Origin: Arthrobacter sp. MMS18-M83
GTDB taxonomy: Bacteria; Actinomycetota; Actinomycetes; Actinomycetales; Micrococcaceae
DNA length: 64,000 bases
NCBI RefSeq assembly: GCF_026683955.1
Contig: NZ_CP113343.1
Span: 1,922,001-1,986,000 of the forward strand
Reading direction: 5' to 3'
In this document: in pieces, positions 1 to 64,000 of the stretch
How the letters are laid out: every line of letters starts with the position of its first letter
Numbering within the stretch: position 1 is the stretch's first letter
Notes under the pieces: generated by a model
Told to the model about the DNA's origin: nothing
Database searches by the model: none
Seen by the model: only the letters and a program-made list of their open reading frames with translations
Position numbers and translations under genes: made by a program

Positions 1-1626
1 GACTACCCCTGGGACCTGTTCATCCAGATGCCCGCCGCGCTCACCTTTCCCAGCGGAAACCGGTTCTACGACTGGCGCTACAAATCCGACCCCGAGCCGC
101 ACATGCACGGACGCCGGATCGCCCACACCCGCGGCAAGGTCTTGGGCGGCTCCAGTTCCATCAACGGGATGATCTTCCAGCGCGGCAACCCCTTGGACTA
201 CGAACGCTGGGGAGCCGACACCGGCATGGAGACCTGGGACTTCGCGCACTGCCTCCCCTACTTCAACCGGATGGAAACCGCCCTCGCCGCGGAACCCGAC
301 GATGAACTGCGAGGACACAACGGACCTTTGGTCCTGGAGCGCGGTCCCGCCCGCAACCCCCTTTTCCAAGCCTTCTTCCGCGCCGCCCAAGAAGCCGGTT
401 TTGCGCGGACCAACGATGTCAACGGGTACCGGCAGGAGGGTTTCGGCCCCTTCGACCGCAACGTGCACAAGGGCCAGCGGCTCTCTGCGTCCCGGGCTTA
501 CTTGCGGCCGCACCTCGACCGGCCCAACCTCACGGTTAGGACCCGGGCGCTCGTATCGAAAATCAACTTCACCGGTACCACCGCCACCGGCGTCAGCTAC
601 CGCCGGAACGGCAAGAAGCACAGCGTCGATGCCCAGGAGGTCATCCTGTGCGGAGGAGCCATCAATACCCCGCAGCTGCTGCAGTTGTCCGGCGTCGGAG
701 ACTCTGCGCACCTCAAGTCCCTCGGCATCAAACCGGTGGTTGACCTCCCGGGCGTCGGCGAAAACCTGCAGGACCACCTGGAGGTGTACATCCAGCATGC
801 CTGCACCCAGCCGGTGTCCATGCAGCCCAGCCTGAGCCTTTGGCGCTATCCCTGGATCGGCCTGCAGTGGCTGTTCGGGCGCAAGGGACCGGCGGCCACC
901 AACCACTTCGAAGGAGGCGGCTTTGTCCGCTCCAACGAAGAGGTGGCCTACCCCAACCTCATGTTCCACTTCCTGCCCGTTGCGGTCCGCTACGACGGCC
1001 AAAAGGCCGATGCCAAACATGGTTACCAAGTGCACATCGGCCCCATGTACTCCGACGCACGCGGCAGCCTGAAGATCACCTCCACGGATCCAACCGCCCA
1101 CCCGTCCATGAAGTTCAACTACCTTTCCACGGACCAGGACCGGCGCGAGTGGGTCGAAGCCATCCGGATTTCCAGGCACATCCTGGAACAGTCGGCCATG
1201 GCACCTTTCAATGGCGGCGAGCTCTCCCCCGGCCCGGCAGTCCAAACAGACGAGGAAATCCTCGACTGGGTAGCCCGCGACGCCGAGACCGCCCTGCACC
1301 CGTCCTGCACAGCCAAGATGGGTCCGGCCACGGATCCCATGGCCGTGGTGGACCCCCTCAGCATGAGGGTGCACGGCACCTCGGGCCTGCGTGTGGCCGA
1401 TGCCTCCGCAATGCCGTACGTGACCAACGGCAACATCTACGCACCGGTCATGATGCTGGCTGAGAAGGCTGCCGACTTGATTCAGGGCCGCGAACCCCTC
1501 GCTCCGATCGCCGCCGAGTTCTACCGTCACGGCACCAGCCCAATTCCGGACGGCGCGGTTCCGGACAGCCTGGGCGGCCTGGACAGCGCGGAGAGTCGGC
1601 CCGAAGCCAGCTCGGCACGGAACTAG
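1..1626 (+). CDS. betA: choline dehydrogenase BetA (5' end outside window)
   Basis: FAD-dependent GMC oxidoreductase that oxidises choline to betaine aldehyde, the first step of glycine betaine synthesis. The frame is open from base 1, so 541 residues are visible and the start, with the FAD-binding GxGxxG, lies upstream. Visible family marks are [14 protein letters not shown] (GMC signature 1), [15 protein letters not shown] (signature 2), the active-site region HPSCTAKMG, and the C-terminal [15 protein letters not shown] block. The stop lies 8 bases before betB, so the two are probably co-transcribed, and a betaine importer follows. Choline dehydrogenase is the best fit because of the [16 protein letters not shown] stretch and the betB neighbour. 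Another GMC alcohol oxidase is the less likely alternative. Confidence 0.92.
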
Positions 1627-1634
1627 GGAGCGGC

Positions 1635-3153
1635 ATGAACAGTCCACAACTCACGCAGACCCACACGTTGCGCGGCAGCTACGTCGACGGCGGCTGGCGG
1701 CAGTCCGCCGGAGGAATCCGCACCATCAGCTGCCCGGCGGACGGCACGCATGTTGCCGACGTCGCCGAGTGCACCTCGGCGGACGCCGAGGCGGCGGTAG
1801 CGAGCGCCCGGGAGGCGTTCGACGGCGGCCGCTGGCCGAACACGCCGGAGCTTGAACGCGGCGCGATCCTGCTCCGCGTGGCCGAGCTGCTGCAGCGGGA
1901 CACGGCCGCCTACGCCGCAGCCGAAGCCCTGGACACCGGCAAGCGCCTGGTCGAAGCCGAGTACGATATCGACGACGTCATAGCCTGCTTCCGCTACTAC
2001 GGAAGCGTGGCTGGTACTGACGCGGGCCGCGTGATCGATACCGGCCGGCCCGGCGCCATCAGCCGGGTCATCCACGCGCCGGTAGGCGTCTGCGGCCTCA
2101 TCACGCCGTGGAACTATCCGCTCCTGCAGGCTTCGTGGAAGGTTGCGCCGGCACTCTTGGCCGGCAACACTTTTGTCCTCAAGCCCAGCGAGCTGACACC
2201 CTCCACATCCATCCTGCTCATGGACACCCTGCGGGAAGCAGGGGTGCCCGACGGCGTCGCGAACCTCGTGACGGGAACGGGACCGGAGGTGGGGGCGGTG
2301 CTCAGTTCGGATCCGCGGGTCGATCTGGTCTCCTTCACGGGCGGGCTGGAAACCGGCAAGCGGATCATGGTGGCTGGGGCGGAAACGGTCAAGCGCGTGG
2401 CCCTCGAACTGGGTGGCAAGAACCCGAACGTGGTCTTCGCCGACGCCGACCGGGAGGCCGCGATCGACAACGCCTTGACTGCCGTCTTCCTGAATTCCGG
2501 CCAGGTTTGTTCGGCCGGGGCCAGGCTCATTGTCGAAGAGTCCATTCACGAGGAATTCGTAGCCGAGGTGGTCCGCCGTGCACGCCAGATCCGGTTGGGC
2601 GGCCCCTTCGACCAGGAAGCCCAGACCGGTCCGCTGATTTCCACGGCCCACCGGGACAAGGTTCACGCCTACGTACAGGCCGGGATTGCAGAAGGCGCCC
2701 GGCTGCTGTGCGGCGGCTCCATTCCGGACAGCCCGGAGCTGGCCGGGGAGCTTCTACCCGCCCACCGTGTTGGACGGCTGCAACACCTCGATGCGCGTGG
2801 TCCAGGAGGAGTCTTTCGGACCTGTCATGACCGTGGAAAAGTTCTCTACCGAAGAAGAGGCCATTCGGCTGGCCAACGACACTGTTTACGGACTGGCCGG
2901 CGCAGTCTGGACGGCAGACGCCTCGAAGGCCCAGCGCGTGTCCGAGGCGCTGCGCCACGGGACGGTCTGGATCAACGACTACCACCCGTACGTTCCGCAG
3001 GCCGAATGGGGCGGCTTCGGACAGTCAGGCAATGGCCGCGAATTGGGGCTCGCGGGCTTGGCCGAATACCGAGAAACAAAACACATCTGGCAAAACATCA
3101 GCCCCGGGCCCAGCCATTGGTTCGAGCCGCCACAGGCAGGAGTACAGCAATGA
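1635..3153 (+). pseudogene. betB: betaine aldehyde dehydrogenase BetB, interrupted by a +1 frameshift
   Basis: NAD(P)-dependent aldehyde dehydrogenase that converts betaine aldehyde to glycine betaine. The first frame covers cofactor and catalytic parts: [11 protein letters not shown], the general-base Glu in [12 protein letters not shown] (about residue 258) and the nucleophile Cys in [12 protein letters not shown] (about 291). At the GGGG run 2745-2748 the homology leaves this frame after ELAG and continues one base later with [19 protein letters not shown] and [11 protein letters not shown] to the TGA at 3151-3153. Dropping one G restores a protein of about 505 residues. The downstream part is fully conserved, so this is a very recent mutation or a homopolymer sequencing error. 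Past the shift the first frame has no stop and runs into the next gene, which happens to be in the same frame. Confidence 0.88.
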
Positions 3154-4184
3154 GCAGTCCTGACATATCAGTGCGTAACCTCTGGAAAGTCTTTGGACCA
3201 GGAGGGGAAAAGATCCCCAAGGATCCCGAGCTGTCGAGTTTGAGTTCCGCCGAATTGCTTGAACGCACCGGCTGCAATGCTGCCGTGCGGGACATGAACT
3301 TCGACGTCGCCAGGGGCGAGGTGTTCGTGGTCATGGGCCTGTCCGGGTCCGGAAAGTCCACCCTCATCCGATGCCTCACCCGGCTGATCGAGCCGACGTC
3401 GGGGAGTGTCCTGGTAGACGGTAAGGACGTGATGCAGGCGGGAACCGGCGAGCTTCGGGAGTTGCGTCGGCGGAAAATGTCCATGGTCTTCCAGCATTTC
3501 GGCCTCCTACCGCACCGCACCGTGCTGGATAACGTGTCCTACGGGTTGCAGATCCGTGGCGCCGCCAAGAATGAGCGTTACGCCAGGTCCCGCGAAATCA
3601 TCGACCTCGTGGGGCTCAAAGGCTATGAGCAGCATTTCCCTGATCAGCTCTCCGGTGGAATGCAGCAACGGGTGGGGCTGGGCCGCGCCTTGGCCGGCGA
3701 CCCGGACACCATCCTCTTTGACGAACCGTTCTCGGCCTTGGACCCGCTCATCCGACGCGATATGCAGGCAGAGGTCATCCGGCTGCATAAAGAGATGGGC
3801 AAGACGATGGTGTTCGTCACCCACGACCTGTCCGAAGCGCTCAAACTCGGGGACCGCATCTTGATCATGCGGAACGGCGAGACAGTCCAGTGCGGCACCG
3901 GCGATGACCTCGTCGGATCACCGGCGGACAAGTACATCGCCGATTTCGTCTCCGAAGTGCCCCGGGCAGATGTCCTGACGCTCAAGTGGATCACCGATCC
4001 CGTAGGACCCGGCACTCCCGCGGACGCTCCCGTCCTGAGCTCCGGCACGATCATCCGCGAGGCCATACCAACGGTCATGAACTCATCGTGTCCTGTCCTA
4101 GTGGAAGACTCCGGCAAGATCACCGGCCAGATCGACCGAGACAGCATCCTTTCGGTCATCCGCGGCACGGAAGTAGCGGCGTGA
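3150..4184 (+). CDS. glycine betaine/proline ABC importer, ATP-binding subunit (ProV/OpuAA type)
   Basis: ATPase that powers uptake of glycine betaine or a related osmolyte through the permease encoded next. Visible motifs are Walker A GLSGSGKS (about residue 61), Q-loop [12 protein letters not shown], signature [15 protein letters not shown], Walker [13 protein letters not shown] and H-loop FVTHDLSEA. The long N-terminal extension before the ATPase core and the C-terminal region of about 60 residues that fits a degenerate CBS module are typical of ProV/OpuAA. The start ATG at 3150 overlaps the betB stop (ATGA), and the stop overlaps the permease start (TGATG), so translation is coupled. The 344-residue length is slightly short for ProV (about 400), mainly at the C-terminal CBS part. 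Confidence 0.92.
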
Positions 4185-6217
4185 TGTCCACCCTCGTTCG
4201 TGACCGGGCCCCGATTCATACCAGCCCCGTCTCTGTCCGTGCGCCGCGCAAGCGGCTAAGCCGCCGCGCGCTGCTCCTGGGCGGGGCCGGCGTCGTCTGG
4301 CTCGTTGGATTCCTGTTCCTCCACGGCACCGCGACCCTCACGCTGCCGGCGTCGGAACTGACTGACCTGCACCGCTCCCTCAACCAATTCAATGCCTGGG
4401 TGGCAGCGAACCGTGCGGACAATCCAGTCTTCCAGTACGTCTTCACTCCCCTCCGGGCCGCCGTCGACGCCGTCGCAAACCTGTTCATCGGCATTTTCGC
4501 GGCGAGCTCCACCGGGCTTCGCTTGCCGGAGATCGGCTGGCTGGGAACCGTCGCGCTGCTCAGCTGGATCGCCTTTGCGGTGGGCAATGCCCGGGTGGCT
4601 CTGTTGACGGTGGCGGCCTTCGTGTTCTTCGGTCTCCAAGGGCTGTTCACGGAAGCGGCTTACACCTTCGCCCTTGTCCTCACGGCCGTCCTGTTCACCT
4701 TGGCTATCGGCATCCCCCTCGGAGTCCTGGCGGGGGTCTATGGCCGGGTTGCCAAGGTGATCACTCCGGTCCTCGACTTCATGCAGACCCTTCCCACCTT
4801 CGTGTACCTGGCTCCGCTGGCCCTCATCTTCCTGATCGGCCCCGCCTCCGCCGTGATCGCCACCGTGATTTACGCGGCACCTCCGGTCATCCGGCTGACG
4901 GCGCATGGAATCCGATGCATCCCGGAGAACACCCGGGAAGCCTCCGACTCTCTGGGAACCACGGGCTTGCAGCGGCTCCTCACCCTTCAACTCCCCTTGG
5001 CACGGCGCACCATCGTGATGGGGATCAACCAGAGCACCATGGCTGCCCTGTCCATGGTCACCATCGCGGCGCTCATCGCTGCACCAGGGCTGGGACAAGT
5101 GGTTGTCCGCGCCCTGCAATCGCTCGACGTCGGCACAGCAGTCAACGCTGGACTGTCGATCGTCCTGCTCGCCATCGTGCTGGACCGCGTCACAACGGCC
5201 GCCAGCCGCCGGGCCGAACCCGGGGCGAACCGCAAACGCCGGATATCGCGGCGAAGCAGGTACATCCTGCTGGCAGCGACCCTGCTGGTGGCACTCGTCA
5301 TGGTCCAGTTGTCCCGCACGATGCTCTGGGCAGCTGCCTTCCCGAAGGATCTCAACATTGGCCCAGCCATCGTCAGTGGCGTGAGCTCGGCCAGCGAATG
5401 GCTGCAGACCAACCTCTTCCTGTTCACAGTGTCCTTCCGCGAGGCGGTCACCACCGGGATTCTGAACCCGTTCCAGTCCCTTCTGACGGAAACACCGTTC
5501 TACCTCCTGGTCGCGGTCATTGTCATCGCGGCTTTTGCCCTCGGCGGCTGGAAGCTGTCGGCAGTCACGGCATCATGCCTGGCCGTGATCATCTACCTTG
5601 GCCTGTGGAGCGATGCCATGGTCACCTTGGCCGGCACCCTCGTTGCCACCGCAGTGGTCATCGTCCTGGGCGTCATCTTCGGCGTGGCCATGGGCAGGTC
5701 CAACAAAGTGGACCAGATCATGCGGCCCATGCTTGACGCGGGACAGACCATGCCTGCTTTCGTCTATCTGGTTCCGTTCCTGGGCCTCTTCGGCGCCACA
5801 CGGTTCACCGCCATCATCGCCGGCATCATCTACGCCGCACCCGTAGCCATCAAGATCACGGCCGACGGGATCGCCGCGATATCACCCACCGTCATGGAGG
5901 CCGCAGTATCCAGCGGTTCAACCCCTTGGCAGGTCATCACCAAGGTCCAGCTCCCGATGGCACGCCAATCTCTGGCTTTGGCCGCCAACCAGGGCCTGAT
6001 CTACGTCCTGGCCATGGTGGTCGTCGGAGCGCTGGTCGGAGCAGGTGGCCTAGGGTACGACGTCGTCGCCGGCTTTGTCCAAAGCTCTCTCTTCGGCAAG
6101 GGCCTAGCCGCCGGCCTGGCCATCGTCTTCCTCGGGATCCTGTTGGACCGCATGACACAGGCTGCCGCGGCCAACCCCGTTCGAAAAGTCCCTTCAGCAA
6201 AATCAACCACCCACTAA
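4184..6217 (+). CDS. glycine betaine ABC importer, tandem permease (two ProW domains in one chain)
   Basis: Membrane channel of the betaine importer. The 677-residue protein contains two copies of the binding-protein-dependent permease domain. The first (about residues 150-340) has LDFMQTLPTFVYLAPLALIF and the coupling loop with TREASDSLGTTGLQRLLTLQ. The second (about 480-660) has LDAGQTMPAFVYLVPFLGLF and VMEAAVSSGSTPWQVITKVQ. Ordinary ProW/OpuAB has only one such domain and dimerises, so this gene encodes a pseudo-dimer. Such fused permeases occur in actinobacterial betaine transporters. The ATG at 4184 overlaps the ATPase stop. A first transmembrane helix lies near residue 35, and a long soluble loop precedes the first domain. 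Confidence 0.9.
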   Translation: MSTLVRDRAPIHTSPVSVRAPRKRLSRRALLLGGAGVVWLVGFLFLHGTATLTLPASELTDLHRSLNQFNAWVAANRADNPVFQYVFTPLRAAVDAVANLFIGIFAASSTGLRLPEIGWLGTVALLSWIAFAVGNARVALLTVAAFVFFGLQGLFTEAAYTFALVLTAVLFTLAIGIPLGVLAGVYGRVAKVITPVLDFMQTLPTFVYLAPLALIFLIGPASAVIATVIYAAPPVIRLTAHGIRCIPENTREASDSLGTTGLQRLLTLQLPLARRTIVMGINQSTMAALSMVTIAALIAAPGLGQVVVRALQSLDVGTAVNAGLSIVLLAIVLDRVTTAASRRAEPGANRKRRISRRSRYILLAATLLVALVMVQLSRTMLWAAAFPKDLNIGPAIVSGVSSASEWLQTNLFLFTVSFREAVTTGILNPFQSLLTETPFYLLVAVIVIAAFALGGWKLSAVTASCLAVIIYLGLWSDAMVTLAGTLVATAVVIVLGVIFGVAMGRSNKVDQIMRPMLDAGQTMPAFVYLVPFLGLFGATRFTAIIAGIIYAAPVAIKITADGIAAISPTVMEAAVSSGSTPWQVITKVQLPMARQSLALAANQGLIYVLAMVVVGALVGAGGLGYDVVAGFVQSSLFGKGLAAGLAIVFLGILLDRMTQAAAANPVRKVPSAKSTTH

Positions 6218-6259
6218 CGGCCCTGACACTCGCACACTGCCCAACAAGGAGACCCAACC

Positions 6260-7234
6260 ATGAGTAAAGCTGGACTGCTGTTGAAACGAACAATTCCCAC
6301 CCTCGCCGGAACCGCGGCTGCCGCCCTGTTGCTTGCGGGCTGCGGCGGCGCAACAGTCAATCAAGCCGCCGCGGCCGGTGCCTCAAGCACCCCCTGCGGA
6401 AGCGTCAATGTGGCCCTCAACGCCTGGGTAGGCTACACGGCGAATGCGGCCGTTTATAGCTACATAGCCCAAAACAAGCTCGGCTGCACAGTGGTCCAGA
6501 AGGACCTGTCGGAACAGATTTCCTGGCAAGGCTTCGCATCCGGCGAAGTCGACGTCGTTATTGAGAACTGGGGCCACGAGGACCTCGCGAAGCAATACAT
6601 CACCGATCAGAAAGTAGCGGTCGACGCCGGCCCTACCGGCAATGAAGGTCACATCGGCTGGTACGTACCACCATGGATGGCGGCCAAGTACCCGGACATC
6701 ACGGACAGCAAGAACCTGAATAAATACGCTTCCCTCTTTGCCACGTCTGAATCAGGCGGCAAGGGCCAGGTCCTTGACGGGGACCCAGCGTTCGTCACCA
6801 ACGACGAAGCCCTCGTCAAGAACCTTGGCCTGGACTACAAAGTGGTCTTCTCCGGCTCGGAAGCCGCTCTCATCCAGTCATTCCGCTCGGCCGAGAAGAA
6901 CAAGACGCCTCTGCTGGGGTATTTCTACGAACCGCAATGGTTCCTTTCCGAGGTCTCCCTCAAGAAGGTCAGCCTGCCGGCCTATACACCGGGCTGCGAT
7001 TCCAACGCCGAGAAGGTGGCCTGTGACTACCCCGATTACAAACTGAACAAGGTAATCGCCAAGAAGTTCGCGGACAGCGGCTCTCCCGCCGCCAAACTGG
7101 CCAAAGCTTTTTCGTGGACCAACGCGGACCAGAACTCCGTCGCAACGGATATCCAGGGCGGAATGAAGCCCGACGCCGCGGCCAAGAAATGGGTCGAAGC
7201 CCACCCGGACGTGGTGGCTGCCTGGCTCAAGTAG
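6260..7234 (+). CDS. glycine betaine ABC importer, substrate-binding lipoprotein (ProX/OpuAC type)
   Basis: Captures the substrate outside the cell and delivers it to the permease. The N-terminus is a lipoprotein signal with lipobox LLLAGC (Cys at about residue 29) followed by a Gly/Ala-rich linker. The mature part starts with NVALNAWVGYTANAAV and contains WQGFASGEVDVVIENWGHED, a pattern seen in quaternary-amine binding proteins, which use Trp-lined cages. It follows the permease by 42 bases with a good AGGAGA ribosome site and ends just before a strong terminator, so it closes the bet-transport operon. Length (324 residues) fits the family. Glycine betaine is inferred from betA/betB; choline or carnitine is possible. 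Confidence 0.9.
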   Translation: MSKAGLLLKRTIPTLAGTAAAALLLAGCGGATVNQAAAAGASSTPCGSVNVALNAWVGYTANAAVYSYIAQNKLGCTVVQKDLSEQISWQGFASGEVDVVIENWGHEDLAKQYITDQKVAVDAGPTGNEGHIGWYVPPWMAAKYPDITDSKNLNKYASLFATSESGGKGQVLDGDPAFVTNDEALVKNLGLDYKVVFSGSEAALIQSFRSAEKNKTPLLGYFYEPQWFLSEVSLKKVSLPAYTPGCDSNAEKVACDYPDYKLNKVIAKKFADSGSPAAKLAKAFSWTNADQNSVATDIQGGMKPDAAAKKWVEAHPDVVAAWLK

Positions 7235-7255
7235 TCCCTGAACCCATCTCGCTCT

Positions 7256-7289
7256 GAAGCTCCCCGGATCCATGGATCCGGGGAGCTTC
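7256..7289 (+). terminator. 34-bp perfect palindrome terminator after the betaine operon
   Basis: GAAGCTCCCCGGATCC and its exact reverse complement form a 15-bp stem around a CATG centre, followed by TTCTTTGTGTT. It begins about 20 bases after the binding-protein stop. It probably ends the betA-to-transporter transcript. Confidence 0.85.
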
Positions 7290-7359
7290 TTTGTGTTCCA
7301 GGGTGGGACTCCGCTCACTATACGCAACCGTGTTGCGGGGAGCGCGCACCCCTTCCCGG

Positions 7360-7384
7360 ACTAGCTCGCACTTGTTGTCGCTTA
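7360..7384. repeat. half copy of an intergenic palindrome family
   Basis: ACTAGCTCGCACTTGTTGTC plus CGCTTA matches either arm of the large inverted repeat at 33584-33649 with only a few mismatches, but its partner arm is not recognisable here. The rest of 7290-7490 shows no convincing gene. Confidence 0.5.
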
Positions 7385-7494
7385 CAGCGCCCAATACGAC
7401 ATCTCCTGCGTGGGCCCACACTGCCAGGGCTCCCTGGCCGAGCTTGCAAGGCGAGGGTGGTGGTGGGGACTGGTTGGGTGGCAACAAAATACCC

Positions 7495-7523
7495 TTGACG
7501 GTGACGCACAACACATCTATTCT
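7495..7523 (+). promoter_or_regulatory. sigma-70 type promoter of the symporter-creatinase unit
   Basis: TTGACG (7495-7500), a 17-base spacer and TATTCT (7518-7523). The predicted transcription start lies about 45 bases before the symporter ATG, and an operator-like repeat covers the start point. Confidence 0.6.
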
Positions 7524-7526
7524 GGT

Positions 7527-7551
7527 GCAACAGCGTTGCGTTGAATGCAAC
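7527..7551. promoter_or_regulatory. triple GTTGC/GCAAC operator candidate
   Basis: Three alternating half sites, GCAAC-AGC-GTTGC-GTTGAAT-GCAAC, sit immediately downstream of the -10 element. The position fits repression. The IclR regulator encoded at 10388 is the obvious candidate, but this is inferred from proximity only. Confidence 0.45.
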
Positions 7552-7572
7552 CCAAAAATTCTTGGTGGATTC

Positions 7573-8976
7573 ATGAAAAACGAAACATCCTCCGTGGCAG
7601 CAATCCCGGGAAGCTCAAGCACCGGATCCAAAGGCGGATCCGTCGCCCTTCCCGAAGCAGCCACCCCGGGCGGCCCCTCAATGCCGGCCAACAACCAGAT
7701 AGTCAGCAGGGACACCCGGCGGCGGGTCATCACCGCTAGCTTCATCGGCAACTTCGTCGAATGGTTCGACTACGCCGTCTACGGATACCTCGCCGGGATC
7801 ATCTCTACCGTCTTCTTCCCTGCATCGGACCGGCAGACCGCCCTGCTCGCCACGTTCGGCGTCTTTGCCGTCTCCTTCTTCGTCCGTCCATTGGGTGGAT
7901 TCATCTGGGGCCACATCGGTGACCGGCTTGGACGCAAACAAGCATTGTCCCTGTCGATTGTCCTCATGTCCGTGGCCACCTTCTGCATCGCCCTTATCCC
8001 CGGCTACAACACCATCGGCGTCATGGCTCCAGTCCTCCTGCTGCTCGTCCGCGTTGTCCAGGGCTTCTCGGCAGCCGGCGAATACGCAGGCGCCTCAGCG
8101 TTCCTGGTGGAATACGCACCGGCCAATCGGCGCGGACTCTATGCCGCCGTCGTACCCGCCAGCACGGCGGCAGGTTTGCTGCTCGGTTCCCTGCTTGCGG
8201 CACTGCTCAGCTCTGTCCTGAGCGCGCAGCAACTCGGCGAATGGGGCTGGCGCCTCCCCTTCCTCCTGGCGGCCCCGATGGGCCTGATCGGCCGCTACAT
8301 CCGGACCAAACTCGAGGACACCCCGGCATTCCGCGAAATGGCTGCGAAAGATACTGCAGTCAAGGCCCCGGCCTTCGCCATGTTCAAGACCTACCGCAAG
8401 CAGCTCATCATCGCAACGGGCGCGGTGCTGCTGAACGCCGTCGGCTTCTACGTGATCCTCAGCTACATGCCCACGTACCTTTCCGAGGAACTCCACTTCG
8501 GTGCGGCCGAATCGTTCCTGGCCACCACCATCGCCCTAGGCAGCTATATCGGATTCATCTTTTTGACCGGGATCGCCTCGGACAGGTTCGGCCGCAAGCG
8601 CATGCTGATCACGGCTTCCGTGCTGTTCGTGGTGCTGACCGTTCCGGCGTTCAGGCTCCTCGATACCGGCAACTTCCTGGTCATTGTCCTGGTGCAGATC
8701 CTGCTTGGCGCCATGCTCACACTCAACGACGGCACGCTGCCCAGCTTCCTTGCCGAGCTCTTCCCCACGAGGGTCCGCTACAGCGGCTTCGCCGTCAGCT
8801 TCAATCTCTCCAACGCCCTGTTCGGCGGCACTGCCCCGTTCATGGCAACCCTTCTCATCGGCCTGACCCACAACCAGCTGGCCCCCGGCTGGTACCTCGT
8901 GGCGGCCTCCGTCATCTCACTCATCGCGGTCCTCTTCGCTGTGGAGACTTCCAAGAAGCCCCTGCAGCAGGACTGA
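7573..8976 (+). CDS. MFS transporter, metabolite:H+ symporter (MHS/ProP-like) family
   Basis: Twelve-helix secondary transporter of the MHS branch of the major facilitator superfamily, which includes ProP and KgtP. Visible marks are the helix 1 motif GNFVEWFDYAVYGYLAG, the loop 2-3 motif GDRLGRKQAL, its second-half counterpart SDRFGRKRML, and VQGFSAAGEYAGASAFLVEYA in helix 4. From ATG 7573 the protein is 467 residues. The first 35 or so residues before the helices are Ser/Gly/Pro rich, and ATG 7681 is an alternative start. Creatinase follows after 31 bases, so the transporter most likely imports creatine, or else sarcosine or betaine. The substrate is inferred from context. Confidence 0.88.
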   Translation: MKNETSSVAAIPGSSSTGSKGGSVALPEAATPGGPSMPANNQIVSRDTRRRVITASFIGNFVEWFDYAVYGYLAGIISTVFFPASDRQTALLATFGVFAVSFFVRPLGGFIWGHIGDRLGRKQALSLSIVLMSVATFCIALIPGYNTIGVMAPVLLLLVRVVQGFSAAGEYAGASAFLVEYAPANRRGLYAAVVPASTAAGLLLGSLLAALLSSVLSAQQLGEWGWRLPFLLAAPMGLIGRYIRTKLEDTPAFREMAAKDTAVKAPAFAMFKTYRKQLIIATGAVLLNAVGFYVILSYMPTYLSEELHFGAAESFLATTIALGSYIGFIFLTGIASDRFGRKRMLITASVLFVVLTVPAFRLLDTGNFLVIVLVQILLGAMLTLNDGTLPSFLAELFPTRVRYSGFAVSFNLSNALFGGTAPFMATLLIGLTHNQLAPGWYLVAASVISLIAVLFAVETSKKPLQQD

Positions 8977-9007
8977 ACCAACCCACCCATTGAAAGGATC
9001 ACCATCC

Positions 9008-10264
9008 ATGACCATCACCGAGAATGAAGCCGTAAGCGACGTCGCTAAGCTTGAGCGCCTCAAGGTCCTCAACAACGGAGAGAAGGTCTCCCTGACCTTC
9101 TCCGACGCAGAGTTTGAGCGGCGCCTTGCCGGTCTCCGCCGGATCATGGCCGAAAAGGAACTGGACGCCGTTGTCCTGACCAGCTACCACTCCATCAAGT
9201 ACTACTCAGACTTCCTGTTCACCTACTTCGGCCGCTCTTACGCCATGGTTGTCACGGCCGAGGACACAGTCACCGTCACCGCCAATATCGACGCTGGAAT
9301 GCCGTGGCGCCGCAGCTACGGAGACAACCTGGTCTACACGGACTGGCGCCGGGACAACTACATCTTTGGCATCCAGGAAGTGCTGCGGACCCGCGGGATC
9401 AACGTCCGGCGCCTGGGTGTTGAGGACGACTCCCTCCCGCTGGACAACCGCAACAAGATCCAGGCCGCCTTCGAATCCGCCACACTGGTGGACGTCGCCC
9501 AGGCCGCGATGCGCCAGCGCATGATCAAGTCTTCCGAGGAGATCGAGGTGATCAAGCACGGTGCCCGGATCGGCGACCTTGGTGGCGAAGCCATCCGCAA
9601 CGCCATCACGGCCGGGATCACCGAGTACGAGGTGGCCCTGATCGGCACCGAAGCCATGGTGCACGAGATTGCCCGCACGTTCCCGGACTCCGAAATCCGC
9701 GATAGCTGGGTGTGGTTCCAGTCCGGCATCAACACGGATGGAGCCCACAACTGGGCAACCACCCGCAAGATCCAGGAACACGACATCCTGTCCTTGAACT
9801 GCTTCCCCATGACCAGCGGCTACTACACCGCCCTGGAGCGCACGCTGTTCTACGGCGAACCCGACGCCCGCTCCCTGGAACTGTGGAACATCAACGTGGA
9901 AGTGCACAAGCGTGGCCTGGAACTCATCAAGCCCGGCGCCGTCTGCAAGGACATCGCGGCGGAATTGAACGAGATCTACGTTTCGCGTGGACTGCTCGCC
10001 AACCGCACTTTCGGCTACGGCCACTCGTTCGGCGTGCTGAGCCACTACTACGGCCGCGAAGCCGGACTGGAGCTGCGCGAGGACATCGACACCGTGCTGG
10101 AGCCAGGCATGGTGGTCTCCATGGAACCGATGATCACGGTCCTCGACGGCCAGCCGGGTGCGGGCGGATACCGGGAACACGACATCCTGGTGGTTGGGGA
10201 CGATGGCGCCGAGAACATCACCAAGTTCCCGTTCGGCCCGGAGTACAACATCGTCGGCGCCTAG
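9008..10264 (+). CDS. creatinase (creatine amidinohydrolase)
   Basis: Hydrolyses creatine to sarcosine and urea in the cytoplasm. The pita-bread (M24) fold is recognisable, and several blocks match known creatinases closely: LTSYHSIKYYSDFLFTYFGR, WFQSGINTDGAHN with the catalytic His at about residue 247, NCFPMTSGYYTALERTLF, FGYGHSFGVLSHYYGREAG and LEPGMVVSMEPMI. The metal ligands of true M24 metalloproteases are not conserved as a set, consistent with a metal-free creatinase. Length 418 is normal (about 400-415). AAAGGA precedes the ATG. Sarcosine oxidase genes are not in the window. The neighbours (symporter, IclR, betaine genes) suggest a methylated-amine catabolic block. Confidence 0.9.
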   Translation: MTITENEAVSDVAKLERLKVLNNGEKVSLTFSDAEFERRLAGLRRIMAEKELDAVVLTSYHSIKYYSDFLFTYFGRSYAMVVTAEDTVTVTANIDAGMPWRRSYGDNLVYTDWRRDNYIFGIQEVLRTRGINVRRLGVEDDSLPLDNRNKIQAAFESATLVDVAQAAMRQRMIKSSEEIEVIKHGARIGDLGGEAIRNAITAGITEYEVALIGTEAMVHEIARTFPDSEIRDSWVWFQSGINTDGAHNWATTRKIQEHDILSLNCFPMTSGYYTALERTLFYGEPDARSLELWNINVEVHKRGLELIKPGAVCKDIAAELNEIYVSRGLLANRTFGYGHSFGVLSHYYGREAGLELREDIDTVLEPGMVVSMEPMITVLDGQPGAGGYREHDILVVGDDGAENITKFPFGPEYNIVGA

Positions 10265-10280
10265 CACCCACCCTTCCACT

Positions 10281-10359
10281 GGACATGCCCAGCCTTGCGT
10301 CGGGGCGATGGACATATGCTGCATATGCTCATTGCCCTGGGCCAAGGCTGGGCATGTCC
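10281..10359. repeat. 79-bp palindromic repeat, copy 1 (GGACATGCCC family)
   Basis: Outer arms GGACATGCCCAGCCTTG (10281-10297) and its exact complement (10343-10359) enclose an inner inverted pair around ATATG/CATAT. A second element of identical length and layout lies at 11315-11393. It sits between creatinase and the IclR gene and could also end the creatinase transcript. Confidence 0.8.
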
Positions 10360-10387
10360 CGATTAAAAGAGCCATATAGTGACCATC

Positions 10388-11191
10388 ATGACCTCAGAAA
10401 ACACCAGCGAAACCCCGGCCAACGGCGATTCCAAAGGCGCTTCGGTCCTCGAGAACGCCATTGCCGTGCTCCGCAGCTTCACCGCCGAGGAACCGCTGCT
10501 GGGCGTCACCGAGATCGCCGGCAGGATCGGCCTCCACAAGAGCACCGTGTCCCGGATCCTCGCGACCTTCGAACAAGAACACCTGGTGGAACGCGACTCC
10601 GACTCCCGCCGCTTCCGGCTGGGCCTGGGCATGATTGCCTTGGCGGGACCGCTCCTCGCCGAGCTGGAAGAGCGTCGGGTGGCCTATCCCGTGCTGCGCG
10701 AACTCAGCGAGCGGACCGGCGAGACGAGCGCGCTCATGGTGTGGAACGGGAACGAATCCATGTGCGTGGAACAAATTGCCAGCCGCCACCAGGTCAAGCA
10801 CCTCGCCCCGCTGGGTGCCCGATACAACGAGGCGCTCAGTTCCTCGGTGCAGGTCTTCCTGGCCGCCGAGGACGCAGATCGGGTGCGCACGCTCCTGCGC
10901 AGCGGCTCGATCACACTGCCCGGCCTCGACGAGGAAGCCCTCGAGGCCTACCTGCTCCGGCTCAAGGAGTCGGTGAAGCGAGGATGGGCCGTCAACTTCG
11001 GCGAAACATCCATCGAAGAAGTGGGCGTGGCTTCACCTGTCTATGACCACCGCGGAGACATCGTGGCCTCTGTACTGATCCCCGCCCCCAAGTTCCGCGT
11101 CTCCCAGGACACTCTCGCCAGCCTCGGCGAGGCCTGCCAAGATGCAGCCCGCAAGATCACCACGCGCCTGGGCGGCCGCGCAGCGCACTAA
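10388..11191 (+). CDS. IclR-family transcriptional regulator
   Basis: DNA-binding regulator with an N-terminal winged helix-turn-helix (about residues 25-85, core VTEIAGRIGLHKSTVSRIL) and a C-terminal IclR effector domain (about 95-260, with FGETSIEEVGVASPVYDHRG and VASVLIPAPKFR). The 267 residues fit the family. ATG 10388 is preferred over the in-frame GTG nine bases upstream. It lies on the same strand as the symporter and creatinase but is separated from them by a palindrome. It probably controls them through the GTTGC/GCAAC site at 7527-7551. Effector unknown, creatine or sarcosine being the natural guess. Confidence 0.9.
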   Translation: MTSENTSETPANGDSKGASVLENAIAVLRSFTAEEPLLGVTEIAGRIGLHKSTVSRILATFEQEHLVERDSDSRRFRLGLGMIALAGPLLAELEERRVAYPVLRELSERTGETSALMVWNGNESMCVEQIASRHQVKHLAPLGARYNEALSSSVQVFLAAEDADRVRTLLRSGSITLPGLDEEALEAYLLRLKESVKRGWAVNFGETSIEEVGVASPVYDHRGDIVASVLIPAPKFRVSQDTLASLGEACQDAARKITTRLGGRAAH

Positions 11192-11238
11192 GCTGCCGGC
11201 ACCCCCACAGAACCTGTGCCGCTCAGGACTCCAGAAAT

Positions 11239-11393
11239 GGACATGCGCACTCGTCATCCACCGGACATGCCCAGTCCCAAGCCTTGGCAGCGGACATAAC
11301 GCTCTCGCCCAAAAGGACATGCCCAGCCTTGGAGTCCAGGGATGGGCATATTCGCAATATGTCCATTGTTCCGAGGCAAGGTTGGGCATGTCC
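11239..11393. repeat. cluster of GGACATGCCC repeats with a second 79-bp palindrome
   Basis: GGACATGCGC (11239), GGACATGCCCAGTCC (11263) and CGGACATAACGC (11291) precede a complete element at 11315-11393. Its arms are GGACATGCCCAGCCTTG and CAAGGTTGGGCATGTCC, with an inner near-palindrome GGCATATTCGCAATATGTCC. Together with copy 1 it flanks the IclR gene. Confidence 0.75.
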
Positions 11394-11394
11394 C

Positions 11395-11508
11395 CCGCTG
11401 CGGGGGCGCGGGGGCGGGGGCTGAGCAATGTCCCTTGCTGCCGGGGCCGGGTGGCCGGGGCCGGGCGGGGCATGTCCTTGGTGGGGGGCCCCACGGCCAG
11501 GGAACCCT
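11395..11508. other. G-rich low-complexity intergenic stretch
   Basis: Runs of three to six G on the plus strand (for example GGGGGCGCGGGGGCGGGGGC) with two more degraded GGCATGTCC elements. No coding signal. It lies beyond the end of the convergent LOG gene. Confidence 0.5.
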
Positions 11509-11516
11509 GAACGCAG

Positions 11517-12650
11517 TTAGTCCGCGACGACGGCGAGCGCCTCCTCCACCGTGTCCACCAGGAAAATCCAGTCCTCCATCACTTTCCCGGCAGCGAGGCT
11601 CTGCAACATGGGCCACGCTGGATACTTGTGCTCCCAGTGGTCGCGCCCCACGAGCACCATCGGAGTGACGGTTTCCGGGGCGCCGTAGAAGTTCTCGCAT
11701 GCGTCCTGGAAAATTTCCTGCACGGTGCCGGCGGAACCCGGGAGGAACACGATTCCGCCGTTGCACAATTCCAGCAGGATCGCTTCGCGCATGGAATTCG
11801 CGAAGTACTTGGCGATGTGGGTGGCAAAGAGGTTGGGCGGCTCATGCCCGTAGAACCAGGTGGGTATCCCCAGCGACGTCGTTCCGCGCGGATGGTGCCC
11901 GACGACGGCGGCGGCGGCCCGCGCCCAAGCCGTCACCGAGGGACGGAAACCCGGCACCGCCGCGAGCGCCTGGAGCGCGCCGGCGAAGTCGACGTCGGGC
12001 AGGCCGCACAAGTAGGCGCCCAAATTGGCCGCTTCCATGGCACCCGGCCCGCCACCCGTGGCCACGGTGAAACCGGACAGTGCCAGGAGCCGCCCGAGGC
12101 GCGCGGCGTCGTCGAAATCCTCTGTTCCGCGTTGCGCGGCATGCCCGCCCATGACGCCCACGATCTTGTTCCCCGAGAAATCCCCGTTGCCCAGAAGCTC
12201 GTCCAAGGCGTCCCCGATGGCGTGGTCGTGCAGCGCGGCGGCGAGGGTGGCGTCCAGGCTGGTCCGCTGCCCCGGCGTGATGCTCCAGTGGTAGACCTGG
12301 GCATCCAGGGTGGCTTCGTACTCTGTCGAGTCAATGTCCTCGTACAGTTCGGCGGCACTGTAGAGGCTGCCCCGGTAGGGGTTGAACGGCACACCACGCA
12401 GCTTCGGAAAGATGAGGGCACCGCGGCTGCGCAGGGAGTCCTCGACACCGTCGTCGAAGGTGCAGCCCAGGAAGATGGCGCCCTGGGGATCCAGCCGCTC
12501 CAAGTCGCCACGCCGGCCCCGCAGGTCCAGCGACTGGGCGTGCCAGCCATGCATGGTCGCCGCGCCCGAGCTGAGCAGCCGGTCGAAATGGGCCACGCTC
12601 TCAATGTCGAGCGTGCGGGGACTGGGAGTCAGGGCGCGGGACGGATTCAT
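11517..12650 (-). CDS. LOG-family nucleotide 5'-monophosphate nucleosidase-like protein
   Basis: Rossmann-fold protein of the LOG (lysine decarboxylase-like) family, whose members release a base from a nucleoside monophosphate. The core begins near KIVGVMGGHAAQRG; TGGGPGAMEAANLGAYLCG and the catalytic-type FLPGSAGTVQEIFQDA follow. The canonical motif is PGGxGTxxE, so here the second Gly is Ser. About 170 residues before the core resemble the extended PpnN-type organisation rather than the short 190-residue LOG proteins. ATG 12650 gives 377 residues. An in-frame ATG pair at 12707/12704 is also possible, and neither start has a good ribosome site. Divergent from the amidotransferase gene. Confidence 0.75.
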   Translation of the reverse strand: MNPSRALTPSPRTLDIESVAHFDRLLSSGAATMHGWHAQSLDLRGRRGDLERLDPQGAIFLGCTFDDGVEDSLRSRGALIFPKLRGVPFNPYRGSLYSAAELYEDIDSTEYEATLDAQVYHWSITPGQRTSLDATLAAALHDHAIGDALDELLGNGDFSGNKIVGVMGGHAAQRGTEDFDDAARLGRLLALSGFTVATGGGPGAMEAANLGAYLCGLPDVDFAGALQALAAVPGFRPSVTAWARAAAAVVGHHPRGTTSLGIPTWFYGHEPPNLFATHIAKYFANSMREAILLELCNGGIVFLPGSAGTVQEIFQDACENFYGAPETVTPMVLVGRDHWEHKYPAWPMLQSLAAGKVMEDWIFLVDTVEEALAVVAD

Positions 12651-12712
12651 GGCATCAGCGTAAGCCCGCGGTGATGTTGCGTAGGAGTCGTCCGGCCGGT
12701 GCATCATGGAGC

Positions 12713-13492
12713 ATGCAGACTTCCGAACAGCAGAGCAGCGTCCGGCCCCGGATCGGCATCCCCGTCCGCCTCAGCAGCTCCGAAGACGCCGATGCCCGTG
12801 TGGGAGAGGCGAATGAACTCTTCGATTTCATCGTCGAACTAGTGCGCGACGCCGGTGCGGAGCCGGTCTTGCTGGACGCCTCCTTCACCGACGAAGCCGG
12901 CCGGCTGGCCACCGAGCTCCGTTCCCTCAACGGCGTCCTACTCCCCGGCGGAGGAGACCTGGACCCTCGACTCTACGGCGAAGAAGCGACTGAGGCCTGC
13001 TACGACGTCAACCCGGACCAAGACCGCTTGGACTTGGCTGTTGCCCGTGAATCGCTCGACGCCGGTTTGCCCACCTTCGGCATCTGCCGCGGCCACCAGC
13101 TCCTGAACGTGGTGTACGGCGGCTCGCTCATCCAGGACATGCACCCGTCGGCGGTGCAGCACAACGGCCTGACCCCGGCGGAGGGCGAGCTGAGCACCTG
13201 GGCGTGGCACGACGTCGAACTTTCTCCAGGTTCCAAGGTGGCCGGGCTCTATGGCTCGCGGGACTCGGTGCGGATTGCCTCAGGACACCACCAGGCTGTG
13301 GACCGGGTAGGCGACGGCCTGGTAGTCACTGCGGTGGCAGAGGATGGCACGGTGGAGGCCCTTGAGGATCCACAGCGCTGGGTGGCATCCGTGCAATGGC
13401 ATCCCGAGGCATCGCAGCTGCCCGGCGAGGAACGGCTCTCCCCGTTCAAAGCTTTCGTGGAGGTCTGCAGGACGCTGCGCCCCCTGGCCTGA
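12713..13492 (+). CDS. class I glutamine amidotransferase-like gamma-glutamyl hydrolase (PuuD/peptidase C26 type)
   Basis: Cytoplasmic hydrolase that cleaves gamma-glutamyl amide bonds, as in gamma-glutamyl-GABA breakdown. The nucleophile is Cys125 in TFGICRGHQLLNV; the catalytic His-Glu pair is in VQWHPEAS near residue 227. LLPGGGDLDPRLYGEEA and IASGHHQAVDRVG are family blocks. At 259 residues it is a stand-alone domain. ATG 12713 is chosen because GGAG lies just upstream; an ATG at 12671 would overlap the divergent gene's leader. No other polyamine genes are nearby, so the true substrate is open. Confidence 0.85.
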   Translation: MQTSEQQSSVRPRIGIPVRLSSSEDADARVGEANELFDFIVELVRDAGAEPVLLDASFTDEAGRLATELRSLNGVLLPGGGDLDPRLYGEEATEACYDVNPDQDRLDLAVARESLDAGLPTFGICRGHQLLNVVYGGSLIQDMHPSAVQHNGLTPAEGELSTWAWHDVELSPGSKVAGLYGSRDSVRIASGHHQAVDRVGDGLVVTAVAEDGTVEALEDPQRWVASVQWHPEASQLPGEERLSPFKAFVEVCRTLRPLA

Positions 13493-13620
13493 CCGAGACG
13501 GCGAGGCCCTGCCCGCCGGAGGCAATTGCCCGTTCCGGTGAACCTGACCGCTTTGGAATTCGTCTCATCAGTGTGGCAAGCACATTCCGGCCACCGGACA
13601 TGAGAATCGGGGAACCAATC

Positions 13621-14025
13621 ATGGGAAAGAACCCCAAGGCCTTGATGGTCATCGTCGGGGCGGCCCTCCTGATCGCCGTGAGTGGGTGCGGGTCGTCCGG
13701 TGGTGGCTATCAGGGGGCTTCATCGAGCCCACCTTCTGCCGCGTCCTCCAGCGCTCCGCCGTCTGGGACCTCCCAATCGCCCACCATCACCATCAAGAAC
13801 TTTGGCTATCAAGGACCCGTCTCGGTCAGCCCGGGCGCCAAAGTCATGGTGAAGAACGAGGATGCCCAGGCCCACACAGTCACTTCAGACGACGGGAAGG
13901 CCTTCGACGCCGCGGTCGATGGCGGGGGCGGAACAGCCCACTTCACTGCGCCCAGCGCACCTGGCAGCTATCCCTACCATTGCGCCTACCACTCAAATAT
14001 GCATGGAACGCTGGTCGTGAAATGA
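13621..14025 (+). CDS. secreted cupredoxin-domain lipoprotein (plastocyanin/azurin-like)
   Basis: Membrane-anchored blue-copper-type protein outside the cell. Lipobox IAVSGC puts the lipidated Cys at residue 23, followed by a Ser/Pro/Ala linker. The domain starts at PTITIKNFGYQGPVSVSPGA and has the ligand set His in DAQAHTVTSD plus Cys, His and Met in YPYHCAYHSNMHG, which is a type 1 copper site. 134 residues from ATG 13621; an ATG at 13600 is also in frame. The stop overlaps the first unit of a tandem ATGAGCACAGCGAA repeat that leads into the next gene. Role unknown, probably electron transfer or copper handling. Confidence 0.88.
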   Translation: MGKNPKALMVIVGAALLIAVSGCGSSGGGYQGASSSPPSAASSSAPPSGTSQSPTITIKNFGYQGPVSVSPGAKVMVKNEDAQAHTVTSDDGKAFDAAVDGGGGTAHFTAPSAPGSYPYHCAYHSNMHGTLVVK

Positions 14026-14053
14026 GCACAGCGAAATGAGCACAGCGAAATGA
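14022..14053 (+). promoter_or_regulatory. chain of overlapping start/stop codons made by a 14-bp tandem duplication
   Basis: ATGAGCACAGCGAA occurs at 14022 and 14036 and its start recurs at 14050. Each copy reads ATG AGC ACA GCG AAA TGA (MSTAK). Each TGA overlaps the next ATG, and the first ATG overlaps the cupredoxin stop. The last ATG is the start of the membrane protein gene. This looks like relayed translational coupling. Confidence 0.6.
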
Positions 14054-14487
14054 GCGCCCGTGAACTGGTCCGCCGCAAGCCGAGGGACATCGTGTTGCGT
14101 CTGCTTGTCGTGGCAGCCTTGGTCATCGACGCAATGGTGCATTGGCAGCTTGCCCCGGGCTACCAGCTGGGCGCCCCGGGCGGAATCGGGCAAGGCAACC
14201 TGTTCCGCCTGGAAGCGGTCGCCGCGGTTCTCGCTGGCCTGTACGTCCTGGTCCGCGGCAGCCGGCCAGCCTATGCGGCCGCCTTGGTTGTCGCTGGCAG
14301 CGCCTTCATCGCAGTCCTCCTCTACCGGTATGTCGACATACCGGCCTTGGGCCCGATCCCGGCCATGTACGAGCCCGTATGGTTTTTTGAGAAGGCCCTC
14401 AGCGCCGTCGCCGAGGGACTAGGCGCCGTCCTGGCCGGCGTCGGGTTCCTTAGGCAACGCGGCAGCGCCCAGCGACGCCGGCGCTGA
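14050..14487 (+). CDS. small four-helix membrane protein of unknown function
   Basis: 145 residues with four predicted membrane segments (about 15-33, 55-72, 80-97 and 118-137) and a basic C-terminal tail QRRRR. I do not recognise a named family. A charged/polar stretch between helices 1 and 2 contains HWQLAPGYQLGAPGG. It is coupled to the upstream cupredoxin lipoprotein, so the pair may work together at the membrane, for example in copper or redox handling. That is inference from position only. Confidence 0.75.
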   Translation: MSARELVRRKPRDIVLRLLVVAALVIDAMVHWQLAPGYQLGAPGGIGQGNLFRLEAVAAVLAGLYVLVRGSRPAYAAALVVAGSAFIAVLLYRYVDIPALGPIPAMYEPVWFFEKALSAVAEGLGAVLAGVGFLRQRGSAQRRRR

Positions 14488-14678
14488 ACGGCCCACCCCG
14501 CCGCTGAAAGAGACGCAGGCCGACCGGCGACGGGGCCTCGGTCCCGGGGACGCCGCCAACTGCACCCCTAGTTCTGATGTCTGGACATGCACCCCGCACC
14601 GCTCGCAAAACGGTGCAATAGACCCGCCCCAATAACCTTGATCAAGCCAAGTCTCCTGATATCATCGATAAAGCAGTA

Positions 14679-14688
14679 TGTCCTATCA
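14679..14688. promoter_or_regulatory. candidate GntR (IolR) operator, TGTCCTATCA
   Basis: One of a set of related decamers found before inositol genes in this window. It lies 63 bases upstream of the GntR gene itself, suggesting autoregulation. No certain -10/-35 pair can be named around it. Confidence 0.45.
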
Positions 14689-14750
14689 AGCGAACATGAG
14701 CGGACATGCAGCTACGTCCGGGACAGTCCCGGAACGCGAGGGAGCATGCA

Positions 14751-15491
14751 ATGGCGAATCAACTTGGCCTCATTATCGACCGTTCTTCCCCTGTGCCTTT
14801 GTACCACCAGGTGGTCCAGGGCATCGAGGCCGCCATCCACAGCGGAGTGCTGGAACCCGGCAGCCGTTTGGACAATGAAATCGACTTCGCCGCCCAGCTC
14901 AACCTGTCCAGGCCCACCATGCGCAAGGCCATGGATGAACTGGTCCGCTCCGGCTTATTGGTCCGCAAGCGCGGCGTAGGCACACAGGTGGTTTCGAGCC
15001 AGGTTCGCCGGCCCCTGGAACTCTCCAGCCTCTACGACGATCTGACCAACAACGGCAAGAAGCCCACAACGCAGGTCCTCAGCTTCTCCCACATGGAAGC
15101 CGACGCAGCCACGCTGACCGCACTGCAGCTTCCGGCGGGTTCGAAGGTCTACCACTTCACCCGCCTCCGCAAGGTGGGCGGCAAGCCGCTCGCACTCATG
15201 GAGAACTGGGTCCGGGACGACATCGCTGCCATGGACGAAGCGATGCTGGCCGCGGAGGGCCTCTACGCCATCCTGCGCCGAGGCGGCGTCAACTTCCGCC
15301 TCGCCTCGCAGCGGATCGGCGCCATGATCGCCAACGACTACCAGGCACCGCTCTTGGAGGCGGAGGTCGGCTCGGCTTTGGTCACCATGGAGCGCACCGC
15401 CGTCGACGACACCGGACGCATGGTGGAAACCGGCCACCACGTCTACCGGGCAGATTCCTACAGCTTTGAAATGACACTCGTACAGCGCTAA
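14751..15491 (+). CDS. GntR/HutC-family regulator, probable inositol regulator (IolR-like)
   Basis: N-terminal winged helix (about residues 10-80; PLYHQVVQGIEAAIHSGVLE and the recognition segment LNLSRPTMRKAMDELVRSG) and a C-terminal UTRA ligand domain (about 95-240). 246 residues is standard. ATG 14751 follows GGGAG. It is encoded 17 bases before iolB on the same strand, so it almost certainly regulates inositol catabolism. Corynebacterium glutamicum uses a GntR-type IolR, whereas Bacillus uses a DeoR-type one. Candidate binding sites recur at several iol promoters in this window. Confidence 0.88.
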   Translation: MANQLGLIIDRSSPVPLYHQVVQGIEAAIHSGVLEPGSRLDNEIDFAAQLNLSRPTMRKAMDELVRSGLLVRKRGVGTQVVSSQVRRPLELSSLYDDLTNNGKKPTTQVLSFSHMEADAATLTALQLPAGSKVYHFTRLRKVGGKPLALMENWVRDDIAAMDEAMLAAEGLYAILRRGGVNFRLASQRIGAMIANDYQAPLLEAEVGSALVTMERTAVDDTGRMVETGHHVYRADSYSFEMTLVQR

Positions 15492-15508
15492 CGCAAGGAC
15501 ATAACTTC

Positions 15509-16402
15509 ATGGCCAACTGGGTCTATCCACTAGGAACCGCCAACGACGGCGATTGGGACATCTCGCTCGGAACCTCCGATTCCGCCTTGGCCGTGGATGG
15601 TTGGGCCCACACCGGGCTCAAGGTCGCCACGCTCGCCGCAGGCACCGCCGTCGAACTCCCCGCCGCGGCGGAGGAACGGATCGTTGTGCCGCTCAACGGC
15701 GCCTTCACGGTGACAGCCGACGGCGTCGAGTATCCCCTCACGGGGCGGGCGTCAGTTTTCCATGGGCCCAGCGATGTCCTGTATTCCGGTACGAACACCG
15801 CCGTCACGATCAGTTCGTACGACGGCGGCCGCGTCGCCGTTGCCACCGCTCCGGCGAACGCGTCATATCCCACCCGACTGGTCACCGCCGCGGAAACCCC
15901 GGTGGAGCTGCGTGGCGCAGGCAATTGCTCCCGCCAGGTCCACAACTTCGGCACCCCAGCGGCGCTTGAGGCAGACCGTTTCATCGTCTGCGAAGTGCTC
16001 ACTCCCGCAGGCAACTGGTCCTCCTATCCCCCGCACAAGCACGACGAGGAAAAGGACGGCGAGACGCAGCTCGAGGAGATCTACTACTTCGAGACCCGCG
16101 TGGCTGACGGTTCCAAGGCCCCTGCCGACGCCGATGCGATCGGCTACCAGCGCGTCTATGCCTCCGATGACCGCCCGATTGATGTGGCCGCTGAGGTTCG
16201 CACGGGCGACGTCGTGCTGGTTCCCTATGGATGGCACGGTCCCGCCATGGCTGCTCCCGGCTACGACATGTACTACCTGAACGTCATGGCCGGTCCGGGG
16301 CCTGTGCGCGAATGGCTCATCAGCGACGATCCCCACCACGGCTGGGTCCGGCAGAGCTGGGATGGACTGGACATCGACCCCCGCCTGCCGTTCGGCGCCT
16401 GA
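15509..16402 (+). CDS. iolB: 5-deoxy-glucuronate isomerase IolB
   Basis: Converts 5-deoxy-D-glucuronate to 5-dehydro-2-deoxy-D-gluconate, the step between IolD and IolC. Double-cupin KduI/IolB fold: the metal site is recognisable as PPHKHDEE, LEEIYYFETR and VPYGWHGPAMAAPGYDMYYL. FGTPAALEADRFIVCEVLTP precedes it as in known IolB. The 297 residues fit. It follows the GntR gene closely and ends before a strong terminator, while the rest of the pathway is 15-24 kb away on the other strand. Confidence 0.95.
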   Translation: MANWVYPLGTANDGDWDISLGTSDSALAVDGWAHTGLKVATLAAGTAVELPAAAEERIVVPLNGAFTVTADGVEYPLTGRASVFHGPSDVLYSGTNTAVTISSYDGGRVAVATAPANASYPTRLVTAAETPVELRGAGNCSRQVHNFGTPAALEADRFIVCEVLTPAGNWSSYPPHKHDEEKDGETQLEEIYYFETRVADGSKAPADADAIGYQRVYASDDRPIDVAAEVRTGDVVLVPYGWHGPAMAAPGYDMYYLNVMAGPGPVREWLISDDPHHGWVRQSWDGLDIDPRLPFGA

Positions 16403-16443
16403 GGCGATTCGGCGGCTCGCGCCGCTCGAAGTGAACGCAAAAA

Positions 16444-16475
16444 CGCTCCTCCGGAACGAAAGATCCGGAGGAGCG
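16444..16475 (+). terminator. terminator after iolB
   Basis: CGCTCCTCCGGA and TCCGGAGGAGCG form a 12-bp stem with an 8-base loop, followed by CTTTTG. On the minus strand it lies beyond the converging dehydrogenase gene and may serve both. Confidence 0.85.
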
Positions 16476-16511
16476 CTTTTGTGATGGAGGGTTTTTCGAA
16501 ACGGGCTGAAA

Positions 16512-16618
16512 TCTGCAGGAGGGTTCGTGAAAAGGCGCGTGTTTCTGCAGGAGGGTCGTGGGAATTTATCTCATTTGTGGAGGAGCGTTCCTGCTCATTT
16601 GTGGAGGAGCGTTCCTGC
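16512..16618. repeat. short direct repeats at the 3' end of the minus-strand gene
   Basis: TCTGCAGGAGGG occurs at 16512 and 16543 (31 apart). A 24-bp unit containing GTGGAGGAGCGTTCCTG is present twice in tandem at about 16570-16617. The upstream copy encodes the C-terminal AGTLLHK and stop of the minus-strand gene; the other copy lies just beyond the stop. Confidence 0.7.
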
Positions 16619-17638
16619 CGGCGCAACTTTGACCGGAACACCGCGTGCCAGGGACTCCTGCGCGGCATCGGCCACGCGGGAAGCAGCAACAGCGTCCTCC
16701 GGGGTGCAAGGGTTCTCACGCTGGCCCAGGACAAGCTCCACAAAGGCTGCCATTTCCGAGCGGTAAGCCTGGTCGAAGCGCTCGGCGAACGTCTTGTGGG
16801 GTTCTCCGGATGGGAACGCGATCCCGGCCTCCGCTGATTCCATGGCTGTCTTGTCGTCCAGGCCAACCATGAGGGAACGCTTGGAGCCTTGAATTTCAAG
16901 GCGCACGTCGTGGCCGGCCCCGTTGTAGCGGGTGGCGGACACAGTGCCCACCGTGCCGTCGTCGAACGTGATCAATGCCAGCGCCGTGTCCACGTCGCCC
17001 ACTTCGCCGATGGCGGGATCGCCATTGTTGGACCCCTTGGCATAGACCTCCACGATTTCGCGGCCGGTCAGCCAGCGCAGGATGTCGAAATCGTGGACCG
17101 AGCAATCGCGGAACAGGCCGCCGGACGTTGCTAGGAATTCCACGGGCGGCGGAGCCATGTCGCAGGTCACCGCCCGCAGCGAGTGAATCCAGCCGAGCTC
17201 GCCGGCTTGGTAGGCACGCCTGGCCGCAAGGTAGCCGGCATCGAAGCGGCGCTGGTGGCCTATCTGCACCACGCCGTGGTTGGCACGGATGTGTTCGAGG
17301 ACGGGCAACGAATCGGCCACGTTCATTGCCACGGGCTTCTCGCAGAAGACCGGAATACCGGCGTCCACTCCCGCACGGATCAATTCCGGATGCGTGCCGG
17401 TTCCAGTAGCGATGACCAGGCCATCCACCCCGGAGGCAATCAAGGCCTCCACCGACGGCAGGAACTCGGCGCCCAGACCGGCCGCCACCTTGCGGGCGTG
17501 GTCTTCGGCGACGTCCGTGAGCCGCAACTCCACGTTGATTCCCTGCGCATTCAATTCCCCGTTGAGTGCGGCGATGTTGTTGGCGTGCATCACGCCGATT
17601 CGCCCTACTCCGACCAGTCCGAGAACGACGTCTTTCAT
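16595..17638 (-). CDS. Gfo/Idh/MocA-family dehydrogenase, probable inositol dehydrogenase
   Basis: NAD(P)-dependent oxidoreductase of the inositol dehydrogenase family. The N-terminal Rossmann motif is GLVGVGRIGVMHANNIAAL; the lysine motif is FCEKPVAMN (about residue 96); GHQRRFDAGY and CSVHDFDILRWLTG carry the active-site Asp/His. 347 residues. ATG 17638 has GGAGGTAG upstream and overlaps the preceding gene's stop by four bases. It is the last of five genes read leftwards from 21660. Likely substrates are myo-, scyllo- or D-chiro-inositol or a derived ketose; sequence alone does not decide. The C-terminus ends inside a duplicated 24-bp unit. Confidence 0.85.
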   Translation of the reverse strand: MKDVVLGLVGVGRIGVMHANNIAALNGELNAQGINVELRLTDVAEDHARKVAAGLGAEFLPSVEALIASGVDGLVIATGTGTHPELIRAGVDAGIPVFCEKPVAMNVADSLPVLEHIRANHGVVQIGHQRRFDAGYLAARRAYQAGELGWIHSLRAVTCDMAPPPVEFLATSGGLFRDCSVHDFDILRWLTGREIVEVYAKGSNNGDPAIGEVGDVDTALALITFDDGTVGTVSATRYNGAGHDVRLEIQGSKRSLMVGLDDKTAMESAEAGIAFPSGEPHKTFAERFDQAYRSEMAAFVELVLGQRENPCTPEDAVAASRVADAAQESLARGVPVKVAPAGTLLHK

Positions 17639-18468
17639 AGTGCTACCTCCGTTGAAAAGTCTGTTGTGTCCTGACCCGCGCCGTCGTGAACCGGGCCGCC
17701 TTGAACGGAGAACGCCCGGCGGAACGCCCCGAGGGCCTCCATGTCGTCTCCGCTGGCCCATGCCTCCATGCCAACGGTTCCTTCATAACCCGCATCCGCG
17801 AGCGCCCGGGCCACGGCCGAGTAGTTGATTTCGCCGGTGCCGGGTTCCCAGCGCCCCGGAACGTCCGCCACTTGGATCTCACCGATGTGTGGCAAGGCGG
17901 TGCGGACCAGCTCGATGAGGTTCCCCTCCCCCAGCTGTGCGTGGTAAAGGTCCAGCATCATTTTCACGTTGGGGTGTCCGGCCGCTTCCACCAGCGCCAA
18001 GGTGTCCTTGGCCCGGGCGAGCGGAATGCCAGGGTGGTCCAGCACGGTGTTGAGGTTCTCGAGACAGAAGGTCAGGCCGTGCTTCTCCCCGAGCGCACCG
18101 AGCCGCTCCAGGGTTCGAACCCCGGTGATCCACATGCTGCCGTTGGAGCGGTAGACGGGACGGGCTGCCTTCCCCTCGATCAACTCGGCCGAGTGCACCA
18201 CCATGCGGCTGACGCCGAGCTCCAGGGCGGTGGGAATCAACGTTTCGGCGGTCCTCACCACGTCATCGGCTGTTTCCGCGTCAACCAAACTCCCGGAGGT
18301 GTACCCGGTCATGGAGGAAAAGACCGCGCCGCTCGACTTAAGCGCCGCAATGTCCTTGCTCCTCGAGTCCCAGAGTTCGACGTCGAATCCGGCTTCGTGG
18401 ATCCGCCGCACCCGTTCGGTAAACGGAAGCTCCGTAAAGACCATTTCGGCACAAACGGCCAGGCGCAT
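17635..18468 (-). CDS. sugar phosphate isomerase/epimerase-like TIM-barrel protein (hydroxypyruvate isomerase/IolI type)
   Basis: 277-residue AP-endonuclease-2 fold. Metal and acid residues are visible in LTFCLENLNTVLDHPG, VKMMLDLYHAQLGEGN and GTVGMEAWAS. The N-terminus MRLAVCAEMVFTELPFTERV resembles hydroxypyruvate isomerases and the IolI inosose isomerase. It overlaps both neighbours (TGATG upstream, ATGA downstream), sitting between two Gfo/Idh genes in one operon. This fits a step that isomerises the keto-inositol made by a dehydrogenase. Exact reaction not known. Confidence 0.8.
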   Translation of the reverse strand: MRLAVCAEMVFTELPFTERVRRIHEAGFDVELWDSRSKDIAALKSSGAVFSSMTGYTSGSLVDAETADDVVRTAETLIPTALELGVSRMVVHSAELIEGKAARPVYRSNGSMWITGVRTLERLGALGEKHGLTFCLENLNTVLDHPGIPLARAKDTLALVEAAGHPNVKMMLDLYHAQLGEGNLIELVRTALPHIGEIQVADVPGRWEPGTGEINYSAVARALADAGYEGTVGMEAWASGDDMEALGAFRRAFSVQGGPVHDGAGQDTTDFSTEVAL

Positions 18469-19571
18469 CAGACGCCTGCCTTGCTGTTGCTCGAAACGGA
18501 GGTGACCGCCACTGGGGCACCTTGCTGAACCGATTCGATGCAGGCCAACGCTATCGCCAAGGCGCGCCGAGCGTCAGCGGCTCCCGGCGTGAGGGTGAAA
18601 GCGCGCGACGGCGGCTGCGTGCCATCGCGACGGGCGCGGACTGCCGCTGCGAAGTCGACGAGTTCATCGGTGTAGGCCTCGCGGAACAGCTCCACGTTGA
18701 GCCTAGGAGTCTCGGCAGAAAGACCCTCGGCGGTGTACCTCAGGGCAGCAGTTTCAGTGGGCCGTCCTGCCTGCACCATGCCCTTGGAACCGAAGACTTC
18801 TCCCCGGACGTCATAGCCGTAGAGAGCGCTGAAATTCGCTTCGGCCACCGCCAGGGCTCCGTTGCTGTAGCGGATGGTGACCACGGCGGTGTCCAGGAAT
18901 CCTTGATCACGCAGGCTCGGTTCCACCAGCGCGTCCGCAACTGCGTAGACCTCCACCGGCTCGGCGCCTTCGTTGAACCAGTTCAGGGTGTCGAAGTCAT
19001 GGATGAGGGTTTCCAGGAAGATCGTCCAGGCTGGAATCCTGGCGGCGTGTCCGATGCTCCCGGTGCCGGGATCCCGGGTCAGCGAGCGCAAGAGCTGGGG
19101 CACTCCCACAATTCCCTCGGCCAGGTCCTTCTTGGCGGCCTGAAAATCGGTGGCGTAGCGGCGGTTGAAGCCGATCTGGAAATGTACTCCTGCCCTTTCG
19201 ACGGCGAGCAGTGCGGCGTCGAGCTCTCCGAGGCTCTGCGCGGCAGGCTTCTCGCAAAACACATGCTTGCCGGCGGCAGCGGCCTGGGCAATCAGGGAAG
19301 CGTGGAACCGTGCCGGGCTGGCAATGATCACGGCGTCGATGTCCGGATCGGCCATGATGTCCGCGGCGTCAGCGGTGACCTTCGCCGTGCCGAGCTGGGC
19401 AGCCACGGACGCTGCCGAATCCACGTTGGGATCGGCGACGGCGGCCAGGACCGCACCGGGAACCCTGCGGGCTATGCTTTCGCCGTGGAACGCCCCCATC
19501 CAGCCGGAGCCTATGAGTCCAAGCCTAACCGGGGTGGGAAGTCCGGCGGAGTGCTGTTCGATGTAGGCCAT
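18468..19571 (-). CDS. Gfo/Idh/MocA-family dehydrogenase
   Basis: 367 residues. Rossmann motif GLIGSGWMGAFHGESIARR, lysine motif FCEKPAAQSLGEL, GFNRRYATDFQAAKK and the active-site segment IHDFDTLNWFNEG. The start ATG 19571 (MAYIEQH) is preceded by AAAGGACG. A 35-base gap separates it from the upstream gene, and that gap contains a TGTACTGACT element similar to the proposed GntR operator, so a secondary promoter is possible. Its stop overlaps the isomerase start. It belongs to the inositol/polyol oxidation set; substrate not assignable. Confidence 0.83.
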   Translation of the reverse strand: MAYIEQHSAGLPTPVRLGLIGSGWMGAFHGESIARRVPGAVLAAVADPNVDSAASVAAQLGTAKVTADAADIMADPDIDAVIIASPARFHASLIAQAAAAGKHVFCEKPAAQSLGELDAALLAVERAGVHFQIGFNRRYATDFQAAKKDLAEGIVGVPQLLRSLTRDPGTGSIGHAARIPAWTIFLETLIHDFDTLNWFNEGAEPVEVYAVADALVEPSLRDQGFLDTAVVTIRYSNGALAVAEANFSALYGYDVRGEVFGSKGMVQAGRPTETAALRYTAEGLSAETPRLNVELFREAYTDELVDFAAAVRARRDGTQPPSRAFTLTPGAADARRALAIALACIESVQQGAPVAVTSVSSNSKAGV

Positions 19572-19588
19572 GGGCCCGTCCTTTCGAT

Positions 19589-19598
19589 AGTCAGTACA
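19589..19598. promoter_or_regulatory. candidate GntR operator, TGTACTGACT on the minus strand
   Basis: Lies in the only sizeable gap within the five-gene operon, directly before the 19571 gene. One of the weaker matches to the shared decamer. Confidence 0.35.
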
Positions 19599-19606
19599 AC
19601 AATTGC

Positions 19607-20665
19607 TCAAGCGGGCGGGTTGCCTTCGCCCGGGAATTCAATGCCCACCTGACGGCGGATCTCATCGGCAACTTCCATGGTCCGGATCGAGGAAGCCAGG
19701 GTCCGCTGCTGGGTTTCTCTCTCACCGGCGGCGATGGCACGAGCCGCTGCCGCCGCTTCGTAGTGCAGGCCTTCGAAATGCCCTCCGGCTGGTTCGGCAT
19801 AGCGAAGCCGCGTGCCGTCCGGGAATCGGATCTCGAAGCCGCCTGGCATGTTGAAGGGGCCGTCAATGGTCAACGTCGCCTCGGAGCCGACGATCGTTGC
19901 CGCGGTGGGGGTGAAATTATGCAGATGGGTGTTCATCACGGCCTGGCTTCCGCCCCGGAATTGCATGATGGCGGAGAGCTGGGCGTTGACGCCGGATTCG
20001 TGTTGCTGGCCGAAAGCGCACAAGCGCTCCGGCGCCCCCAGGACCTCCGTGATGAGGGCCAGCGGGTAGGTGCCCAGGTCCAGCAGCGGGCCGCCGGCCA
20101 GTGCCGGATCGAAGATGCGGTGGCTGCGCTCAAAGTGCTCGCCGTATTCTGCCAGGACAGTTGTCACGGTACCCAGCGTCCCGGCGTCGAGCACTTGCCG
20201 GATCACGTCGAACTTCGGAAGGAAGAAGCTCCACATGGCTTCGGCGGCGAAAACGCCGGCTGCCTTGGCCCGGGCCGCGATATCCCGAGCCTGGGCCGCG
20301 TTGAGGCCGATCGGTTTCTCGATCAGGACGTGTTTGCCGGCGTCGAGAGCGAGCACGGCAGCGCCGTGGTGGAAGTTGTGGGGCGTGCACACGTACACGA
20401 TGTCTATATCCGGAGCCGCTGCCAGCTCTTCGTAGCTCCCGTAGGCGGCAGGCACGCCGAAAGCGTCCGCGAAGGCCTTGGACCGGTCGAGTGAACGGGA
20501 GCCGACGGCGGCGATCACCTGCGTTGAATGGGCCTGCACCGATTCCGTGAATCTTTCGGCAATCCATCCAGGTCCCATGATCCCCCAGCGCAACGCGGGA
20601 GCGTCACGGGAATCCGGAACGCGGGACCCCGCAAGACCAGATGCTGGAAGGCCGGAGGCGACCAT
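19607..20665 (-). CDS. Gfo/Idh/MocA-family oxidoreductase (dihydrodiol-dehydrogenase-like branch)
   Basis: 352 residues. RWGIMGPGWIAERFTESVQA, YVCTPHNFHHGAAVLALDAG and IEKPIGLNAAQARDI give the NAD-binding half. The catalytic half has AGGPLLDLGTYPLALI, which is typical of the dihydrodiol dehydrogenase / anhydrofructose reductase branch and differs from the IolG-like paralogs alongside. The start overlaps the previous stop (TGATG). It may act on a different keto-sugar than the other dehydrogenases of the operon. The first 25 residues are extra, so a later start is possible. Confidence 0.8.
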   Translation of the reverse strand: MVASGLPASGLAGSRVPDSRDAPALRWGIMGPGWIAERFTESVQAHSTQVIAAVGSRSLDRSKAFADAFGVPAAYGSYEELAAAPDIDIVYVCTPHNFHHGAAVLALDAGKHVLIEKPIGLNAAQARDIAARAKAAGVFAAEAMWSFFLPKFDVIRQVLDAGTLGTVTTVLAEYGEHFERSHRIFDPALAGGPLLDLGTYPLALITEVLGAPERLCAFGQQHESGVNAQLSAIMQFRGGSQAVMNTHLHNFTPTAATIVGSEATLTIDGPFNMPGGFEIRFPDGTRLRYAEPAGGHFEGLHYEAAAAARAIAAGERETQQRTLASSIRTMEVADEIRRQVGIEFPGEGNPPA

Positions 20666-21660
20666 CAGTAGACCACTTTCGTGTAGGCTCCGTCGCTGTG
20701 GAGCGAACGGATCATGGCTTGGGCAAGCTGCGATGCCCGTAAGCCGTCCTCCCCCGTAGCCAACGGCGCAGGCTCTCCCTTTTCGAGGGCAGAAATCCAG
20801 GCCTGAAGCTGCAAGCGGTAGGCGTCAGCGAAACGTGGCCGCCAGTCAGCGGGAATGGTGGAGCGCCGCTGTCCGTCCTGTTGCACGGCCAGCGCGGCCG
20901 GTTCCGGTAACGCGGCGGTGCCAAACTCTGAAACGACCTCGCACTGGGTGGTGTAGCCATACTGCGCGTTGAGGAACAGCTCGAGGGTGGCCAGCGTGCC
21001 GTCGGCTGCGCGCAGGAGCATGAAGGCGGGGTCCCTCAGATCACCGGTGGTGTGCCGGGAACTGCGCCCCGCCTGCCAGGACACCTCCGTGATGGGTGCG
21101 TCCAGCAGCCAGGGGATGATGTCGAGCTCGTGGATGGCGGAATTTGTGATGGCGGATTCCGAGCTTGCACCCGGACCAGCGGACGCCGTCCGGCTAGTGC
21201 AATGGACCTGCAAGGGTTCGCCTTGGGTGCGCGCCCGGGTGGATTCGCGCAGTGCGACATAGCCCGGATCGAAGCGCCTCATGAAACCCATCGACAGCAA
21301 CCTGGCACCGGTGGCGGCGACGATATCGGCCTCGGCCTCCACAACTTCGCGACTTTCAAGGAGCGTGGGAGCCAGCGGCTTTTCGCACAGTACCGGGGTC
21401 ATTGCTTCGAAGCATTCCAGCACCAGTCCGGCATGGGTGGAGTCATGGGAAGCGACCACGACGGCGTCAACCTCGCTGGAGTTGATCAGCTCGGAAGGAT
21501 CGGTGGTGATGCGTGCGGATGGCGGCGCGGCGGCCGCCGCACGTCCGGTGTCGAGGTCTGCCACAAAGGTGACTTCGGCCCCGCTGATGGTGGTGGAGAG
21601 GTTCCTGATGTGGTCTGCGCCCATAACACCGGCGCCGATAACGCCAACCCGGATCGGCAT
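20665..21660 (-). CDS. inositol 2-dehydrogenase-like Gfo/Idh protein (IolG paralog)
   Basis: 331 residues and the closest paralog in this window to the iolG gene at 31576. Shared marks are RVGVIGAGVMGADHI, LCEKPLAP, GFMRRFDPGYVAL and SAIHELDIIPWLL. The start ATG 21660 has GGGAAGAC upstream. It is the first gene of the leftward five-gene group, 111 bases after the sugar ABC operon on the same strand. It probably oxidises an inositol isomer or a methylated inositol brought in by that importer. Substrate is inference. Confidence 0.83.
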   Translation of the reverse strand: MPIRVGVIGAGVMGADHIRNLSTTISGAEVTFVADLDTGRAAAAAPPSARITTDPSELINSSEVDAVVVASHDSTHAGLVLECFEAMTPVLCEKPLAPTLLESREVVEAEADIVAATGARLLSMGFMRRFDPGYVALRESTRARTQGEPLQVHCTSRTASAGPGASSESAITNSAIHELDIIPWLLDAPITEVSWQAGRSSRHTTGDLRDPAFMLLRAADGTLATLELFLNAQYGYTTQCEVVSEFGTAALPEPAALAVQQDGQRRSTIPADWRPRFADAYRLQLQAWISALEKGEPAPLATGEDGLRASQLAQAMIRSLHSDGAYTKVVY

Positions 21661-21711
21661 GCTGTCTTCCCGTCTACTACTTCGTTCAGGTTCCCGCGGC
21701 GGCACGGCGAG

Positions 21712-21747
21712 CGGGGGCCCGTCCGGTCTTCCGGCGGACCCCCGGCT
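21712..21747 (-). terminator. imperfect GC-rich hairpin after the sugar ABC operon
   Basis: GGGGGCCCGTCCGG and CCGGCGGACCCCC around a TCTT loop pair with a few mismatches. No T-run follows, so it may only weaken read-through into the dehydrogenase operon. Confidence 0.35.
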
Positions 21748-21771
21748 CCCTCCGCGCCGTGTCCATGCGCG

Positions 21772-22734
21772 CTAGGCGTGCCGCGGGCTGCTTTCCCGTG
21801 AGGCGTCATCGACGTCGGCGACGTCGGCGACGTCGGCGGCCTCGGTGACCTCGGCGACTTCGGCTTGGACTTCCTTGACGACGTCGCTGTGTCCGCCGAG
21901 CTGTTCGAGCTCGTGGGCCAGTTCGGCCAGTTCGGCGCCACCTGCCATCTGCGCCGTGAGCTCGTCCAGGGTGATGTCCTTCTTGTCGTAGTAGCCGATC
22001 GACTTGCCGCGCTTGAGCAGCAGGAACCGGTCACCCACGGGGAAGGCGTGGTGCGGGTTGTGGGTGATGAAGATGACTCCGAGCCCGCGGTCGCGCGCCT
22101 GCAGGATGTAGCGGAGCACGACGCCGGACTGCTTGACACCCAGCGCGGCCGTCGGTTCGTCCAGGATCAGGACCTTCGCCCCGAAGTACACGGCCCTCGC
22201 GATCGCCACACACTGGCGCTCGCCGCCGGAGAGCTGGCCGATGGGCTGTTCCACATCGCGCAGGTCGATGCCCATCTCGGCCAGTTCCTTGAGCGTGATG
22301 TCCTTCATTTTCTGGACGTCCATGGACTTGAAGGGCCCGAACCCGGTGGTCAGTTCCGAGCCGAGGAAGAAGTTCCGCCAGATCGGCATCAGGGGGACCA
22401 CGGCGAGGTCCTGGTACACGGTGGCGATGCCGACGTCGAGGGCGTCACGGGGAGAGTTGAATTTCCGTTCCTCGCCCATGACGTGCAGCGCGCCTTCGTC
22501 GTGCTGGTGCAGGCCGGCAATGATCTTGATCAGCGTGGACTTGCCCGCGCCGTTGTCGCCCAGGACGCAGGTGACGCGGCCGTTGTCCACGGCCATGGTC
22601 ACGTCGCGCAGGGCGATGATGTTCCCGTAGTGCTTTCCGATCTTGTCCAGGGACAGCAGGTGCACGGGGGTGTGGGTCAGCGGGTCCTTTTCGTCCTTGA
22701 GCAGGGTCTGCTGGTCGATCTGTTTTGCATTCAT
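21772..22734 (-). CDS. sugar (inositol) ABC importer ATPase, single-domain FrcA type
   Basis: Powers the importer encoded with it. Walker [10 protein letters not shown], signature [17 protein letters not shown], Walker [14 protein letters not shown] and H-loop [14 protein letters not shown] are visible. Only one ATPase domain is present in 320 residues. Most sugar ABC ATPases of this class (RbsA, MglA) carry two, so this one resembles FrcA. The C-terminus ends in an acidic low-complexity tail ([13 protein letters not shown]) encoded by repeated GACGTCGGC units. It follows the permease by 12 bases. The cluster context points to inositol as substrate. Confidence 0.9.
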
Positions 22735-22746
22735 TGGTCCGCCCCT

Positions 22747-23804
22747 TTACTTGAGCTCTGCGCGGCGTTTGACGATGAGGTTCACGATGGTGGCCAGCAG
22801 CAGCATCAAGCCCAGGAAGAACTTGAACCAGTCAGGGTTCCACTGCGCGTAGACGATGCCCTTGTTGGCCATGCCGAAGATGAACGCACCGATCGCCCCG
22901 CCCACCGCCGAACCGTAACCACCGGTCAGCAGGCAGCCGCCGATGACTGCGGCGATGATGTACAGGAACTCGTTGCCCACACCTTCACCGGACTGGACTG
23001 CGTCGAAGGCGAAGAGGTTGTGCATGCCCAGGATCCAGCCGCAGAAGCCGACCGCCATGAACAGGCCGATCTTGGTCTTCGTCACCGGGACACCCACCGC
23101 GCGGGCCGCGTTCGCGTCACCGCCGACGGCGAAGATCCAGTTCCCGACCTTCGTGCGCAACAGCACCCAGGAGGCAATCGCGACCAGGATGATCCAGAAG
23201 AACACCGTGATCTTCACCTCAACCCCGCCAATGCTGATCGAGGACGCGAACACCGCGTGGGCCGAATCGAAACCGTCCAACTTGGAAATCGACGGGGACG
23301 ACACTACTCCCCGATGAGGCGGGTCAGAGCCAGGTTCAGACCCGTGAGCATCAGGAACGTCGCCAGCGTCACGATGAAGCTGGGCAGCTTCGTCTTGACG
23401 AGGATCCACCCGTTGATGAAGCCGATGCCGAGCGAAACGACGAGCGCCAGCACGACGCCGACCCACGCGTTCATCGAGAAATACCAGCTGAACAGGGAAG
23501 CGGTCAGTGCCGAGGAAATCACGGCCACACCGGTGGAAAGGTCGAACTCGCCGCCGATCATCAACAGCGACACCCCCACCGCCATGATCCCGATCGTCGA
23601 GGAACCATACAGTACCGTCGCCAAAGCATTTGGCTGGGTGAACGTCTGCGACACCGAGGCGAAGAAAATGAAGAGGACGACGGCCCCCACGAGGGCGCCG
23701 ACTTCGGGCCTCCCCAGAAACTTCTGGATCGGGCTGCGGCGTCCGATCCGCTCATCGCCGGGGGCCAAAGCCGGTGCCGGCGGCAGGGTTGCTGTGTTTG
23801 CCAT
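22747..23804 (-). pseudogene. sugar (inositol) ABC importer permease, interrupted by a -1 frameshift
   Basis: Membrane subunit of the RbsC/FrcC type. The first part, from ATG 23804 (AAGGAG upstream), reads to MLTGLNLALTRLIGE and stops at 23304. The second part continues in another frame with SISKLDGFDSAHAVFASS and ends IVNLIVKRRAELK at 22747. The break is at the four C (G on the coding strand) at 23309-23312; one more G would give a continuous protein of about 352 residues with normal helices. Both halves are well conserved, so this is a recent lesion or a homopolymer sequencing error, like the betB case. If real, the importer would be dead. Confidence 0.87.
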
Positions 23805-23826
23805 AGGAAGAACTCCTTGTTGGTCA

Positions 23827-23856
23827 GGCCGCGCGGCGGTCACCCGCCGCGCGGCC
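23827..23856 (-). promoter_or_regulatory. intercistronic hairpin between binding-protein and permease genes
   Basis: GGCCGCGCGGCGG and CCGCCGCGCGGCC form a perfect 13-bp stem with a TCAC loop. In ABC operons such hairpins usually protect the binding-protein message and reduce downstream transcription, giving excess binding protein. Confidence 0.65.
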
Positions 23857-23868
23857 AGAATCCTGGAT

Positions 23869-24864
23869 CTAGCGGACGCCCTGCTGGGCGAATTTGAGGA
23901 CGTCGGAAGCGTTGGACTTGTCCACGATGGTCGGTCCGGTCAGGACAGGCTGGCCGCCACCGAGCTTGAATCCTCCACGCTTGGCCTGCCACAGGGAGTC
24001 AACGGACATGTAGCCCTGGAGCCACGGCTGCTGGTCCACAGTGAAGATCACGGCGCCATCCACGATCTTTTGGGCGAGGTCTGCGTTCAGGTCGAAGCTG
24101 GCAACCTTTGCCGAGCTGCTGGCGTCAGTGACCGACTTGAGGAGCGTGAGGGTGATCGGTGCGCCGAGGCCAATGATGACATCCGCGTCCTTGGCTGCTT
24201 GGAGCTTCGCGGTGGCGGTGGATTGGACCGAGGTCATGTCCTTGCCATCGACGTAAAGGATTTCCGTTCCAGGCACTTTCGCCTTGACACCGGCACACCT
24301 GGCCTCAAGGCCAACGTGGCCTTGCTGCTGGATTACGCAGACCGGATGCTTGAAGCTCTGTGCGGCGAGCCTGGTGCCCACGGCCTCGCCGGCGAGCTTC
24401 TCGTTCGAACCGAAGTGAGTGAATGCCCCGAGCTGTGCCGAGACGCTCTCGCCGGCGTTGAGGCTCACTACGGGAATGCCGGCATCAGTGGCCTTCTTGA
24501 GGACGTCCTTGAGGGCATCCGGGGTGGCGAGGGTGACTGCAATGCCGTCAACCTTCTGGTCAATGGCCTGCTGGACGAGCTGTGCCTGGCGCCCAGCTTC
24601 GGGGTCGCTTGTGTAGAGGAGGTCAACATTGTCCTTCGCGGACGCTTCCTCAGCGCCCTTGCGGACGATGTCCCAGAACGTGTCGCCTGCCGCTGCGTGG
24701 GTGATAAGAGCCACCTTCATGCGCGGAGTGCTCACGGCCTGACCGCCGCCGGCGGCATTGGCGCTGTCAGCCGGCTTCCCGCCTTGGCTGGAACAAGCAC
24801 TGAGAGCCATCATCGGAACGACGGCCGCTACAAGTGCCGCCTTCCGCCAGGAAAACTTCTTCAC
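23869..24864 (-). CDS. sugar (inositol) ABC importer substrate-binding lipoprotein
   Basis: Periplasmic-binding-type lipoprotein (peripla_BP_4/RbsB class). Lipobox LSACS (Cys at about residue 24) and a Gly/Ala-rich linker precede the domain, which opens with MKVALITHAAAGDTFWDIVR and contains QAIDQKVDGIAVTLATPDAL, TDAGIPVVSLNAGE and FTVDQQPWLQGYMSVDSL. 331 residues. It is the first gene of the importer operon and has a TTGACA promoter with a GntR-type site. The ITHAAAGDTFWD opening resembles inositol-type binding proteins of actinobacteria, but the ligand is mainly inferred from the surrounding iol genes. Confidence 0.9.
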   Translation of the reverse strand: MKKFSWRKAALVAAVVPMMALSACSSQGGKPADSANAAGGGQAVSTPRMKVALITHAAAGDTFWDIVRKGAEEASAKDNVDLLYTSDPEAGRQAQLVQQAIDQKVDGIAVTLATPDALKDVLKKATDAGIPVVSLNAGESVSAQLGAFTHFGSNEKLAGEAVGTRLAAQSFKHPVCVIQQQGHVGLEARCAGVKAKVPGTEILYVDGKDMTSVQSTATAKLQAAKDADVIIGLGAPITLTLLKSVTDASSSAKVASFDLNADLAQKIVDGAVIFTVDQQPWLQGYMSVDSLWQAKRGGFKLGGGQPVLTGPTIVDKSNASDVLKFAQQGVR

Positions 24865-24930
24865 GATTTATCTCCTTTGATTGGGGTTGTGGCCCTGCCA
24901 CTCTGCAGGAGCTCAAAGCCCTCTACACAG

Positions 24931-24959
24931 ATCATGGTGACTAGCCTCACAGATGTCAA
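24931..24959 (-). promoter_or_regulatory. promoter of the sugar ABC importer operon
   Basis: On the minus strand TTGACA (24959-24954), a 17-base spacer and CATGAT (24936-24931). About 65 bases upstream of the binding-protein ATG. The TGTCCTGACA decamer lies just upstream of the -35. Confidence 0.6.
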
Positions 24960-24964
24960 TACTT

Positions 24965-24974
24965 TGTCCTGACA
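24965..24974. promoter_or_regulatory. candidate GntR operator, TGTCCTGACA
   Basis: Best-form copy of the shared decamer, adjoining the -35 of the ABC importer promoter. Confidence 0.5.
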
Positions 24975-25053
24975 TTAGGATGTTTTTACGTGAAGGCTCG
25001 TTTGATGACGTGGGCCCCTGCCTGGGCTTGCGAAGGCTGGGGGCCGGTGGGGA

Positions 25054-26064
25054 CTAACGTGCCGCGCGGGCCGTCGTCGAGCGGACAACCAGGGCGGGAT
25101 CGATCAAGGTCTGCCGGGGACTTATGGCAGGATCCTGAATCCTGGCGAGCAGCCTGTGCGCAGCATCAATCCCGACAAGGTCGCTGCGGTTGTCGATCGA
25201 GGTGATGTCCAGGTACCTCGATTTGGCCAGCGGAGAGTTGTCATAGCCGATCACCGATATGTCGCCGGGCACCCCCAGCCCGCGCGCCTTGAGTGCGGCA
25301 AAGGCGCCCACGGCCATGGTGTCATTGGCTGCGAAGATCGCGGTCGCGTCCGGATGGTGGTCCAGGAGCCAAGAGGCGGCAATGTAACCGTCCTCCTCCG
25401 AGGTGCCTTGGGACTCGGCAACTAGAAGTTCGACGCCGGCCGCCTGGATCTGCCGCCGGAAACCGGCGCGCCGGTGGGCTGACGCGCCGTCGGACCCTGA
25501 GAGATGACCGATGCGGGTATGGCCGAGCCCCAACAAGTGGTCAGCAGCCATGCCGCCCCCGCCGTCGTCGTCGTTCGTTATGAGATCAGCGCCGGCCGGC
25601 ACCCCCTTGCGCCACCCGGCCACCACTGTAGGGACCCACGTCCGGGCGAGCATGGACTCGCTCGGTTCCGCGGCGATGACAAGCGCGTCAACATGCATGG
25701 CAAGCAACCCGTCGGCGGCTTCCTTGATGCGGTTCTCGCCGGGCTGGGAGTCGGCCAGCATCACGTGGTAACCGAGCTCCGAGAGAACCGACTCCATGCC
25801 CCTGAGGAGATCGACGAACCAGAGGTTCCTGTAGTCGTCAATCAGCAGGCCAATGCTCTTGGTCCGATTGCTCGCAAGCGTGGTCGCGGCCCGGCTGGGG
25901 CGGTAGCCGAGCTCGGACATTGCCGCCCGGACGGCTTCACGGCGCTTGTCACTGACCCTTTCCGGCGACTGGAGGACCAAGGACACCAACGACGGCGAGA
26001 CGCCGGCATGCTTGGCAACGTCATAGATGGTCGGGCGGCGGGGTTCGGGACGGGTCGCACTCAC
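25054..26064 (-). CDS. LacI-family transcriptional regulator
   Basis: N-terminal LacI helix-turn-helix TIYDVAKHAGVSPSLVSLVL (about residues 12-31) with hinge region, then a sugar-binding-type effector domain (GLLIDDYRNLWFVDLLRG, AIFAANDTMAVGAFAALKARG, ISVIGYDNSPLAKSRYLDIT). GTG 26064 gives 336 residues and has AAAGG ten bases upstream. A TTG three codons earlier leaves no room for that ribosome site. It is divergent from the Gfo/Idh gene at 26222, where a LacI-type operator is visible, and upstream of the ABC importer. The ligand is probably an inositol or a product of the adjacent genes. Confidence 0.9.
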   Translation of the reverse strand: MSATRPEPRRPTIYDVAKHAGVSPSLVSLVLQSPERVSDKRREAVRAAMSELGYRPSRAATTLASNRTKSIGLLIDDYRNLWFVDLLRGMESVLSELGYHVMLADSQPGENRIKEAADGLLAMHVDALVIAAEPSESMLARTWVPTVVAGWRKGVPAGADLITNDDDGGGGMAADHLLGLGHTRIGHLSGSDGASAHRRAGFRRQIQAAGVELLVAESQGTSEEDGYIAASWLLDHHPDATAIFAANDTMAVGAFAALKARGLGVPGDISVIGYDNSPLAKSRYLDITSIDNRSDLVGIDAAHRLLARIQDPAISPRQTLIDPALVVRSTTARAAR

Positions 26065-26110
26065 GATTCGCAAACCTTTCTACTCTGTTGTCAAGGGCTT
26101 TCGCAAGACA

Positions 26111-26139
26111 TTGACAGGACATACTCACATGATTAGGAT
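26111..26139 (+). promoter_or_regulatory. promoter of the 26222-28416 operon
   Basis: TTGACA (26111-26116), 17-base spacer, TAGGAT (26134-26139). A TGACAGGACA decamer overlaps the -35 and a LacI-type operator lies downstream of the -10. Confidence 0.6.
26112..26121. promoter_or_regulatory. candidate GntR operator, TGTCCTGTCA on the minus strand
   Basis: Overlaps the -35 element of the 26222 promoter, a position suited to repression. Confidence 0.45.
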
Positions 26140-26156
26140 TTGAGTCCAGTGCTAAA

Positions 26157-26170
26157 TTGTAGCGCTCCAA
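26157..26170. promoter_or_regulatory. LacI-family operator candidate
   Basis: TTGTAGCGCTCCAA is a palindrome with one mismatched pair around the AGCGCT core typical of LacI-family sites. It lies about 18 bases past the -10 of the 26222 gene and 93 bases from the start of the divergent LacI gene. Confidence 0.55.
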
Positions 26171-26221
26171 AACGCCAAAAGGGGTGTTCGGCACCCAGGC
26201 TGAATTTCGAAGGAGAAATCA

Positions 26222-27400
26222 ATGGCTGAGAGCCTAGGGGTCGCCGTCATCGGCGCAGGAATGGCCGGCAAGGCACACGCGGCGGCATACCGCACAGCGT
26301 CCGCCCTTTACAGCCCCGTGCTTCCGCCGGTGCGCCTCGTCTCCATCGGCGATGTGAACGCAGAGTTCGGGTCCCTCGCTGCCCGACGTTTTGGCTACGA
26401 ACGCAATGACACCTCGTGGCAGGCGATCGCAGAAGCGGACGATATCGACGTCGTGAGCGTCGTCATCGCGAATTCCCTCCACCGCGAGGTGGTCGAGGGA
26501 CTCCTGGCCGCAGGCAAGCACGTCCTGTGCGAGAAGCCGCTGAGCGACTCCCTCGAGGATGCCCGCGCCATGGCGGACGCAGCCAACAACGCTTCCAGCA
26601 TCGCGCGCATTGGCTTCACGTTCCGCCGCACGCCAGGCATCGCCTACATCCGCGACTTGATCCGCACCGGGGTCCTCGGCAAGGTGCTGCACTTCAGCGG
26701 CCGCTACTGGACCGACTACGGCTTCAGCCCTTCCGCTCCGATGAGCTGGCGCTACAAGGGCGGCCCCGGCTCGGGTGCACTGGCCGACGTCGGAAGCCAC
26801 TTGGCCTACGTCTCCGAGTTCCTCTGCGGCGACATCAAGTCCATCAGCGGCGGGCGCCTGAGCACCGTGATCGGCAAGCGCCCACTGCCGCTCGCAGCCG
26901 TCATGGGCCACGACCACGCAGCTGTCAGCGACACCTTCGAGGCCGTGGAGAACGACGACTACGCGGCTTTCAACGCAGAGTTCGAAAACGGCGCCGGCAG
27001 CTTTGAAGTCTCCCGCGTCGCAGCCGGACACGCCAACAGCCTCAACTTCGAAGTGTTCTGCGAGAACGGTGCGGCCAAGTTCGACCAGCGCCGTCCCTCC
27101 GAAATCCAGCTGTTCCTCAACGATGGCTCCGGCAATGAGAACGGCTACCGCCAGGTCATCCTCGGCCCGGGCCACCCCTACATCGCCGGCGGCCTCGCGA
27201 TGGACGCCCCCGAGGTTGGCTTCGGCCAGAACGACGCCTTCGGCTACCAGGCCCGCGCGTTCCTCGAAGAGGTTGCCGGTTTGCCGGAATCTGAGTCGCT
27301 CCCCCGCTGCGCCACGTTCGACGAGGGAGTGCGCAACATGGAACTGCTCGGCGCAGTCACGGAATCCGCGCTCAACGGCGGAAAGACGATCACGCTATGA
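26222..27400 (+). CDS. Gfo/Idh/MocA-family dehydrogenase (long form)
   Basis: 392 residues, longer than the other five paralogs here. AVIGAGMAGKAHAAAYR is the NAD site, CEKPLSDSLEDARAM the lysine motif, and LADVGSHLAYVSEFLCGD and GFTFRRTPGIAYIRDLI come from the catalytic half. GAAGGAG lies before the ATG. The next gene overlaps it by four bases, so the dehydrogenase and a TIM-barrel isomerase form a two-gene operon under probable LacI and GntR control. Likely acts on an inositol isomer or related polyol; not determinable from sequence. Confidence 0.85.
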   Translation: MAESLGVAVIGAGMAGKAHAAAYRTASALYSPVLPPVRLVSIGDVNAEFGSLAARRFGYERNDTSWQAIAEADDIDVVSVVIANSLHREVVEGLLAAGKHVLCEKPLSDSLEDARAMADAANNASSIARIGFTFRRTPGIAYIRDLIRTGVLGKVLHFSGRYWTDYGFSPSAPMSWRYKGGPGSGALADVGSHLAYVSEFLCGDIKSISGGRLSTVIGKRPLPLAAVMGHDHAAVSDTFEAVENDDYAAFNAEFENGAGSFEVSRVAAGHANSLNFEVFCENGAAKFDQRRPSEIQLFLNDGSGNENGYRQVILGPGHPYIAGGLAMDAPEVGFGQNDAFGYQARAFLEEVAGLPESESLPRCATFDEGVRNMELLGAVTESALNGGKTITL

Positions 27401-28416
27401 AACTCGGCGTCTACAACGCAATCCTGCACGACCGGCCGCTTCCGGAGGCCCTCAAGGTCATCGCTGATCTGGGCCTCACGGGAATCGAAATCAACACGGG
27501 CGGATTCCTGCCGGCCGTGCACGTCCCCACGTTTGACGACATCCTGGTATCGGATGCCGCGCGGGACGACTACCTGGGGATCTTCGAGGGGACCGGCGTC
27601 GCCATTGCAGGCCTGAACTGCAACGGCAACCCCCTGCACCCGAAGCGTGAGATCGGCGAGAAACATGCCGAGGACATCCGCCGGTCCATCCGGCTCGCGG
27701 AACGTCTCGGTCAGAACCGGGTGGTGACCATGTCCGGCTTGCCCGGCGGTGAGCCAGGCGCGACCGTGACGAACTGGATTGTCAACGCCTGGAATTCTGC
27801 GGCTTTGGATGTGTTGGATTACCAGTGGGACATCGCCGCGAAGTTCTGGCGCGAGACTGACCGTCTGGCCGCTGACCATGGCGTGAAGGTAGCCCTCGAG
27901 CTGCACCCGCAGAACATCGTGTTCAACACAGCCGACGTGCACAAACTCATCGAACTGACCGGCGCCACGCACGTCGGCGTCGAGTTGGACGCTTCGCACC
28001 TGTTCTGGCAGCAGATGGATCCGGTTGCCGTGGTCCGCGAACTCGGACCCTTGGTTTTCCAGGCCGCCGCGAAAGATGTCCGTGTGAACAGCTCGAATGC
28101 CGCTCTGTACGGCGTCCTCGACAACAGCTTCCGCCGGCTCTCACCGGAGGAAAGCCGCACCAACCTCGGTGGCGACGAATGGGCCAACGAGTGGCCCAAA
28201 AACTCGGCCTGGGACTTCGTTGCCCTCGGCCGGGGGCACGACACGGCGTACTGGACCGAGTTCCTGCGTGCGCTCCACGAGGTGGATCCCGGCATGCTGG
28301 TCAACATCGAACACGAAGACACCTCCCTTGGCAGGATCGAAGGGCTCGAGGTGGCAGCCAAGGTCCTGCGCGATGCTGACGCTGCGCTTTCGGCGTCGCT
28401 GAACGTCACGGCCTAG
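27397..28416 (+). CDS. sugar phosphate isomerase/epimerase-like TIM-barrel protein
   Basis: 339 residues of the AP-endonuclease-2 fold. The opening LGVYNAILHDRPLPEALKVI is typical, and metal-site residues appear in VALELHPQNIVFN, VGVELDASHLFWQQMDP and MLVNIEHEDTSLG. ATG overlaps the stop of the dehydrogenase (ATGA). Pairing of such an isomerase with a Gfo/Idh enzyme recurs three times in this window. Function probably isomerisation or dehydration of a keto-inositol; unproven. Confidence 0.83.
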   Translation: MKLGVYNAILHDRPLPEALKVIADLGLTGIEINTGGFLPAVHVPTFDDILVSDAARDDYLGIFEGTGVAIAGLNCNGNPLHPKREIGEKHAEDIRRSIRLAERLGQNRVVTMSGLPGGEPGATVTNWIVNAWNSAALDVLDYQWDIAAKFWRETDRLAADHGVKVALELHPQNIVFNTADVHKLIELTGATHVGVELDASHLFWQQMDPVAVVRELGPLVFQAAAKDVRVNSSNAALYGVLDNSFRRLSPEESRTNLGGDEWANEWPKNSAWDFVALGRGHDTAYWTEFLRALHEVDPGMLVNIEHEDTSLGRIEGLEVAAKVLRDADAALSASLNVTA

Positions 28417-28434
28417 ACAGTTCACCGAATCACA

Positions 28435-28464
28435 GGGCCCCATCCGAAAAATCGGATGGGGCCC
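28435..28464 (+). terminator. hairpin after the dehydrogenase-isomerase operon
   Basis: GGGCCCCATCCGA and TCGGATGGGGCCC form a perfect 13-bp stem with an AAAA loop, 18 bases after the stop codon. No T-run follows. Confidence 0.7.
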
Positions 28465-28499
28465 TCGGCGCTGACACGCAAGGCCTTCCATTCCCGTCC

Positions 28500-28529
28500 T
28501 TGGTATGCTGGATGATGAATCCATAAAAT
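28500..28529 (+). promoter_or_regulatory. possible promoter of the ArsR-SulP pair
   Basis: TTGGTA (28500-28505), 18-base spacer, TAAAAT (28524-28529). TGTACTAACG, a relative of the GntR decamer, follows at 28545-28554 just before the AAGGAGG ribosome site. Confidence 0.35.
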
Positions 28530-28569
28530 AGTCAAGCAAGGATTTGTACTAACGGGCAAGGAGGCAGTC

Positions 28570-28950
28570 ATGGAAGAGTTCGCGGACTTCCGGGCACCGC
28601 TGTACGAGGTGAAGGCCAATCTTTTCAAGGGGCTGGCTCACCCGGTCAGGATCCGGGTACTGGAGCTGCTGTCGGCGGCACCCGAGGTGTCGGTGACAGA
28701 GCTTCTGGCCGCAACGGGCCTGGAGGCTTCGCACCTGTCCCAGCATCTGTCGGTGCTGCGTCGATATCACCTCGTCAAGGGAGAGCGACGGGCATTGCAG
28801 ATGTTCTACACCTTGGCGTACCCACAGGTCGCGGAACTCCTCTCCGTGGCGAGACTGCTGCTCAACGACATGCTGCACAGCACCCGGGCGCAGCTTGAGT
28901 CCTCAGAAGCGACTGCACCCGTTCCATCCGCAGCGGCCAGCACCCGGTGA
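28570..28950 (+). CDS. ArsR-family winged-helix regulator
   Basis: 126 residues with an ArsR helix-turn-helix: LFKGLAHPVRIRVLELLS, then VSVTELLAATGLEASHLSQHLSVLRRYHLV. It contains no cysteine at all, so it cannot use the thiolate metal sites of classical arsenic or cadmium sensors. The stop overlaps the GTG start of a SulP transporter, so it probably controls that gene and itself. A very good AAGGAGG lies six bases before the ATG. ArsR/SulP pairs are common in actinobacteria; the signal is not evident. Confidence 0.9.
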   Translation: MEEFADFRAPLYEVKANLFKGLAHPVRIRVLELLSAAPEVSVTELLAATGLEASHLSQHLSVLRRYHLVKGERRALQMFYTLAYPQVAELLSVARLLLNDMLHSTRAQLESSEATAPVPSAAASTR

Positions 28951-30614
28951 AGGCCCTGGTCGCGGCCCGGGCTTTCCTGCCCGTACGGCGGGATTACGCG
29001 CTGCTGCCGCGTACCTGGAAAGGAGACCTGGTCGCCGGGGTCACCGTCGGCATCGTCGCGCTGCCGCTGGCCCTCGCGTTCGGTGTCAGCTCCGGCGCGG
29101 GTGCGGCGAGCGGACTGATCACCGCCGTAATCGCCGGCGTGATCGCGGCCGTCTTCGGTGGTTCCAATATCCAGGTCTCCGGACCCACCGGCGCCATGGT
29201 GGTGGTTCTGGGCCCGGTCATCGCCGCCCACGGGCTCGGTGCACTGGCCGCAGTCTCGGTCCTTGCCGGTGTGATAGTGGTTGCCGCCGGGCTACTCAAA
29301 CTCGGGCGGGTCGTGACGCTCCTGCCTTGGCCGGTGATCGAGGGCTTCACCGTCGGAATCGCGGTAATCATCTTCCTGCAGCAGGTCCCTGCCGCGTTCG
29401 GCGCCAAACCCGGGCCCAGCAGCAACGCCGTCGTCTCGGCTATCCAGGCCATCGGCACTGTGTCCCCAACCTCGGTTCTTGCCCCGGTTGCCGTGGTAGC
29501 TCTGGTGGCGGTGATCATGGTTGCCTCACCGCGGATCCACCCACGGATCCCGGGCTCGCTCATCGCGATCATCATCGCCACTGCGGCCGCGCAGTTCCTC
29601 GACCTGCCCGTGACCCGGATCGGAGCCCTGCCCGCTTCCCTGCCAGCCCCGATGATGCCCTCCCTGGACCTGGCGACGATCACGGCACTGGCCGGGTCCG
29701 CGGCCACGATCGCGGCCCTGGCCGCGATCGAGTCGCTGCTCTCGGCACGGGTCGGGGCGTCGATCTCCGATACCGGCCCCTACGACGCGGACCGTGAGCT
29801 CCTGGGCCAGGGCCTGGCGTCCGTCGCGTCCGGATTCTTCGGCGGCATGCCAGCCACAGGTGCCATCGCCCGCACCGCGGTGAACATTCGCTCGGGCGGC
29901 CGGACACGCCTCGCCGCCATAACCCACGCGCTGGTCCTGCTGGCCGTGGTGTACCTGGCCACCGGCCCGGTTTCCCGCATCCCCCTTGCCGCGCTGGCCG
30001 GGGTGCTGATGGTCACCGCGACACGCATGGTCTCCCTCAAGACGCTGCGCAGCGTGATCGGATCAACCCGCGCCGACACGGTCGTGTTCTTCGTCACCGC
30101 GCTGATCACGGTGTCCTTCGACCTGATCCAAGCCGTGGAAATCGGGATCGCGGTCGCCGCCTTCTTCGCCCTGCGTGCCTTGGTCCGGTCCAGCGGGGTG
30201 CACCGGGAGGAAATCCCCGGCCCGGTCCACGAAGGGGACGAGCACATCGCCGTGTTCCGGCTCGACGGGGCCCTGTTCTTCGCTGCCGCCGAGCGCGTCC
30301 TCGAGCGGGTCAGCGCCATCCGGAACGTCGACGTCGTGATCATCCGCATGTCGCAACTGCAGATCCTGGACGCAACCGGGGCCAGAACAATCACAGACAT
30401 CGTCCAGGCTCTAGAACGCCGCGGAACCACCGTGCTGATCAAAGGGATCCAGGAGCGACACCTTCGGCTCGTCACCCAGGTGGGGGTCCTGGACTCCCTT
30501 CGCCACCACAAACACCTGTTCACCGAACTGGCCCCCGCCGTGGAACACGCCCGGAGCCACGTCGCCCGCGCCGCCAGCGCACGCGCCACCCACAACCCCG
30601 ACAAGAACCCGTAG
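28947..30614 (+). CDS. SulP-family anion transporter with C-terminal STAS domain
   Basis: 555-residue membrane transporter of the SLC26/SulP family, which moves sulfate, bicarbonate or dicarboxylates. The membrane part (about residues 20-415) includes GDLVAGVTVGIVALPLALAF, GGSNIQVSGPTGAMVVVL and FFGGMPATGAIARTAVNIRS. The STAS part (about 435-530) includes VFRLDGALFFAAAERVLERV and MSQLQILDATGARTI. GTG 28947 overlaps the ArsR stop. Its end lies two bases from the converging isomerase gene. Substrate unknown; given the tail, bicarbonate or sulfate are equally possible. Confidence 0.9.
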   Translation: MKALVAARAFLPVRRDYALLPRTWKGDLVAGVTVGIVALPLALAFGVSSGAGAASGLITAVIAGVIAAVFGGSNIQVSGPTGAMVVVLGPVIAAHGLGALAAVSVLAGVIVVAAGLLKLGRVVTLLPWPVIEGFTVGIAVIIFLQQVPAAFGAKPGPSSNAVVSAIQAIGTVSPTSVLAPVAVVALVAVIMVASPRIHPRIPGSLIAIIIATAAAQFLDLPVTRIGALPASLPAPMMPSLDLATITALAGSAATIAALAAIESLLSARVGASISDTGPYDADRELLGQGLASVASGFFGGMPATGAIARTAVNIRSGGRTRLAAITHALVLLAVVYLATGPVSRIPLAALAGVLMVTATRMVSLKTLRSVIGSTRADTVVFFVTALITVSFDLIQAVEIGIAVAAFFALRALVRSSGVHREEIPGPVHEGDEHIAVFRLDGALFFAAAERVLERVSAIRNVDVVIIRMSQLQILDATGARTITDIVQALERRGTTVLIKGIQERHLRLVTQVGVLDSLRHHKHLFTELAPAVEHARSHVARAASARATHNPDKNP

Positions 30615-30616
30615 CC

Positions 30617-31489
30617 CTACTGGACTTTGGAAATGTACTTGCCCATAGTCTCCAGCTGGTACCGGGAGACCTCGTTGGCATTGTCGTCCTCGGCGAAGAC
30701 GCTGGACACCATGACCGTGTTCCCCTTGTCCAGGAAGCCGATTTCCTTCAGTCCGCCGAAGAACTCGTCCCAGTTGACGTCGCCGTCGCCGATCTTCAGG
30801 TGCTGGTGCACGCGTATGGCGTTGCCGGGCGGGTTGGTGATGTAGCGCAGGCCGTGGGAGGCGTGGTGGTCCATCGTGTCAGACACGTGGACGAGGCGCA
30901 GCTTGTCCCCCGCGGCCCGCATGATGTCGAGCGGCTTGTTGCCCATGTGGAAGGTGTGGGAGGCAACGTAGACCATGCCGATGTTGGGCGAGTTCACGCC
31001 ACGGATGACGCGGAGCGCGGCGAGCCCATCCTCCACGAAGTCGTCCGGGTGCGGGTCGATGAGGACGTCCAGGCCCTCGCGCTCGATGATCGGAAGGAGC
31101 TCTTCCATGGAGCGGTAGAAGGCCCTCTCGGACTCCTCGGCCTTTTCCGGACGCCCGCTGAATTCGGTGTTCATGGTCTGCACGCCGAGATCAACGGTGA
31201 TCTGGATGGCGCGCTTCCAGTAGCGGACGGCGGCCTCGCGGGCGTCCTCATCGGGCCCGGACCAACGCAGCACGGGAAGCACCGAGGCGATCTCGACGTC
31301 GGCGTCCTTGCAGGCCTTCTTTAGCTGGCCCACGAGCTCGGCGTCAGCCTTGGGGTGGTTGAAGAACGGGATGAAATCGGCATGCGGGGTCAGCTGGAGG
31401 TATTTGTAGCCGAGATCGGCGGCGAGCCGCGGAAATTCCAGCAGGCTGTGGGTGTGGTGGAACGGGGTGGGATCGAGGGCAATCTTCAT
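30617..31489 (-). CDS. sugar phosphate isomerase/epimerase-like protein of the iol operon (IolH-like)
   Basis: 290-residue TIM-barrel protein starting MKIALDPTPFHHTHSLLEF, with metal-site segments LDVLIDPHPDDFVEDGL, VYVASHTFHMGN and LVHVSDTMDHHASH. AAAGGAGTGACC precedes the ATG at 31489. It is the last gene of the iolE-iolG group. Position and fold match the accessory IolH of Bacillus-type operons, but the reaction is not established for that family. An inosose isomerase role is plausible. Confidence 0.83.
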   Translation of the reverse strand: MKIALDPTPFHHTHSLLEFPRLAADLGYKYLQLTPHADFIPFFNHPKADAELVGQLKKACKDADVEIASVLPVLRWSGPDEDAREAAVRYWKRAIQITVDLGVQTMNTEFSGRPEKAEESERAFYRSMEELLPIIEREGLDVLIDPHPDDFVEDGLAALRVIRGVNSPNIGMVYVASHTFHMGNKPLDIMRAAGDKLRLVHVSDTMDHHASHGLRYITNPPGNAIRVHQHLKIGDGDVNWDEFFGGLKEIGFLDKGNTVMVSSVFAEDDNANEVSRYQLETMGKYISKVQ

Positions 31490-31517
31490 GGTCACTCCTT
31501 TGTGGTGATTCTGCGAA

Positions 31518-31556
31518 AAGGGTGGCCGGCCGCTCCGCTGCCGGCCAGCCACCCTT
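31518..31556 (-). promoter_or_regulatory. intercistronic hairpin between iolG and the IolH-like gene
   Basis: AAGGGTGGC pairs with GCCACCCTT, continued by a GCCGGC-type inner stem with a small bulge. No T-run on the coding strand; probably tunes downstream expression. Confidence 0.5.
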
Positions 31557-31575
31557 CCTCGCGATCGCTGAGATA

Positions 31576-32589
31576 TTACTTGTACAGATCGGGTTTGCTG
31601 TTGAGCTGTACGGCGACTCTTTCGCCAGACTTCTGGGCCTCGACGCCTGCTTCGCAGCAAGCGGCGGTGGCGTACCCATCCCAGGCGGTAGGACCGCCGA
31701 TTTCGCCACGGCGGGCGGCGTCCACCCAAGCCTGGACCTCGACGTCGTACGCGGCACCGAAGCGCTCTTCGAAGCCGGGCGTGACCTTGCCGCCCCAGCG
31801 GCCAGCGCTGCGGACGTAAGGACCGCCGTCGCCACCGATGTTCACGATGCCGTCCTCGAAGGACGCCTGGGTCGCGACTTCATAGCCGAACTTGGCGTTG
31901 ACGTAGATTTCGACGTCGGCCAGGACGCCGGACTCGGTCTCGATCAGGACGTGCTGGGGGTCGTGCTGGCCGCTCGGGGCGTTGCGCGTTGCCTTGCCCA
32001 GACGGACCTGGACCGACGTGATTTCCTCACCGGTGAAGAAACGGATGGCATCGAATTCGTGGACCACGGAGTCGTTGATGAGCATCTCATTGGTGAAGCC
32101 CGGCGGCGTGGTCGGGTTGCGGTGCTGGTGGTGCAGCATGAGCAGCTCGCCGAGTTCATGGTCGCGGATCACCGAGCCCAGGGCGGCGTATTCGGCGTCG
32201 AAGCGGCGCATGAAGCCCACCTGGATGCGCTTGTGGCCGAGCGCCGTTTCGGCCTTGACAACTTTCCAGGCACTCTCGGCATCCGGGGTGAGCGGTTTTT
32301 CGCAGAGGATGGGGAAGTCCTTCTCCAGCGCCTTGTAGAGGATTTCCTCGTGCAGGAACCCCGGGGTGGCAATCAGAACGGCGTTGACGTCGCCGTTGTT
32401 GAGGGCCTCTTCGGCACTGGCGAGGGCCACGGCGCCGTCGATCCCTGCGATGGCGGCCTGTGCGCGGGAGAGGTCGACGTCGACGACGGCGGCTACTTCA
32501 GCGCCGTGGATCCGGGTGCTGAGCCGCTTGATGTGGTCGGCGCCCATGCGGCCTGCGCCGATGACGGCCACGCGGAGAATGTCAGTCAA
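31576..32589 (-). CDS. iolG: inositol 2-dehydrogenase IolG
   Basis: NAD-dependent oxidation of myo-inositol to 2-keto-myo-inositol, the entry step. RVAVIGAGRMGADHIKRL is the nucleotide site; LCEKPLTPDAESAWKVV carries the conserved Lys; GFMRRFDAEYAALG and VVHEFDAIRFFTGEE supply active-site residues. 337 residues matches known IolG. It is the only one of the six paralogs placed directly between iolE and the rest of the core pathway, hence the assignment. It lies 48 bases after iolE. Confidence 0.9.
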   Translation of the reverse strand: MTDILRVAVIGAGRMGADHIKRLSTRIHGAEVAAVVDVDLSRAQAAIAGIDGAVALASAEEALNNGDVNAVLIATPGFLHEEILYKALEKDFPILCEKPLTPDAESAWKVVKAETALGHKRIQVGFMRRFDAEYAALGSVIRDHELGELLMLHHQHRNPTTPPGFTNEMLINDSVVHEFDAIRFFTGEEITSVQVRLGKATRNAPSGQHDPQHVLIETESGVLADVEIYVNAKFGYEVATQASFEDGIVNIGGDGGPYVRSAGRWGGKVTPGFEERFGAAYDVEVQAWVDAARRGEIGGPTAWDGYATAACCEAGVEAQKSGERVAVQLNSKPDLYK

Positions 32590-32637
32590 TGTTCTGTCCT
32601 TAGTTGTCAGTGCCTGCGAGGTTAAGGGGGTTCTGTC

Positions 32638-33549
32638 CTACTGCACGGTGGTGCGGGAGCCGCACGAGAGCAGGTAGTTGCGGGTGCGCTTGGCGATGGG
32701 CATGGGGACGTCGAGGGCCACGGGGTACATGTCCTGCTCCACAATGCCAAAGATCGGGCGGTTGAGTCCTTCAACGGCCTCGATGACGGCGCGCAGGTCC
32801 GGGAGACCGCTCGGCGGTTCGGTCATGACACCGGCCAGGTTGGCTGCGGCCCAGGTCATGTTCTCCTCATTGACTTGTCTCAGGACATCCGGGTTGATCT
32901 GCTTCAGGTGCAGGTAGCCGATGCGGTCCGGGTAGTTCTTGATCAGTTCAAGGCTGGACGCCCCGCAATATTCGGCGTGTCCAGTGTCCAGGCACAGGTT
33001 CAGGTATTGCGGATCGGTTTCGGCGAGCAGGTGCTCGATGTCGGCTTGGGCTCCAACGTGGGAATCTGCGTGGGAGTGGAACTGCTGCTTCAGGCCGAAG
33101 TCCTCCAGCAGCACCTTGCCCATGCGGTTGTGGCCTGCGAACAGATCGTTCCACTGCTCTTGCGACAGTTCGCCGCTCTCTACAGCCTCGCCCGTGACGT
33201 CGTCGCGCCACATGGCCGGAATGACCACGATGTGCTCGCCGCCCATGGCCGCGGTCAACTCCGCGACTTTGCGTGCCGGCTCCCAGGCTTCCTCGTACTG
33301 AGCGGCACCGCGGTGGAAGGCGGTGAAGACCGTTCCAGCTGTGACCTTGAGGTCGCGCTGCTTGAGTTCCTCGGCAAGGCGGGCGGGGTCGTTCGGCAAG
33401 TAGCCGTAGGGGCCAAGTTCGATCCATTTGTAGCCGGACTCAGCCACTTCGTCCAGGAAACGATCCCACGGGGTCTGCTTGGGGTCATCCGCGAACCAGA
33501 CGCCCCAGGAGTCCGGGGCCGTGCCGATGATGAGTTTGTTCTCTGTCAT
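32638..33549 (-). CDS. iolE: inosose dehydratase IolE
   Basis: Dehydrates 2-keto-myo-inositol to the diketone used by IolD. TIM-barrel of 303 residues beginning LIIGTAPDSWGVWFADDPKQ, which is diagnostic of IolE, with metal-site segments FHSHADSHVGAQADIEHLL, LNLCLDTGHAEYCG and IGYLHLKQINPDVL. AAGGAT lies before the ATG. A 100-base palindromic intergenic region separates it from iolA upstream. Confidence 0.94.
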   Translation of the reverse strand: MTENKLIIGTAPDSWGVWFADDPKQTPWDRFLDEVAESGYKWIELGPYGYLPNDPARLAEELKQRDLKVTAGTVFTAFHRGAAQYEEAWEPARKVAELTAAMGGEHIVVIPAMWRDDVTGEAVESGELSQEQWNDLFAGHNRMGKVLLEDFGLKQQFHSHADSHVGAQADIEHLLAETDPQYLNLCLDTGHAEYCGASSLELIKNYPDRIGYLHLKQINPDVLRQVNEENMTWAAANLAGVMTEPPSGLPDLRAVIEAVEGLNRPIFGIVEQDMYPVALDVPMPIAKRTRNYLLSCGSRTTVQ

Positions 33550-33583
33550 TGCTCAATCCTTGTTCAAAACGGCGCTCGGCCGG

Positions 33584-33649
33584 CCCAACTGACTCGCATT
33601 TGTTGTCGTTATGAGGGCTCATAACGACAACTACTGCGAGCTAGTTGGG
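33584..33649. repeat. 66-bp inverted repeat between iolA and iolE
   Basis: Arms of 32 bases (33584-33615 and 33618-33649) match at 28 positions around a GG centre; the innermost 14 bases of each arm (GTTGTCGTTATGAG) pair perfectly and the outer ends read CCCAACT/AGTTGGG. A half copy is at 7360. It could act as a terminator or message-stabilising hairpin after iolA. Confidence 0.8.
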
Positions 33650-33658
33650 TGGGAGGGC

Positions 33659-35167
33659 CTAGTTGGAGGGGAAGTTGTAGGAGGCGCCGGAGGCGTGGGT
33701 GGGTTCGGGCCAGCGGGACGTGACTACCTTGCCACGGGTGTAGAAGGACACGCCTTCCGGACCGTAGATGTGCTTGTCGCCGAACAGCGAGGCCTTCCAC
33801 CCGCCGAAGGAGTGGTAGGCCACCGGAACCGGCAGGGGCACGTTGATACCCACCATACCCACAGTCACGGAGCGCTGGAACTTGCGGGCGTTGGCACCGG
33901 AGGACGTGAAGATGGCGGTGCCGTTGCCGTAGGGGTTGGAGTTGATGAGCCTGATGCCCTCGTCCAGGTCGCCCACGCGGACCACCACCAGGACGGGTCC
34001 GAAGATTTCCTCCGTGTAAGCGGTCATTTCGGTCTTGACGTGGTCGATGACGGTGGGGCCGACCCAGAAGCCGTCCTCGTGGCCCGGGACCACCAGGTCG
34101 CGGCCGTCAACGACCATCGCCGCGCCCGCGGCTTCGGCTTCGGTGACGATCCGCACGATGCGTTCCTTGGAGGCCGGAGTGATGACCGGGCCCATTTCGG
34201 CGTCGGGCTCGGTGCCGTTCTTGACCTTCACGGCCAGCGCGCGTTCTTCGACCTTCTTGACCAGCAGCTCGGCGGCATCGCCGACGGCGACCGCGACAGA
34301 GATGGCCATGCAGCGTTCGCCCGCGGAACCGAAGGCGGCTGCGGCCAGGTGGTCGGCCGCGTTGTCCAGGTCGGCGTCGGGCATGATGATCGCGTGGTTC
34401 TTCGCGCCGCCCAGGGCTTGGACCCGCTTGCCGTGCGCGGTGGCGGTTTCGTGGACGTACCGGGCGATCGGGGTGGAGCCGACGAAGGAGATGCCGTCCA
34501 CGTCCGGGTGGGTCAGGAGGCCATCGACGGTTTCCTTGTCGCCGTGCAAGACCTGGAACACGCCGTCGGGCAGGCCGGCCTGCTTCCAGAGCTTGGCCAG
34601 GAGCATGGACGCGGAGGGGTCGCGTTCGGAGGGCTTGAGGATGAACGCGTTGCCGGTGGCGATCGCCATGGGTGCCATCCACAGCGGCACCATGACCGGG
34701 AAGTTGAACGGGGTGATGCCGGCGACGACGCCGAGCGGCTCGCGGAAGGAGAACACGTCGATCCCGGTGGAGACCTGGTCCGAGTAGTCGCCCTTGAGCA
34801 GTTGCGGGATGCCGCAGGCGAATTCGATGACTTCCAGGCCACGGCCGATCTCGCCCTTCGCATCGGAAATGACCTTGCCGTGCTCTGCCGTGATCAGGGC
34901 CGCGAGTTCGTCCACGTGGGAGGCGACGAGTTCGCGGAACTTGAACAGGACCGCGGTGCGCTTGGCCAGGGAGAAATCGCCCCACTTTTCGCTGGCGGCC
35001 TTGGCGGCGGCAACGGTGGCGTCAAGATCGGCCCGGTTCGCCAGGCGCAGCTCCGCGGAGACTGCGCCGGTGGCCGGGTTGTAGACCGGCTGGCTGCGAT
35101 CGCCTGCGCCGGCAGTTTCAACACCGTTGATGAAATGCTTGATGGTGGTCAGTGTGGTCGTCGACAT
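33659..35167 (-). CDS. iolA: methylmalonate-semialdehyde dehydrogenase (CoA-acylating) IolA/MmsA
   Basis: Converts malonic semialdehyde from inositol breakdown to acetyl-CoA and CO2. Aldehyde dehydrogenase fold of 502 residues: ITPFNFPVMVPLWMAPMAI, FVGSTPIARYVHETA, ALGGAKNHAIIMPDAD and the nucleophile Cys in FGSAGERCMAISVAV. The ALGGAKNH motif, lacking the usual general-base Glu, is typical of the CoA-acylating branch. MSTTTLTTIKHF from ATG 35167 is the start, with AGGAAG upstream. It lies between iolD and the palindrome. Confidence 0.93.
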   Translation of the reverse strand: MSTTTLTTIKHFINGVETAGAGDRSQPVYNPATGAVSAELRLANRADLDATVAAAKAASEKWGDFSLAKRTAVLFKFRELVASHVDELAALITAEHGKVISDAKGEIGRGLEVIEFACGIPQLLKGDYSDQVSTGIDVFSFREPLGVVAGITPFNFPVMVPLWMAPMAIATGNAFILKPSERDPSASMLLAKLWKQAGLPDGVFQVLHGDKETVDGLLTHPDVDGISFVGSTPIARYVHETATAHGKRVQALGGAKNHAIIMPDADLDNAADHLAAAAFGSAGERCMAISVAVAVGDAAELLVKKVEERALAVKVKNGTEPDAEMGPVITPASKERIVRIVTEAEAAGAAMVVDGRDLVVPGHEDGFWVGPTVIDHVKTEMTAYTEEIFGPVLVVVRVGDLDEGIRLINSNPYGNGTAIFTSSGANARKFQRSVTVGMVGINVPLPVPVAYHSFGGWKASLFGDKHIYGPEGVSFYTRGKVVTSRWPEPTHASGASYNFPSN

Positions 35168-35210
35168 GTGCGGACTTCCTTGTCTGTTGCTTGAAGGGAG
35201 CTTGAGGGGC

Positions 35211-37154
35211 TTAGCCGAGCAGCTTGCGCTGCCGGTTCTTGTGGTCTGTGTACGTCTGGTAGGCCTGCTGGGTGGATTCGAGTTCGGAGACCTGCGAGAC
35301 GGGAACGTCCCACCAGGATTCGGAGCTCGGAGCGTCCAGCAAGGGGTCCGATTCGACGTGGATGACGATCGGCCCGGACTCCTCCGGTGCCGCCTTCGCG
35401 TCGCGGATGGCCTGTTCCAGTTCGGCGATGACCTTCTCCCCCGGTTCGATCCGGATAACCTTCGCGCCGAGGCTTTCGGCGTTAAGGGCAAGGTCGATGG
35501 GCAGCCTCTCGCCGGCGTCGAAGGAGTGCTGTTCCTTGTCCAGGACCCGGTACTGCGTGCCGAAGCGCTGGGAGCCCAGCGACTCGGAGAGCGAGCCGAT
35601 GGAGGCGTAGCCGTGGTTCTGGATCAGGACCACGATCAGCTTGATGCGTTCGGCGACGGCGGTGACCAGTTCGGTGTGCATCATCAGGTAGGAGCCGTCC
35701 CCCACCATGACCACGACGTCGCGCTTCTCGCCGCCTGCTGCTGCCTCCGCCAGGGCGGCACGCTTGACACCCAGGCCGCCGGGGATCTCGTAGCCCATGC
35801 AGGAGTAGGCGTACTCCACGTGGTAGCCGAACGGATCCCGGACGCGCCACATCTTGTGCAGGTCGCCGGGCAGGGAACCAGCGGCGCAGATGACAACGTC
35901 CTGCTTTTCCATGGCCCGGCTGGTAGCGCCGATGATCTCGTTCTGCGCCGGCAGCGGGGTGTGGCGGGTGTCGAAGGCCTCGTCCACGATCGCGTTCCAG
36001 CGTTTCTTCTCCGCCGCGATCTTCTGCTCCAGGTCCGCGCCCACACGGTATCCGCCGAGCGCCTGGTTCAGCTTGACCAGGGCCTTGCGGGCGTCCGCGA
36101 CGATCGGCAGCGTGGTGCCGTGCTTGTAGGCGTCGATCGCGGCCACGTTGATGTTGATGAACTTGACATCGGGGTTCTGGAAAGCAGTGCGCGACGCCGT
36201 CGTAAAGTCCTCATATCTGGTACCGATGCCGATGATCACGTCAGCAACGGCCGCGATGGCGTTCGCCGCCGTCGTGCCCGTGGAGCCAATGGCTCCCAGC
36301 GAGAACTGGTGGTCCCACGGCAGGACGCCGACGCCAGCTTGGGTGTTGCCCACCGGGATGCCGGTCAGTTCGGCGAACTTGGCGAGTTCCTCGTTGGCGA
36401 ACGCGTACAGGACCCCGCCGCCGGCGATGATGAGCGGACGTTTGGCGGCACGGATGGCCTCGGCGGCGCGGCGGATGTCGTCGTCGTCCGCTTCGGGCCG
36501 GCGGATCCGCCACTCACGCTCGGCGAGGAACTCCTCCGGAACATCCAAGGCCTCGGCCTGGACATCCTGCGGCAGCGAAATGGTCACCGCGCCGGTCTCG
36601 GCCGGGTCTGTCAGGACGCGCAGGCCGTGGTGAAATGCCGAGAACAACTGCTCCGGACGGGACACCCGGTCGAAGAACTTGGACAGCGGACGGAAGGCGT
36701 CGTTGACCGTGATGTCGTAGGCGTAGGGCAGCTCGAGCTGCTGCAGCACGGGGTCAGCTGCACGGGTGGCGAAGGTATCGCTCGGCAGCAGCAGGACCGG
36801 CAGCCGGTTGGTGGTGGCCAGCGCAGCGCCGGTCAGCAGGTTCGAGGAACCGGGCCCGATCGAGGTGCTGATCGCGAAGGTCTGGCGGCGGCGCGTGTGC
36901 CTGGCGTAGCCAACGGCCTGGTGCGACTGGGCCTGCTCGTTGCGGCCTTGGTAATACGGCATGATGCTCGGATCGAGCTGCTGGTACTGCTTGAGTGCCT
37001 GGCCCACACCGGCGACGTTGCCGTGGCCGAAGATCCCGAAGGTGCCCGGAATCAGGCGTTCCCGGTACTCACTCCCGCCCACGGAATCCACCGTGTACTG
37101 CTTGGACAGGAACTCGACAACCGCCTGGGCGACCGTCATTCTGCGCGTTGACAT
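35211..37154 (-). CDS. iolD: 3D-(3,5/4)-trihydroxycyclohexane-1,2-dione hydrolase IolD
   Basis: Thiamine-diphosphate enzyme that opens the inositol ring to 5-deoxy-glucuronate. Three-domain ThDP fold: N-terminal GRNEQAQSHQAVGYARH with the cofactor-activating Glu, the central nucleotide-like domain, and a C-terminal ThDP site VVVMVGDGSYLMMHTELVTA ending IQNHGYASIGSLSE. 647 residues from ATG 37154 (MSTRRMT, GGGGA five bases upstream); an ATG four codons earlier at 37166 is also possible. It starts about 16 bases after the aldolase stop. Confidence 0.95.
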   Translation of the reverse strand: MSTRRMTVAQAVVEFLSKQYTVDSVGGSEYRERLIPGTFGIFGHGNVAGVGQALKQYQQLDPSIMPYYQGRNEQAQSHQAVGYARHTRRRQTFAISTSIGPGSSNLLTGAALATTNRLPVLLLPSDTFATRAADPVLQQLELPYAYDITVNDAFRPLSKFFDRVSRPEQLFSAFHHGLRVLTDPAETGAVTISLPQDVQAEALDVPEEFLAEREWRIRRPEADDDDIRRAAEAIRAAKRPLIIAGGGVLYAFANEELAKFAELTGIPVGNTQAGVGVLPWDHQFSLGAIGSTGTTAANAIAAVADVIIGIGTRYEDFTTASRTAFQNPDVKFININVAAIDAYKHGTTLPIVADARKALVKLNQALGGYRVGADLEQKIAAEKKRWNAIVDEAFDTRHTPLPAQNEIIGATSRAMEKQDVVICAAGSLPGDLHKMWRVRDPFGYHVEYAYSCMGYEIPGGLGVKRAALAEAAAGGEKRDVVVMVGDGSYLMMHTELVTAVAERIKLIVVLIQNHGYASIGSLSESLGSQRFGTQYRVLDKEQHSFDAGERLPIDLALNAESLGAKVIRIEPGEKVIAELEQAIRDAKAAPEESGPIVIHVESDPLLDAPSSESWWDVPVSQVSELESTQQAYQTYTDHKNRQRKLLG

Positions 37155-37170
37155 ATTTTTCCCCATGGGT

Positions 37171-38082
37171 CTATTCCGATACTTTCGCAGGTGACTTCAG
37201 CAGCGAGGCGGCCGTAGCCACTGCACCGGCCACGTCTCCGTCGGCCGGATACAAAAGGGTCCGTCCCACAGTCAAGCCTTGGACTCCGGGTAAGGCAAGC
37301 GCGGCCTGCCAACTTGCGAAGACCTCATCCTGGCCTGCGTCCGGATCCCCGCCGAGCAGGACTGTGGGCAGCGTGGTGGCGGCCATGACCCGTTCCATCT
37401 CGGCCACGACAGGCAGCTTCATCCAGGTGTAGGCGCTCGTGGAGCCCAGGCCCTGCGCGATCGCGACGGACTTGATGACGGCATCCGGCGAGAGGTCGTT
37501 GCGGACCTTGCCGTTTGCCTCACGGACGGACAGGAAGGGCTCCACCATGGCGATCAACTTGCGCGCCGCGAGGGAGTCCACGGCCTTGGCAGTGGCTTCC
37601 AGGATCGACGCCGTATCCGGGTCGCCAAGGCAGATGCGGGTGAGCATCTTGCCGCCATCGGCGCCGAGGGCGTCCAAGGCGGCTGCGGTATGGCCCGTGA
37701 AGCGGTCGTCGATTTCGTTGACTAGTCCGGCGAGGCCGCCGCGGTTCATCGAACCGAAGACGAGCTTGCCTTCGAGCGCACCCAGCAGGAGCAGGTCGTC
37801 CATGATGTCCGGTGACGCCAGGACCCCGTCGACGGCGGGATTCGCCAAAGCGATCTGCAGCCGGTCCAGCAGGGTCCGGCGGTCCGCCATCGCCACCGGA
37901 TCAGCACCGACACTCAGGGCGCCGCGGGCCGGGTGGTCGGCCGCCACGATGAAATTCTGGGTCCCGTACTTCAGCCCCGGATGGCGGCGACGTGCGGCGG
38001 CGGCGCGAGCAACGGCGTCGGGATCTTCAAGCCGGAGCGCACTCAGGTGCTCGTAACGGCGGGGATCATCATTGAAGCTCAA
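37171..38082 (-). CDS. aldolase-like (beta/alpha)8 protein, probable 5-dehydro-2-deoxyphosphogluconate aldolase
   Basis: 303-residue barrel with IVAADHPARGALSVGADPVAM near the N-terminus and GKLVFGSMNRGGLAGLVNEI, KMLTRICLGDPDTASILE, KLIAMVEPFLSVREANGKV and LGGDPDAGQDEVFASW. It resembles the class I aldolase-like Cgl0158 family of corynebacterial inositol clusters. The pathway needs an aldolase after IolC and no classical IolJ is present, so this gene probably supplies that step. TTG start at 38082 is chosen: AGGAG lies seven bases upstream and the TTGA overlaps the iolC stop. Function inferred from context. Confidence 0.78.
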   Translation of the reverse strand: MSFNDDPRRYEHLSALRLEDPDAVARAAAARRRHPGLKYGTQNFIVAADHPARGALSVGADPVAMADRRTLLDRLQIALANPAVDGVLASPDIMDDLLLLGALEGKLVFGSMNRGGLAGLVNEIDDRFTGHTAAALDALGADGGKMLTRICLGDPDTASILEATAKAVDSLAARKLIAMVEPFLSVREANGKVRNDLSPDAVIKSVAIAQGLGSTSAYTWMKLPVVAEMERVMAATTLPTVLLGGDPDAGQDEVFASWQAALALPGVQGLTVGRTLLYPADGDVAGAVATAASLLKSPAKVSE

Positions 38083-39101
38083 CGTGTTGCTCCTTCTGAA
38101 ACTGCTGCGTGAGAAGCTGGATTGGTGCCGGCCGGGGTCAGGCGGCCGCGTTCGGCGAGCAACGAGGTGACTTCCTCCGGCGTCGGCATCGCGTCGGCGC
38201 AAGAAAGCCGGGAGGCGACAATCGCGCCTGCAGCGTTGGCGTAGTCCAGGATCTGGGCCAAAGGCCAGCCGGACAGCAGGCCGTGGCAAAAAGCGCCGCC
38301 GAAGGAGTCACCCGCGCCCAGGCCATTGACAGTCTCAACGGGGACCGGTGCGGAGACGACGCGTTCCGTGCGGGTTTTGGCCATGACACCTTCGGGGCCA
38401 AGCTTGACGACGGCGATCTCGACGCCCGCGGCCAGGAGGCGGTCGGCCTGCTCGTCCGGTGTTCCTTCGCCCACGCCCACGGCACATTCCTTGTCGTTGC
38501 CGATGGCCACGGTGACGTGGGGCAGGATCTTGGCGACCTCTGCCCGGGCCTCGTCCTCAGACGCCCAGAACATGGGCCGGTAGTCCAGATCCAGGATGGT
38601 GTACTGGCCCTGGCTCAAGCCGGTGCGCGGCCGGGCTTCGTGAGCTGCCAGATGGGCGGAGCGGCTAGGCTCCTGGCAGAGGCCGGTCACCGTGGACCAG
38701 AAGATGCCGGCGTCCTTAATGGCGTCCAGGTCGAGTTCCTCGGCCTTGATCTGCAGGTCCGGCGCCGTCGGGAACCGTCCGTAGAAGTACAACGGGAAGT
38801 CGTGCGGAGGCTGGATCGCGCAGAAGGTGGCCGGCGTTTGAAGGCCCGGCACCGGGGTGACGAAAGCGTCGTCGACCTTGAACTTGCGCAGCTCGCGGTG
38901 CAGGTAGATGCCGAAAGGGTCGTCGCCCGTACGCGTGATGACGCCGCTGCGGCGGCCGTGGCGGGCAGCAGCGACGGCCACGTTGGACGGCGAGCCGCCA
39001 AGATACTTGCCGAAGGATTGCACGTCCTCCAGTCCCACACCGATGTCGTTCGGGTAGATATCAACGCTGATGCGCCCGATGGTGAGCAGTTCGTGGGTCA
39101 C
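38079..39101 (-). CDS. iolC: 5-dehydro-2-deoxygluconokinase IolC
   Basis: PfkB-type kinase that phosphorylates 5-dehydro-2-deoxy-D-gluconate. N-terminal LLTIGRISVDIYPNDIGVGL, PfkB signature 1 LGGSPSNVAVAAARHG, and signature 2 VNGLGAGDSFGGAFCHGLL with the catalytic Asp. GTG 39101 gives 340 residues and is preferred: a longer reading from GTG 39203 would begin upstream of the predicted transcription start. It opens the reverse-strand core operon iolC-aldolase-iolD-iolA. It overlaps the aldolase start by four bases. Confidence 0.93.
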   Translation of the reverse strand: MTHELLTIGRISVDIYPNDIGVGLEDVQSFGKYLGGSPSNVAVAAARHGRRSGVITRTGDDPFGIYLHRELRKFKVDDAFVTPVPGLQTPATFCAIQPPHDFPLYFYGRFPTAPDLQIKAEELDLDAIKDAGIFWSTVTGLCQEPSRSAHLAAHEARPRTGLSQGQYTILDLDYRPMFWASEDEARAEVAKILPHVTVAIGNDKECAVGVGEGTPDEQADRLLAAGVEIAVVKLGPEGVMAKTRTERVVSAPVPVETVNGLGAGDSFGGAFCHGLLSGWPLAQILDYANAAGAIVASRLSCADAMPTPEEVTSLLAERGRLTPAGTNPASHAAVSEGATR

Positions 39102-39194
39102 GGTGATCGCGGACCTTTCTGTAGTGAACTCTTCTTGCGGGACGGTGAGAGCTCCGGTGCTTTTGCCGGCCCGCACGAGCGGGGCCACAGCACT

Positions 39195-39223
39195 ACTTTG
39201 CACCAGAATTCATGTCCTGTCAA
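39195..39223 (-). promoter_or_regulatory. promoter of the iolC operon
   Basis: On the minus strand TTGACA (39223-39218), 17-base spacer, CAAAGT (39200-39195). TGTCCTGTCA overlaps the -35 and TGTACTGACA lies immediately upstream. Confidence 0.6.
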
Positions 39224-39238
39224 AGGTTTGTACTGACA
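39213..39238. promoter_or_regulatory. pair of candidate GntR operators at the iolC promoter
   Basis: TGTCCTGTCA (39213-39222) and TGTACTGACA (39229-39238) are in direct orientation, 16 bases apart, covering the -35 region. This is the densest site cluster in the window. Confidence 0.55.
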
Positions 39239-39309
39239 TATTTACAACGAAACGTGATGGCCTAAACTACTGCGCGGCGTACGCCTGAATCCGCGCCAAA
39301 CCGACGGAG

Positions 39310-39714
39310 TTACCGGGTAGGAACGGCGAGCTCTCCAGTGACATACTGGGCGCGACCAAAGCCGAAGGACCAATCATCGGCGGTATTTTCCACGTAACCG
39401 AGGAAGACATCCTCGCCGGCAACACCAATCTCGCCGAGCTGGGCGGCAATGGCAGCGAACAAAGATTGCTTTGCTTCGCGACTACGCCCGCCTTGGGTGA
39501 ATATCTGGATCATGACCACCCCGGAACTTCGTTCAAAACCAAGCCCGGCATCCTGGGCGAAGATCTGGCCCCGGGGATGCTCGGTGATGACATGGAAGTA
39601 GTCACGCTCCGGGATGCCGTACTCGGCAAGGATGGCGTGATGGATTCGCTTGCTGAGTTCGCCGAGCTGCTCCGGCGTACGGCCTTCGTTGACGTCGATG
39701 CGGACGAGGGGCAT
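39310..39714 (-). CDS. tautomerase-superfamily protein at the head of the iol cluster
   Basis: 134 residues beginning MPLVRIDVNEGRTPEQLGEL, so Pro1 of the mature chain is present as the catalytic base expected for the tautomerase (4-OT/MIF) superfamily. FHVITEHPRGQIFAQ and VMIQIFTQGGRSREAKQSL follow. AGGAG precedes ATG 39714. It lies just upstream of iolC on the same strand, with a GntR decamer inside a hairpin directly before it, so it is likely part of the inositol regulon. It could catalyse a keto-enol step on a diketo intermediate; no such step is assigned in the textbook pathway. Confidence 0.82.
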   Translation of the reverse strand: MPLVRIDVNEGRTPEQLGELSKRIHHAILAEYGIPERDYFHVITEHPRGQIFAQDAGLGFERSSGVVMIQIFTQGGRSREAKQSLFAAIAAQLGEIGVAGEDVFLGYVENTADDWSFGFGRAQYVTGELAVPTR

Positions 39715-39726
39715 ATGCTCTCCTGA

Positions 39727-39758
39727 GATAGTTTGTCCTGACATACTAACAAACTATC
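39727..39758. promoter_or_regulatory. inverted repeat enclosing a TGTCCTGACA decamer
   Basis: GATAGTTTGT (39727-39736) and ACAAACTATC (39749-39758) are perfect 10-base arms; TGTCCTGACA sits at 39734-39743. It ends a few bases before the tautomerase ribosome site, so it could be an operator or a leader hairpin. Confidence 0.55.
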
Positions 39759-39799
39759 GATTCGGGCCACAAGCCTTGGTCCTAACACCCCTCCCCCTG

Positions 39800-39960
39800 C
39801 AACGCTCGCTCACCTATCCGGCCTTAACCGCCAACGCTCGCTCAGATAACCGCCCTTCCCCGCCAACGCCCGCTCACCTAGCAGGCCCTAACCGCCAACG
39901 CTCGCTCACAAGACGTGAGCGAGCGTGCGGCCAAAAGCCTTCAAACGTGAGCGAGCGTGG
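39800..39960. repeat. 32-bp periodic array of CGCTCGCTCA elements
   Basis: CAACGCTCGCTCA or a one-base variant starts at 39800, 39832, 39864 and 39896, exactly 32 bases apart. The inverted form GTGAGCGAGCG starts at 39915 and 39947, again 32 apart. The units share their ends (CAACGC and TAACCGC) and vary in the middle. The remainder of the 39745-40064 gap holds only the sucCD terminator. Confidence 0.85.
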
Positions 39961-40004
39961 GTCGTGGCCAACGATCACCGGCCGTCCAACGGTTAAACGA
40001 CGAC

Positions 40005-40041
40005 GGCGCCTGTCACCTTCACATGGAAGGTGACAGGCGCC
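40005..40041 (-). terminator. terminator after sucCD
   Basis: GGCGCCTGTCACCTTC and GAAGGTGACAGGCGCC form a perfect 16-bp stem with a five-base loop, 24 bases beyond the sucD stop. A short T-run follows later on the minus strand. Confidence 0.8.
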
Positions 40042-40064
40042 GCCGAAAGGGCCCTGCCGTGGTG

Positions 40065-40967
40065 CTAGAGGGTCGCAAAGACCTCGCGGAGCAGCTTGGC
40101 GGTCTCGGACGGCGTCTTGCCGACCTTCACGCCTGCAGCTTCGAGGGCTTCCTTCTTGGCCTGCGCCGTACCCGCAGAGCCGGAGACGATGGCGCCTGCG
40201 TGGCCCATGGTCTTGCCCTCGGGGGCGGTGAAGCCAGCAACGTAGCCGACAACCGGCTTGGTGACGTTGGCCTTGATGAAGTCGGCTGCGCGCTCTTCAG
40301 CGTCTCCACCGATTTCGCCGATCATGACGATTGCCTTGGTCTCCGGGTCAGCCTCGAACGCAGCCAGGGCGTCGATGTGGGTAGTACCGATGACGGGGTC
40401 GCCACCAATGCCGATGGCAGTGGAGAAACCGAGGTCGCGCAGTTCGTACATCATCTGGTAGGTCAAGGTACCGGACTTGGAAACCAGGCCGATGGGGCCC
40501 TTGCCCGTGATGTTTGCCGGGGTGATGCCAACCAGGGCTTCGCCCGGGGTGATGATACCGGGGCAGTTCGGCCCGATGATGCGGGTGACCTGCTTGCCGT
40601 CAGCGTCCACCGTGGCCTGGGCGAGTGCCCAGAACTCGGCGGAATCCTGAACCGGCACGCCTTCGGTGATGACAACGACCAAGCCGATGCCTGCTTCGAT
40701 GGCCTCAACCACGGCAGACTTCGTGAATGCCGGCGGAACGAAGACGATCGAGACGTCCGCGCCAGTCTCCGCGATGGCTTCCTTCACAGTGCCGAAGACG
40801 GTGATATCCTTGCCGCCGTGCACCACCGTGGTGCCTGCCTTGCGGGCGTTGACGCCACCGACGATGTTGGTGCCGGCCTTGAGCATCAGGGAGGTGTGCT
40901 TGGTGCCTTCGCCGCCGGTGATGCCCTGGACGATGACCTTGGAGTCCTTGTTGAGGTAGATAGACAT
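40065..40967 (-). CDS. sucD: succinyl-CoA synthetase alpha subunit SucD
   Basis: TCA-cycle enzyme subunit that binds CoA and carries the phosphorylated histidine. [20 protein letters not shown] is the standard start; [32 protein letters not shown] and the active-site His in [13 protein letters not shown] are present. 300 residues. It follows sucC by 13 bases and ends before a strong terminator. Confidence 0.97.
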
Positions 40968-40980
40968 AGTCTTGCGTCCC

Positions 40981-42150
40981 TTACTTCGCTGCGTTGGCGA
41001 GTTCGGCGGCCTTGTCGGCGCCCTCGTCCATGGTGGCTGCCAGGGTAACCAGCGGGTGGTTGGCCTCGGCCAGGATGCGGCGGCCCTCTTCGACGTTGTT
41101 GCCGTCGAGTCGGACAACCAGCGGCTTGTTGGCGTGGACGCCAAGCTCGGCAAGTGCGCCGACGATGCCCTTTGCCACAGCGTCACACGCGGTGATGCCA
41201 CCGAAGACGTTCACGAAAACGCTCTTGACCTGCTCGTCGCCAAGGATGACGTCCAAGCCGGCGGCCATGACCTCAGCGGAAGCTCCACCGCCGATGTCCA
41301 GGAAGTTGGCGGGCTTGACGTTGCCGTGGTTTTCGCCTGCGTAAGCAACGACGTCGAGGGTGGACATCACAAGACCGGCGCCGTTGCCGATGATGCCAAC
41401 CGAGCCGTCAAGCTTCACGTAGTTGAGATCCTGCTCCTTGGCCTTTGCCTCGAGCGGGTCAGCTGCGTCCTTGTCCTCAAGTTCGGCGTGGTGGGGGTGG
41501 CGGAAGCCAGCGTTCTCGTCCAGCGAGACCTTGCCGTCGAGGGCAACGATGTCGCCCGCACCCGTCTTGACCAGGGGGTTGACCTCAACCAGGGTTGCGT
41601 CTTCCTTCTTGAAGACGTCCCAGAGCTTGAGGATGACGGAGGCGACCTTGCCGCGCAGTTCCTCGGAGAAACCTGCAGCGGCAACGATTTCGTCGGCCTT
41701 TGCCTGGTCGATTCCGACTGCGGGGTCGATGGCAACCTTGGCGAGGGCCTCGGGGCGTTCTACGGCGAGCTGCTCGATTTCCATGCCGCCTTCAACGGAG
41801 CACATGGCCAGGTAGTTGCGGTTGGCCCGGTCCAGAAGGACGGAGAAGTAGTATTCCTCAGCAATGTCTGCGCCCTGGGCGATCATGACCTTGTTGACGG
41901 TGTGGCCCTTGATGTCCATGCCAAGGATGTTGGTGGCGTGCTCGAGCGCTTCGTCAGCGGACTTTGCGACCTTCACACCGCCAGCCTTGCCACGGCCACC
42001 GACCTTTACCTGCGCCTTGACGACGGTCACGCCGCCAATGTTCTCGGCTGCAGCCTTTGCTTCTTCAGGAGTGTGCGCCACGATGCCGGCGAGCACGGGT
42101 ACACCGTGCGCTTCGAACATATCGCGCGCCTGATATTCAAACAGGTCCAC
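40981..42150 (-). CDS. sucC: succinyl-CoA synthetase beta subunit SucC
   Basis: ATP-grasp subunit that binds nucleotide and succinate. [20 protein letters not shown] is typical; [56 protein letters not shown] and [16 protein letters not shown] are conserved blocks. 389 residues is normal. AGAAGGAC lies before the ATG. It forms a two-gene operon with sucD. Confidence 0.97.
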
Positions 42151-42359
42151 GGTTTAGTGTCCTTCTACGTCGAAGTAGTTTCTGTACAGCCGGAAACCAC
42201 GGTGACCGCGAGAACCGGCTGCGGATAGGTGCGCATCGAACGGCCGCCAAGCAGCCGGTCACATTGCGCAAGTTCCTCTCGAACTTTAGCCCCCCGGGGA
42301 GGCCAGCCGGTTCTACAGTACCCGTTAAGTGAGTAACCACACACTTCTATCGACCGTAG

Positions 42360-42384
42360 AAAAACCGCTATATGACGCGGTTTT
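42360..42384 (-). terminator. terminator after pcrA
   Basis: On the minus strand AAAACCGC, an eight-base loop, GCGGTTTT and further T residues, about 50 bases after the pcrA stop. The rest of 42151-42434 must contain the sucCD promoter, but I could not place it with confidence. Confidence 0.75.
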
Positions 42385-42434
42385 CCCGAGCATCGAGCAA
42401 ACGCATTTCTAGGACGACAGGACGCAGTTGGTCG

Positions 42435-45071
42435 CTAGGAATCCAGTTTGGTCAGCGGCGCGTAACGCAACAGGAGTCGCTTCTCCCCGACGTCGAACTT
42501 CACCTTCGCCACAGTCTTGTCACCGGCGCCCTCGACGCCGATCACGGTGCCGTTGCCGAAGCTGGTGTGGTTCACTTTGTCCCCCACGACGACGGCCACC
42601 ACTTCCTTTTGCGGCTGGACACGGTTGCGTGCGACGGCGGCAGGCACGTCGGCGTTGAAGCCGGCAGTTGGGCTAGCGGCGGCCCCGCGGGAGGTGCCCG
42701 CACCCCAGAAGGAACCGCCGTAACGCCCGGAACCGATGGGCGCGTTGCCCCAGCCGCTGACCTGGCGGGAGGTGCCTTCGCGCTTCCACTCCACGAGTTC
42801 GTTCGGGATCTCCTCAAGGAACTGGCTGGCGGGGTTGTATTGGCTCTGGCCCCACATGCTGCGGACTTCTGAGCGGGTCACGTACAGGCGCTTCCGGGCA
42901 CGGGTAAGGCCCACATAGGCCAGGCGGCGCTCTTCTGCCAGTTCCTTGGGGTCCGTTGCGGAGCGCTGATGCGGGAAGAGCCCGTGTTCCATGCCGGTCA
43001 GGAAGACCACCGGGAATTCCAGGCCCTTGGCCGTGTGGAGGGTCATAAGCGTGACCACGCCCATCCGCTTGGCCTCTGCCACTGCGGCGGCTGCGTCCTC
43101 GGAGGATCCCTCCGGGGCGTCCGGGATTTGGTCGGCGTCGGCCACGAGCGAGACTTGCTCAAGGAACTCCCCCAGCGAGCCTTCGGGGTTGTCACGCTCG
43201 TATTCGCGCACCACGGCCACCAATTCGGCGAGGTTTTCCACGCGCGATTCGTCCTGCGGGTCCGTACTGGCGCGAAGCCCCGCAAGGTACCCGGTTTGTT
43301 CGAGGACGGCCTCAAGGGCGGCCGCAGCCCCCGATCCGGAAGCCACCTCGGCTAGGTCATCCAGGAGCTTCACGAAGCCCAGGACCGCGTTCACGGAGCG
43401 GGTGGCCATGCCGGGAGCCTGGTCCGCCTTGCGCGCCGCCGCCATGAACGAGGTGCGCTCACGCTCGGCCAAAGCCGCCACGGCGCCCTCGGCGCGGTCG
43501 CCGATCCCCCGCTTGGGTTCGTTGAGGACGCGACGCAAATTGACGTCGTCGTCCGGGTTCACCAGGACGCGAAGGTACGCGAGGGCGTCCTTGATTTCCT
43601 TGCGTTCGTAGAATCGGGTGCCACCTACCACTTTGTACGGCAGGCCCACGCGGACCAAGACGTCTTCAATGGAGCGGGACTGGGCATTCGTGCGGTAGAA
43701 GATGGCGACATCGCCGGGACGCAGTCCGTCCTCGTCCTGGAGCCGGTCGATTTCCTTGGCGATGAACTGGGCCTCGTCGTGCTCGTTCTCCCCCACGTAG
43801 CCGATGATCTTCTCGCCGTCGCCTTCGGCCGTCCAAAGTTTCTTATCCGGACGGTTCGGGTTGCGTGAAATAACGGAGTTCGCCGCACTCAGGATGTTCT
43901 GCGTGGAACGGTAGTTCTGCTCCAGCTTGATGGTGCGGGCTTCCGGGTAGTCGTTCTCGAATTCGACGATGTTGCGGATGTCCGCACCACGGAAGGCGTA
44001 GATGGATTGGTCCGAGTCGCCGACGACGGTGAGCTCGCTCGCGTGGGGACCCTCGCCGACGATTTCGCGGACCAAGGCGTACTGGGCATGGTTGGTGTCC
44101 TGGTATTCGTCCACGAGGACGTGCCGGAAACGGCGGCGATAGGACTCTGCGAGCGCGGGGAAGGCACGGAACATGTAGACGGTCTGCGCGATGAGGTCGT
44201 CGAAGTCCATGGCGTTGGCCTGGCGCAGGCGCTGGGTGTAGCCCTTGAAAACCTCGGCCACGGCCTGCTCGAAGGGTTCGTTGTAGTTGGCGCTGGAGGC
44301 GAACGCGTCGTCGTCGATGAGCTCGTTTTTGAGGGCCGAGATCTTGTGCTGGATGGCCTTGGGGGCGAACTTCTTGGGGTCGATGTCCAGGTTCTTGGCG
44401 ACGAGCGTGATGAGCCGCAGGGAGTCGGCGGAATCGTAGATGGAGAAGTTGGAGTTTAGCCCGACGTTGGCAGCCTCCCGGCGCAGGATGCGCACGCAGG
44501 AGGAGTGGAAGGTGGAGATCCACATGGTTTTGGCGCGGCCGCCTACCAAGGCTTCGATGCGTTCCCGCATTTCCGCGGCTGCCTTGTTGGTGAACGTGAT
44601 GGCCAGGATCTCGCCGTGATGGGCCCGACCCGTGGCGATCAAGTAGGCAATGCGGTTTGATAGCACGCGGGTTTTGCCCGAACCTGCGCCGGCCACGATC
44701 AGCAAAGGGCTGCCGGCATGTTTGACGGCTTCCTCTTGCTGCGGGTTCAACCCCTGAAGCAGTGCCTCGGCGGACGGCAGGCCCGAGTGGCCCCGACCGT
44801 GTCCACCACTGGCCGCATCACCGCCGGGCGTACCGCCCCAGGACACTCCGCCGGACGCGCGACCACCGGGTGCACCGGGTCCGGGCGCACCGTCACCGGG
44901 CGCACCGGATCCGGCGTCGTGCCCAAGCTGGCCGCTGGCGTCGGGCAAGCCTCGTTCGAAGTCCGGCATCCCACCTCCGGCGCGCGAAAGCATGGCAGGG
45001 GCGGCCTTGGTGGCAGCTTTGCTGGCAACTTTGAAAGGGCCATCCGCGTACGGGTCAAACAACATATCCAT
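42435..45071 (-). CDS. pcrA: ATP-dependent DNA helicase PcrA/UvrD (superfamily 1)
   Basis: 3'-5' helicase for nucleotide excision repair and replication-conflict removal. Motifs: Q-motif LLQGLNPQQEEAVKH, Walker A VAGAGSGKTRVL, motif II VDEYQDTNHAQYALV, motif III VVGDSDQSIYAFRGAD, motif IV QNYRST, motif V VTLMTLHTAKGLEFPVVFL and motif VI VGLTRARKRLYV. The C-terminus (VGDKVNHTSFGNGTVIGVEG) is the Tudor-like domain of actinobacterial PcrA. 878 residues; residues of about 45-100 before the core are Gly/Pro/Ala-rich low complexity. ATG 45071 is chosen as the conserved start MDMLFDPYADGP. Confidence 0.95.
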   Translation of the reverse strand: MDMLFDPYADGPFKVASKAATKAAPAMLSRAGGGMPDFERGLPDASGQLGHDAGSGAPGDGAPGPGAPGGRASGGVSWGGTPGGDAASGGHGRGHSGLPSAEALLQGLNPQQEEAVKHAGSPLLIVAGAGSGKTRVLSNRIAYLIATGRAHHGEILAITFTNKAAAEMRERIEALVGGRAKTMWISTFHSSCVRILRREAANVGLNSNFSIYDSADSLRLITLVAKNLDIDPKKFAPKAIQHKISALKNELIDDDAFASSANYNEPFEQAVAEVFKGYTQRLRQANAMDFDDLIAQTVYMFRAFPALAESYRRRFRHVLVDEYQDTNHAQYALVREIVGEGPHASELTVVGDSDQSIYAFRGADIRNIVEFENDYPEARTIKLEQNYRSTQNILSAANSVISRNPNRPDKKLWTAEGDGEKIIGYVGENEHDEAQFIAKEIDRLQDEDGLRPGDVAIFYRTNAQSRSIEDVLVRVGLPYKVVGGTRFYERKEIKDALAYLRVLVNPDDDVNLRRVLNEPKRGIGDRAEGAVAALAERERTSFMAAARKADQAPGMATRSVNAVLGFVKLLDDLAEVASGSGAAAALEAVLEQTGYLAGLRASTDPQDESRVENLAELVAVVREYERDNPEGSLGEFLEQVSLVADADQIPDAPEGSSEDAAAAVAEAKRMGVVTLMTLHTAKGLEFPVVFLTGMEHGLFPHQRSATDPKELAEERRLAYVGLTRARKRLYVTRSEVRSMWGQSQYNPASQFLEEIPNELVEWKREGTSRQVSGWGNAPIGSGRYGGSFWGAGTSRGAAASPTAGFNADVPAAVARNRVQPQKEVVAVVVGDKVNHTSFGNGTVIGVEGAGDKTVAKVKFDVGEKRLLLRYAPLTKLDS

Positions 45072-45150
45072 GGTGTTTACCAGTCTAGGCGGTGGCTCTG
45101 ACACCGGATGTCCGGATACCACTCACGAGCCCTGGCCAATCCACCCGAAG

Positions 45151-45276
45151 GGACATGCCCCTTCTTCGCTTGAACCACTGGACATAACAGCGCTATGTCC
45201 ACCCCTCACACCAAGGAGAGCGCATGCTCGGTGGAACCCGAGCACTATGTCCAACCCGAATGCTAAGGAGAGAGCA
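45151..45276. repeat. composite intergenic repeats (GGACATGCCC family and AAGGAGAG units)
   Basis: GGACATGCCC (45151), the inverted pair GGACATA/TATGTCC (45180-45200), and two copies of CTATGTCCA followed by AAGGAGAGCGCATGCTC or AAGGAGAGAGCATGCTC, about 51 bases apart. It lies between pcrA and the phosphatase, both read leftwards. Confidence 0.65.
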
Positions 45277-45279
45277 TGC

Positions 45280-46122
45280 TCACATGAGTTGCGGCACCGA
45301 GGTGAGCGCCACGCGCAACTCGCGGACCGCCGTCGCGCCTCCGGCGATGAACCAATCGAGGCCGTTGACGCGCACGACGTCGGTGTCCCCGCCGGCCGCG
45401 CGGACGATCGCCTTGCCGGGGAGCCAGTCCCACTCGGGGCAGCTGTGTTGGAACCAGCAGCCCAGTTCACCGTCGGCCACCCTGCCGAGATCGCAGGAGC
45501 CGGATCCGAACATGCGCAGCGAGGCTGTGGACACCGCTGCGGCGTGCCATGGCATCGCAGCGCGGGGATCGGCCAGCCACTTGGGGTGGATGTAGGTAGC
45601 GGCGCCGAGTTCACTGAGGTCCGCCCCCGACGGTCCGGAGATCCGTTCATCGTTGAGCACTGCGGGGTGGCCTTCCCCGCCAATCCAGAGCTTGTCCAAC
45701 TCGGGCTGGTAGATGGCTCCGAGGATGACGTCGGGATCCGAGGCGACACCGTGCGATGCCGGCCGCTCGTGCTTCAAGGCGATCGCCGAGCACCAGTACG
45801 TGGAGCCGTGCAGGAAATTGTAGGTACCGTCCACAGGGTCGATCACCCACATGCGGCCGCTGGTTCCTGCCACCGAGCTTCCCTCTTCGCCAAGGATGCC
45901 GTCGTCCGGACGGCAGCGGCGCAGTTGCTCAAGGACATAGGCCTCGGCCGCATGGTCCGCGGCGGTCACCACGTCCGAAACCGAGGTCTTGCGTTCTCCC
46001 TGCAACCCGCCCATCCGCATCAGCAGGGCAAGTTGCCCGGCTTCCCGGACCAGGGCAGCAGCCAGTTCGTAGTCGTCCAGCGATGGGTCAAGTTCTGTGG
46101 CGGAGTGCCTGCCTGTGGTCAT
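45280..46122 (-). CDS. inositol monophosphatase-family phosphatase
   Basis: Mg-dependent phosphatase of the IMPase/HisN/FBPase fold. Motif A is MWVIDPVDGTYNFLHG (canonical DPxDGTxNF), preceded by GILGEEGSS (metal-binding EE) and the AADHAAEAYVLEQL helix. The usual late WDxAAG motif is changed to PEWDWLPGKAIVRAAGG. 280 residues. The substrate may be inositol phosphate, histidinol phosphate or another sugar phosphate. It is not next to the iol genes, and its partner gene is unknown. It starts 34 bases from the divergent membrane protein. Confidence 0.87.
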   Translation of the reverse strand: MTTGRHSATELDPSLDDYELAAALVREAGQLALLMRMGGLQGERKTSVSDVVTAADHAAEAYVLEQLRRCRPDDGILGEEGSSVAGTSGRMWVIDPVDGTYNFLHGSTYWCSAIALKHERPASHGVASDPDVILGAIYQPELDKLWIGGEGHPAVLNDERISGPSGADLSELGAATYIHPKWLADPRAAMPWHAAAVSTASLRMFGSGSCDLGRVADGELGCWFQHSCPEWDWLPGKAIVRAAGGDTDVVRVNGLDWFIAGGATAVRELRVALTSVPQLM

Positions 46123-46155
46123 GAGTCCAGCTTATGTGGCTGGATAATGATTCAT

Positions 46156-46782
46156 ATGGCCAAGACCCCTGCCCAACGCATCAAGAAACACGGCGCCAAC
46201 GCTGCCGTCCCGCAGCACCACTTGCCGTCAGTGGTCAATCCCACCACGCAGCGGTCCCCCGAGAAAGCACAAAGCAACGCGAAGCTCGTGGTGATCGCCG
46301 GGGTCGTGGCCAGCCTTTTGCTGTTCTGGTACGTGCATCTCCTGACCCTCAACCAGATGACCCAGTTGTCGGGCGGCATGGCCATGCCTGATTCCCTCAT
46401 TGGCGGATTCTCCACGGATTACATCCAGCAGTTGCACTCCGCGATGAACGATGACGCCCGTGGCCAGCTCAGCTACATCCACAAAACCGCGGGAACCCTT
46501 TTTCCGCTGATCTTCGGCTTCACCTGGCTTCTGCTCATCGGCACCAACGTGGCCGGCAAGGCACTGCGTTGGATTCTGTGGGCGGCTCCCCTGCTGTTCG
46601 CGGTGGTCCGGTTGTGGAGCAACGTTGCGGTTGACGCTGCGCTGGGATCGGCCGTGCCCGACGCCGGACAGGTGGCTTTGGCGTCCATGCTCACTGTCTT
46701 GGGCTGGGTGCTTTTCCTGCTAAGCATTTTTGCTGGCGGCGCGGCTGTGTTTATGGGGCGTCGGCGTTCAACGAGCGCCTGA
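46156..46782 (+). CDS. membrane protein of unknown function
   Basis: 208 residues: a basic, proline-rich cytoplasmic N-terminus (MAKTPAQRIKKHGAN), then four predicted helices (about 44-63, 118-136, 140-160 and 175-200) with a longer extracellular loop between the first two. No family recognised. The 3' end overlaps the converging DUF998 gene by 32 bases. There is no good ribosome site at ATG 46156, so expression may be low. Confidence 0.7.
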   Translation: MAKTPAQRIKKHGANAAVPQHHLPSVVNPTTQRSPEKAQSNAKLVVIAGVVASLLLFWYVHLLTLNQMTQLSGGMAMPDSLIGGFSTDYIQQLHSAMNDDARGQLSYIHKTAGTLFPLIFGFTWLLLIGTNVAGKALRWILWAAPLLFAVVRLWSNVAVDAALGSAVPDAGQVALASMLTVLGWVLFLLSIFAGGAAVFMGRRRSTSA

Positions 46783-47539
46783 CGATCCTGCGTTCCCGAT
46801 GCACTCGCTGCGCCACCACCAGGCCAACGAGCGAGAGCCCGAGGATGATCGGGTAGGCCATGGTTCGTTCGATGGCGCCGGGCTCGTCCACGCGCAGCGC
46901 CGAAGCAAGGACAAAAATCGTTGCGCCCGAGGACACCACACCGAAGAGCAGCACCATCCAGGACATCGTGGTCCGTCGCAGCCATACCAGGCCCAGCAAT
47001 GCCAGTGCCAGCGGTCCCGCAATGAAATACAGCCCCGCTCCCGTCAAGTGCCAAGCCAGCGCAGTGTCCTCCGGAACCAGTCCCACGATGGTTTGGCCGA
47101 TGCCGGCCACCAGCACCAGTACGCGCACAGCACAGGCAGCAAGCCACGGTACCTTTCCGGGGCCGGAACGGACGTATCGCTGCCCCGGTTGCGCAGCCAC
47201 GGACAACACCGCCGAGCTCAGCAGCACGGCACCTAGCACCATGGCAAGGCCTTGCAGGACGAAGGAGGCGTTCATGAGCCAGTTCAGTGGCGAACAGACC
47301 TCGTGGCCGTTGAACTGCCCGCACTTGGCTGCGCCGAGGTCGCTGATGACATAGGCGCGGCGATCGTAGCCAGGAGTGCCTTGCCAAGCGGCCATGGCGG
47401 CGGCTTCAACAATGAAGTAGTGGATGAGGCTGAGGGAGGCCCATGCCCCCACCAGCTCGCGTCTTCCGGCGATGTCCGGGAGCAAACCACGTTCTTCGGA
47501 CAAAGGGTTCCCGGCCCGCGGGGGGCCCGCCGTCGTCAT
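46751..47539 (-). CDS. DUF998-type integral membrane protein (paralog 1)
   Basis: 262 residues with six or seven helices. Shared with the paralog at 51469: AYDRR/GYDRR followed by ISDLGA, a conserved Cys pair (CGQFNGHEVCSPLNWLMNASF) and LQGLAMVLGAVLLSSA. AMAYPIILGLSLVG lies near the C-terminus. The pattern fits the DUF998 family, whose function is unknown. It overlaps the converging upstream gene's 3' end. The two Cys, predicted outside, may form a disulfide. Confidence 0.8.
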   Translation of the reverse strand: MTTAGPPRAGNPLSEERGLLPDIAGRRELVGAWASLSLIHYFIVEAAAMAAWQGTPGYDRRAYVISDLGAAKCGQFNGHEVCSPLNWLMNASFVLQGLAMVLGAVLLSSAVLSVAAQPGQRYVRSGPGKVPWLAACAVRVLVLVAGIGQTIVGLVPEDTALAWHLTGAGLYFIAGPLALALLGLVWLRRTTMSWMVLLFGVVSSGATIFVLASALRVDEPGAIERTMAYPIILGLSLVGLVVAQRVHRERRIVRRSLNADAP

Positions 47540-47625
47540 AGCGCCAGAATAGCCGCCCGTGGTGCGGGAACGAAGACCCGGGAAAGAAGACGCTCCGAAA
47601 CGAAGGGGCCCCCGGTCCGCGGGCG

Positions 47626-48666
47626 TTACTCCTGTTCCGGACCGGTTTCCGGGGCTAGCATCTCCCGGGCTTGGAGCGCACGCTGGTGGGCGCCGGCTTT
47701 GTCGAATCGGTCAGCCGCTTCGAGCAGGCTTTCCCTTGCTGACTGCTTGCTCCCGGTATCGGCTTGGGCACGGGCCATTAAGAGGAATATTTCGCCTGCC
47801 ATCTGCGGTGGCAGTTGGTCGGCACGGCCCCTGAGTTCGTCCAGCAACTCGATTGCCGCGCCGGCGTCGCCCGCGAGGTAGGTCCAATGCGCGCGGTTGA
47901 GCCGAAGCAGGAGAATTTCCTCTTCGTTGCCGCCCACCACATCCGTGGCAAGCTCCGCCCGTTCAATGCACCGCAGGGTGGCGGCATCTGCCACTTCGGC
48001 GGCCAGCCTCATCGCTGCCGATGCCTTGTTGAATTTGGCCCAGACATCAAGGTTCCGGGAAGGGGAAAAGGTTTCCGCTGCAAGCTCATGGTAGTGGAGC
48101 CCTTCATCGACCTTGTCGCAAAGGAAGGCCACATTGCCGATCACCCAGTACGCCTTGCCGGCTAGCTGGTCATCCATTTCATCGGAGATTCTTGCCGAGA
48201 GGGACAAGCACTCCTCCCAGGCCTCCTCCAGCTTGCCGGACTCGCCAAACGCGGCAATCAGTGCCTGCCTGGCATGGACGTCGATTTCCATGTCGGCGTC
48301 ATCATCGACCAGTCCAACTGCCGACGCCGCAGCCGAGGTGGCTATCTCAAGGAGCCCTTCACCCCGCAGGGAATTCGCCATCAAAATGAGTGCCCGGGCC
48401 CGGTGTTGGGGTGAAGCCGCAGCCAACGATGCCTCAAAAAGGGACCTCGCCAGCTCAGTGCTCGCAGCGAAATCACCTGCGTCGAGCAGATTCTCCGCTT
48501 GAAGGAAAGTCATGTTCCACCACCCGGTGGAATCGCCCTCATCAAGGGCAATATCAGCGGCCGAGCGCGCACCATCGGCGGCCTTAGCGAAGTCGTGGCT
48601 GGCCCGGTGCCCCCTCGCCTGCAGTTCAGCGGCGGCGTACGACGGCGCAACCTTCTTTTCTCCCAT
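47626..48666 (-). CDS. tetratricopeptide-repeat-like cytoplasmic protein
   Basis: 346 residues, nearly all helical, no signal peptide or membrane segment. Alternating helices such as GWWNMTFLQAENLLDAGDFAAS, HRARALILMANSLRGEGLLE and GEIFLLMARAQADTGSKQSA have the spacing of TPR repeats across the whole length. There is no DNA-binding domain. ATG 48666 is used; a GTG-type extension to 48690 is unlikely. It is divergent from the GWWPN-repeat peptide gene, 170 bases away. TPR proteins of this shape often bind short peptides, as in the RRNPP receptors of Firmicutes. A receptor role is a hypothesis. It contains TGWWN at residues 47-51. Confidence 0.75.
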   Translation of the reverse strand: MGEKKVAPSYAAAELQARGHRASHDFAKAADGARSAADIALDEGDSTGWWNMTFLQAENLLDAGDFAASTELARSLFEASLAAASPQHRARALILMANSLRGEGLLEIATSAAASAVGLVDDDADMEIDVHARQALIAAFGESGKLEEAWEECLSLSARISDEMDDQLAGKAYWVIGNVAFLCDKVDEGLHYHELAAETFSPSRNLDVWAKFNKASAAMRLAAEVADAATLRCIERAELATDVVGGNEEEILLLRLNRAHWTYLAGDAGAAIELLDELRGRADQLPPQMAGEIFLLMARAQADTGSKQSARESLLEAADRFDKAGAHQRALQAREMLAPETGPEQE

Positions 48667-48676
48667 GGGTCCATTA

Positions 48677-48689
48677 TGTCTCTGAGACA
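48677..48689. promoter_or_regulatory. short palindrome before the TPR gene
   Basis: TGTCTCTGAGACA is a 13-base inverted repeat with one central base, 10 bases upstream of the TPR start and 60 bases from the -35 of the divergent peptide gene. It could be an operator. Confidence 0.35.
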
Positions 48690-48748
48690 CTCCGCCGATG
48701 ATTCAGGCGAGCGTTTAGCATGTTTCTGTACCGCGCGGACGAACACTG

Positions 48749-48777
48749 ATGACACGGCGTGTCGCTACTCTTATAAT
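48749..48777 (+). promoter_or_regulatory. near-consensus promoter of the GWWPN peptide gene
   Basis: ATGACA (48749-48754), exactly 17 bases, then a perfect TATAAT (48772-48777). One of the strongest promoters visible in the window, 60 bases before the ATG. Confidence 0.8.
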
Positions 48778-48836
48778 GAGCATGCTTCACTTCGTTCACT
48801 CCAGTCGCATCAGTCACTCATATCAGGAGCTTCCGC

Positions 48837-49163
48837 ATGAAAAGAACTATCGCCGCTCTCCTCGCTGCCGCAGCAATCTTGCTTGCCGGAATTTCCGGCT
48901 CGGCAGCCGTTTCCGCAAGCAGCGAGAGTCCCTCAAACGACTCGTCCATAGCCACTGGCTGGTGGCCGAACTTCGCCCACAACTCGACGGAAGCCACTGG
49001 CTGGTGGCCCAACTTCGCCCAGAACTCGGCAGAAGCCACTGGCTGGTGGCCCAACGCCGCAACCCAGGGTTCGGCCCAGGCCGTTGGCTGGTGGCCCAAC
49101 TCCACCACTCAGGGTTCGCCTCAGGCCACCGGCTGGTGGCCCAACTCCACCCCGTCCAACTAG
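48837..49163 (+). CDS. secreted protein made of five GWWPN tandem repeats
   Basis: 108 residues, no family recognised. A Sec signal peptide (MKRTIAALLAAAAILLAGIS, cleavage likely after VSA at residue 27) is followed by a mature chain of about 80 residues. GWWPN occurs at 41-45, 55-59, 69-73, 84-88 and 99-103, with periods of 14, 14, 15 and 15. Each is preceded by AT or AV and followed by polar linkers rich in Asn, Ser, Thr and Gln. There are no Cys and, after the signal, only acidic residues and one His. A near-consensus promoter, AGGAG seven bases before ATG, and a strong terminator show a real, well-expressed monocistronic gene. It could be a multi-copy peptide signal precursor, or a cell-wall or polysaccharide-binding protein; sequence does not decide. 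Confidence 0.88.
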   Translation: MKRTIAALLAAAAILLAGISGSAAVSASSESPSNDSSIATGWWPNFAHNSTEATGWWPNFAQNSAEATGWWPNAATQGSAQAVGWWPNSTTQGSPQATGWWPNSTPSN

Positions 49164-49170
49164 CAATACC

Positions 49171-49204
49171 TGAAAGGCACCGGACCAAGGTCCGGTGCCT
49201 TTCA
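49171..49204. terminator. bidirectional terminator after the GWWPN peptide gene
   Basis: TGAAAGGCACCGGACC and GGTCCGGTGCCTTTCA form a perfect 16-bp palindrome with an AA centre, so each strand ends in CCTTTCA. It separates the peptide gene from the converging GGDEF-EAL gene. Confidence 0.8.
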
Positions 49205-49234
49205 GTTGCCGCTTAGTTGCCGCCGCAACTCCGC

Positions 49235-50755
49235 TCAGGCGCCGCGCAGCAGTTCCGCGAATTTCTCCGGTGGCATGGGCCGGCCGAAGTAGTACCCCTG
49301 GCCGCTGGCACAACCGAGACGGGAAAGCTCAGCCGCTTGGTCTGCCGTTTCGATACCCTCAGCAACCGCCTGCATTCCGCAGGCGTGGATGAGCTGAAGA
49401 ACCGCCGCCACAAAGTCACGTTCCTTGTCGTCCGTGCCCAAGCCCTGGATCAGGGACCGGTCAATCTTGACCACGTTGACCGGGAGGTTGCGTAGATAGC
49501 TGATGGACGAATAGCCAGTGCCGAAATCATCAATCTCCAAGCGGATCCCCAGGCGCCGGAGGCCGGTCAGCGAGTATTTGTCGATATCGCTGCCGTTCAG
49601 GGCCATCGACTCCGTGAGTTCGATGACCAGCCTGGCTGCTTCCACTCCGGTCTCGGCGAGCACTTCCCGCACATGCTCGATCAAGTCGAGGCTTTGAAGT
49701 TCAGTTGTTGAAATATTGACCCGCATGCTGAAGTCTTCTTCCACCCCCGGGCCGTCCTGCCACTCGCGCAATTGCCGCATCGCTTGGCGAAGGACCCAAT
49801 AGCCCAGATCGATGATGATGCCGGTTTCCTCGGCCAACGGAATGAACGCATCCGGCATCAGCAATCCCCTGTCGGGGTGGTTCCACCGCACCAGCGCTTC
49901 CGCGCCTTCAATCCGGCCCGAGCTCAACTCGACAACAGGCTGGTAGTAGAGGACCAACTGATCTGTCCGGATGGCTTCACGCAGCTCCGAGATCATGAGG
50001 CCTTGGAGTCGGCGTGCGTACAACAAGGCGGGCTCGAAGACCCTCACAGTGCTCCGCTGCTCGGCCTTGGCCGCATACATCGCCGTATCGGCTTCCATCA
50101 CGAGGTCGTCCACTGACTGCCCAGGTTCGCCAACCGTGAGCCCGATGCTTGTTCCGCAGATGATCCGCACTTCGCCAATTTCGATGCTCTCGCCCACTGC
50201 CCGGAGGATCCGTTTGGCCACTCCGCGCGCGTGCGCCGCGTTGGATTTTGGCAGCATGACGGCAAACTCGTCCCCGCCGAGCCTGGCCACCGTGTCTCCT
50301 TCGCGGACCGCCGCGAGCAAGCGATTGGCGGTGACCTGCAGAACAGTGTCGCCGGCACCGTGCCCCAGGGTGTCGTTGATGCCCTTGAACGAGTTCAGGT
50401 CCAAGACGAGCAATGCGGGTGGAAGTTCTCCCCGTTCGGACTCCGCCAGCTCGTGGCTCAGTGCCCTGTTGAGGGCAGTGCGGTTGGCCAGCTGGGTCAG
50501 TGGATCTGTGAGGGCCATCCTCTCGAGTTCGATTTGGGCCTCGCGCAGCATGGCTGTGCGGTTTTCGACCCGGTCCTCGAGTTCCTGGTAGATGGCTTGA
50601 AGATCGTCCGCCATGAGGTTGATGCCGGTAATGACGGCAGCCACTTCGTCTCGCGGACCCGAGACCGGGATCCGTGTGCTGAGGTCGCCGTCCGCAATCC
50701 GGGCTACCCCTTCAACGAGGGCAAGGAGTCGTGGATCCTGGGGCTCATGATTCAC
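49235..50755 (-). CDS. GGDEF-EAL cyclic-di-GMP turnover protein
   Basis: 506 residues: a short HAMP-like/coiled region (about 10-80; DGDLSTRIPVSGPRDEVAAV), a GGDEF domain (80-240) with intact RLGGDEF at 158-164, and an EAL domain (about 255-500) with EGAEALVRW, NISTTELQ, ELTES, DDFGTGYSS and KIDRSLI. Both catalytic signatures are complete, so synthesis and hydrolysis are both possible. No membrane helix is predicted. The GTG start at 50755 overlaps the end of the STAS-like gene by 11 bases, so the two are coupled. A PilZ-tailed glycan synthase 3 kb away is a likely target of the signal. Confidence 0.92.
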   Translation of the reverse strand: MNHEPQDPRLLALVEGVARIADGDLSTRIPVSGPRDEVAAVITGINLMADDLQAIYQELEDRVENRTAMLREAQIELERMALTDPLTQLANRTALNRALSHELAESERGELPPALLVLDLNSFKGINDTLGHGAGDTVLQVTANRLLAAVREGDTVARLGGDEFAVMLPKSNAAHARGVAKRILRAVGESIEIGEVRIICGTSIGLTVGEPGQSVDDLVMEADTAMYAAKAEQRSTVRVFEPALLYARRLQGLMISELREAIRTDQLVLYYQPVVELSSGRIEGAEALVRWNHPDRGLLMPDAFIPLAEETGIIIDLGYWVLRQAMRQLREWQDGPGVEEDFSMRVNISTTELQSLDLIEHVREVLAETGVEAARLVIELTESMALNGSDIDKYSLTGLRRLGIRLEIDDFGTGYSSISYLRNLPVNVVKIDRSLIQGLGTDDKERDFVAAVLQLIHACGMQAVAEGIETADQAAELSRLGCASGQGYYFGRPMPPEKFAELLRGA

Positions 50756-51191
50756 GGTGGCGCTCTCTCAGCCAGTCGCGGGCTTCCGCCTCGGAGGTGA
50801 AGAACCGCGCCGGAACTGATTCCGGCTTTGCGCGAAGGAGGTAGTGCGCGATCACCCGATCGACGGGGCTTTCCCCCAGCAAGGCACATGCCGAAACAAA
50901 CACTGAATTCGTGTAAGCCAGGCGCGCCTCGTTCGTCACTGACAGCACTCCGGTCACCGTCAGCAGCAGTGGCAGCCTCCGTCCTTCCGCAAAAGCCCGG
51001 ACGGCCGCGGCGGCAGCCCGGGCCTCCGGCGAGCGGACCACGGTGTTGGGCGGCAGGGTGACCTCAACGATGCCGTCTTGCGACAAGTCGACCGTGATCT
51101 GTTCCGTAACACCGAAGACCGTTTCCGAAGAAACATGAAGCGCACCATCGGGAAGCCGGGATTCCTGGGCAGGCAGGGTCTGGGCGCTCAT
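50745..51191 (-). CDS. STAS/SpoIIAA-like small protein coupled to the GGDEF-EAL gene
   Basis: 148 residues with the alternating strand-helix layout of STAS-like proteins: ITVDLSQDGIVEVTLPPN, RRLPLLLTVTGVLSVTNEAR and the C-terminal FFTSEAEARDWLRER, which ends like many SpoIIAA-like domains. I do not recognise a characterised member. ATG 51191 (MSAQTLP) is used; an open extension upstream lacks features. Its translation is linked to the c-di-GMP gene, so a sensing or partner role for that protein is plausible. The 51192-51468 gap behind it shows no clear gene. Confidence 0.7.
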   Translation of the reverse strand: MSAQTLPAQESRLPDGALHVSSETVFGVTEQITVDLSQDGIVEVTLPPNTVVRSPEARAAAAAVRAFAEGRRLPLLLTVTGVLSVTNEARLAYTNSVFVSACALLGESPVDRVIAHYLLRAKPESVPARFFTSEAEARDWLRERHRES

Positions 51192-51468
51192 CGCTGTGTG
51201 GCCCGCCGGCGTCGGGCAATCAGCCCGCGAAGGTCCTGAAAGGCACGAACCAGGAGGTAGGATGTTTCCTTTATGGGAAATATGAAGCCTGCGTGTCCCG
51301 TGCGACGCAGAACAAGCTGATGAGTCATGGGTCCTAGGTTCTGCCGTGTCGATCAATCTAGTTCAGCGCCAAGCTGCGTGGAACCCTCAGCCCGGCGCCA
51401 TTCCGGTGAGTGCACTCATGATAATGCACAGACTGCCCTCCCATTGACATGAGGCTACCCCTGAAAAG

Positions 51469-52221
51469 TCAGCGTCTTGCAAACCGCGCCGCTGTCCGTC
51501 GTACTTCCCGGACCCGTTGCGCCACCACCAGCCCCGCAGCGCAAAATCCGACGGTGATCGGATAGGCCATCAGGCGTTCCAAGGTTCCGGGTTCCGGGAC
51601 ATCCATCCGGGTCAGGCCGCCCACCACGAGGGCGCCCAGCGACACCGTTCCAGCCACGAGAATGAACCAACTCATGGGCGTATGCGGCAGCCAGAGCAGC
51701 CCGAGGAGCAACAGGGCGAACGCTCCGCCGATGAAGAACATGAGTGCGCCAACAAGATGCAAGGGAGACCTGAGGTCTTCCGGCACACACCCGACAATGA
51801 CAGTTCCCAGCCCGGAGATGCCCGTGAAAACGCGGACCGCGACGGCGGACGTCCACGCTTTGCGATAGGCGGCGCCTTGCTGGATCCGCACACCGGGACG
51901 GGCCGCTATACACAGGAGCGCGGAGCTGAGCAGCAGCGCCCCAAACAGCATTCCAAGGCCCTGCACCACAAAGGACGCATTCATGAGCAGATGGAGCGGC
52001 GAACAGATGTCACGGTGCTCGTAGATCCCGCAGTTGATGGCGCCAAGGTCGCTGATGAAACCAGTCCGGCGATCGTACGCCTCGGGCCCGCGCCAGGCTT
52101 CGATCACTGCCGATTCGGCCACGAAATACTGCACCACGCTCAACTGCGCCCAGCCGCCAATGATCGATCGGGTCGAGGCCAGGTCCGGCAGGTAGTCGCC
52201 GGGGGCGGCCGGCACCGTCAT
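51469..52221 (-). CDS. DUF998-type integral membrane protein (paralog 2)
   Basis: 250 residues, similar over its whole length to the protein encoded at 46751: EAYDRRTGFISDLGAINCGI, DICSPLHLLMNASFVVQGLG and a C-terminal LMAYPITVGFCAAGLVVAQR. Both keep the Cys pair spaced around the second loop. ATG 52221 has GGAGA close upstream; ATG 52233 is an alternative. The two paralogs bracket the TPR, peptide and c-di-GMP genes. Function unknown. Confidence 0.8.
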   Translation of the reverse strand: MTVPAAPGDYLPDLASTRSIIGGWAQLSVVQYFVAESAVIEAWRGPEAYDRRTGFISDLGAINCGIYEHRDICSPLHLLMNASFVVQGLGMLFGALLLSSALLCIAARPGVRIQQGAAYRKAWTSAVAVRVFTGISGLGTVIVGCVPEDLRSPLHLVGALMFFIGGAFALLLLGLLWLPHTPMSWFILVAGTVSLGALVVGGLTRMDVPEPGTLERLMAYPITVGFCAAGLVVAQRVREVRRTAARFARR

Positions 52222-52360
52222 CTGATCTCCCATGCGGGCCAGCCTAGCGGCACATACGGAGAGGCGACGGTTTGTCGGTGTTCGAGGGCTGCCCCGGCAG
52301 CTTGTATGCTTGTATGCGTGCCCGGCCAGCGGCTCCCAGGAGCTTCCGGCACGCGCACAG

Positions 52361-52433
52361 GCCCTCGTAGCTCAGTGGATAGAGCACGGCTCTCCTAAAG
52401 CCGGTGTCGTTGGTTCGATTCCAATCGAGGGCA
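52361..52433 (+). tRNA. tRNA-Arg (anticodon CCU)
   Basis: Full cloverleaf: acceptor GCCCTCG/CGAGGGC (52361-52367 and 52426-52432), anticodon stem CGGCT/AGCCG with loop CTCCTAA, so the anticodon is CCT at 52394-52396. T arm GGTTCGATTCC is standard. CCA is not encoded. Reads the rare AGG codon. Confidence 0.95.
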
Positions 52434-52434
52434 C

Positions 52435-52890
52435 TTGAAAGACCAGCCGCACAGATCGTCTCCGACGCAAGACCTGCGGGCCTACCTGCTGGGCAGCTGG
52501 ACCGTGGACCGGTCCCTGTGGGACAGGGCGAGCGGCACTCGTGGCGCGTTCACCGGCGTCGTGCGCTATTCAAAAACCCCCGACGGCGGGCTCCTCCTCC
52601 GCGAAGACGGCACCATGACCTGGCCCACCCACACCGGCCCGGCCTTCCGCGAATACCTCCTGAAGCCTTCGGACTCGCCCGCCGCGATGGACGTCTACTT
52701 CCCTGATGGCAAACCCTTCCATCGCATGAGCTTCACAGCTCATGCCAACCAAGACCGTCACTGGTGCGATCCTGATGACTACAAAGTCAGTTACCTCTGG
52801 GGCGGGCCGGATGCCTTTAGCTTCGCCTGGGACGTCCACGGACCAGCCAAGGATCTGCTGCTGGAATCGCAGCTGAGGAGAGAACGATGA
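52435..52890 (+). CDS. DUF6314-like protein starting next to the tRNA
   Basis: 151 residues from TTG 52435, two bases after the tRNA ends. The domain appears to start at LRAYLLGSWTVDRSLWDR and includes GVVRYSKTPDGGLLLREDG, VYFPDGKPFHRMSF, DDYKVSYLWGGPDAF and FAWDVHGPAKDLLLESQLRR. This lipocalin-like pattern fits DUF6314, function unknown. The only ribosome-site-like sequence (GAGGG) lies in the tRNA acceptor stem. The stop overlaps the Nudix start, so both are translated together. Confidence 0.75.
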   Translation: MKDQPHRSSPTQDLRAYLLGSWTVDRSLWDRASGTRGAFTGVVRYSKTPDGGLLLREDGTMTWPTHTGPAFREYLLKPSDSPAAMDVYFPDGKPFHRMSFTAHANQDRHWCDPDDYKVSYLWGGPDAFSFAWDVHGPAKDLLLESQLRRER

Positions 52891-53303
52891 CCCCTGACAG
52901 CCCAGCCAAGGACCTGATCGTAGTCAGCGCGGTCTGCGTCTACGACGACGCCGGGCGGCTGCTGACGGTCCGAAAGCGCGGCACGGAGAAATTCATGCAC
53001 CCGGGAGGCAAGCCGGAACCCGGCGAAACGGCGGCCGAGGCGGCATCCCGCGAGCTGGCCGAGGAAGTCGGAATCGCCATCGACCCCGCGGACCTGCAGC
53101 CCTTGGGCAGCTGGCTCGCCGTCGCCGCCAATGAGGCCGCCACGGACATCGAGGCCACCGTCTTCATCGCTCCGGGCACCTGGGAGGCCCATCCCTCGGC
53201 CGAAATAGCAGAGATCCGCTGGCTGGACCTCACGGTTGAACTTCCGGACGATCTGGCCCCGCTCCTGACGGACCATGTCTTGCCGATGCTTGCGAAAAGA
53301 TGA
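52887..53303 (+). CDS. Nudix hydrolase
   Basis: 138 residues with a complete Nudix box from GGKPEPGETAAEAASRELAE to EVGI (about residues 36-58), preceded by LIVVSAVCVYDDAGRLLTVR and RKRGTEKFMHPGGK. Hydrolyses a nucleoside diphosphate linked to another group; the specific substrate cannot be read from the sequence. ATG overlaps the stop of the DUF6314-like gene (ATGA). Confidence 0.9.
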   Translation: MTPDSPAKDLIVVSAVCVYDDAGRLLTVRKRGTEKFMHPGGKPEPGETAAEAASRELAEEVGIAIDPADLQPLGSWLAVAANEAATDIEATVFIAPGTWEAHPSAEIAEIRWLDLTVELPDDLAPLLTDHVLPMLAKR

Positions 53304-53450
53304 GGCTACGCACGCAAGGAAAATCCGCGTCTAACACCGCCTAAACTTCGCGGTTTTCCCATGAAAATCCAGCGAGAACTGACTATAGTGGTCGCACAGT
53401 TTGTTTTAACTTGATACAGGCTGCATTGTCAGGTCCAGCTGGGGGATCGC

Positions 53451-55496
53451 ATGCAATCTATTGTTCAGCGCCGGCGCGCCGCTGAAGACGGGCGCGCCGC
53501 TGAAGACGGGCGCGCCACTGAAGAGCCCGGTGGAGAACGGACAAAGTTCCGTGACACTCCACGCGAGGTCAGGGCCTACTCGGCTGCGGGAATCGCCGCT
53601 TGGGCGGCGCAACTGGGTCCCCCCGCGCCGGAGGCTCCGCGTTCCCGCAGAATGGCGAGGACCGGCGGCTTAGTTTCGATCGCGGCTTTGTTGCTCTACC
53701 TGACGTGGCGTATCTCGTTCACCATGCCGCTTGGTGGCTGGGACCATGTCATCGCTTGGACGCTGGTGACGTTTGAGGCCCTCCCCCTTGTGGGGCTCGT
53801 CCTGAAGTCCATCACGCTGTGGAACATCGATTGTCATGCCCCGGAGCCGGTAGCCGAACCGCCCAATGGCATGAGGGTCGCCGTGTTGATCCCCACGTAC
53901 AACGAACCGGTGGAGGTCCTTGCCCCCACGATCGCCGCGGCCTGCGCCCTTCAACCGAACCACGAGACATGGGTGTTGGATGACGGATCCCGCCCGTGGG
54001 TTGACGAGATGTGCGCGTCCTTCGGCGCGCGCTTTGTAACCCGCACCGAGCATGATCATGCCAAGGCGGGCAACATGAACCACGCGCTGGATCTGATGGC
54101 CGCCGAGGAAGCCGCCGGCAAAGACCCAATCGACATCATTGCCGTGCTGGACTGCGACCACGTACCCCTCCCGACATTCCTGACGGCCACCTTGGGCTGG
54201 TTCGCCGACGAGGAAATCGCCCTTGTCCAAGGGCCGCAGGCGTTCTATAACTCCGGAGCCTTCGACGACGACGGAATCTCCGGCGAGCAGGGGCTGTTCT
54301 TCAACGTCCTCATGCCCTCACGCAACGTTCCCGGCGCGGGGCCTTTCTGGTGCGGGTCAACATCCTTGCTCCGCGTCAAGGCACTTCGTGAGGTAGGTGG
54401 TGTAGCCACCGAAACCATCACCGAGGACATGCACACCACCCTCAAGCTCATCCGGATCGGGCGGAAGACCGTGTACCACCACCAAACCCTGGCAGTGGGC
54501 CTGGCCCCGGCAACGGCCGATCAGTACCTGCTGCAACGCCGCCGTTGGGGCATGGGCGCGATGCAGATCCTTACTTACGAGCGCCTGTGGGCCGCCAAGA
54601 GCTGGATGACCTGGCGGAACTTCCAGGAATACATCAACGGAACCTTATGGTGGCTGGAAGGCATTGCTACCCTGATTGCGTTCATTATTCCGATGGCGGT
54701 GATGATCTCAGGAGCCCAGACCTCGACCGCCGGCCCCGTGGAGTTCACCCTCGCCTTTGGAGCCATGTTCTGGGTCCGTTTGTGGGGCGCAAAAAGACTC
54801 ATGCGCCACCAGATCCACTGGCCGACGGCGTTCGCCCTGCGGATCTTCCGGGTCCCGGTTGGCATGGCCTGCCTCTGGTGGCTCGTCTCGCGCAAGACCC
54901 TCGAGTTCCAAGTCACTCCCAAAGGCGCTGCAGAGCTTCGACTCCGCGGGCGTGCCCCGTGGGTCCTCCTTGTGTTGATCTTCATCGTGGCCGGGATCAT
55001 TCTCTACGCAGCCGCGGGAGTCCTGGGATGGGTGCCCTGGCGGACAAGTCCGGGCTCCACTATTGCCGCCGGCGTGTGGCTGGTGTTGGCCGGAGTGGTC
55101 CTCGTTCTGGGAACGCTCCGGATCCGAGCCGCCGAATTCGCCACATCACGAAGGAACGCCCACCGGGCCACCATCAACATACCCGTCACGGTTGAGGGTG
55201 TCCCTGGCGAATTGCTTGATATCTCCATGGGTGGCGCCGCAGTTCAAGTGGAGGCCGACGCGCTGCCGGAGGCTGGCCGCGTTCACCTGGCGCTGCCGGG
55301 GGCCAAACCGATTGCCTTGGACATCGTTCGGGTCTGGTCCACGTCAAGGAACGGCCGCACGGCGTCACTGCAGGTTCACGACGGCGACTGGAACGCCTAT
55401 CGAAGCCTCGCACTCTGGCTTTTCCACACTCCCGATAATGTGTTGCCCGGCTTTCCTCCCGGCGTTCCTGCCATCGCAACTCGGGAGTCAGCATGA
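53451..55496 (+). CDS. family 2 glycan synthase with PilZ domain (cellulose-synthase-like)
   Basis: 681-residue membrane glycosyltransferase that polymerises and exports a polysaccharide. The GT2 domain shows WVLDDGSR (about residue 173), VLDCDHVP (233), TED (324) and QRRRW (about 361), the processive synthase set. Six to eight helices flank it. The C-terminal PilZ domain (about 560-660) has the c-di-GMP signature RNAHR and DISMGG. The N-terminus has three RAAEDG-type repeats encoded by an 18-bp tandem repeat. GGGGGA precedes ATG 53451. The next gene overlaps by four bases. No bcsB-like partner is seen, so the product may not be cellulose. Confidence 0.9.
   Translation: MQSIVQRRRAAEDGRAAEDGRATEEPGGERTKFRDTPREVRAYSAAGIAAWAAQLGPPAPEAPRSRRMARTGGLVSIAALLLYLTWRISFTMPLGGWDHVIAWTLVTFEALPLVGLVLKSITLWNIDCHAPEPVAEPPNGMRVAVLIPTYNEPVEVLAPTIAAACALQPNHETWVLDDGSRPWVDEMCASFGARFVTRTEHDHAKAGNMNHALDLMAAEEAAGKDPIDIIAVLDCDHVPLPTFLTATLGWFADEEIALVQGPQAFYNSGAFDDDGISGEQGLFFNVLMPSRNVPGAGPFWCGSTSLLRVKALREVGGVATETITEDMHTTLKLIRIGRKTVYHHQTLAVGLAPATADQYLLQRRRWGMGAMQILTYERLWAAKSWMTWRNFQEYINGTLWWLEGIATLIAFIIPMAVMISGAQTSTAGPVEFTLAFGAMFWVRLWGAKRLMRHQIHWPTAFALRIFRVPVGMACLWWLVSRKTLEFQVTPKGAAELRLRGRAPWVLLVLIFIVAGIILYAAAGVLGWVPWRTSPGSTIAAGVWLVLAGVVLVLGTLRIRAAEFATSRRNAHRATINIPVTVEGVPGELLDISMGGAAVQVEADALPEAGRVHLALPGAKPIALDIVRVWSTSRNGRTASLQVHDGDWNAYRSLALWLFHTPDNVLPGFPPGVPAIATRESA
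53471..53524 (+). repeat. 18-bp tandem repeat in the glycan synthase N-terminus
   Basis: CGCGCCGCTGAAGACGGG occurs about three times and encodes RAAEDG-RAAEDG-RATEEP. It is in phase with the codons, so copy-number change would keep the frame. Confidence 0.7.
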
Positions 55497-58400
55497 GCCG
55501 GTACAAGATTCGAAAGCCCGCCCTTGCTTGGATAGTGGTGGCCACCGGGGCGGCCGTGGTCATCCTGGCGATGATCCTCGACGCAAACCAAGGGACGTGG
55601 GCGTCACAGACCGTCGGCGATTTCGCTATCCTGGCAGCCGTACTGATCGCTTCAGCCAGTTGCGCCCGCGCCGCCATGCGGCAGGACGAAAGTGCCCGCG
55701 CCTGGTGGTTCATGACCCTGGCCACGCTCGTCTGGGCCGTGGCCCAATCAATCTGGACGTTCTTCGGACTCACCCTAGACCACGACTATCCCTACCCCTC
55801 GGTAGCCGACGCCCTTTTCGTCGGCTATTCGATCCCGGCCGCGATCGGCCTCTACTTGTTCCCCCGTCCCCGGGTTTCCCGGGTTGCTTTCCTGCGCGGA
55901 CTCCTGGATGCGGCAGTAATCGCCTCCGCCGTGCTTTTCATGAGCTGGGCCACCGTCCTCGGTTCCATGTACAGGGCCGGAGGGCAGGAAACCCTTGTCT
56001 ATCTCACCGGTCTTGCTTATCCGGTTGCCGATATCGTGATGGTCTCCATAGTCCTCATGCTCATGATGAGGAGGGCACCAGGGGAGCGCCTCAGGTGGGT
56101 CTGCCTAGGTGGCGGGCTGCTGATCCTTGCGATCACTGACAGTACCTACGTGGACCTGACCTCCGACGGCGTCACTGGACTGACCGGAACACCCCTGGCC
56201 GCAGGTTGGATCGCAGCGTTCCTGCTGATCGCCCTCGCCCCGCTGGTCCCCTACGCCCCGCGTCCACGGACCGACCGGCGCCTCTACACCTTGGCCTTGG
56301 AACTCCTCCCCTACGTCCCCGTCTTCGGTGCCGTCATGGTGGCGCCCATACGTGTTGGGCGTCCCAGCGACCCTTTCCTCCAGACCGTAGGCCTTACTGC
56401 GCTCGCCCTGGCCGTTACGCGACAGATTCTCATCATCCTGGAGAACATCGCCCTGACGCGGGATCTCGAGTCCAAGGTTGCCCAGCGCACGGCTGAACTC
56501 GAAGGTCTGGGCGCCATTGTGAACTCATCGGCCGATGCCATCGTGGGCAAGACCCCGGACGGCGTCATCACCAGCTGGAATCCCGGCGCCGAACGGATCT
56601 ACGGGTACAGCGCCGCGGAGGCAATTGGCAGGCATGTTTCCTTCATCATTCCGGACGATCTTGAGGACGAGGAAGAAGGCCTCCTCGCGGCGATCGCGGC
56701 TGGCGGGGAAACGCGCAGCTACGAGACGGAACGACTACGAGGCGACGGCTCCATTGTGCCCATCTCCCTGACGATGTCCCCCATCCGCGGTGCTGGCGGC
56801 ATCCACGGAGTTGCCACGATATCCCGGGACATCACCGAACGTCGGCTCGCGCAGGCCGAGTTGGTGACCGCGCGGGAAGCCGCCGAGGAATCCAGCCGCT
56901 TGAAGTCTGAGTTCCTGGCGACAATGAGCCATGAAATCCGCACGCCGATGAACGGCGTCATTGGATTAACCGGCCTGCTACTGGACACCCCCTTGGAAGA
57001 AACCCAGCGGCAATATGCCGAGGGCGTCAAAGGGGCGGGCGAAGCCCTGCTGGCCCTGATCAACGACATTCTGGACTTCTCGAAACTCGAAGCGGGCAAG
57101 GTTGACCTGGACCCCGCACCGTTCAATCCACGCACCCTGGTGGAGGAGCTCGCAGCCCTCCTGGCGGAAGCCGCCCAGGCCAAGGGCCTGGAACTCATCG
57201 CGTACTGCCGCCCGGAGGTTCCGGCGATGCTGGTGGGCGACGCAGGCCGCATCAGGCAGATTCTCCTCAATCTGGCCTCGAATGCCGTGAAGTTCACGCC
57301 TTCCGGTGAAGTCGTCATCAGCGTGAAGGTCGTGGAGAAGGACCCCGCAAACGTCTGGGTGCGCTTCGAAGTCCGTGACACCGGGATCGGGATCGGGGCA
57401 GCAGATCATCTCAGGCTCTTCGAGTCCTTCTCACAGGCCGATGCCTCCACCACCCGGCGGTATGGCGGAACCGGCTTGGGACTGGCGATCTCGCGGCGGC
57501 TCACAGAGGTGATGGGCGGCGAGATCGGGGTGGACAGTTCGCTGGGAAATGGCAGCACTTTCTGGGCCACCCTTCCATTGGGAGTGACAGGTCCCGCCGC
57601 AGCTCCGTCGTCGATCTCTCCCGATCAGCTGACCGGACTCCGGGTCCTGGTGGTGGATGACAACGCGACCAACCGCTTGGTGCTCGAAGGGCAACTAGCG
57701 GGCTGGCGGATGAAACCGGAGGCTGTAGGCGATGCCCAACAGGGCTTGGACCGTTGCCGCGAGGAAGCCGCCGCCGGACGTCCTTTCGACATTGCGGTCC
57801 TCGATATGTGCATGCCCCACATGAACGGGCTGGAGCTGGCGCGCACACTGAGTACCGACGCCGCGTTGGCCTCCATCCGGATCATCATGCTGACGTCCAC
57901 CATGAATGTGGACAAGGCCGAACTCGTGGCGGCCGGGGTTCAGGAGTGGCTCACGAAGCCCGTGCGCGGCTCTGAATTCTACGATCGGCTCATGCGCCTT
58001 GTAGCGACCCATCCGGTCAGCGCTCCCGGCGTCTCTCCCGCTGTCCCCGTCACCTTCAGCCAGCCTTCGCGCGGCCTGATTTTGATCGTGGAGGACAACG
58101 AGGTCAATCAGCTCGTGGCCCGGGGCATGGTCGCAAAGTTAGGGTACGAGGCCGACGTCGTCGCTGACGGAAGTGCGGCAGTCGCCGCAACTGGGGCGAC
58201 CAAGTACGCGGCGGTCTTGATGGACTGCCACATGCCCGTCATGGACGGATTCGAAGCAACCAAAGCCATTCGGGAACGGCAAAATGGACACCGCAGGCTC
58301 CCCGTCATTGCCATGACCGCCGGGGCCCTGGATGAGGACCGTGACCGCTGCCTTGCCGCCGGCATGGATGACTATCTCACCAAACCGGTGGACATGGACA

Positions 58401-58807
58401 AATTGAACCAGGTTCTCGCACGGTGGATACCCGAGCCGGCGAAGGAAGGCACCGAACCTGCCCTCGACCCCGCGAGGCTGGAAACATTGCGAGCCCTCGG
58501 CCCGGCGGACGGGCTGGGGTTGCTGCACGCCGCAGCACAGGCCTTCCGGCAAGACATCCAACCAAGCCTGGAGGCACTCCGCCAGGCTCTGGACAACGGA
58601 GGCGGAGACGCTTTCAGACAGGTAGCCCATAAATTGAAAGGCTCGGCAGCCAACATTGGAGCCGCCCGCGCGGCCCGGATGTGCGAAGAGATGGAACACG
58701 GCTCTTCAGACGGAGCGCCTGGCGATCGCGCCCTCCTCGCCGGTCTTGAAGCCGAACTGGCCGTTGTTGACAAAGCACTGGACGATGCTTTGGCGGTGGC
58801 CCCATGA
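55493..58807 (+). CDS. hybrid sensor histidine kinase with PAS, two receiver domains and Hpt
   Basis: 1104 residues. Nine or so helices form an N-terminal membrane sensor (about 10-320; MASE-like, family not certain). Then come a PAS domain (about 335-455), HisKA with [12 protein letters not shown] (phospho-His near 481), HATPase_c with [16 protein letters not shown] and [10 protein letters not shown], receiver 1 with LDMCMP (Asp near 769), receiver 2 with LMDCHMP (Asp near 907), and an Hpt domain with [11 protein letters not shown] (near 1045). The Hpt can pass phosphate on to a separate regulator, most likely the GGDEF response regulator that overlaps its end. Both receivers keep their Asp and Lys. 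Confidence 0.93.
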
Positions 58808-59736
58808 AGGTGCTCGTAGTGGATGACGACTTAGGTTCCCGCCTGGTAGCGAAAGCAGCAGTGGAGCAGTCCGGCCACGAGTGCATCGTGGCTGCGGACG
58901 GCAGCTCCGCCTGGGAGTTGTACAGGCAACACCGCCCGCAGGTGGTCGTGACTGATCTGATGATGCCCGGACTCGATGGGCTCGACCTCTGCAGGGCCAT
59001 CAGGTCCGCGGAGCAGGATTCCTACACCTATCTGGTCCTTGTCACATCCAAGGACTCACGCGAGGACGTGGTCGCCGGCATGCGTGCCGGCGCGGACGAC
59101 TATGTTGCCAAGCCCCTTGATCCCTTCACCCTGCATACCCGCCTTCTGGTGGCGCAAAGGGTTACTTCGCTGCACACGGACCTTGCGCGCTACCGCGCCG
59201 CGCTTGCGGAGCAAGCCCGGACCGATCCCTTGACGAAGCTCCATAACCGGCTGAAGCTCTCGGAGGATCTGGAGCAGCTGCACCACAAATGCGCTCGTTA
59301 CGGGACGGACTACAGCCTGGCCATCTGCGACGTCGACAATTTCAAGAGTTACAACGACATCTACGGCCACCAAGCCGGTGACTTGGCGCTGCAGGCCGTC
59401 GCGGCTTCCCTCGCCCGCCAAGGGCGCCAAAGCGATGGAATTTACCGGTTCGGCGGAGAGGAATTCCTTTTCCTGCTGCCCGGTCAGACTGTGTCCGGGG
59501 CAGAAACGAGGCTGGAGCGTGCACTCGCGGCTGTGCATGGCCTGGGCATCGCGCATTCCGGGAATCCCTCCGGGACCCTCACGGTGAGCGCTGGAGTCTC
59601 GGCCTACGTTCCCGACCACCGGGTCAGCAGCGAACGGCTCCTCAAGGAGGCCGACATGGCCCTGTACGCAGCCAAGTCAGCTGGCAGAAACCGCGTGGAA
59701 GTTGCGCCAGAAGTTCGGCAACACACCCAAAACTGA
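58804..59736 (+). CDS. response regulator with GGDEF output (diguanylate cyclase)
   Basis: 310 residues. Receiver domain (1-120) with acidic VVDDD, phospho-acceptor Asp51 in VVTDLMMPGLDG and Lys in VAKPLDPF. The GGDEF domain (about 140-300) has FGGEEFLFLLPG, the active GGEEF variant, and DVDNFKSYNDIYGHQAGD. ATG overlaps the kinase stop. With the kinase and the PilZ glycan synthase it forms a three-gene operon in which phosphorylation would raise c-di-GMP and activate polysaccharide synthesis. Confidence 0.94.
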   Translation: MKVLVVDDDLGSRLVAKAAVEQSGHECIVAADGSSAWELYRQHRPQVVVTDLMMPGLDGLDLCRAIRSAEQDSYTYLVLVTSKDSREDVVAGMRAGADDYVAKPLDPFTLHTRLLVAQRVTSLHTDLARYRAALAEQARTDPLTKLHNRLKLSEDLEQLHHKCARYGTDYSLAICDVDNFKSYNDIYGHQAGDLALQAVAASLARQGRQSDGIYRFGGEEFLFLLPGQTVSGAETRLERALAAVHGLGIAHSGNPSGTLTVSAGVSAYVPDHRVSSERLLKEADMALYAAKSAGRNRVEVAPEVRQHTQN

Positions 59737-59753
59737 AGTTGGATACCGAGGCC

Positions 59754-61667
59754 TTACAGCTTCGGAACAGCTTCCTCTGCCACAGCCGTGGCCTCAGCAA
59801 ACTGGGTGTTGTACAGCTCGGCGTAGCGCCCATCCGCCGCGAGAAGCTCTGCGTGCGTGCCGCGCTCAACGATGGATCCGTCCTCCACCACCAGAATCAC
59901 ATCGGCAGCCCGGATGGTGGAGAGCCTGTGGGCGATCACGACGGCGGTGCGTCCAGCGAGCGCCTCGCCCAAGGCCGCCTGGACGGCGGCTTCACTCGTG
60001 GAGTCCAAGGCGGCCGTGGCTTCGTCCAAGATGACAACCCTCGGTTGCGCGATCAGCAGGCGCGCGATGGTGAGGCGCTGGCGTTCCCCGCCCGAAAGGC
60101 GGTAGCCGCGCTCCCCCACCACCGTTTCCAGTCCGTCCGGCAACGAACGGACCATGGCTTCGAGCCGGGCCCGCCGGAGCACGTCCCACATTTCCTCGTC
60201 CGTCGCGCCCGGCCTGGCAAGCCGCAAGTTGGAGGCGATGCTCTCGTGGAACAGATGGCCGTCCTGCGTGACCATGCCAAGCGTCGCACGGAGGGAGTCA
60301 AACGTAGCGTCGCGGATGTCCAGGCCGGTACCCTGCCCGCTCCCGCCCAAGCGCACGGTGCCGGAGTCGACGTCGTACAGGCGGGACAGCAGCTGGGCCA
60401 CGGTGGACTTGCCTGCGCCGGAGGACCCCACGAGCGCCACGGTCTGCCCGGGCTCAACGCGGAAGCTGATTCCGTGCAGGACCTCCTCGCCGCCGCGGGT
60501 ATCCAGGGTGGCCACTTCCTCCAGCGACGCAAGGGACACCTTGTCCGCGGACGGATAGGCGAAGCGGACGTCGTCGAACTCCACTGCAACGGGTCCCGAA
60601 GGCACCGCGACGGCGTCGGGCTTTTCCTGGATGAGCGGCTCAAGATCCAGGATCTCAAAGACCCGCTCGAAGCTGACCAACGCGCTCATGACCTCCACGT
60701 GGGCGCTGGACAGCGCGGTGAGCGGCGCATAGAGGCGGGTGAGCAGCAGCGCCAGCACGACGACGTCGCCCGCTGCCAACTGCCCGCCCAGCGCAAGCCA
60801 ACCGCCCAGTCCGTAAACGAGCGCGAGGGCGAGGGCAGAAACAAGCGTCAGTGCCGTGATGAACGTGAACTGCAACATGGCGGTGCGGACGCCGATGTCC
60901 CGCACACGGCCGGCGCGCAGGGCGAATTCGGCGGATTCTTCGTCCGGACGGCCGAACAGTTTGACGAGCGTAGCGCCGGGTGCGGAGAAACGCTCCGTCA
61001 TCTGGGTTCCCATGGCCGCGTTGTGGGACGCGGCTTCGCGGCGCAGGTCGGCCAGCTTGGAACCCATGCGGCGTGCGGGGATGAGGAAGATCGGCAGCAG
61101 CACCATCGCCAGGACGGTGACCAGCCAGGAGGTATTGAGCATGACCACGAGGGTCAGCGCCAAGGACACGACGTTGCTGACCACTCCGGAGAGAGTGCCC
61201 GCGAAGGCCGACTGGGCTCCGATGACGTCGTTGTTGAGACGGCTGACAAGGGCTCCGGTACGGGTCCTCGTGAAGAACGCAATGGGCATGCGCTGCACGT
61301 GGTCGAACACGCGGGTCCGCAGATCCACGATCACGCCTTCGCCGATCACCGAAGACAGCCAGCGGGTCAGCAAGCCAAGCCCGGCATCGGCGACGGCCAC
61401 GGCTGCGATGAGCGCGGCGAGCCCTATCACTACGTCTACCCCGGAGCGGGCAATGATCGCGTCCACCACCCGGCCAGCCAACACCGGCGTGGCTACGGCA
61501 AGGACCGCGCCCACAATGGAGGCCAGCACGAAGGCGATCAACTTGTTCCGGTGCGGTTTGGCGAACGCCAGCACACGTTTGATGGTCTCCCGGGAGAACG
61601 GCTGGGAGCCACTCTTCGCGCGGGTGATGTTGTAGAGCGAGCGCCAGGCGACGCCATCCATGCTCAT
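59754..61667 (-). CDS. ABC exporter with fused membrane and ATPase domains (MsbA/LmrA class)
   Basis: 637 residues. Six helices (about 35-320) are followed by an ATPase domain with Walker A VALVGSSGAGKSTVAQLL, signature LSGGERQRLTIARL, Walker B PRVVILDEATAALD and H-loop IAHRLSTIRAAD. A half-transporter that should act as a homodimer or with a distant partner. The loop between domains is lengthened by FAYPSADKVSLASLEEVATL. ATG 61667 overlaps the ABC-F stop, so the two are co-expressed. Substrate unknown; drug or lipid export is typical of the class. Confidence 0.93.
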   Translation of the reverse strand: MSMDGVAWRSLYNITRAKSGSQPFSRETIKRVLAFAKPHRNKLIAFVLASIVGAVLAVATPVLAGRVVDAIIARSGVDVVIGLAALIAAVAVADAGLGLLTRWLSSVIGEGVIVDLRTRVFDHVQRMPIAFFTRTRTGALVSRLNNDVIGAQSAFAGTLSGVVSNVVSLALTLVVMLNTSWLVTVLAMVLLPIFLIPARRMGSKLADLRREAASHNAAMGTQMTERFSAPGATLVKLFGRPDEESAEFALRAGRVRDIGVRTAMLQFTFITALTLVSALALALVYGLGGWLALGGQLAAGDVVVLALLLTRLYAPLTALSSAHVEVMSALVSFERVFEILDLEPLIQEKPDAVAVPSGPVAVEFDDVRFAYPSADKVSLASLEEVATLDTRGGEEVLHGISFRVEPGQTVALVGSSGAGKSTVAQLLSRLYDVDSGTVRLGGSGQGTGLDIRDATFDSLRATLGMVTQDGHLFHESIASNLRLARPGATDEEMWDVLRRARLEAMVRSLPDGLETVVGERGYRLSGGERQRLTIARLLIAQPRVVILDEATAALDSTSEAAVQAALGEALAGRTAVVIAHRLSTIRAADVILVVEDGSIVERGTHAELLAADGRYAELYNTQFAEATAVAEEAVPKL

Positions 61668-63334
61668 GACTTGTGATTCCCCATTCCGGAAGTGTGCTGC
61701 AGTTCAGTCACGGTGCCGTTGTCGAGGTGCCAACGGGAATCGAGCCGGACGTTTTCGAGCAAGCGGCGATCGTGCGTGACCAGCAGGAGCGCGCCTTCGT
61801 AGCTGTCAAGTGCTTCTTCCAACTGCTCGATGGCCGGCAAATCGAGGTGGTTGGTGGGTTCGTCCAGGACCAGCAGGTTGACGCCGCGGGCCTGCAGCAG
61901 TGCAAGCGCTGCCCGGGTGCGTTCGCCCGGGGACAAGGAATCCATGGTCCGGGACGTGTGGTCCGCTTTGAGGCCGAATTTTGCCAGGAGGGTGCGGACG
62001 TCCGCGGAGTTCCATTCGACCAGGACGGATTCGACGGCGTCTGCCAGGGTGAGGTGCCCCGCCAGCAGCCCTCGGGCCTGGTCTATCTCGCCGATCGCCA
62101 CGGACACGCCCATGGAGGCATCCCCGGCGTCGGGCTGTTGAAGTCCCAGCAGGAGCCGCAGGAGGGTGGACTTTCCTGCGCCGTTGGGTCCCGTGATGCC
62201 GATGCGTTCGCCCGCGTTGAGCTGGAGATTGACCGGTCCCAGCGTGAAATCGCCCTGATGCGCGACGACGTCGCGCAAGGTTGCGACGACGGAACTGGAG
62301 CGCGGGGCGTGGCCGATGGTGAACTGCAGCTGCCATTCCTTCCGCGGCTCCTCCACCTCGTCAAGCCGCGCGATGCGGGACTCCATCTGCCGGACTTTCT
62401 GGGCCTGCTTTTCCGAAGACTCAGCGCTGGCCGCGCGGCGGATCTTGTCGTTGTCCGGATTCTTCTTCATGGCGTTGCGGACGCCCTGCGAGCTCCATTC
62501 GCGCTGGGTCCGGGCCCGGGACACAAGATCCGCCTTGGTGTTGGCGAACTCCTCGTACCGCTCCCGGGCGTGCCTCTTCGCTACCGCCCGCTCTTCGAGG
62601 AAGGCGTCGTAACCGCCGTCGTAGACCGCCACACTGTTCTGTGCCAGGTCCAATTCCAGGACCCTGGTGACGCATCGGGCCAGGAACTCCCGGTCATGCG
62701 AGACCAGCACGGCACCGCCCCTCAGGCCTTGGACGAAGGACTCAAGCCGGGCGAGTCCGTCGAGGTCCAGGTCATTGGTGGGTTCGTCGAGGAGCACCAC
62801 ATCGAAGCGGCTCAGCAGGAGCGCGGCCAAGGCGACCCGGGCTGCCTGTCCGCCGGACAGGCCGGTCATCAGCGCATCCGGACCTGATTCCAGGCCCAGT
62901 TCCGCCAGGACCGCGGGGATTCTGTCCTCAAGGTCTGCCGCTCCCGACGCCATCCAGCGGTCGAAAGCCAGGGAGTAAGTGTCATCGGCGTCCGGAGTCC
63001 CGGCGGCGAGACCCTCGGCGCCCGCTTCCATGTCGGCCGTGGCTTGGGAGCAACCTGTGCGGCGGGCAATGTAGGCGGCAACCGTTTCACCGGGAGTGCG
63101 ATCGTGTTCCTGGGGCAGCCACCCGACAAAGGCGTCGGCGGGAGCGAGGCTGACCGCGCCCTCTTGGGGACGGTCAGCTCCGGCAAGAATACGCAAGAGC
63201 GTGGATTTCCCGGCACCGTTGGCGCCGACAACACCCACGACGTCTCCGGGCGCCACTGTGAGGGAGAGCTTCGAGAACAGGGTGCGGTGACCGTGGCCGC
63301 CGGAGAGCTCTTTGGCGACGAGCGTTGCAGTCAT
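61664..63334 (-). CDS. ABC-F family ATPase (ribosome-associated type)
   Basis: 556 residues with two ATPase domains and no membrane segments. Domain 1: [36 protein letters not shown]. Domain 2: [34 protein letters not shown]. The charged linker between them (about 240-320) has NTKADLVSRARTQREW and is the part that reaches into the ribosome. Members act as translation factors or give antibiotic resistance by displacing drugs. AGAGGA precedes ATG 63334. A hairpin and a proline-rich mini-ORF lie upstream. Which role it plays cannot be read from sequence. Confidence 0.92.
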   Translation of the reverse strand: MTATLVAKELSGGHGHRTLFSKLSLTVAPGDVVGVVGANGAGKSTLLRILAGADRPQEGAVSLAPADAFVGWLPQEHDRTPGETVAAYIARRTGCSQATADMEAGAEGLAAGTPDADDTYSLAFDRWMASGAADLEDRIPAVLAELGLESGPDALMTGLSGGQAARVALAALLLSRFDVVLLDEPTNDLDLDGLARLESFVQGLRGGAVLVSHDREFLARCVTRVLELDLAQNSVAVYDGGYDAFLEERAVAKRHARERYEEFANTKADLVSRARTQREWSSQGVRNAMKKNPDNDKIRRAASAESSEKQAQKVRQMESRIARLDEVEEPRKEWQLQFTIGHAPRSSSVVATLRDVVAHQGDFTLGPVNLQLNAGERIGITGPNGAGKSTLLRLLLGLQQPDAGDASMGVSVAIGEIDQARGLLAGHLTLADAVESVLVEWNSADVRTLLAKFGLKADHTSRTMDSLSPGERTRAALALLQARGVNLLVLDEPTNHLDLPAIEQLEEALDSYEGALLLVTHDRRLLENVRLDSRWHLDNGTVTELQHTSGMGNHKS

Positions 63335-63361
63335 TGGTCTATCCTCTCACTGCTCCGCCCC

Positions 63362-63400
63362 TCAGCGGAAAGTGCCGCCGTGCGGAAAGGGCGGGGGCAT
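63362..63400 (-). CDS. possible 12-residue leader peptide before the ABC-F gene
   Basis: ATG at 63400 reads MPPPFPHGGTFR and stops at 63362, 27 bases before the ABC-F start. A run of prolines is a known ribosome-stalling context. The ribosome site upstream is weak, so it may not be translated. Confidence 0.3.
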   Translation of the reverse strand: MPPPFPHGGTFR

Positions 63401-63404
63401 GGAA

Positions 63405-63449
63405 GAACCCGCTGGTCCGTACTTGGGGGGTGTGCGGACCAGCGGGTTC
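63405..63449 (-). promoter_or_regulatory. attenuator-like hairpin in the ABC-F leader
   Basis: GAACCCGCTGGTCCG and CGGACCAGCGGGTTC form a perfect 15-bp stem with a 15-base G/C-run loop. On the ABC-F strand it lies directly upstream of the mini-ORF. It is also downstream of nothing on that strand that needs a terminator. Confidence 0.5.
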
Positions 63450-63546
63450 GAGAATCAAGCATAATTCAATGTGCCCGCATCGTAAAATCGACCTCGCTGT
63501 CCTGTCAGAGACTGTCTGCCGGAAACCGTCTATCAGAAAGTGGTTC

Positions 63547-64000
63547 ATGTCCCTCCCTTCCAAGGCGTTCCAGCGCTGGCTGCACGGGATCGCCCCGAAT
63601 ACCAGCACGGCCGATGTCTGCCGATTCTCAGGAGTGAAACGCACCACGCTCGCCCAGCAATTGGTCCGCGGCAAGGTGGCGGAGACGTCGCTCGTGAGCA
63701 TCAGCCGGGCCTTCGACATGAATCCCTTCGATGCGCTGGCACAATTCGAGGCCTACGCGGCGCTTCGCGGGACCCCGATTCCGCCCACCGACGCGGAACT
63801 CGTCAGCCAGGTCTCCACCATGGATCTATTGCGGGCGGTCGTGGAGCGCTCCGAACCCCGCGACGGCCTCGCGCCCCTCGTCCTAGCGGACACGCCGCAC
63901 GCGACGTCAGTCAGGAACTGGGTCGACGCGATCGACGACGGCGAGTTGCGTCACCGGGTCAGCCATGCCACCGGGATGGCGCCGCAGAACTTCTCCGCGC
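63547..64000 (+). CDS. unrecognised protein with an N-terminal helix-turn-helix-like region (3' end outside window)
   Basis: Open from ATG 63547 to the end of the window, 151 codons seen, no stop. The first 60 residues (STADVCRFSGVKRTTLAQQL, VRGKVAETSLVSISRAF) look like a helix-turn-helix reading, followed by an acidic helical region. No family recognised. AGAAAG lies upstream of the ATG. It is divergent from the ABC-F gene, with about 210 bases between the starts. Confidence 0.7.
   Translation, partial: MSLPSKAFQRWLHGIAPNTSTADVCRFSGVKRTTLAQQLVRGKVAETSLVSISRAFDMNPFDALAQFEAYAALRGTPIPPTDAELVSQVSTMDLLRAVVERSEPRDGLAPLVLADTPHATSVRNWVDAIDDGELRHRVSHATGMAPQNFSA

Follow-up and report, generated by a model that had tools for sequence, protein, structure and literature searches.

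Surveys and descriptions of signaling by intracellular peptide receptors of the RRNPP type concern Bacillota with their phages and plasmids, and one survey covered 7,974 Firmicutes and 47,982 virus genomes (PMC10075063). Precursor sizes are given as 50–120 aa (PMC11343458), and RRNPP_detector uses 10–100 aa by default (PMC10075063). Among the receptors, Rap proteins derived from NprR-type receptors (PMC10075063); their common targets are ComA and Spo0F, and tandem pheromone copies also occur in Rap systems (PMC11343458). RapF has an N-terminal helical bundle before seven TPRs (PMC3601957), and its Asn227, strictly conserved in RNPP proteins, is needed for peptide binding (PMC3601957). Actinobacteria are usually credited with small-molecule signals, gamma-butyrolactone being the type of quorum sensing usually named for them (PMC10075063, PMC13220807). 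In the open-access full-text literature that we searched, we found no description of the peptides reported below or of RRNPP systems in Actinobacteria.

We analyzed a 64,000-nucleotide stretch of the genome of Arthrobacter sp. MMS18-M83 (the window), in which a small gene for a repeat peptide lies divergent from a gene for a TPR protein. An earlier note on this DNA had proposed an undescribed peptide-signal system. Our analysis supports this at the genome level, with two receptor classes, one of classical HTH-TPR architecture, and with pairing of peptide and receptor genes across genera. We consider it likely that the window pair is an RRNPP-like intracellular peptide-receptor signaling module of Actinomycetota.

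Organization of the peptide-receptor locus

The following features were assigned to the pair and its intergenic region.

47626..48666, minus strand: TPR protein of 346 aa, a putative peptide receptor without HTH; alternative GTG start at 48690
48749..48777, plus strand: promoter candidate ATGACA-17-TATAAT, an 11/12 match to the consensus, conserved in ten close relatives
48756..48763, plus strand: GGCGTGTC element within the -35/-10 spacer, shared by most aligned HTH-less loci
48825..48829, plus strand: ribosome-binding site AGGAG, 7 nt 5' of the ATG, kept in alignments of relatives
48837..49163, plus strand: propeptide gene with an apparent signal peptide and five GWWPN units, assigned from the ORF, the repeat count and homologues
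48957..49145, plus strand: repeat region, with GWWPN codons at 48957–48971, 48999–49013, 49041–49055, 49086–49100 and 49131–49145
49170..49205, no strand assigned: 16-bp palindrome, a likely terminator; stem of -35.5 kcal/mol, z -7.9

The plus-strand ORF begins with ATG and encodes a propeptide of 108 aa. By eye and under a hydrophobicity rule, the N-terminal sequence MKRTIAALLAAAAILLAGISGSAAVSAS resembles a Sec signal peptide. The GWWPN codon runs start 42–45 nt apart, which corresponds to 14–15 aa. The pattern GGNTGGTGGCCNAAY matched five times in the window, versus none in 100 shuffles. The signal peptide and the five even units were thus found as the earlier note had described them, and so was its divergent, all-helical TPR protein without a DNA-binding domain. 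For the latter, ATG 48666 is a likelier start than 48690 because the alignment of homologues favors it. Pfam detected no HTH in this protein, and its own Pfam TPR matches were weak and below threshold, whereas an HTH-bearing paralogue exceeded the TPR_12 cut-off. An AlphaFold2 model of the window receptor is a TPR superhelix (pLDDT 92.6) and has supporting fold matches; TPR helices begin at residue 8 and form about eight TPR pairs, and an N-terminal bundle was not seen.

A near-consensus promoter, a ribosome-binding site and a terminator had also been claimed for the peptide gene. The ribosome-binding site was confirmed. The promoter scan gave a single match in 4 kb, where 0.7 would be expected by chance, and it is conservation that supports the candidate, an 11/12 match being present in ten loci (L001, L004–L009, L011–L013). 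A score of at least 9/12 was seen in just 33 of 84 HTH-less loci, with a near-consensus -35 confined to close relatives; a general promoter for the HTH-less class was accordingly rejected. The -10 box lies 50–64 nt ahead of the start in most of the HTH-less loci listed. The GGCGTGTC element is a possible regulator site. As to the terminator, the hairpin at 49170–49205 was not listed by the terminator scan and has no clean U-tract, but it is sited between two convergent genes and is therefore likely to be a terminator shared by both. A palindrome, TGTCTCTGAGACA, occurs at 48677–48689, immediately upstream of the TPR start codon, and is partly conserved in near relatives.

Conservation of the precursor core

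When 150 genomes of the same genus were searched with the precursor, matches at E ≤ 0.01 were found in 78. The strong matches represent precursors in which the core occurs 1 to 6 times, and the weak ones included paralogues and chance matches. Core statistics were compiled from 133 receptor-peptide pairs (133 of 152 receptors, those without an accepted peptide being omitted). The family core is [VI]-G-x-W-P-x, present in 1–8 copies per precursor; Trp before Pro was a requirement of the motif, position -2 from this Trp was Gly in 105/133, position -3 was Val or Ile in 102/133, and in 42/133 the precursor ended with the core, at the residue right after Pro.

Several forms of the precursor were distinguished. 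Single-copy precursors have about 50 aa and end, for example, in AVGWWPNSTPKN, AVNWWPNSTPKN, AMEWWPNSTKK, APDWWPNSTTK or AVEYWPNSTPKN. A second subfamily (55–57 aa) has IGWWPN at the exact C-terminus, and a third, which includes a member in the same genome as the window (G000:C1:3174150-3174407), is built of four IGNWPDPM units and ends on the final unit. In leaderless precursors of 16–32 aa (L138, L150, L155, L157, L164) the core is still C-terminal or nearly so, and the distance to the receptor gene is unchanged (113–132 nt). Across the family, precursor length varies from about 16 to 166 aa. The core thus persists through changes in copy number, in the linkers and even in the signal peptide, which is opposite to the loss of repeat conservation that the earlier note had considered as a possible outcome. 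In addition, the codons for Gly and Pro vary among 241 G[WN]WP[ND] cores while the residues are constant, which fits selection on the peptide.

These forms also bear on a different view, raised by the same note, in which Trp pairs serve a structural protein that binds the wall or glycans; the TPR neighbor would then be incidental. A secreted protein that carries a repeated aromatic motif, with no domain match for the window precursor in Pfam, NCBIfam or PHROGs, would be consistent with such a role. However, the core is retained in forms that have one copy in about 50 aa and in leaderless ones of 16–32 aa, the first Trp of the window's pair is not conserved (position -1 is W in 58 and N in 52 of 133, with other residues in the remainder), and a divergent arrangement with a gene for a cytoplasmic TPR protein is conserved in two receptor classes. 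Because only the W-P core persists in one-copy and leaderless forms, we rejected wall or glycan binding as the main reading and regard it as very unlikely; a signaling peptide is the preferred reading.

Pairing of the peptide gene with the receptor

Starting from the peptide, a TPR homologue was divergent from the peptide gene at 40 of 40 loci, which were hand-picked among the precursor-search matches and not random. A receptor-first search was then used to avoid circularity. The receptor was present in at least 116 of 245 genomes of the family (f1, Micrococcaceae, as inferred from named relatives) and in at least 17 of 32 genera, and one receptor-first set showed a divergent W-P ORF in 30/30 receptor-derived loci. 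In a set of 152 non-redundant receptors, which includes peptide-derived loci and in which identical receptor cores were collapsed and near-identical ones retained, a divergent W-P ORF was found within 800 nt in 135 cases, 127 of them with a signal peptide (called in all pairing counts by the hydrophobicity rule alone). The corresponding controls were 28.8 and 3.3 for Markov-shuffled upstream regions, and 31 and 2 for the opposite strand. Among 103 receptor-derived loci, 86 had a W-P ORF, which carried a signal peptide in 78. A peptide gene found in many genomes without the TPR neighbor, the case that would have spoken against pairing, was not observed: all 40 peptide loci examined were paired, and 86 of the 103 receptor-derived loci had the W-P ORF.

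The two receptor classes contributed differently. HTH-less receptor-derived loci had a divergent W-P ORF in 38/39, all 38 with a signal peptide, and the sole exception, L127, is on the tree a frame-disrupted HTH-type receptor. For HTH-bearing receptor-derived loci the counts were 48/64 and, with a signal peptide, 40/64; the filter found no W-P ORF at the remaining 16/64, one of which, L088, is a filter miss. The loci without a W-P ORF by this filter were L127, L133, L141, L143, L147, L148, L151, L153, L154, L156, L160, L162, L195, L202, L210 and L214, and inspection of other divergent ORFs at loci failing it gave no convincing candidate. The W-P ORFs of L152 and L212 look like chance, and that of L161 is uncertain. 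A scan of named genomes with receptor patterns yielded 320 relatives; the best 80 of the 320 were from Arthrobacter, Paenarthrobacter and Pseudarthrobacter and had a divergent W-P ORF with a signal peptide in 80/80, two of which look like chance.

Two loci (L110, L112) contain two tandem peptide-receptor pairs, each peptide with a core of its own. Covariation of receptor and peptide positions was strongest for M219 and T262 with the residue before Trp, K171 with that after Pro and F66 with position -3, with z of 2.7 to 4.4 when kinship is ignored; because relatedness was not corrected for, we excluded covariation from the evidence. No relative was detected in viral contigs, searched with two short patterns, or in phage records, and the plasmid relatives were two Streptomyces records alone, 25–27% identical; on this basis a mobile origin was rejected.

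A second receptor class and loss of the HTH

The same genome has a second pair, in which an 85-aa precursor with four IGNWPDPM units lies beside an XRE-HTH and TPR regulator of 428 aa. The HTH of this receptor scored above cut-off (HTH_31, 2e-11; HTH_3, 7e-11). On the receptor tree, the HTH-less receptors group in a single clade that branches from within the HTH-bearing ones, and the HTH was lost once. Receptors of L155, L157 and L164 have a weak or degenerate HTH, are accompanied by leaderless peptides of 21–23 aa ending VGNWPD or VGDWPD, and are sister to the HTH-less clade; they are possible intermediates toward it.

A 40-nt box, TTGACA..TGTGGA..ATTTTAC..TGTCAA, was found between the HTH receptor and the peptide gene. 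Its TTGACA, TTTAC and TGTCAA blocks were present in 21/21 aligned regions, picked among near relatives from 48 intergenic regions of the HTH class, and the full pattern occurred at 76 of the 80 named loci. When up to three mismatches were allowed, the box occurred once per genome in the four genomes searched. This conservation suggests that the HTH receptor regulates its own peptide gene.

Linkage to c-di-GMP genes

Two further genes of the window belong to the neighborhood of the HTH-less receptor.

49235..50755, minus strand: HAMP-GGDEF-EAL protein, a candidate output, from Pfam domains and genomic linkage
50745..51356, minus strand: DUF7793 protein; its gene and the start of the GGDEF-EAL gene overlap, and the two genes are found together at most HTH-less loci

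A GGDEF-EAL gene was near 49/49 HTH-less receptors versus 0/11 HTH receptors examined. Within the genus it was present in 37/37 HTH-less loci (8–16 kb examined; L069 is partial, at a contig end), in one gene order in 31 and in another in 6. In other genera it was found in 12/12 HTH-less contexts, on the strand of the receptor and mostly adjoining a DUF7793 gene, with the order receptor, DUF7793, GGDEF-EAL in 5/12 (L168–L171, L175). c-di-GMP genes do follow the pair, as the earlier note stated, and the c-di-GMP link that it suggested gained support from these counts; the role of the genes as the output is still a hypothesis. Since their proximity survives rearrangement and is seen only in the class without a DNA-binding domain, the GGDEF-EAL and DUF7793 proteins are, on linkage, the best output candidates.

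The window also encodes, at 53451–55496, a protein with glycosyltransferase family 2 and PilZ domains in an arrangement like that of BcsA. This protein, encoded close to the locus, may be a c-di-GMP effector; its close homologues are near the locus only in the nearest relatives. Genes for related DUF998 membrane proteins flank the signaling locus (46751–47539 and 51469–52233), and homologues are nearby in most loci.

Relatives outside Micrococcaceae

Profile searches matched HTH-TPR relatives outside Micrococcaceae over the whole length. They occur in another family of the order and in at least 25 of 81 genomes of f37, inferred from named relatives to be Streptomycetaceae; in a phylum-wide sample, which included the genus of the window, they were present in at least 23 of 198 genomes. 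We examined 59 distant loci, after excluding same-place duplicates and second matches (L225–L227, L255–L257, L277–L280). A divergent ORF with a signal peptide, a ribosome site and W-P near its end was found in 10/59, with controls of 0.05 (second-order Markov) and 0 (opposite strand); ends of these precursors include NWPHVP, NWPHH, GWPRH, APWPHCC and DIGWPVPPAGA. Distant HTH-TPR relatives accompanied by W-P peptides are thus found in Streptomyces and in further actinobacterial classes. Divergent ORFs ending in Cys-Cys were found in 7/59 versus 0 in a control that, like the class, was post hoc. In the distant classes the mature part would extend just about 6–8 residues past a membrane segment. 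By these filters at least 42 of the 59 loci have no such ORF, and pairing at this distance is therefore less complete than in Micrococcaceae. Overall, peptide-receptor pairing is shared by different genera and probably reaches across the phylum.

In f37, the signal-peptide ORFs of L243, L244, L247, L248 and L251 end in GAGGCC, AGSCC, GSGCC, GGGCC and PPECC rather than in a W-P core and are divergent from the HTH-TPR receptors beside them; such Cys-Cys-ending ORFs are perhaps another type of signal. A plasmid of Streptomyces sp. NBC_00239 (L224, NZ_CP108097.1 199099-206064) carries an HTH-TPR gene and a precursor in which VEWP occurs twice. The precursor is annotated as a hypothetical protein of 54 aa with VEWP at its end, its gene and that of the HTH-TPR protein are about 2.3 kb apart, and the pair adjoins genes for an acyl carrier protein, a thioesterase and a phosphopantetheinyl transferase. 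It is possible that this pair provides peptide control of a biosynthetic cluster.

Such surroundings would also agree with the peptide being the precursor of an antimicrobial or modified natural product and the TPR protein a regulator or immunity factor, and small secreted Trp-rich peptides can be antimicrobial. However, recurrent modification or export genes were not seen at the loci examined, within the query genes used. In addition, almost every HTH-less receptor locus has the peptide gene, and different genera share it, whereas bacteriocins are patchy in occurrence; the receptor types are those of regulators. We give this explanation a very low probability and favor the signaling module.

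Proposed mechanism

The mechanism that we infer for this module, from secretion to output and including the direction of the effect, would be as follows. The small gene would encode a secreted precursor, from which signal peptidase and other proteases may release short peptides around [V/I/T]-G-W-W-P-N, several per precursor. These peptides would re-enter the cell via an oligopeptide permease; the genome has 14 oligopeptide-type binding proteins (SBP_bac_5), which is compatible with import. Inside the cell, the peptide would bind in the concave groove of the TPR receptor whose gene is divergent from its own. Receptors with an XRE HTH probably act on transcription, that of their own peptide gene first, whereas HTH-less receptors probably act by protein contact, most likely with the linked GGDEF-EAL or DUF7793 protein, and would thereby influence c-di-GMP.

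Alternatively, the peptide could be the true ligand but be sensed within the producing cell, as an indicator of export, growth or envelope state, or stay membrane-bound. We consider this unlikely. Some precursors (L150, L155, L157, L164, L138) do lack a signal peptide, and the predicted mature part of about 6–8 residues after a membrane segment in the distant classes points the same way, but a signal peptide is present in most precursors of Micrococcaceae, and several copies joined by protease-accessible linkers would make little sense unless the precursor is processed outside. Moreover, leaderless peptides that signal between cells are known in Firmicutes (PMC10518010).

With less assurance than for the window pair, we lean toward a broader extension of the signaling model, in which quorum sensing by intracellular peptide receptors has a branch specific to Actinomycetota that reaches several classes of the phylum, Streptomyces included. 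Its signals would be Trp-Pro peptides and, in Streptomycetaceae, perhaps also peptides ending in Cys-Cys, and its HTH receptors would act on transcription, sometimes beside biosynthetic genes; one Micrococcaceae lineage, having lost the HTH once, would have been rewired to GGDEF-EAL and DUF7793 proteins, giving density control of c-di-GMP. If this is true, soil relatives of Arthrobacter, and possibly Streptomyces, gain a simple, gene-encoded and easily synthesized signal with a known partner. The HTH-less clade would then be an independent case of a receptor shedding its DNA-binding domain and would connect cell density directly with c-di-GMP.

Comparison with known systems

Precursors of 108 aa (window) and 85 aa (second pair) agree with the RRNPP sizes; because the family spans about 16–166 aa, the leaderless and the longest precursors fall outside them. 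A Sec signal peptide, usual in RRNPP precursors except those of the Rgg/PrgX type and the leaderless ones, was called by the hydrophobicity rule in 127/152. The receptors, 346 aa (window) and 428 aa (second), are within the 250–500 aa of RRNPP receptors, and the precursor and receptor genes are adjacent. TPRs of RRNPP receptors are detectable by HMM; here the second receptor exceeds the TPR_12 cut-off, whereas the window receptor gave sub-threshold Pfam matches alone, with a TPR superhelix in its model. An HTH domain, which all RRNPP receptors but Rap have, is present in the second receptor and absent from that of the window; the bundle that precedes the seven TPRs of Rap is absent from the window model.

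The invariant Asn of six plasmid Rap proteins, RapF not being among them, aligned to Val242 of the HTH receptor, which is V175 of the window receptor, in a profile alignment of 142 columns with 61% probability. The nearly invariant Asn245 (window N178) lies three residues, or one turn, further on, and a second, Asn280, is in the next TPR. Single-sequence comparisons with Rap gave no usable match (2% and 16.5%). Because the anchor Asn is off the aligned column and the N-terminal Rap bundle is absent, we use the term RRNPP-like and do not claim strict membership.

The HTH class resembles PlcR-PapR and NprR-NprX of the B. cereus group, in which an XRE HTH and TPR receptor of about 400 aa is encoded beside a small secreted precursor; PlcR gave a profile match over the HTH and first TPRs, and NprR a whole-length model match. 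In contrast to those systems, the pairs described here are from Actinomycetota, have a divergent gene order and often multi-copy W-P cores, and have a TPR part reaching to about residue 415, with the conserved anchor Asn off the aligned column. AimR-AimP (arbitrium) and RopB-SIP/LCP differ from the window system in peptide sequence and host phylum. Gamma-butyrolactone signaling in Streptomyces uses a small molecule and an unrelated receptor, whereas the signal here is gene-encoded. Unlike Rap, the window receptor has its TPRs at the very start, and its gene is linked to GGDEF-EAL, whereas Rap targets are commonly ComA and Spo0F. Nevertheless, the window class is like Rap-Phr in that an HTH-less TPR receptor is encoded next to a secreted precursor and presumably acts on a protein target, and in that it derived once from HTH-bearing relatives, as Rap did from NprR-type receptors (PMC10075063).
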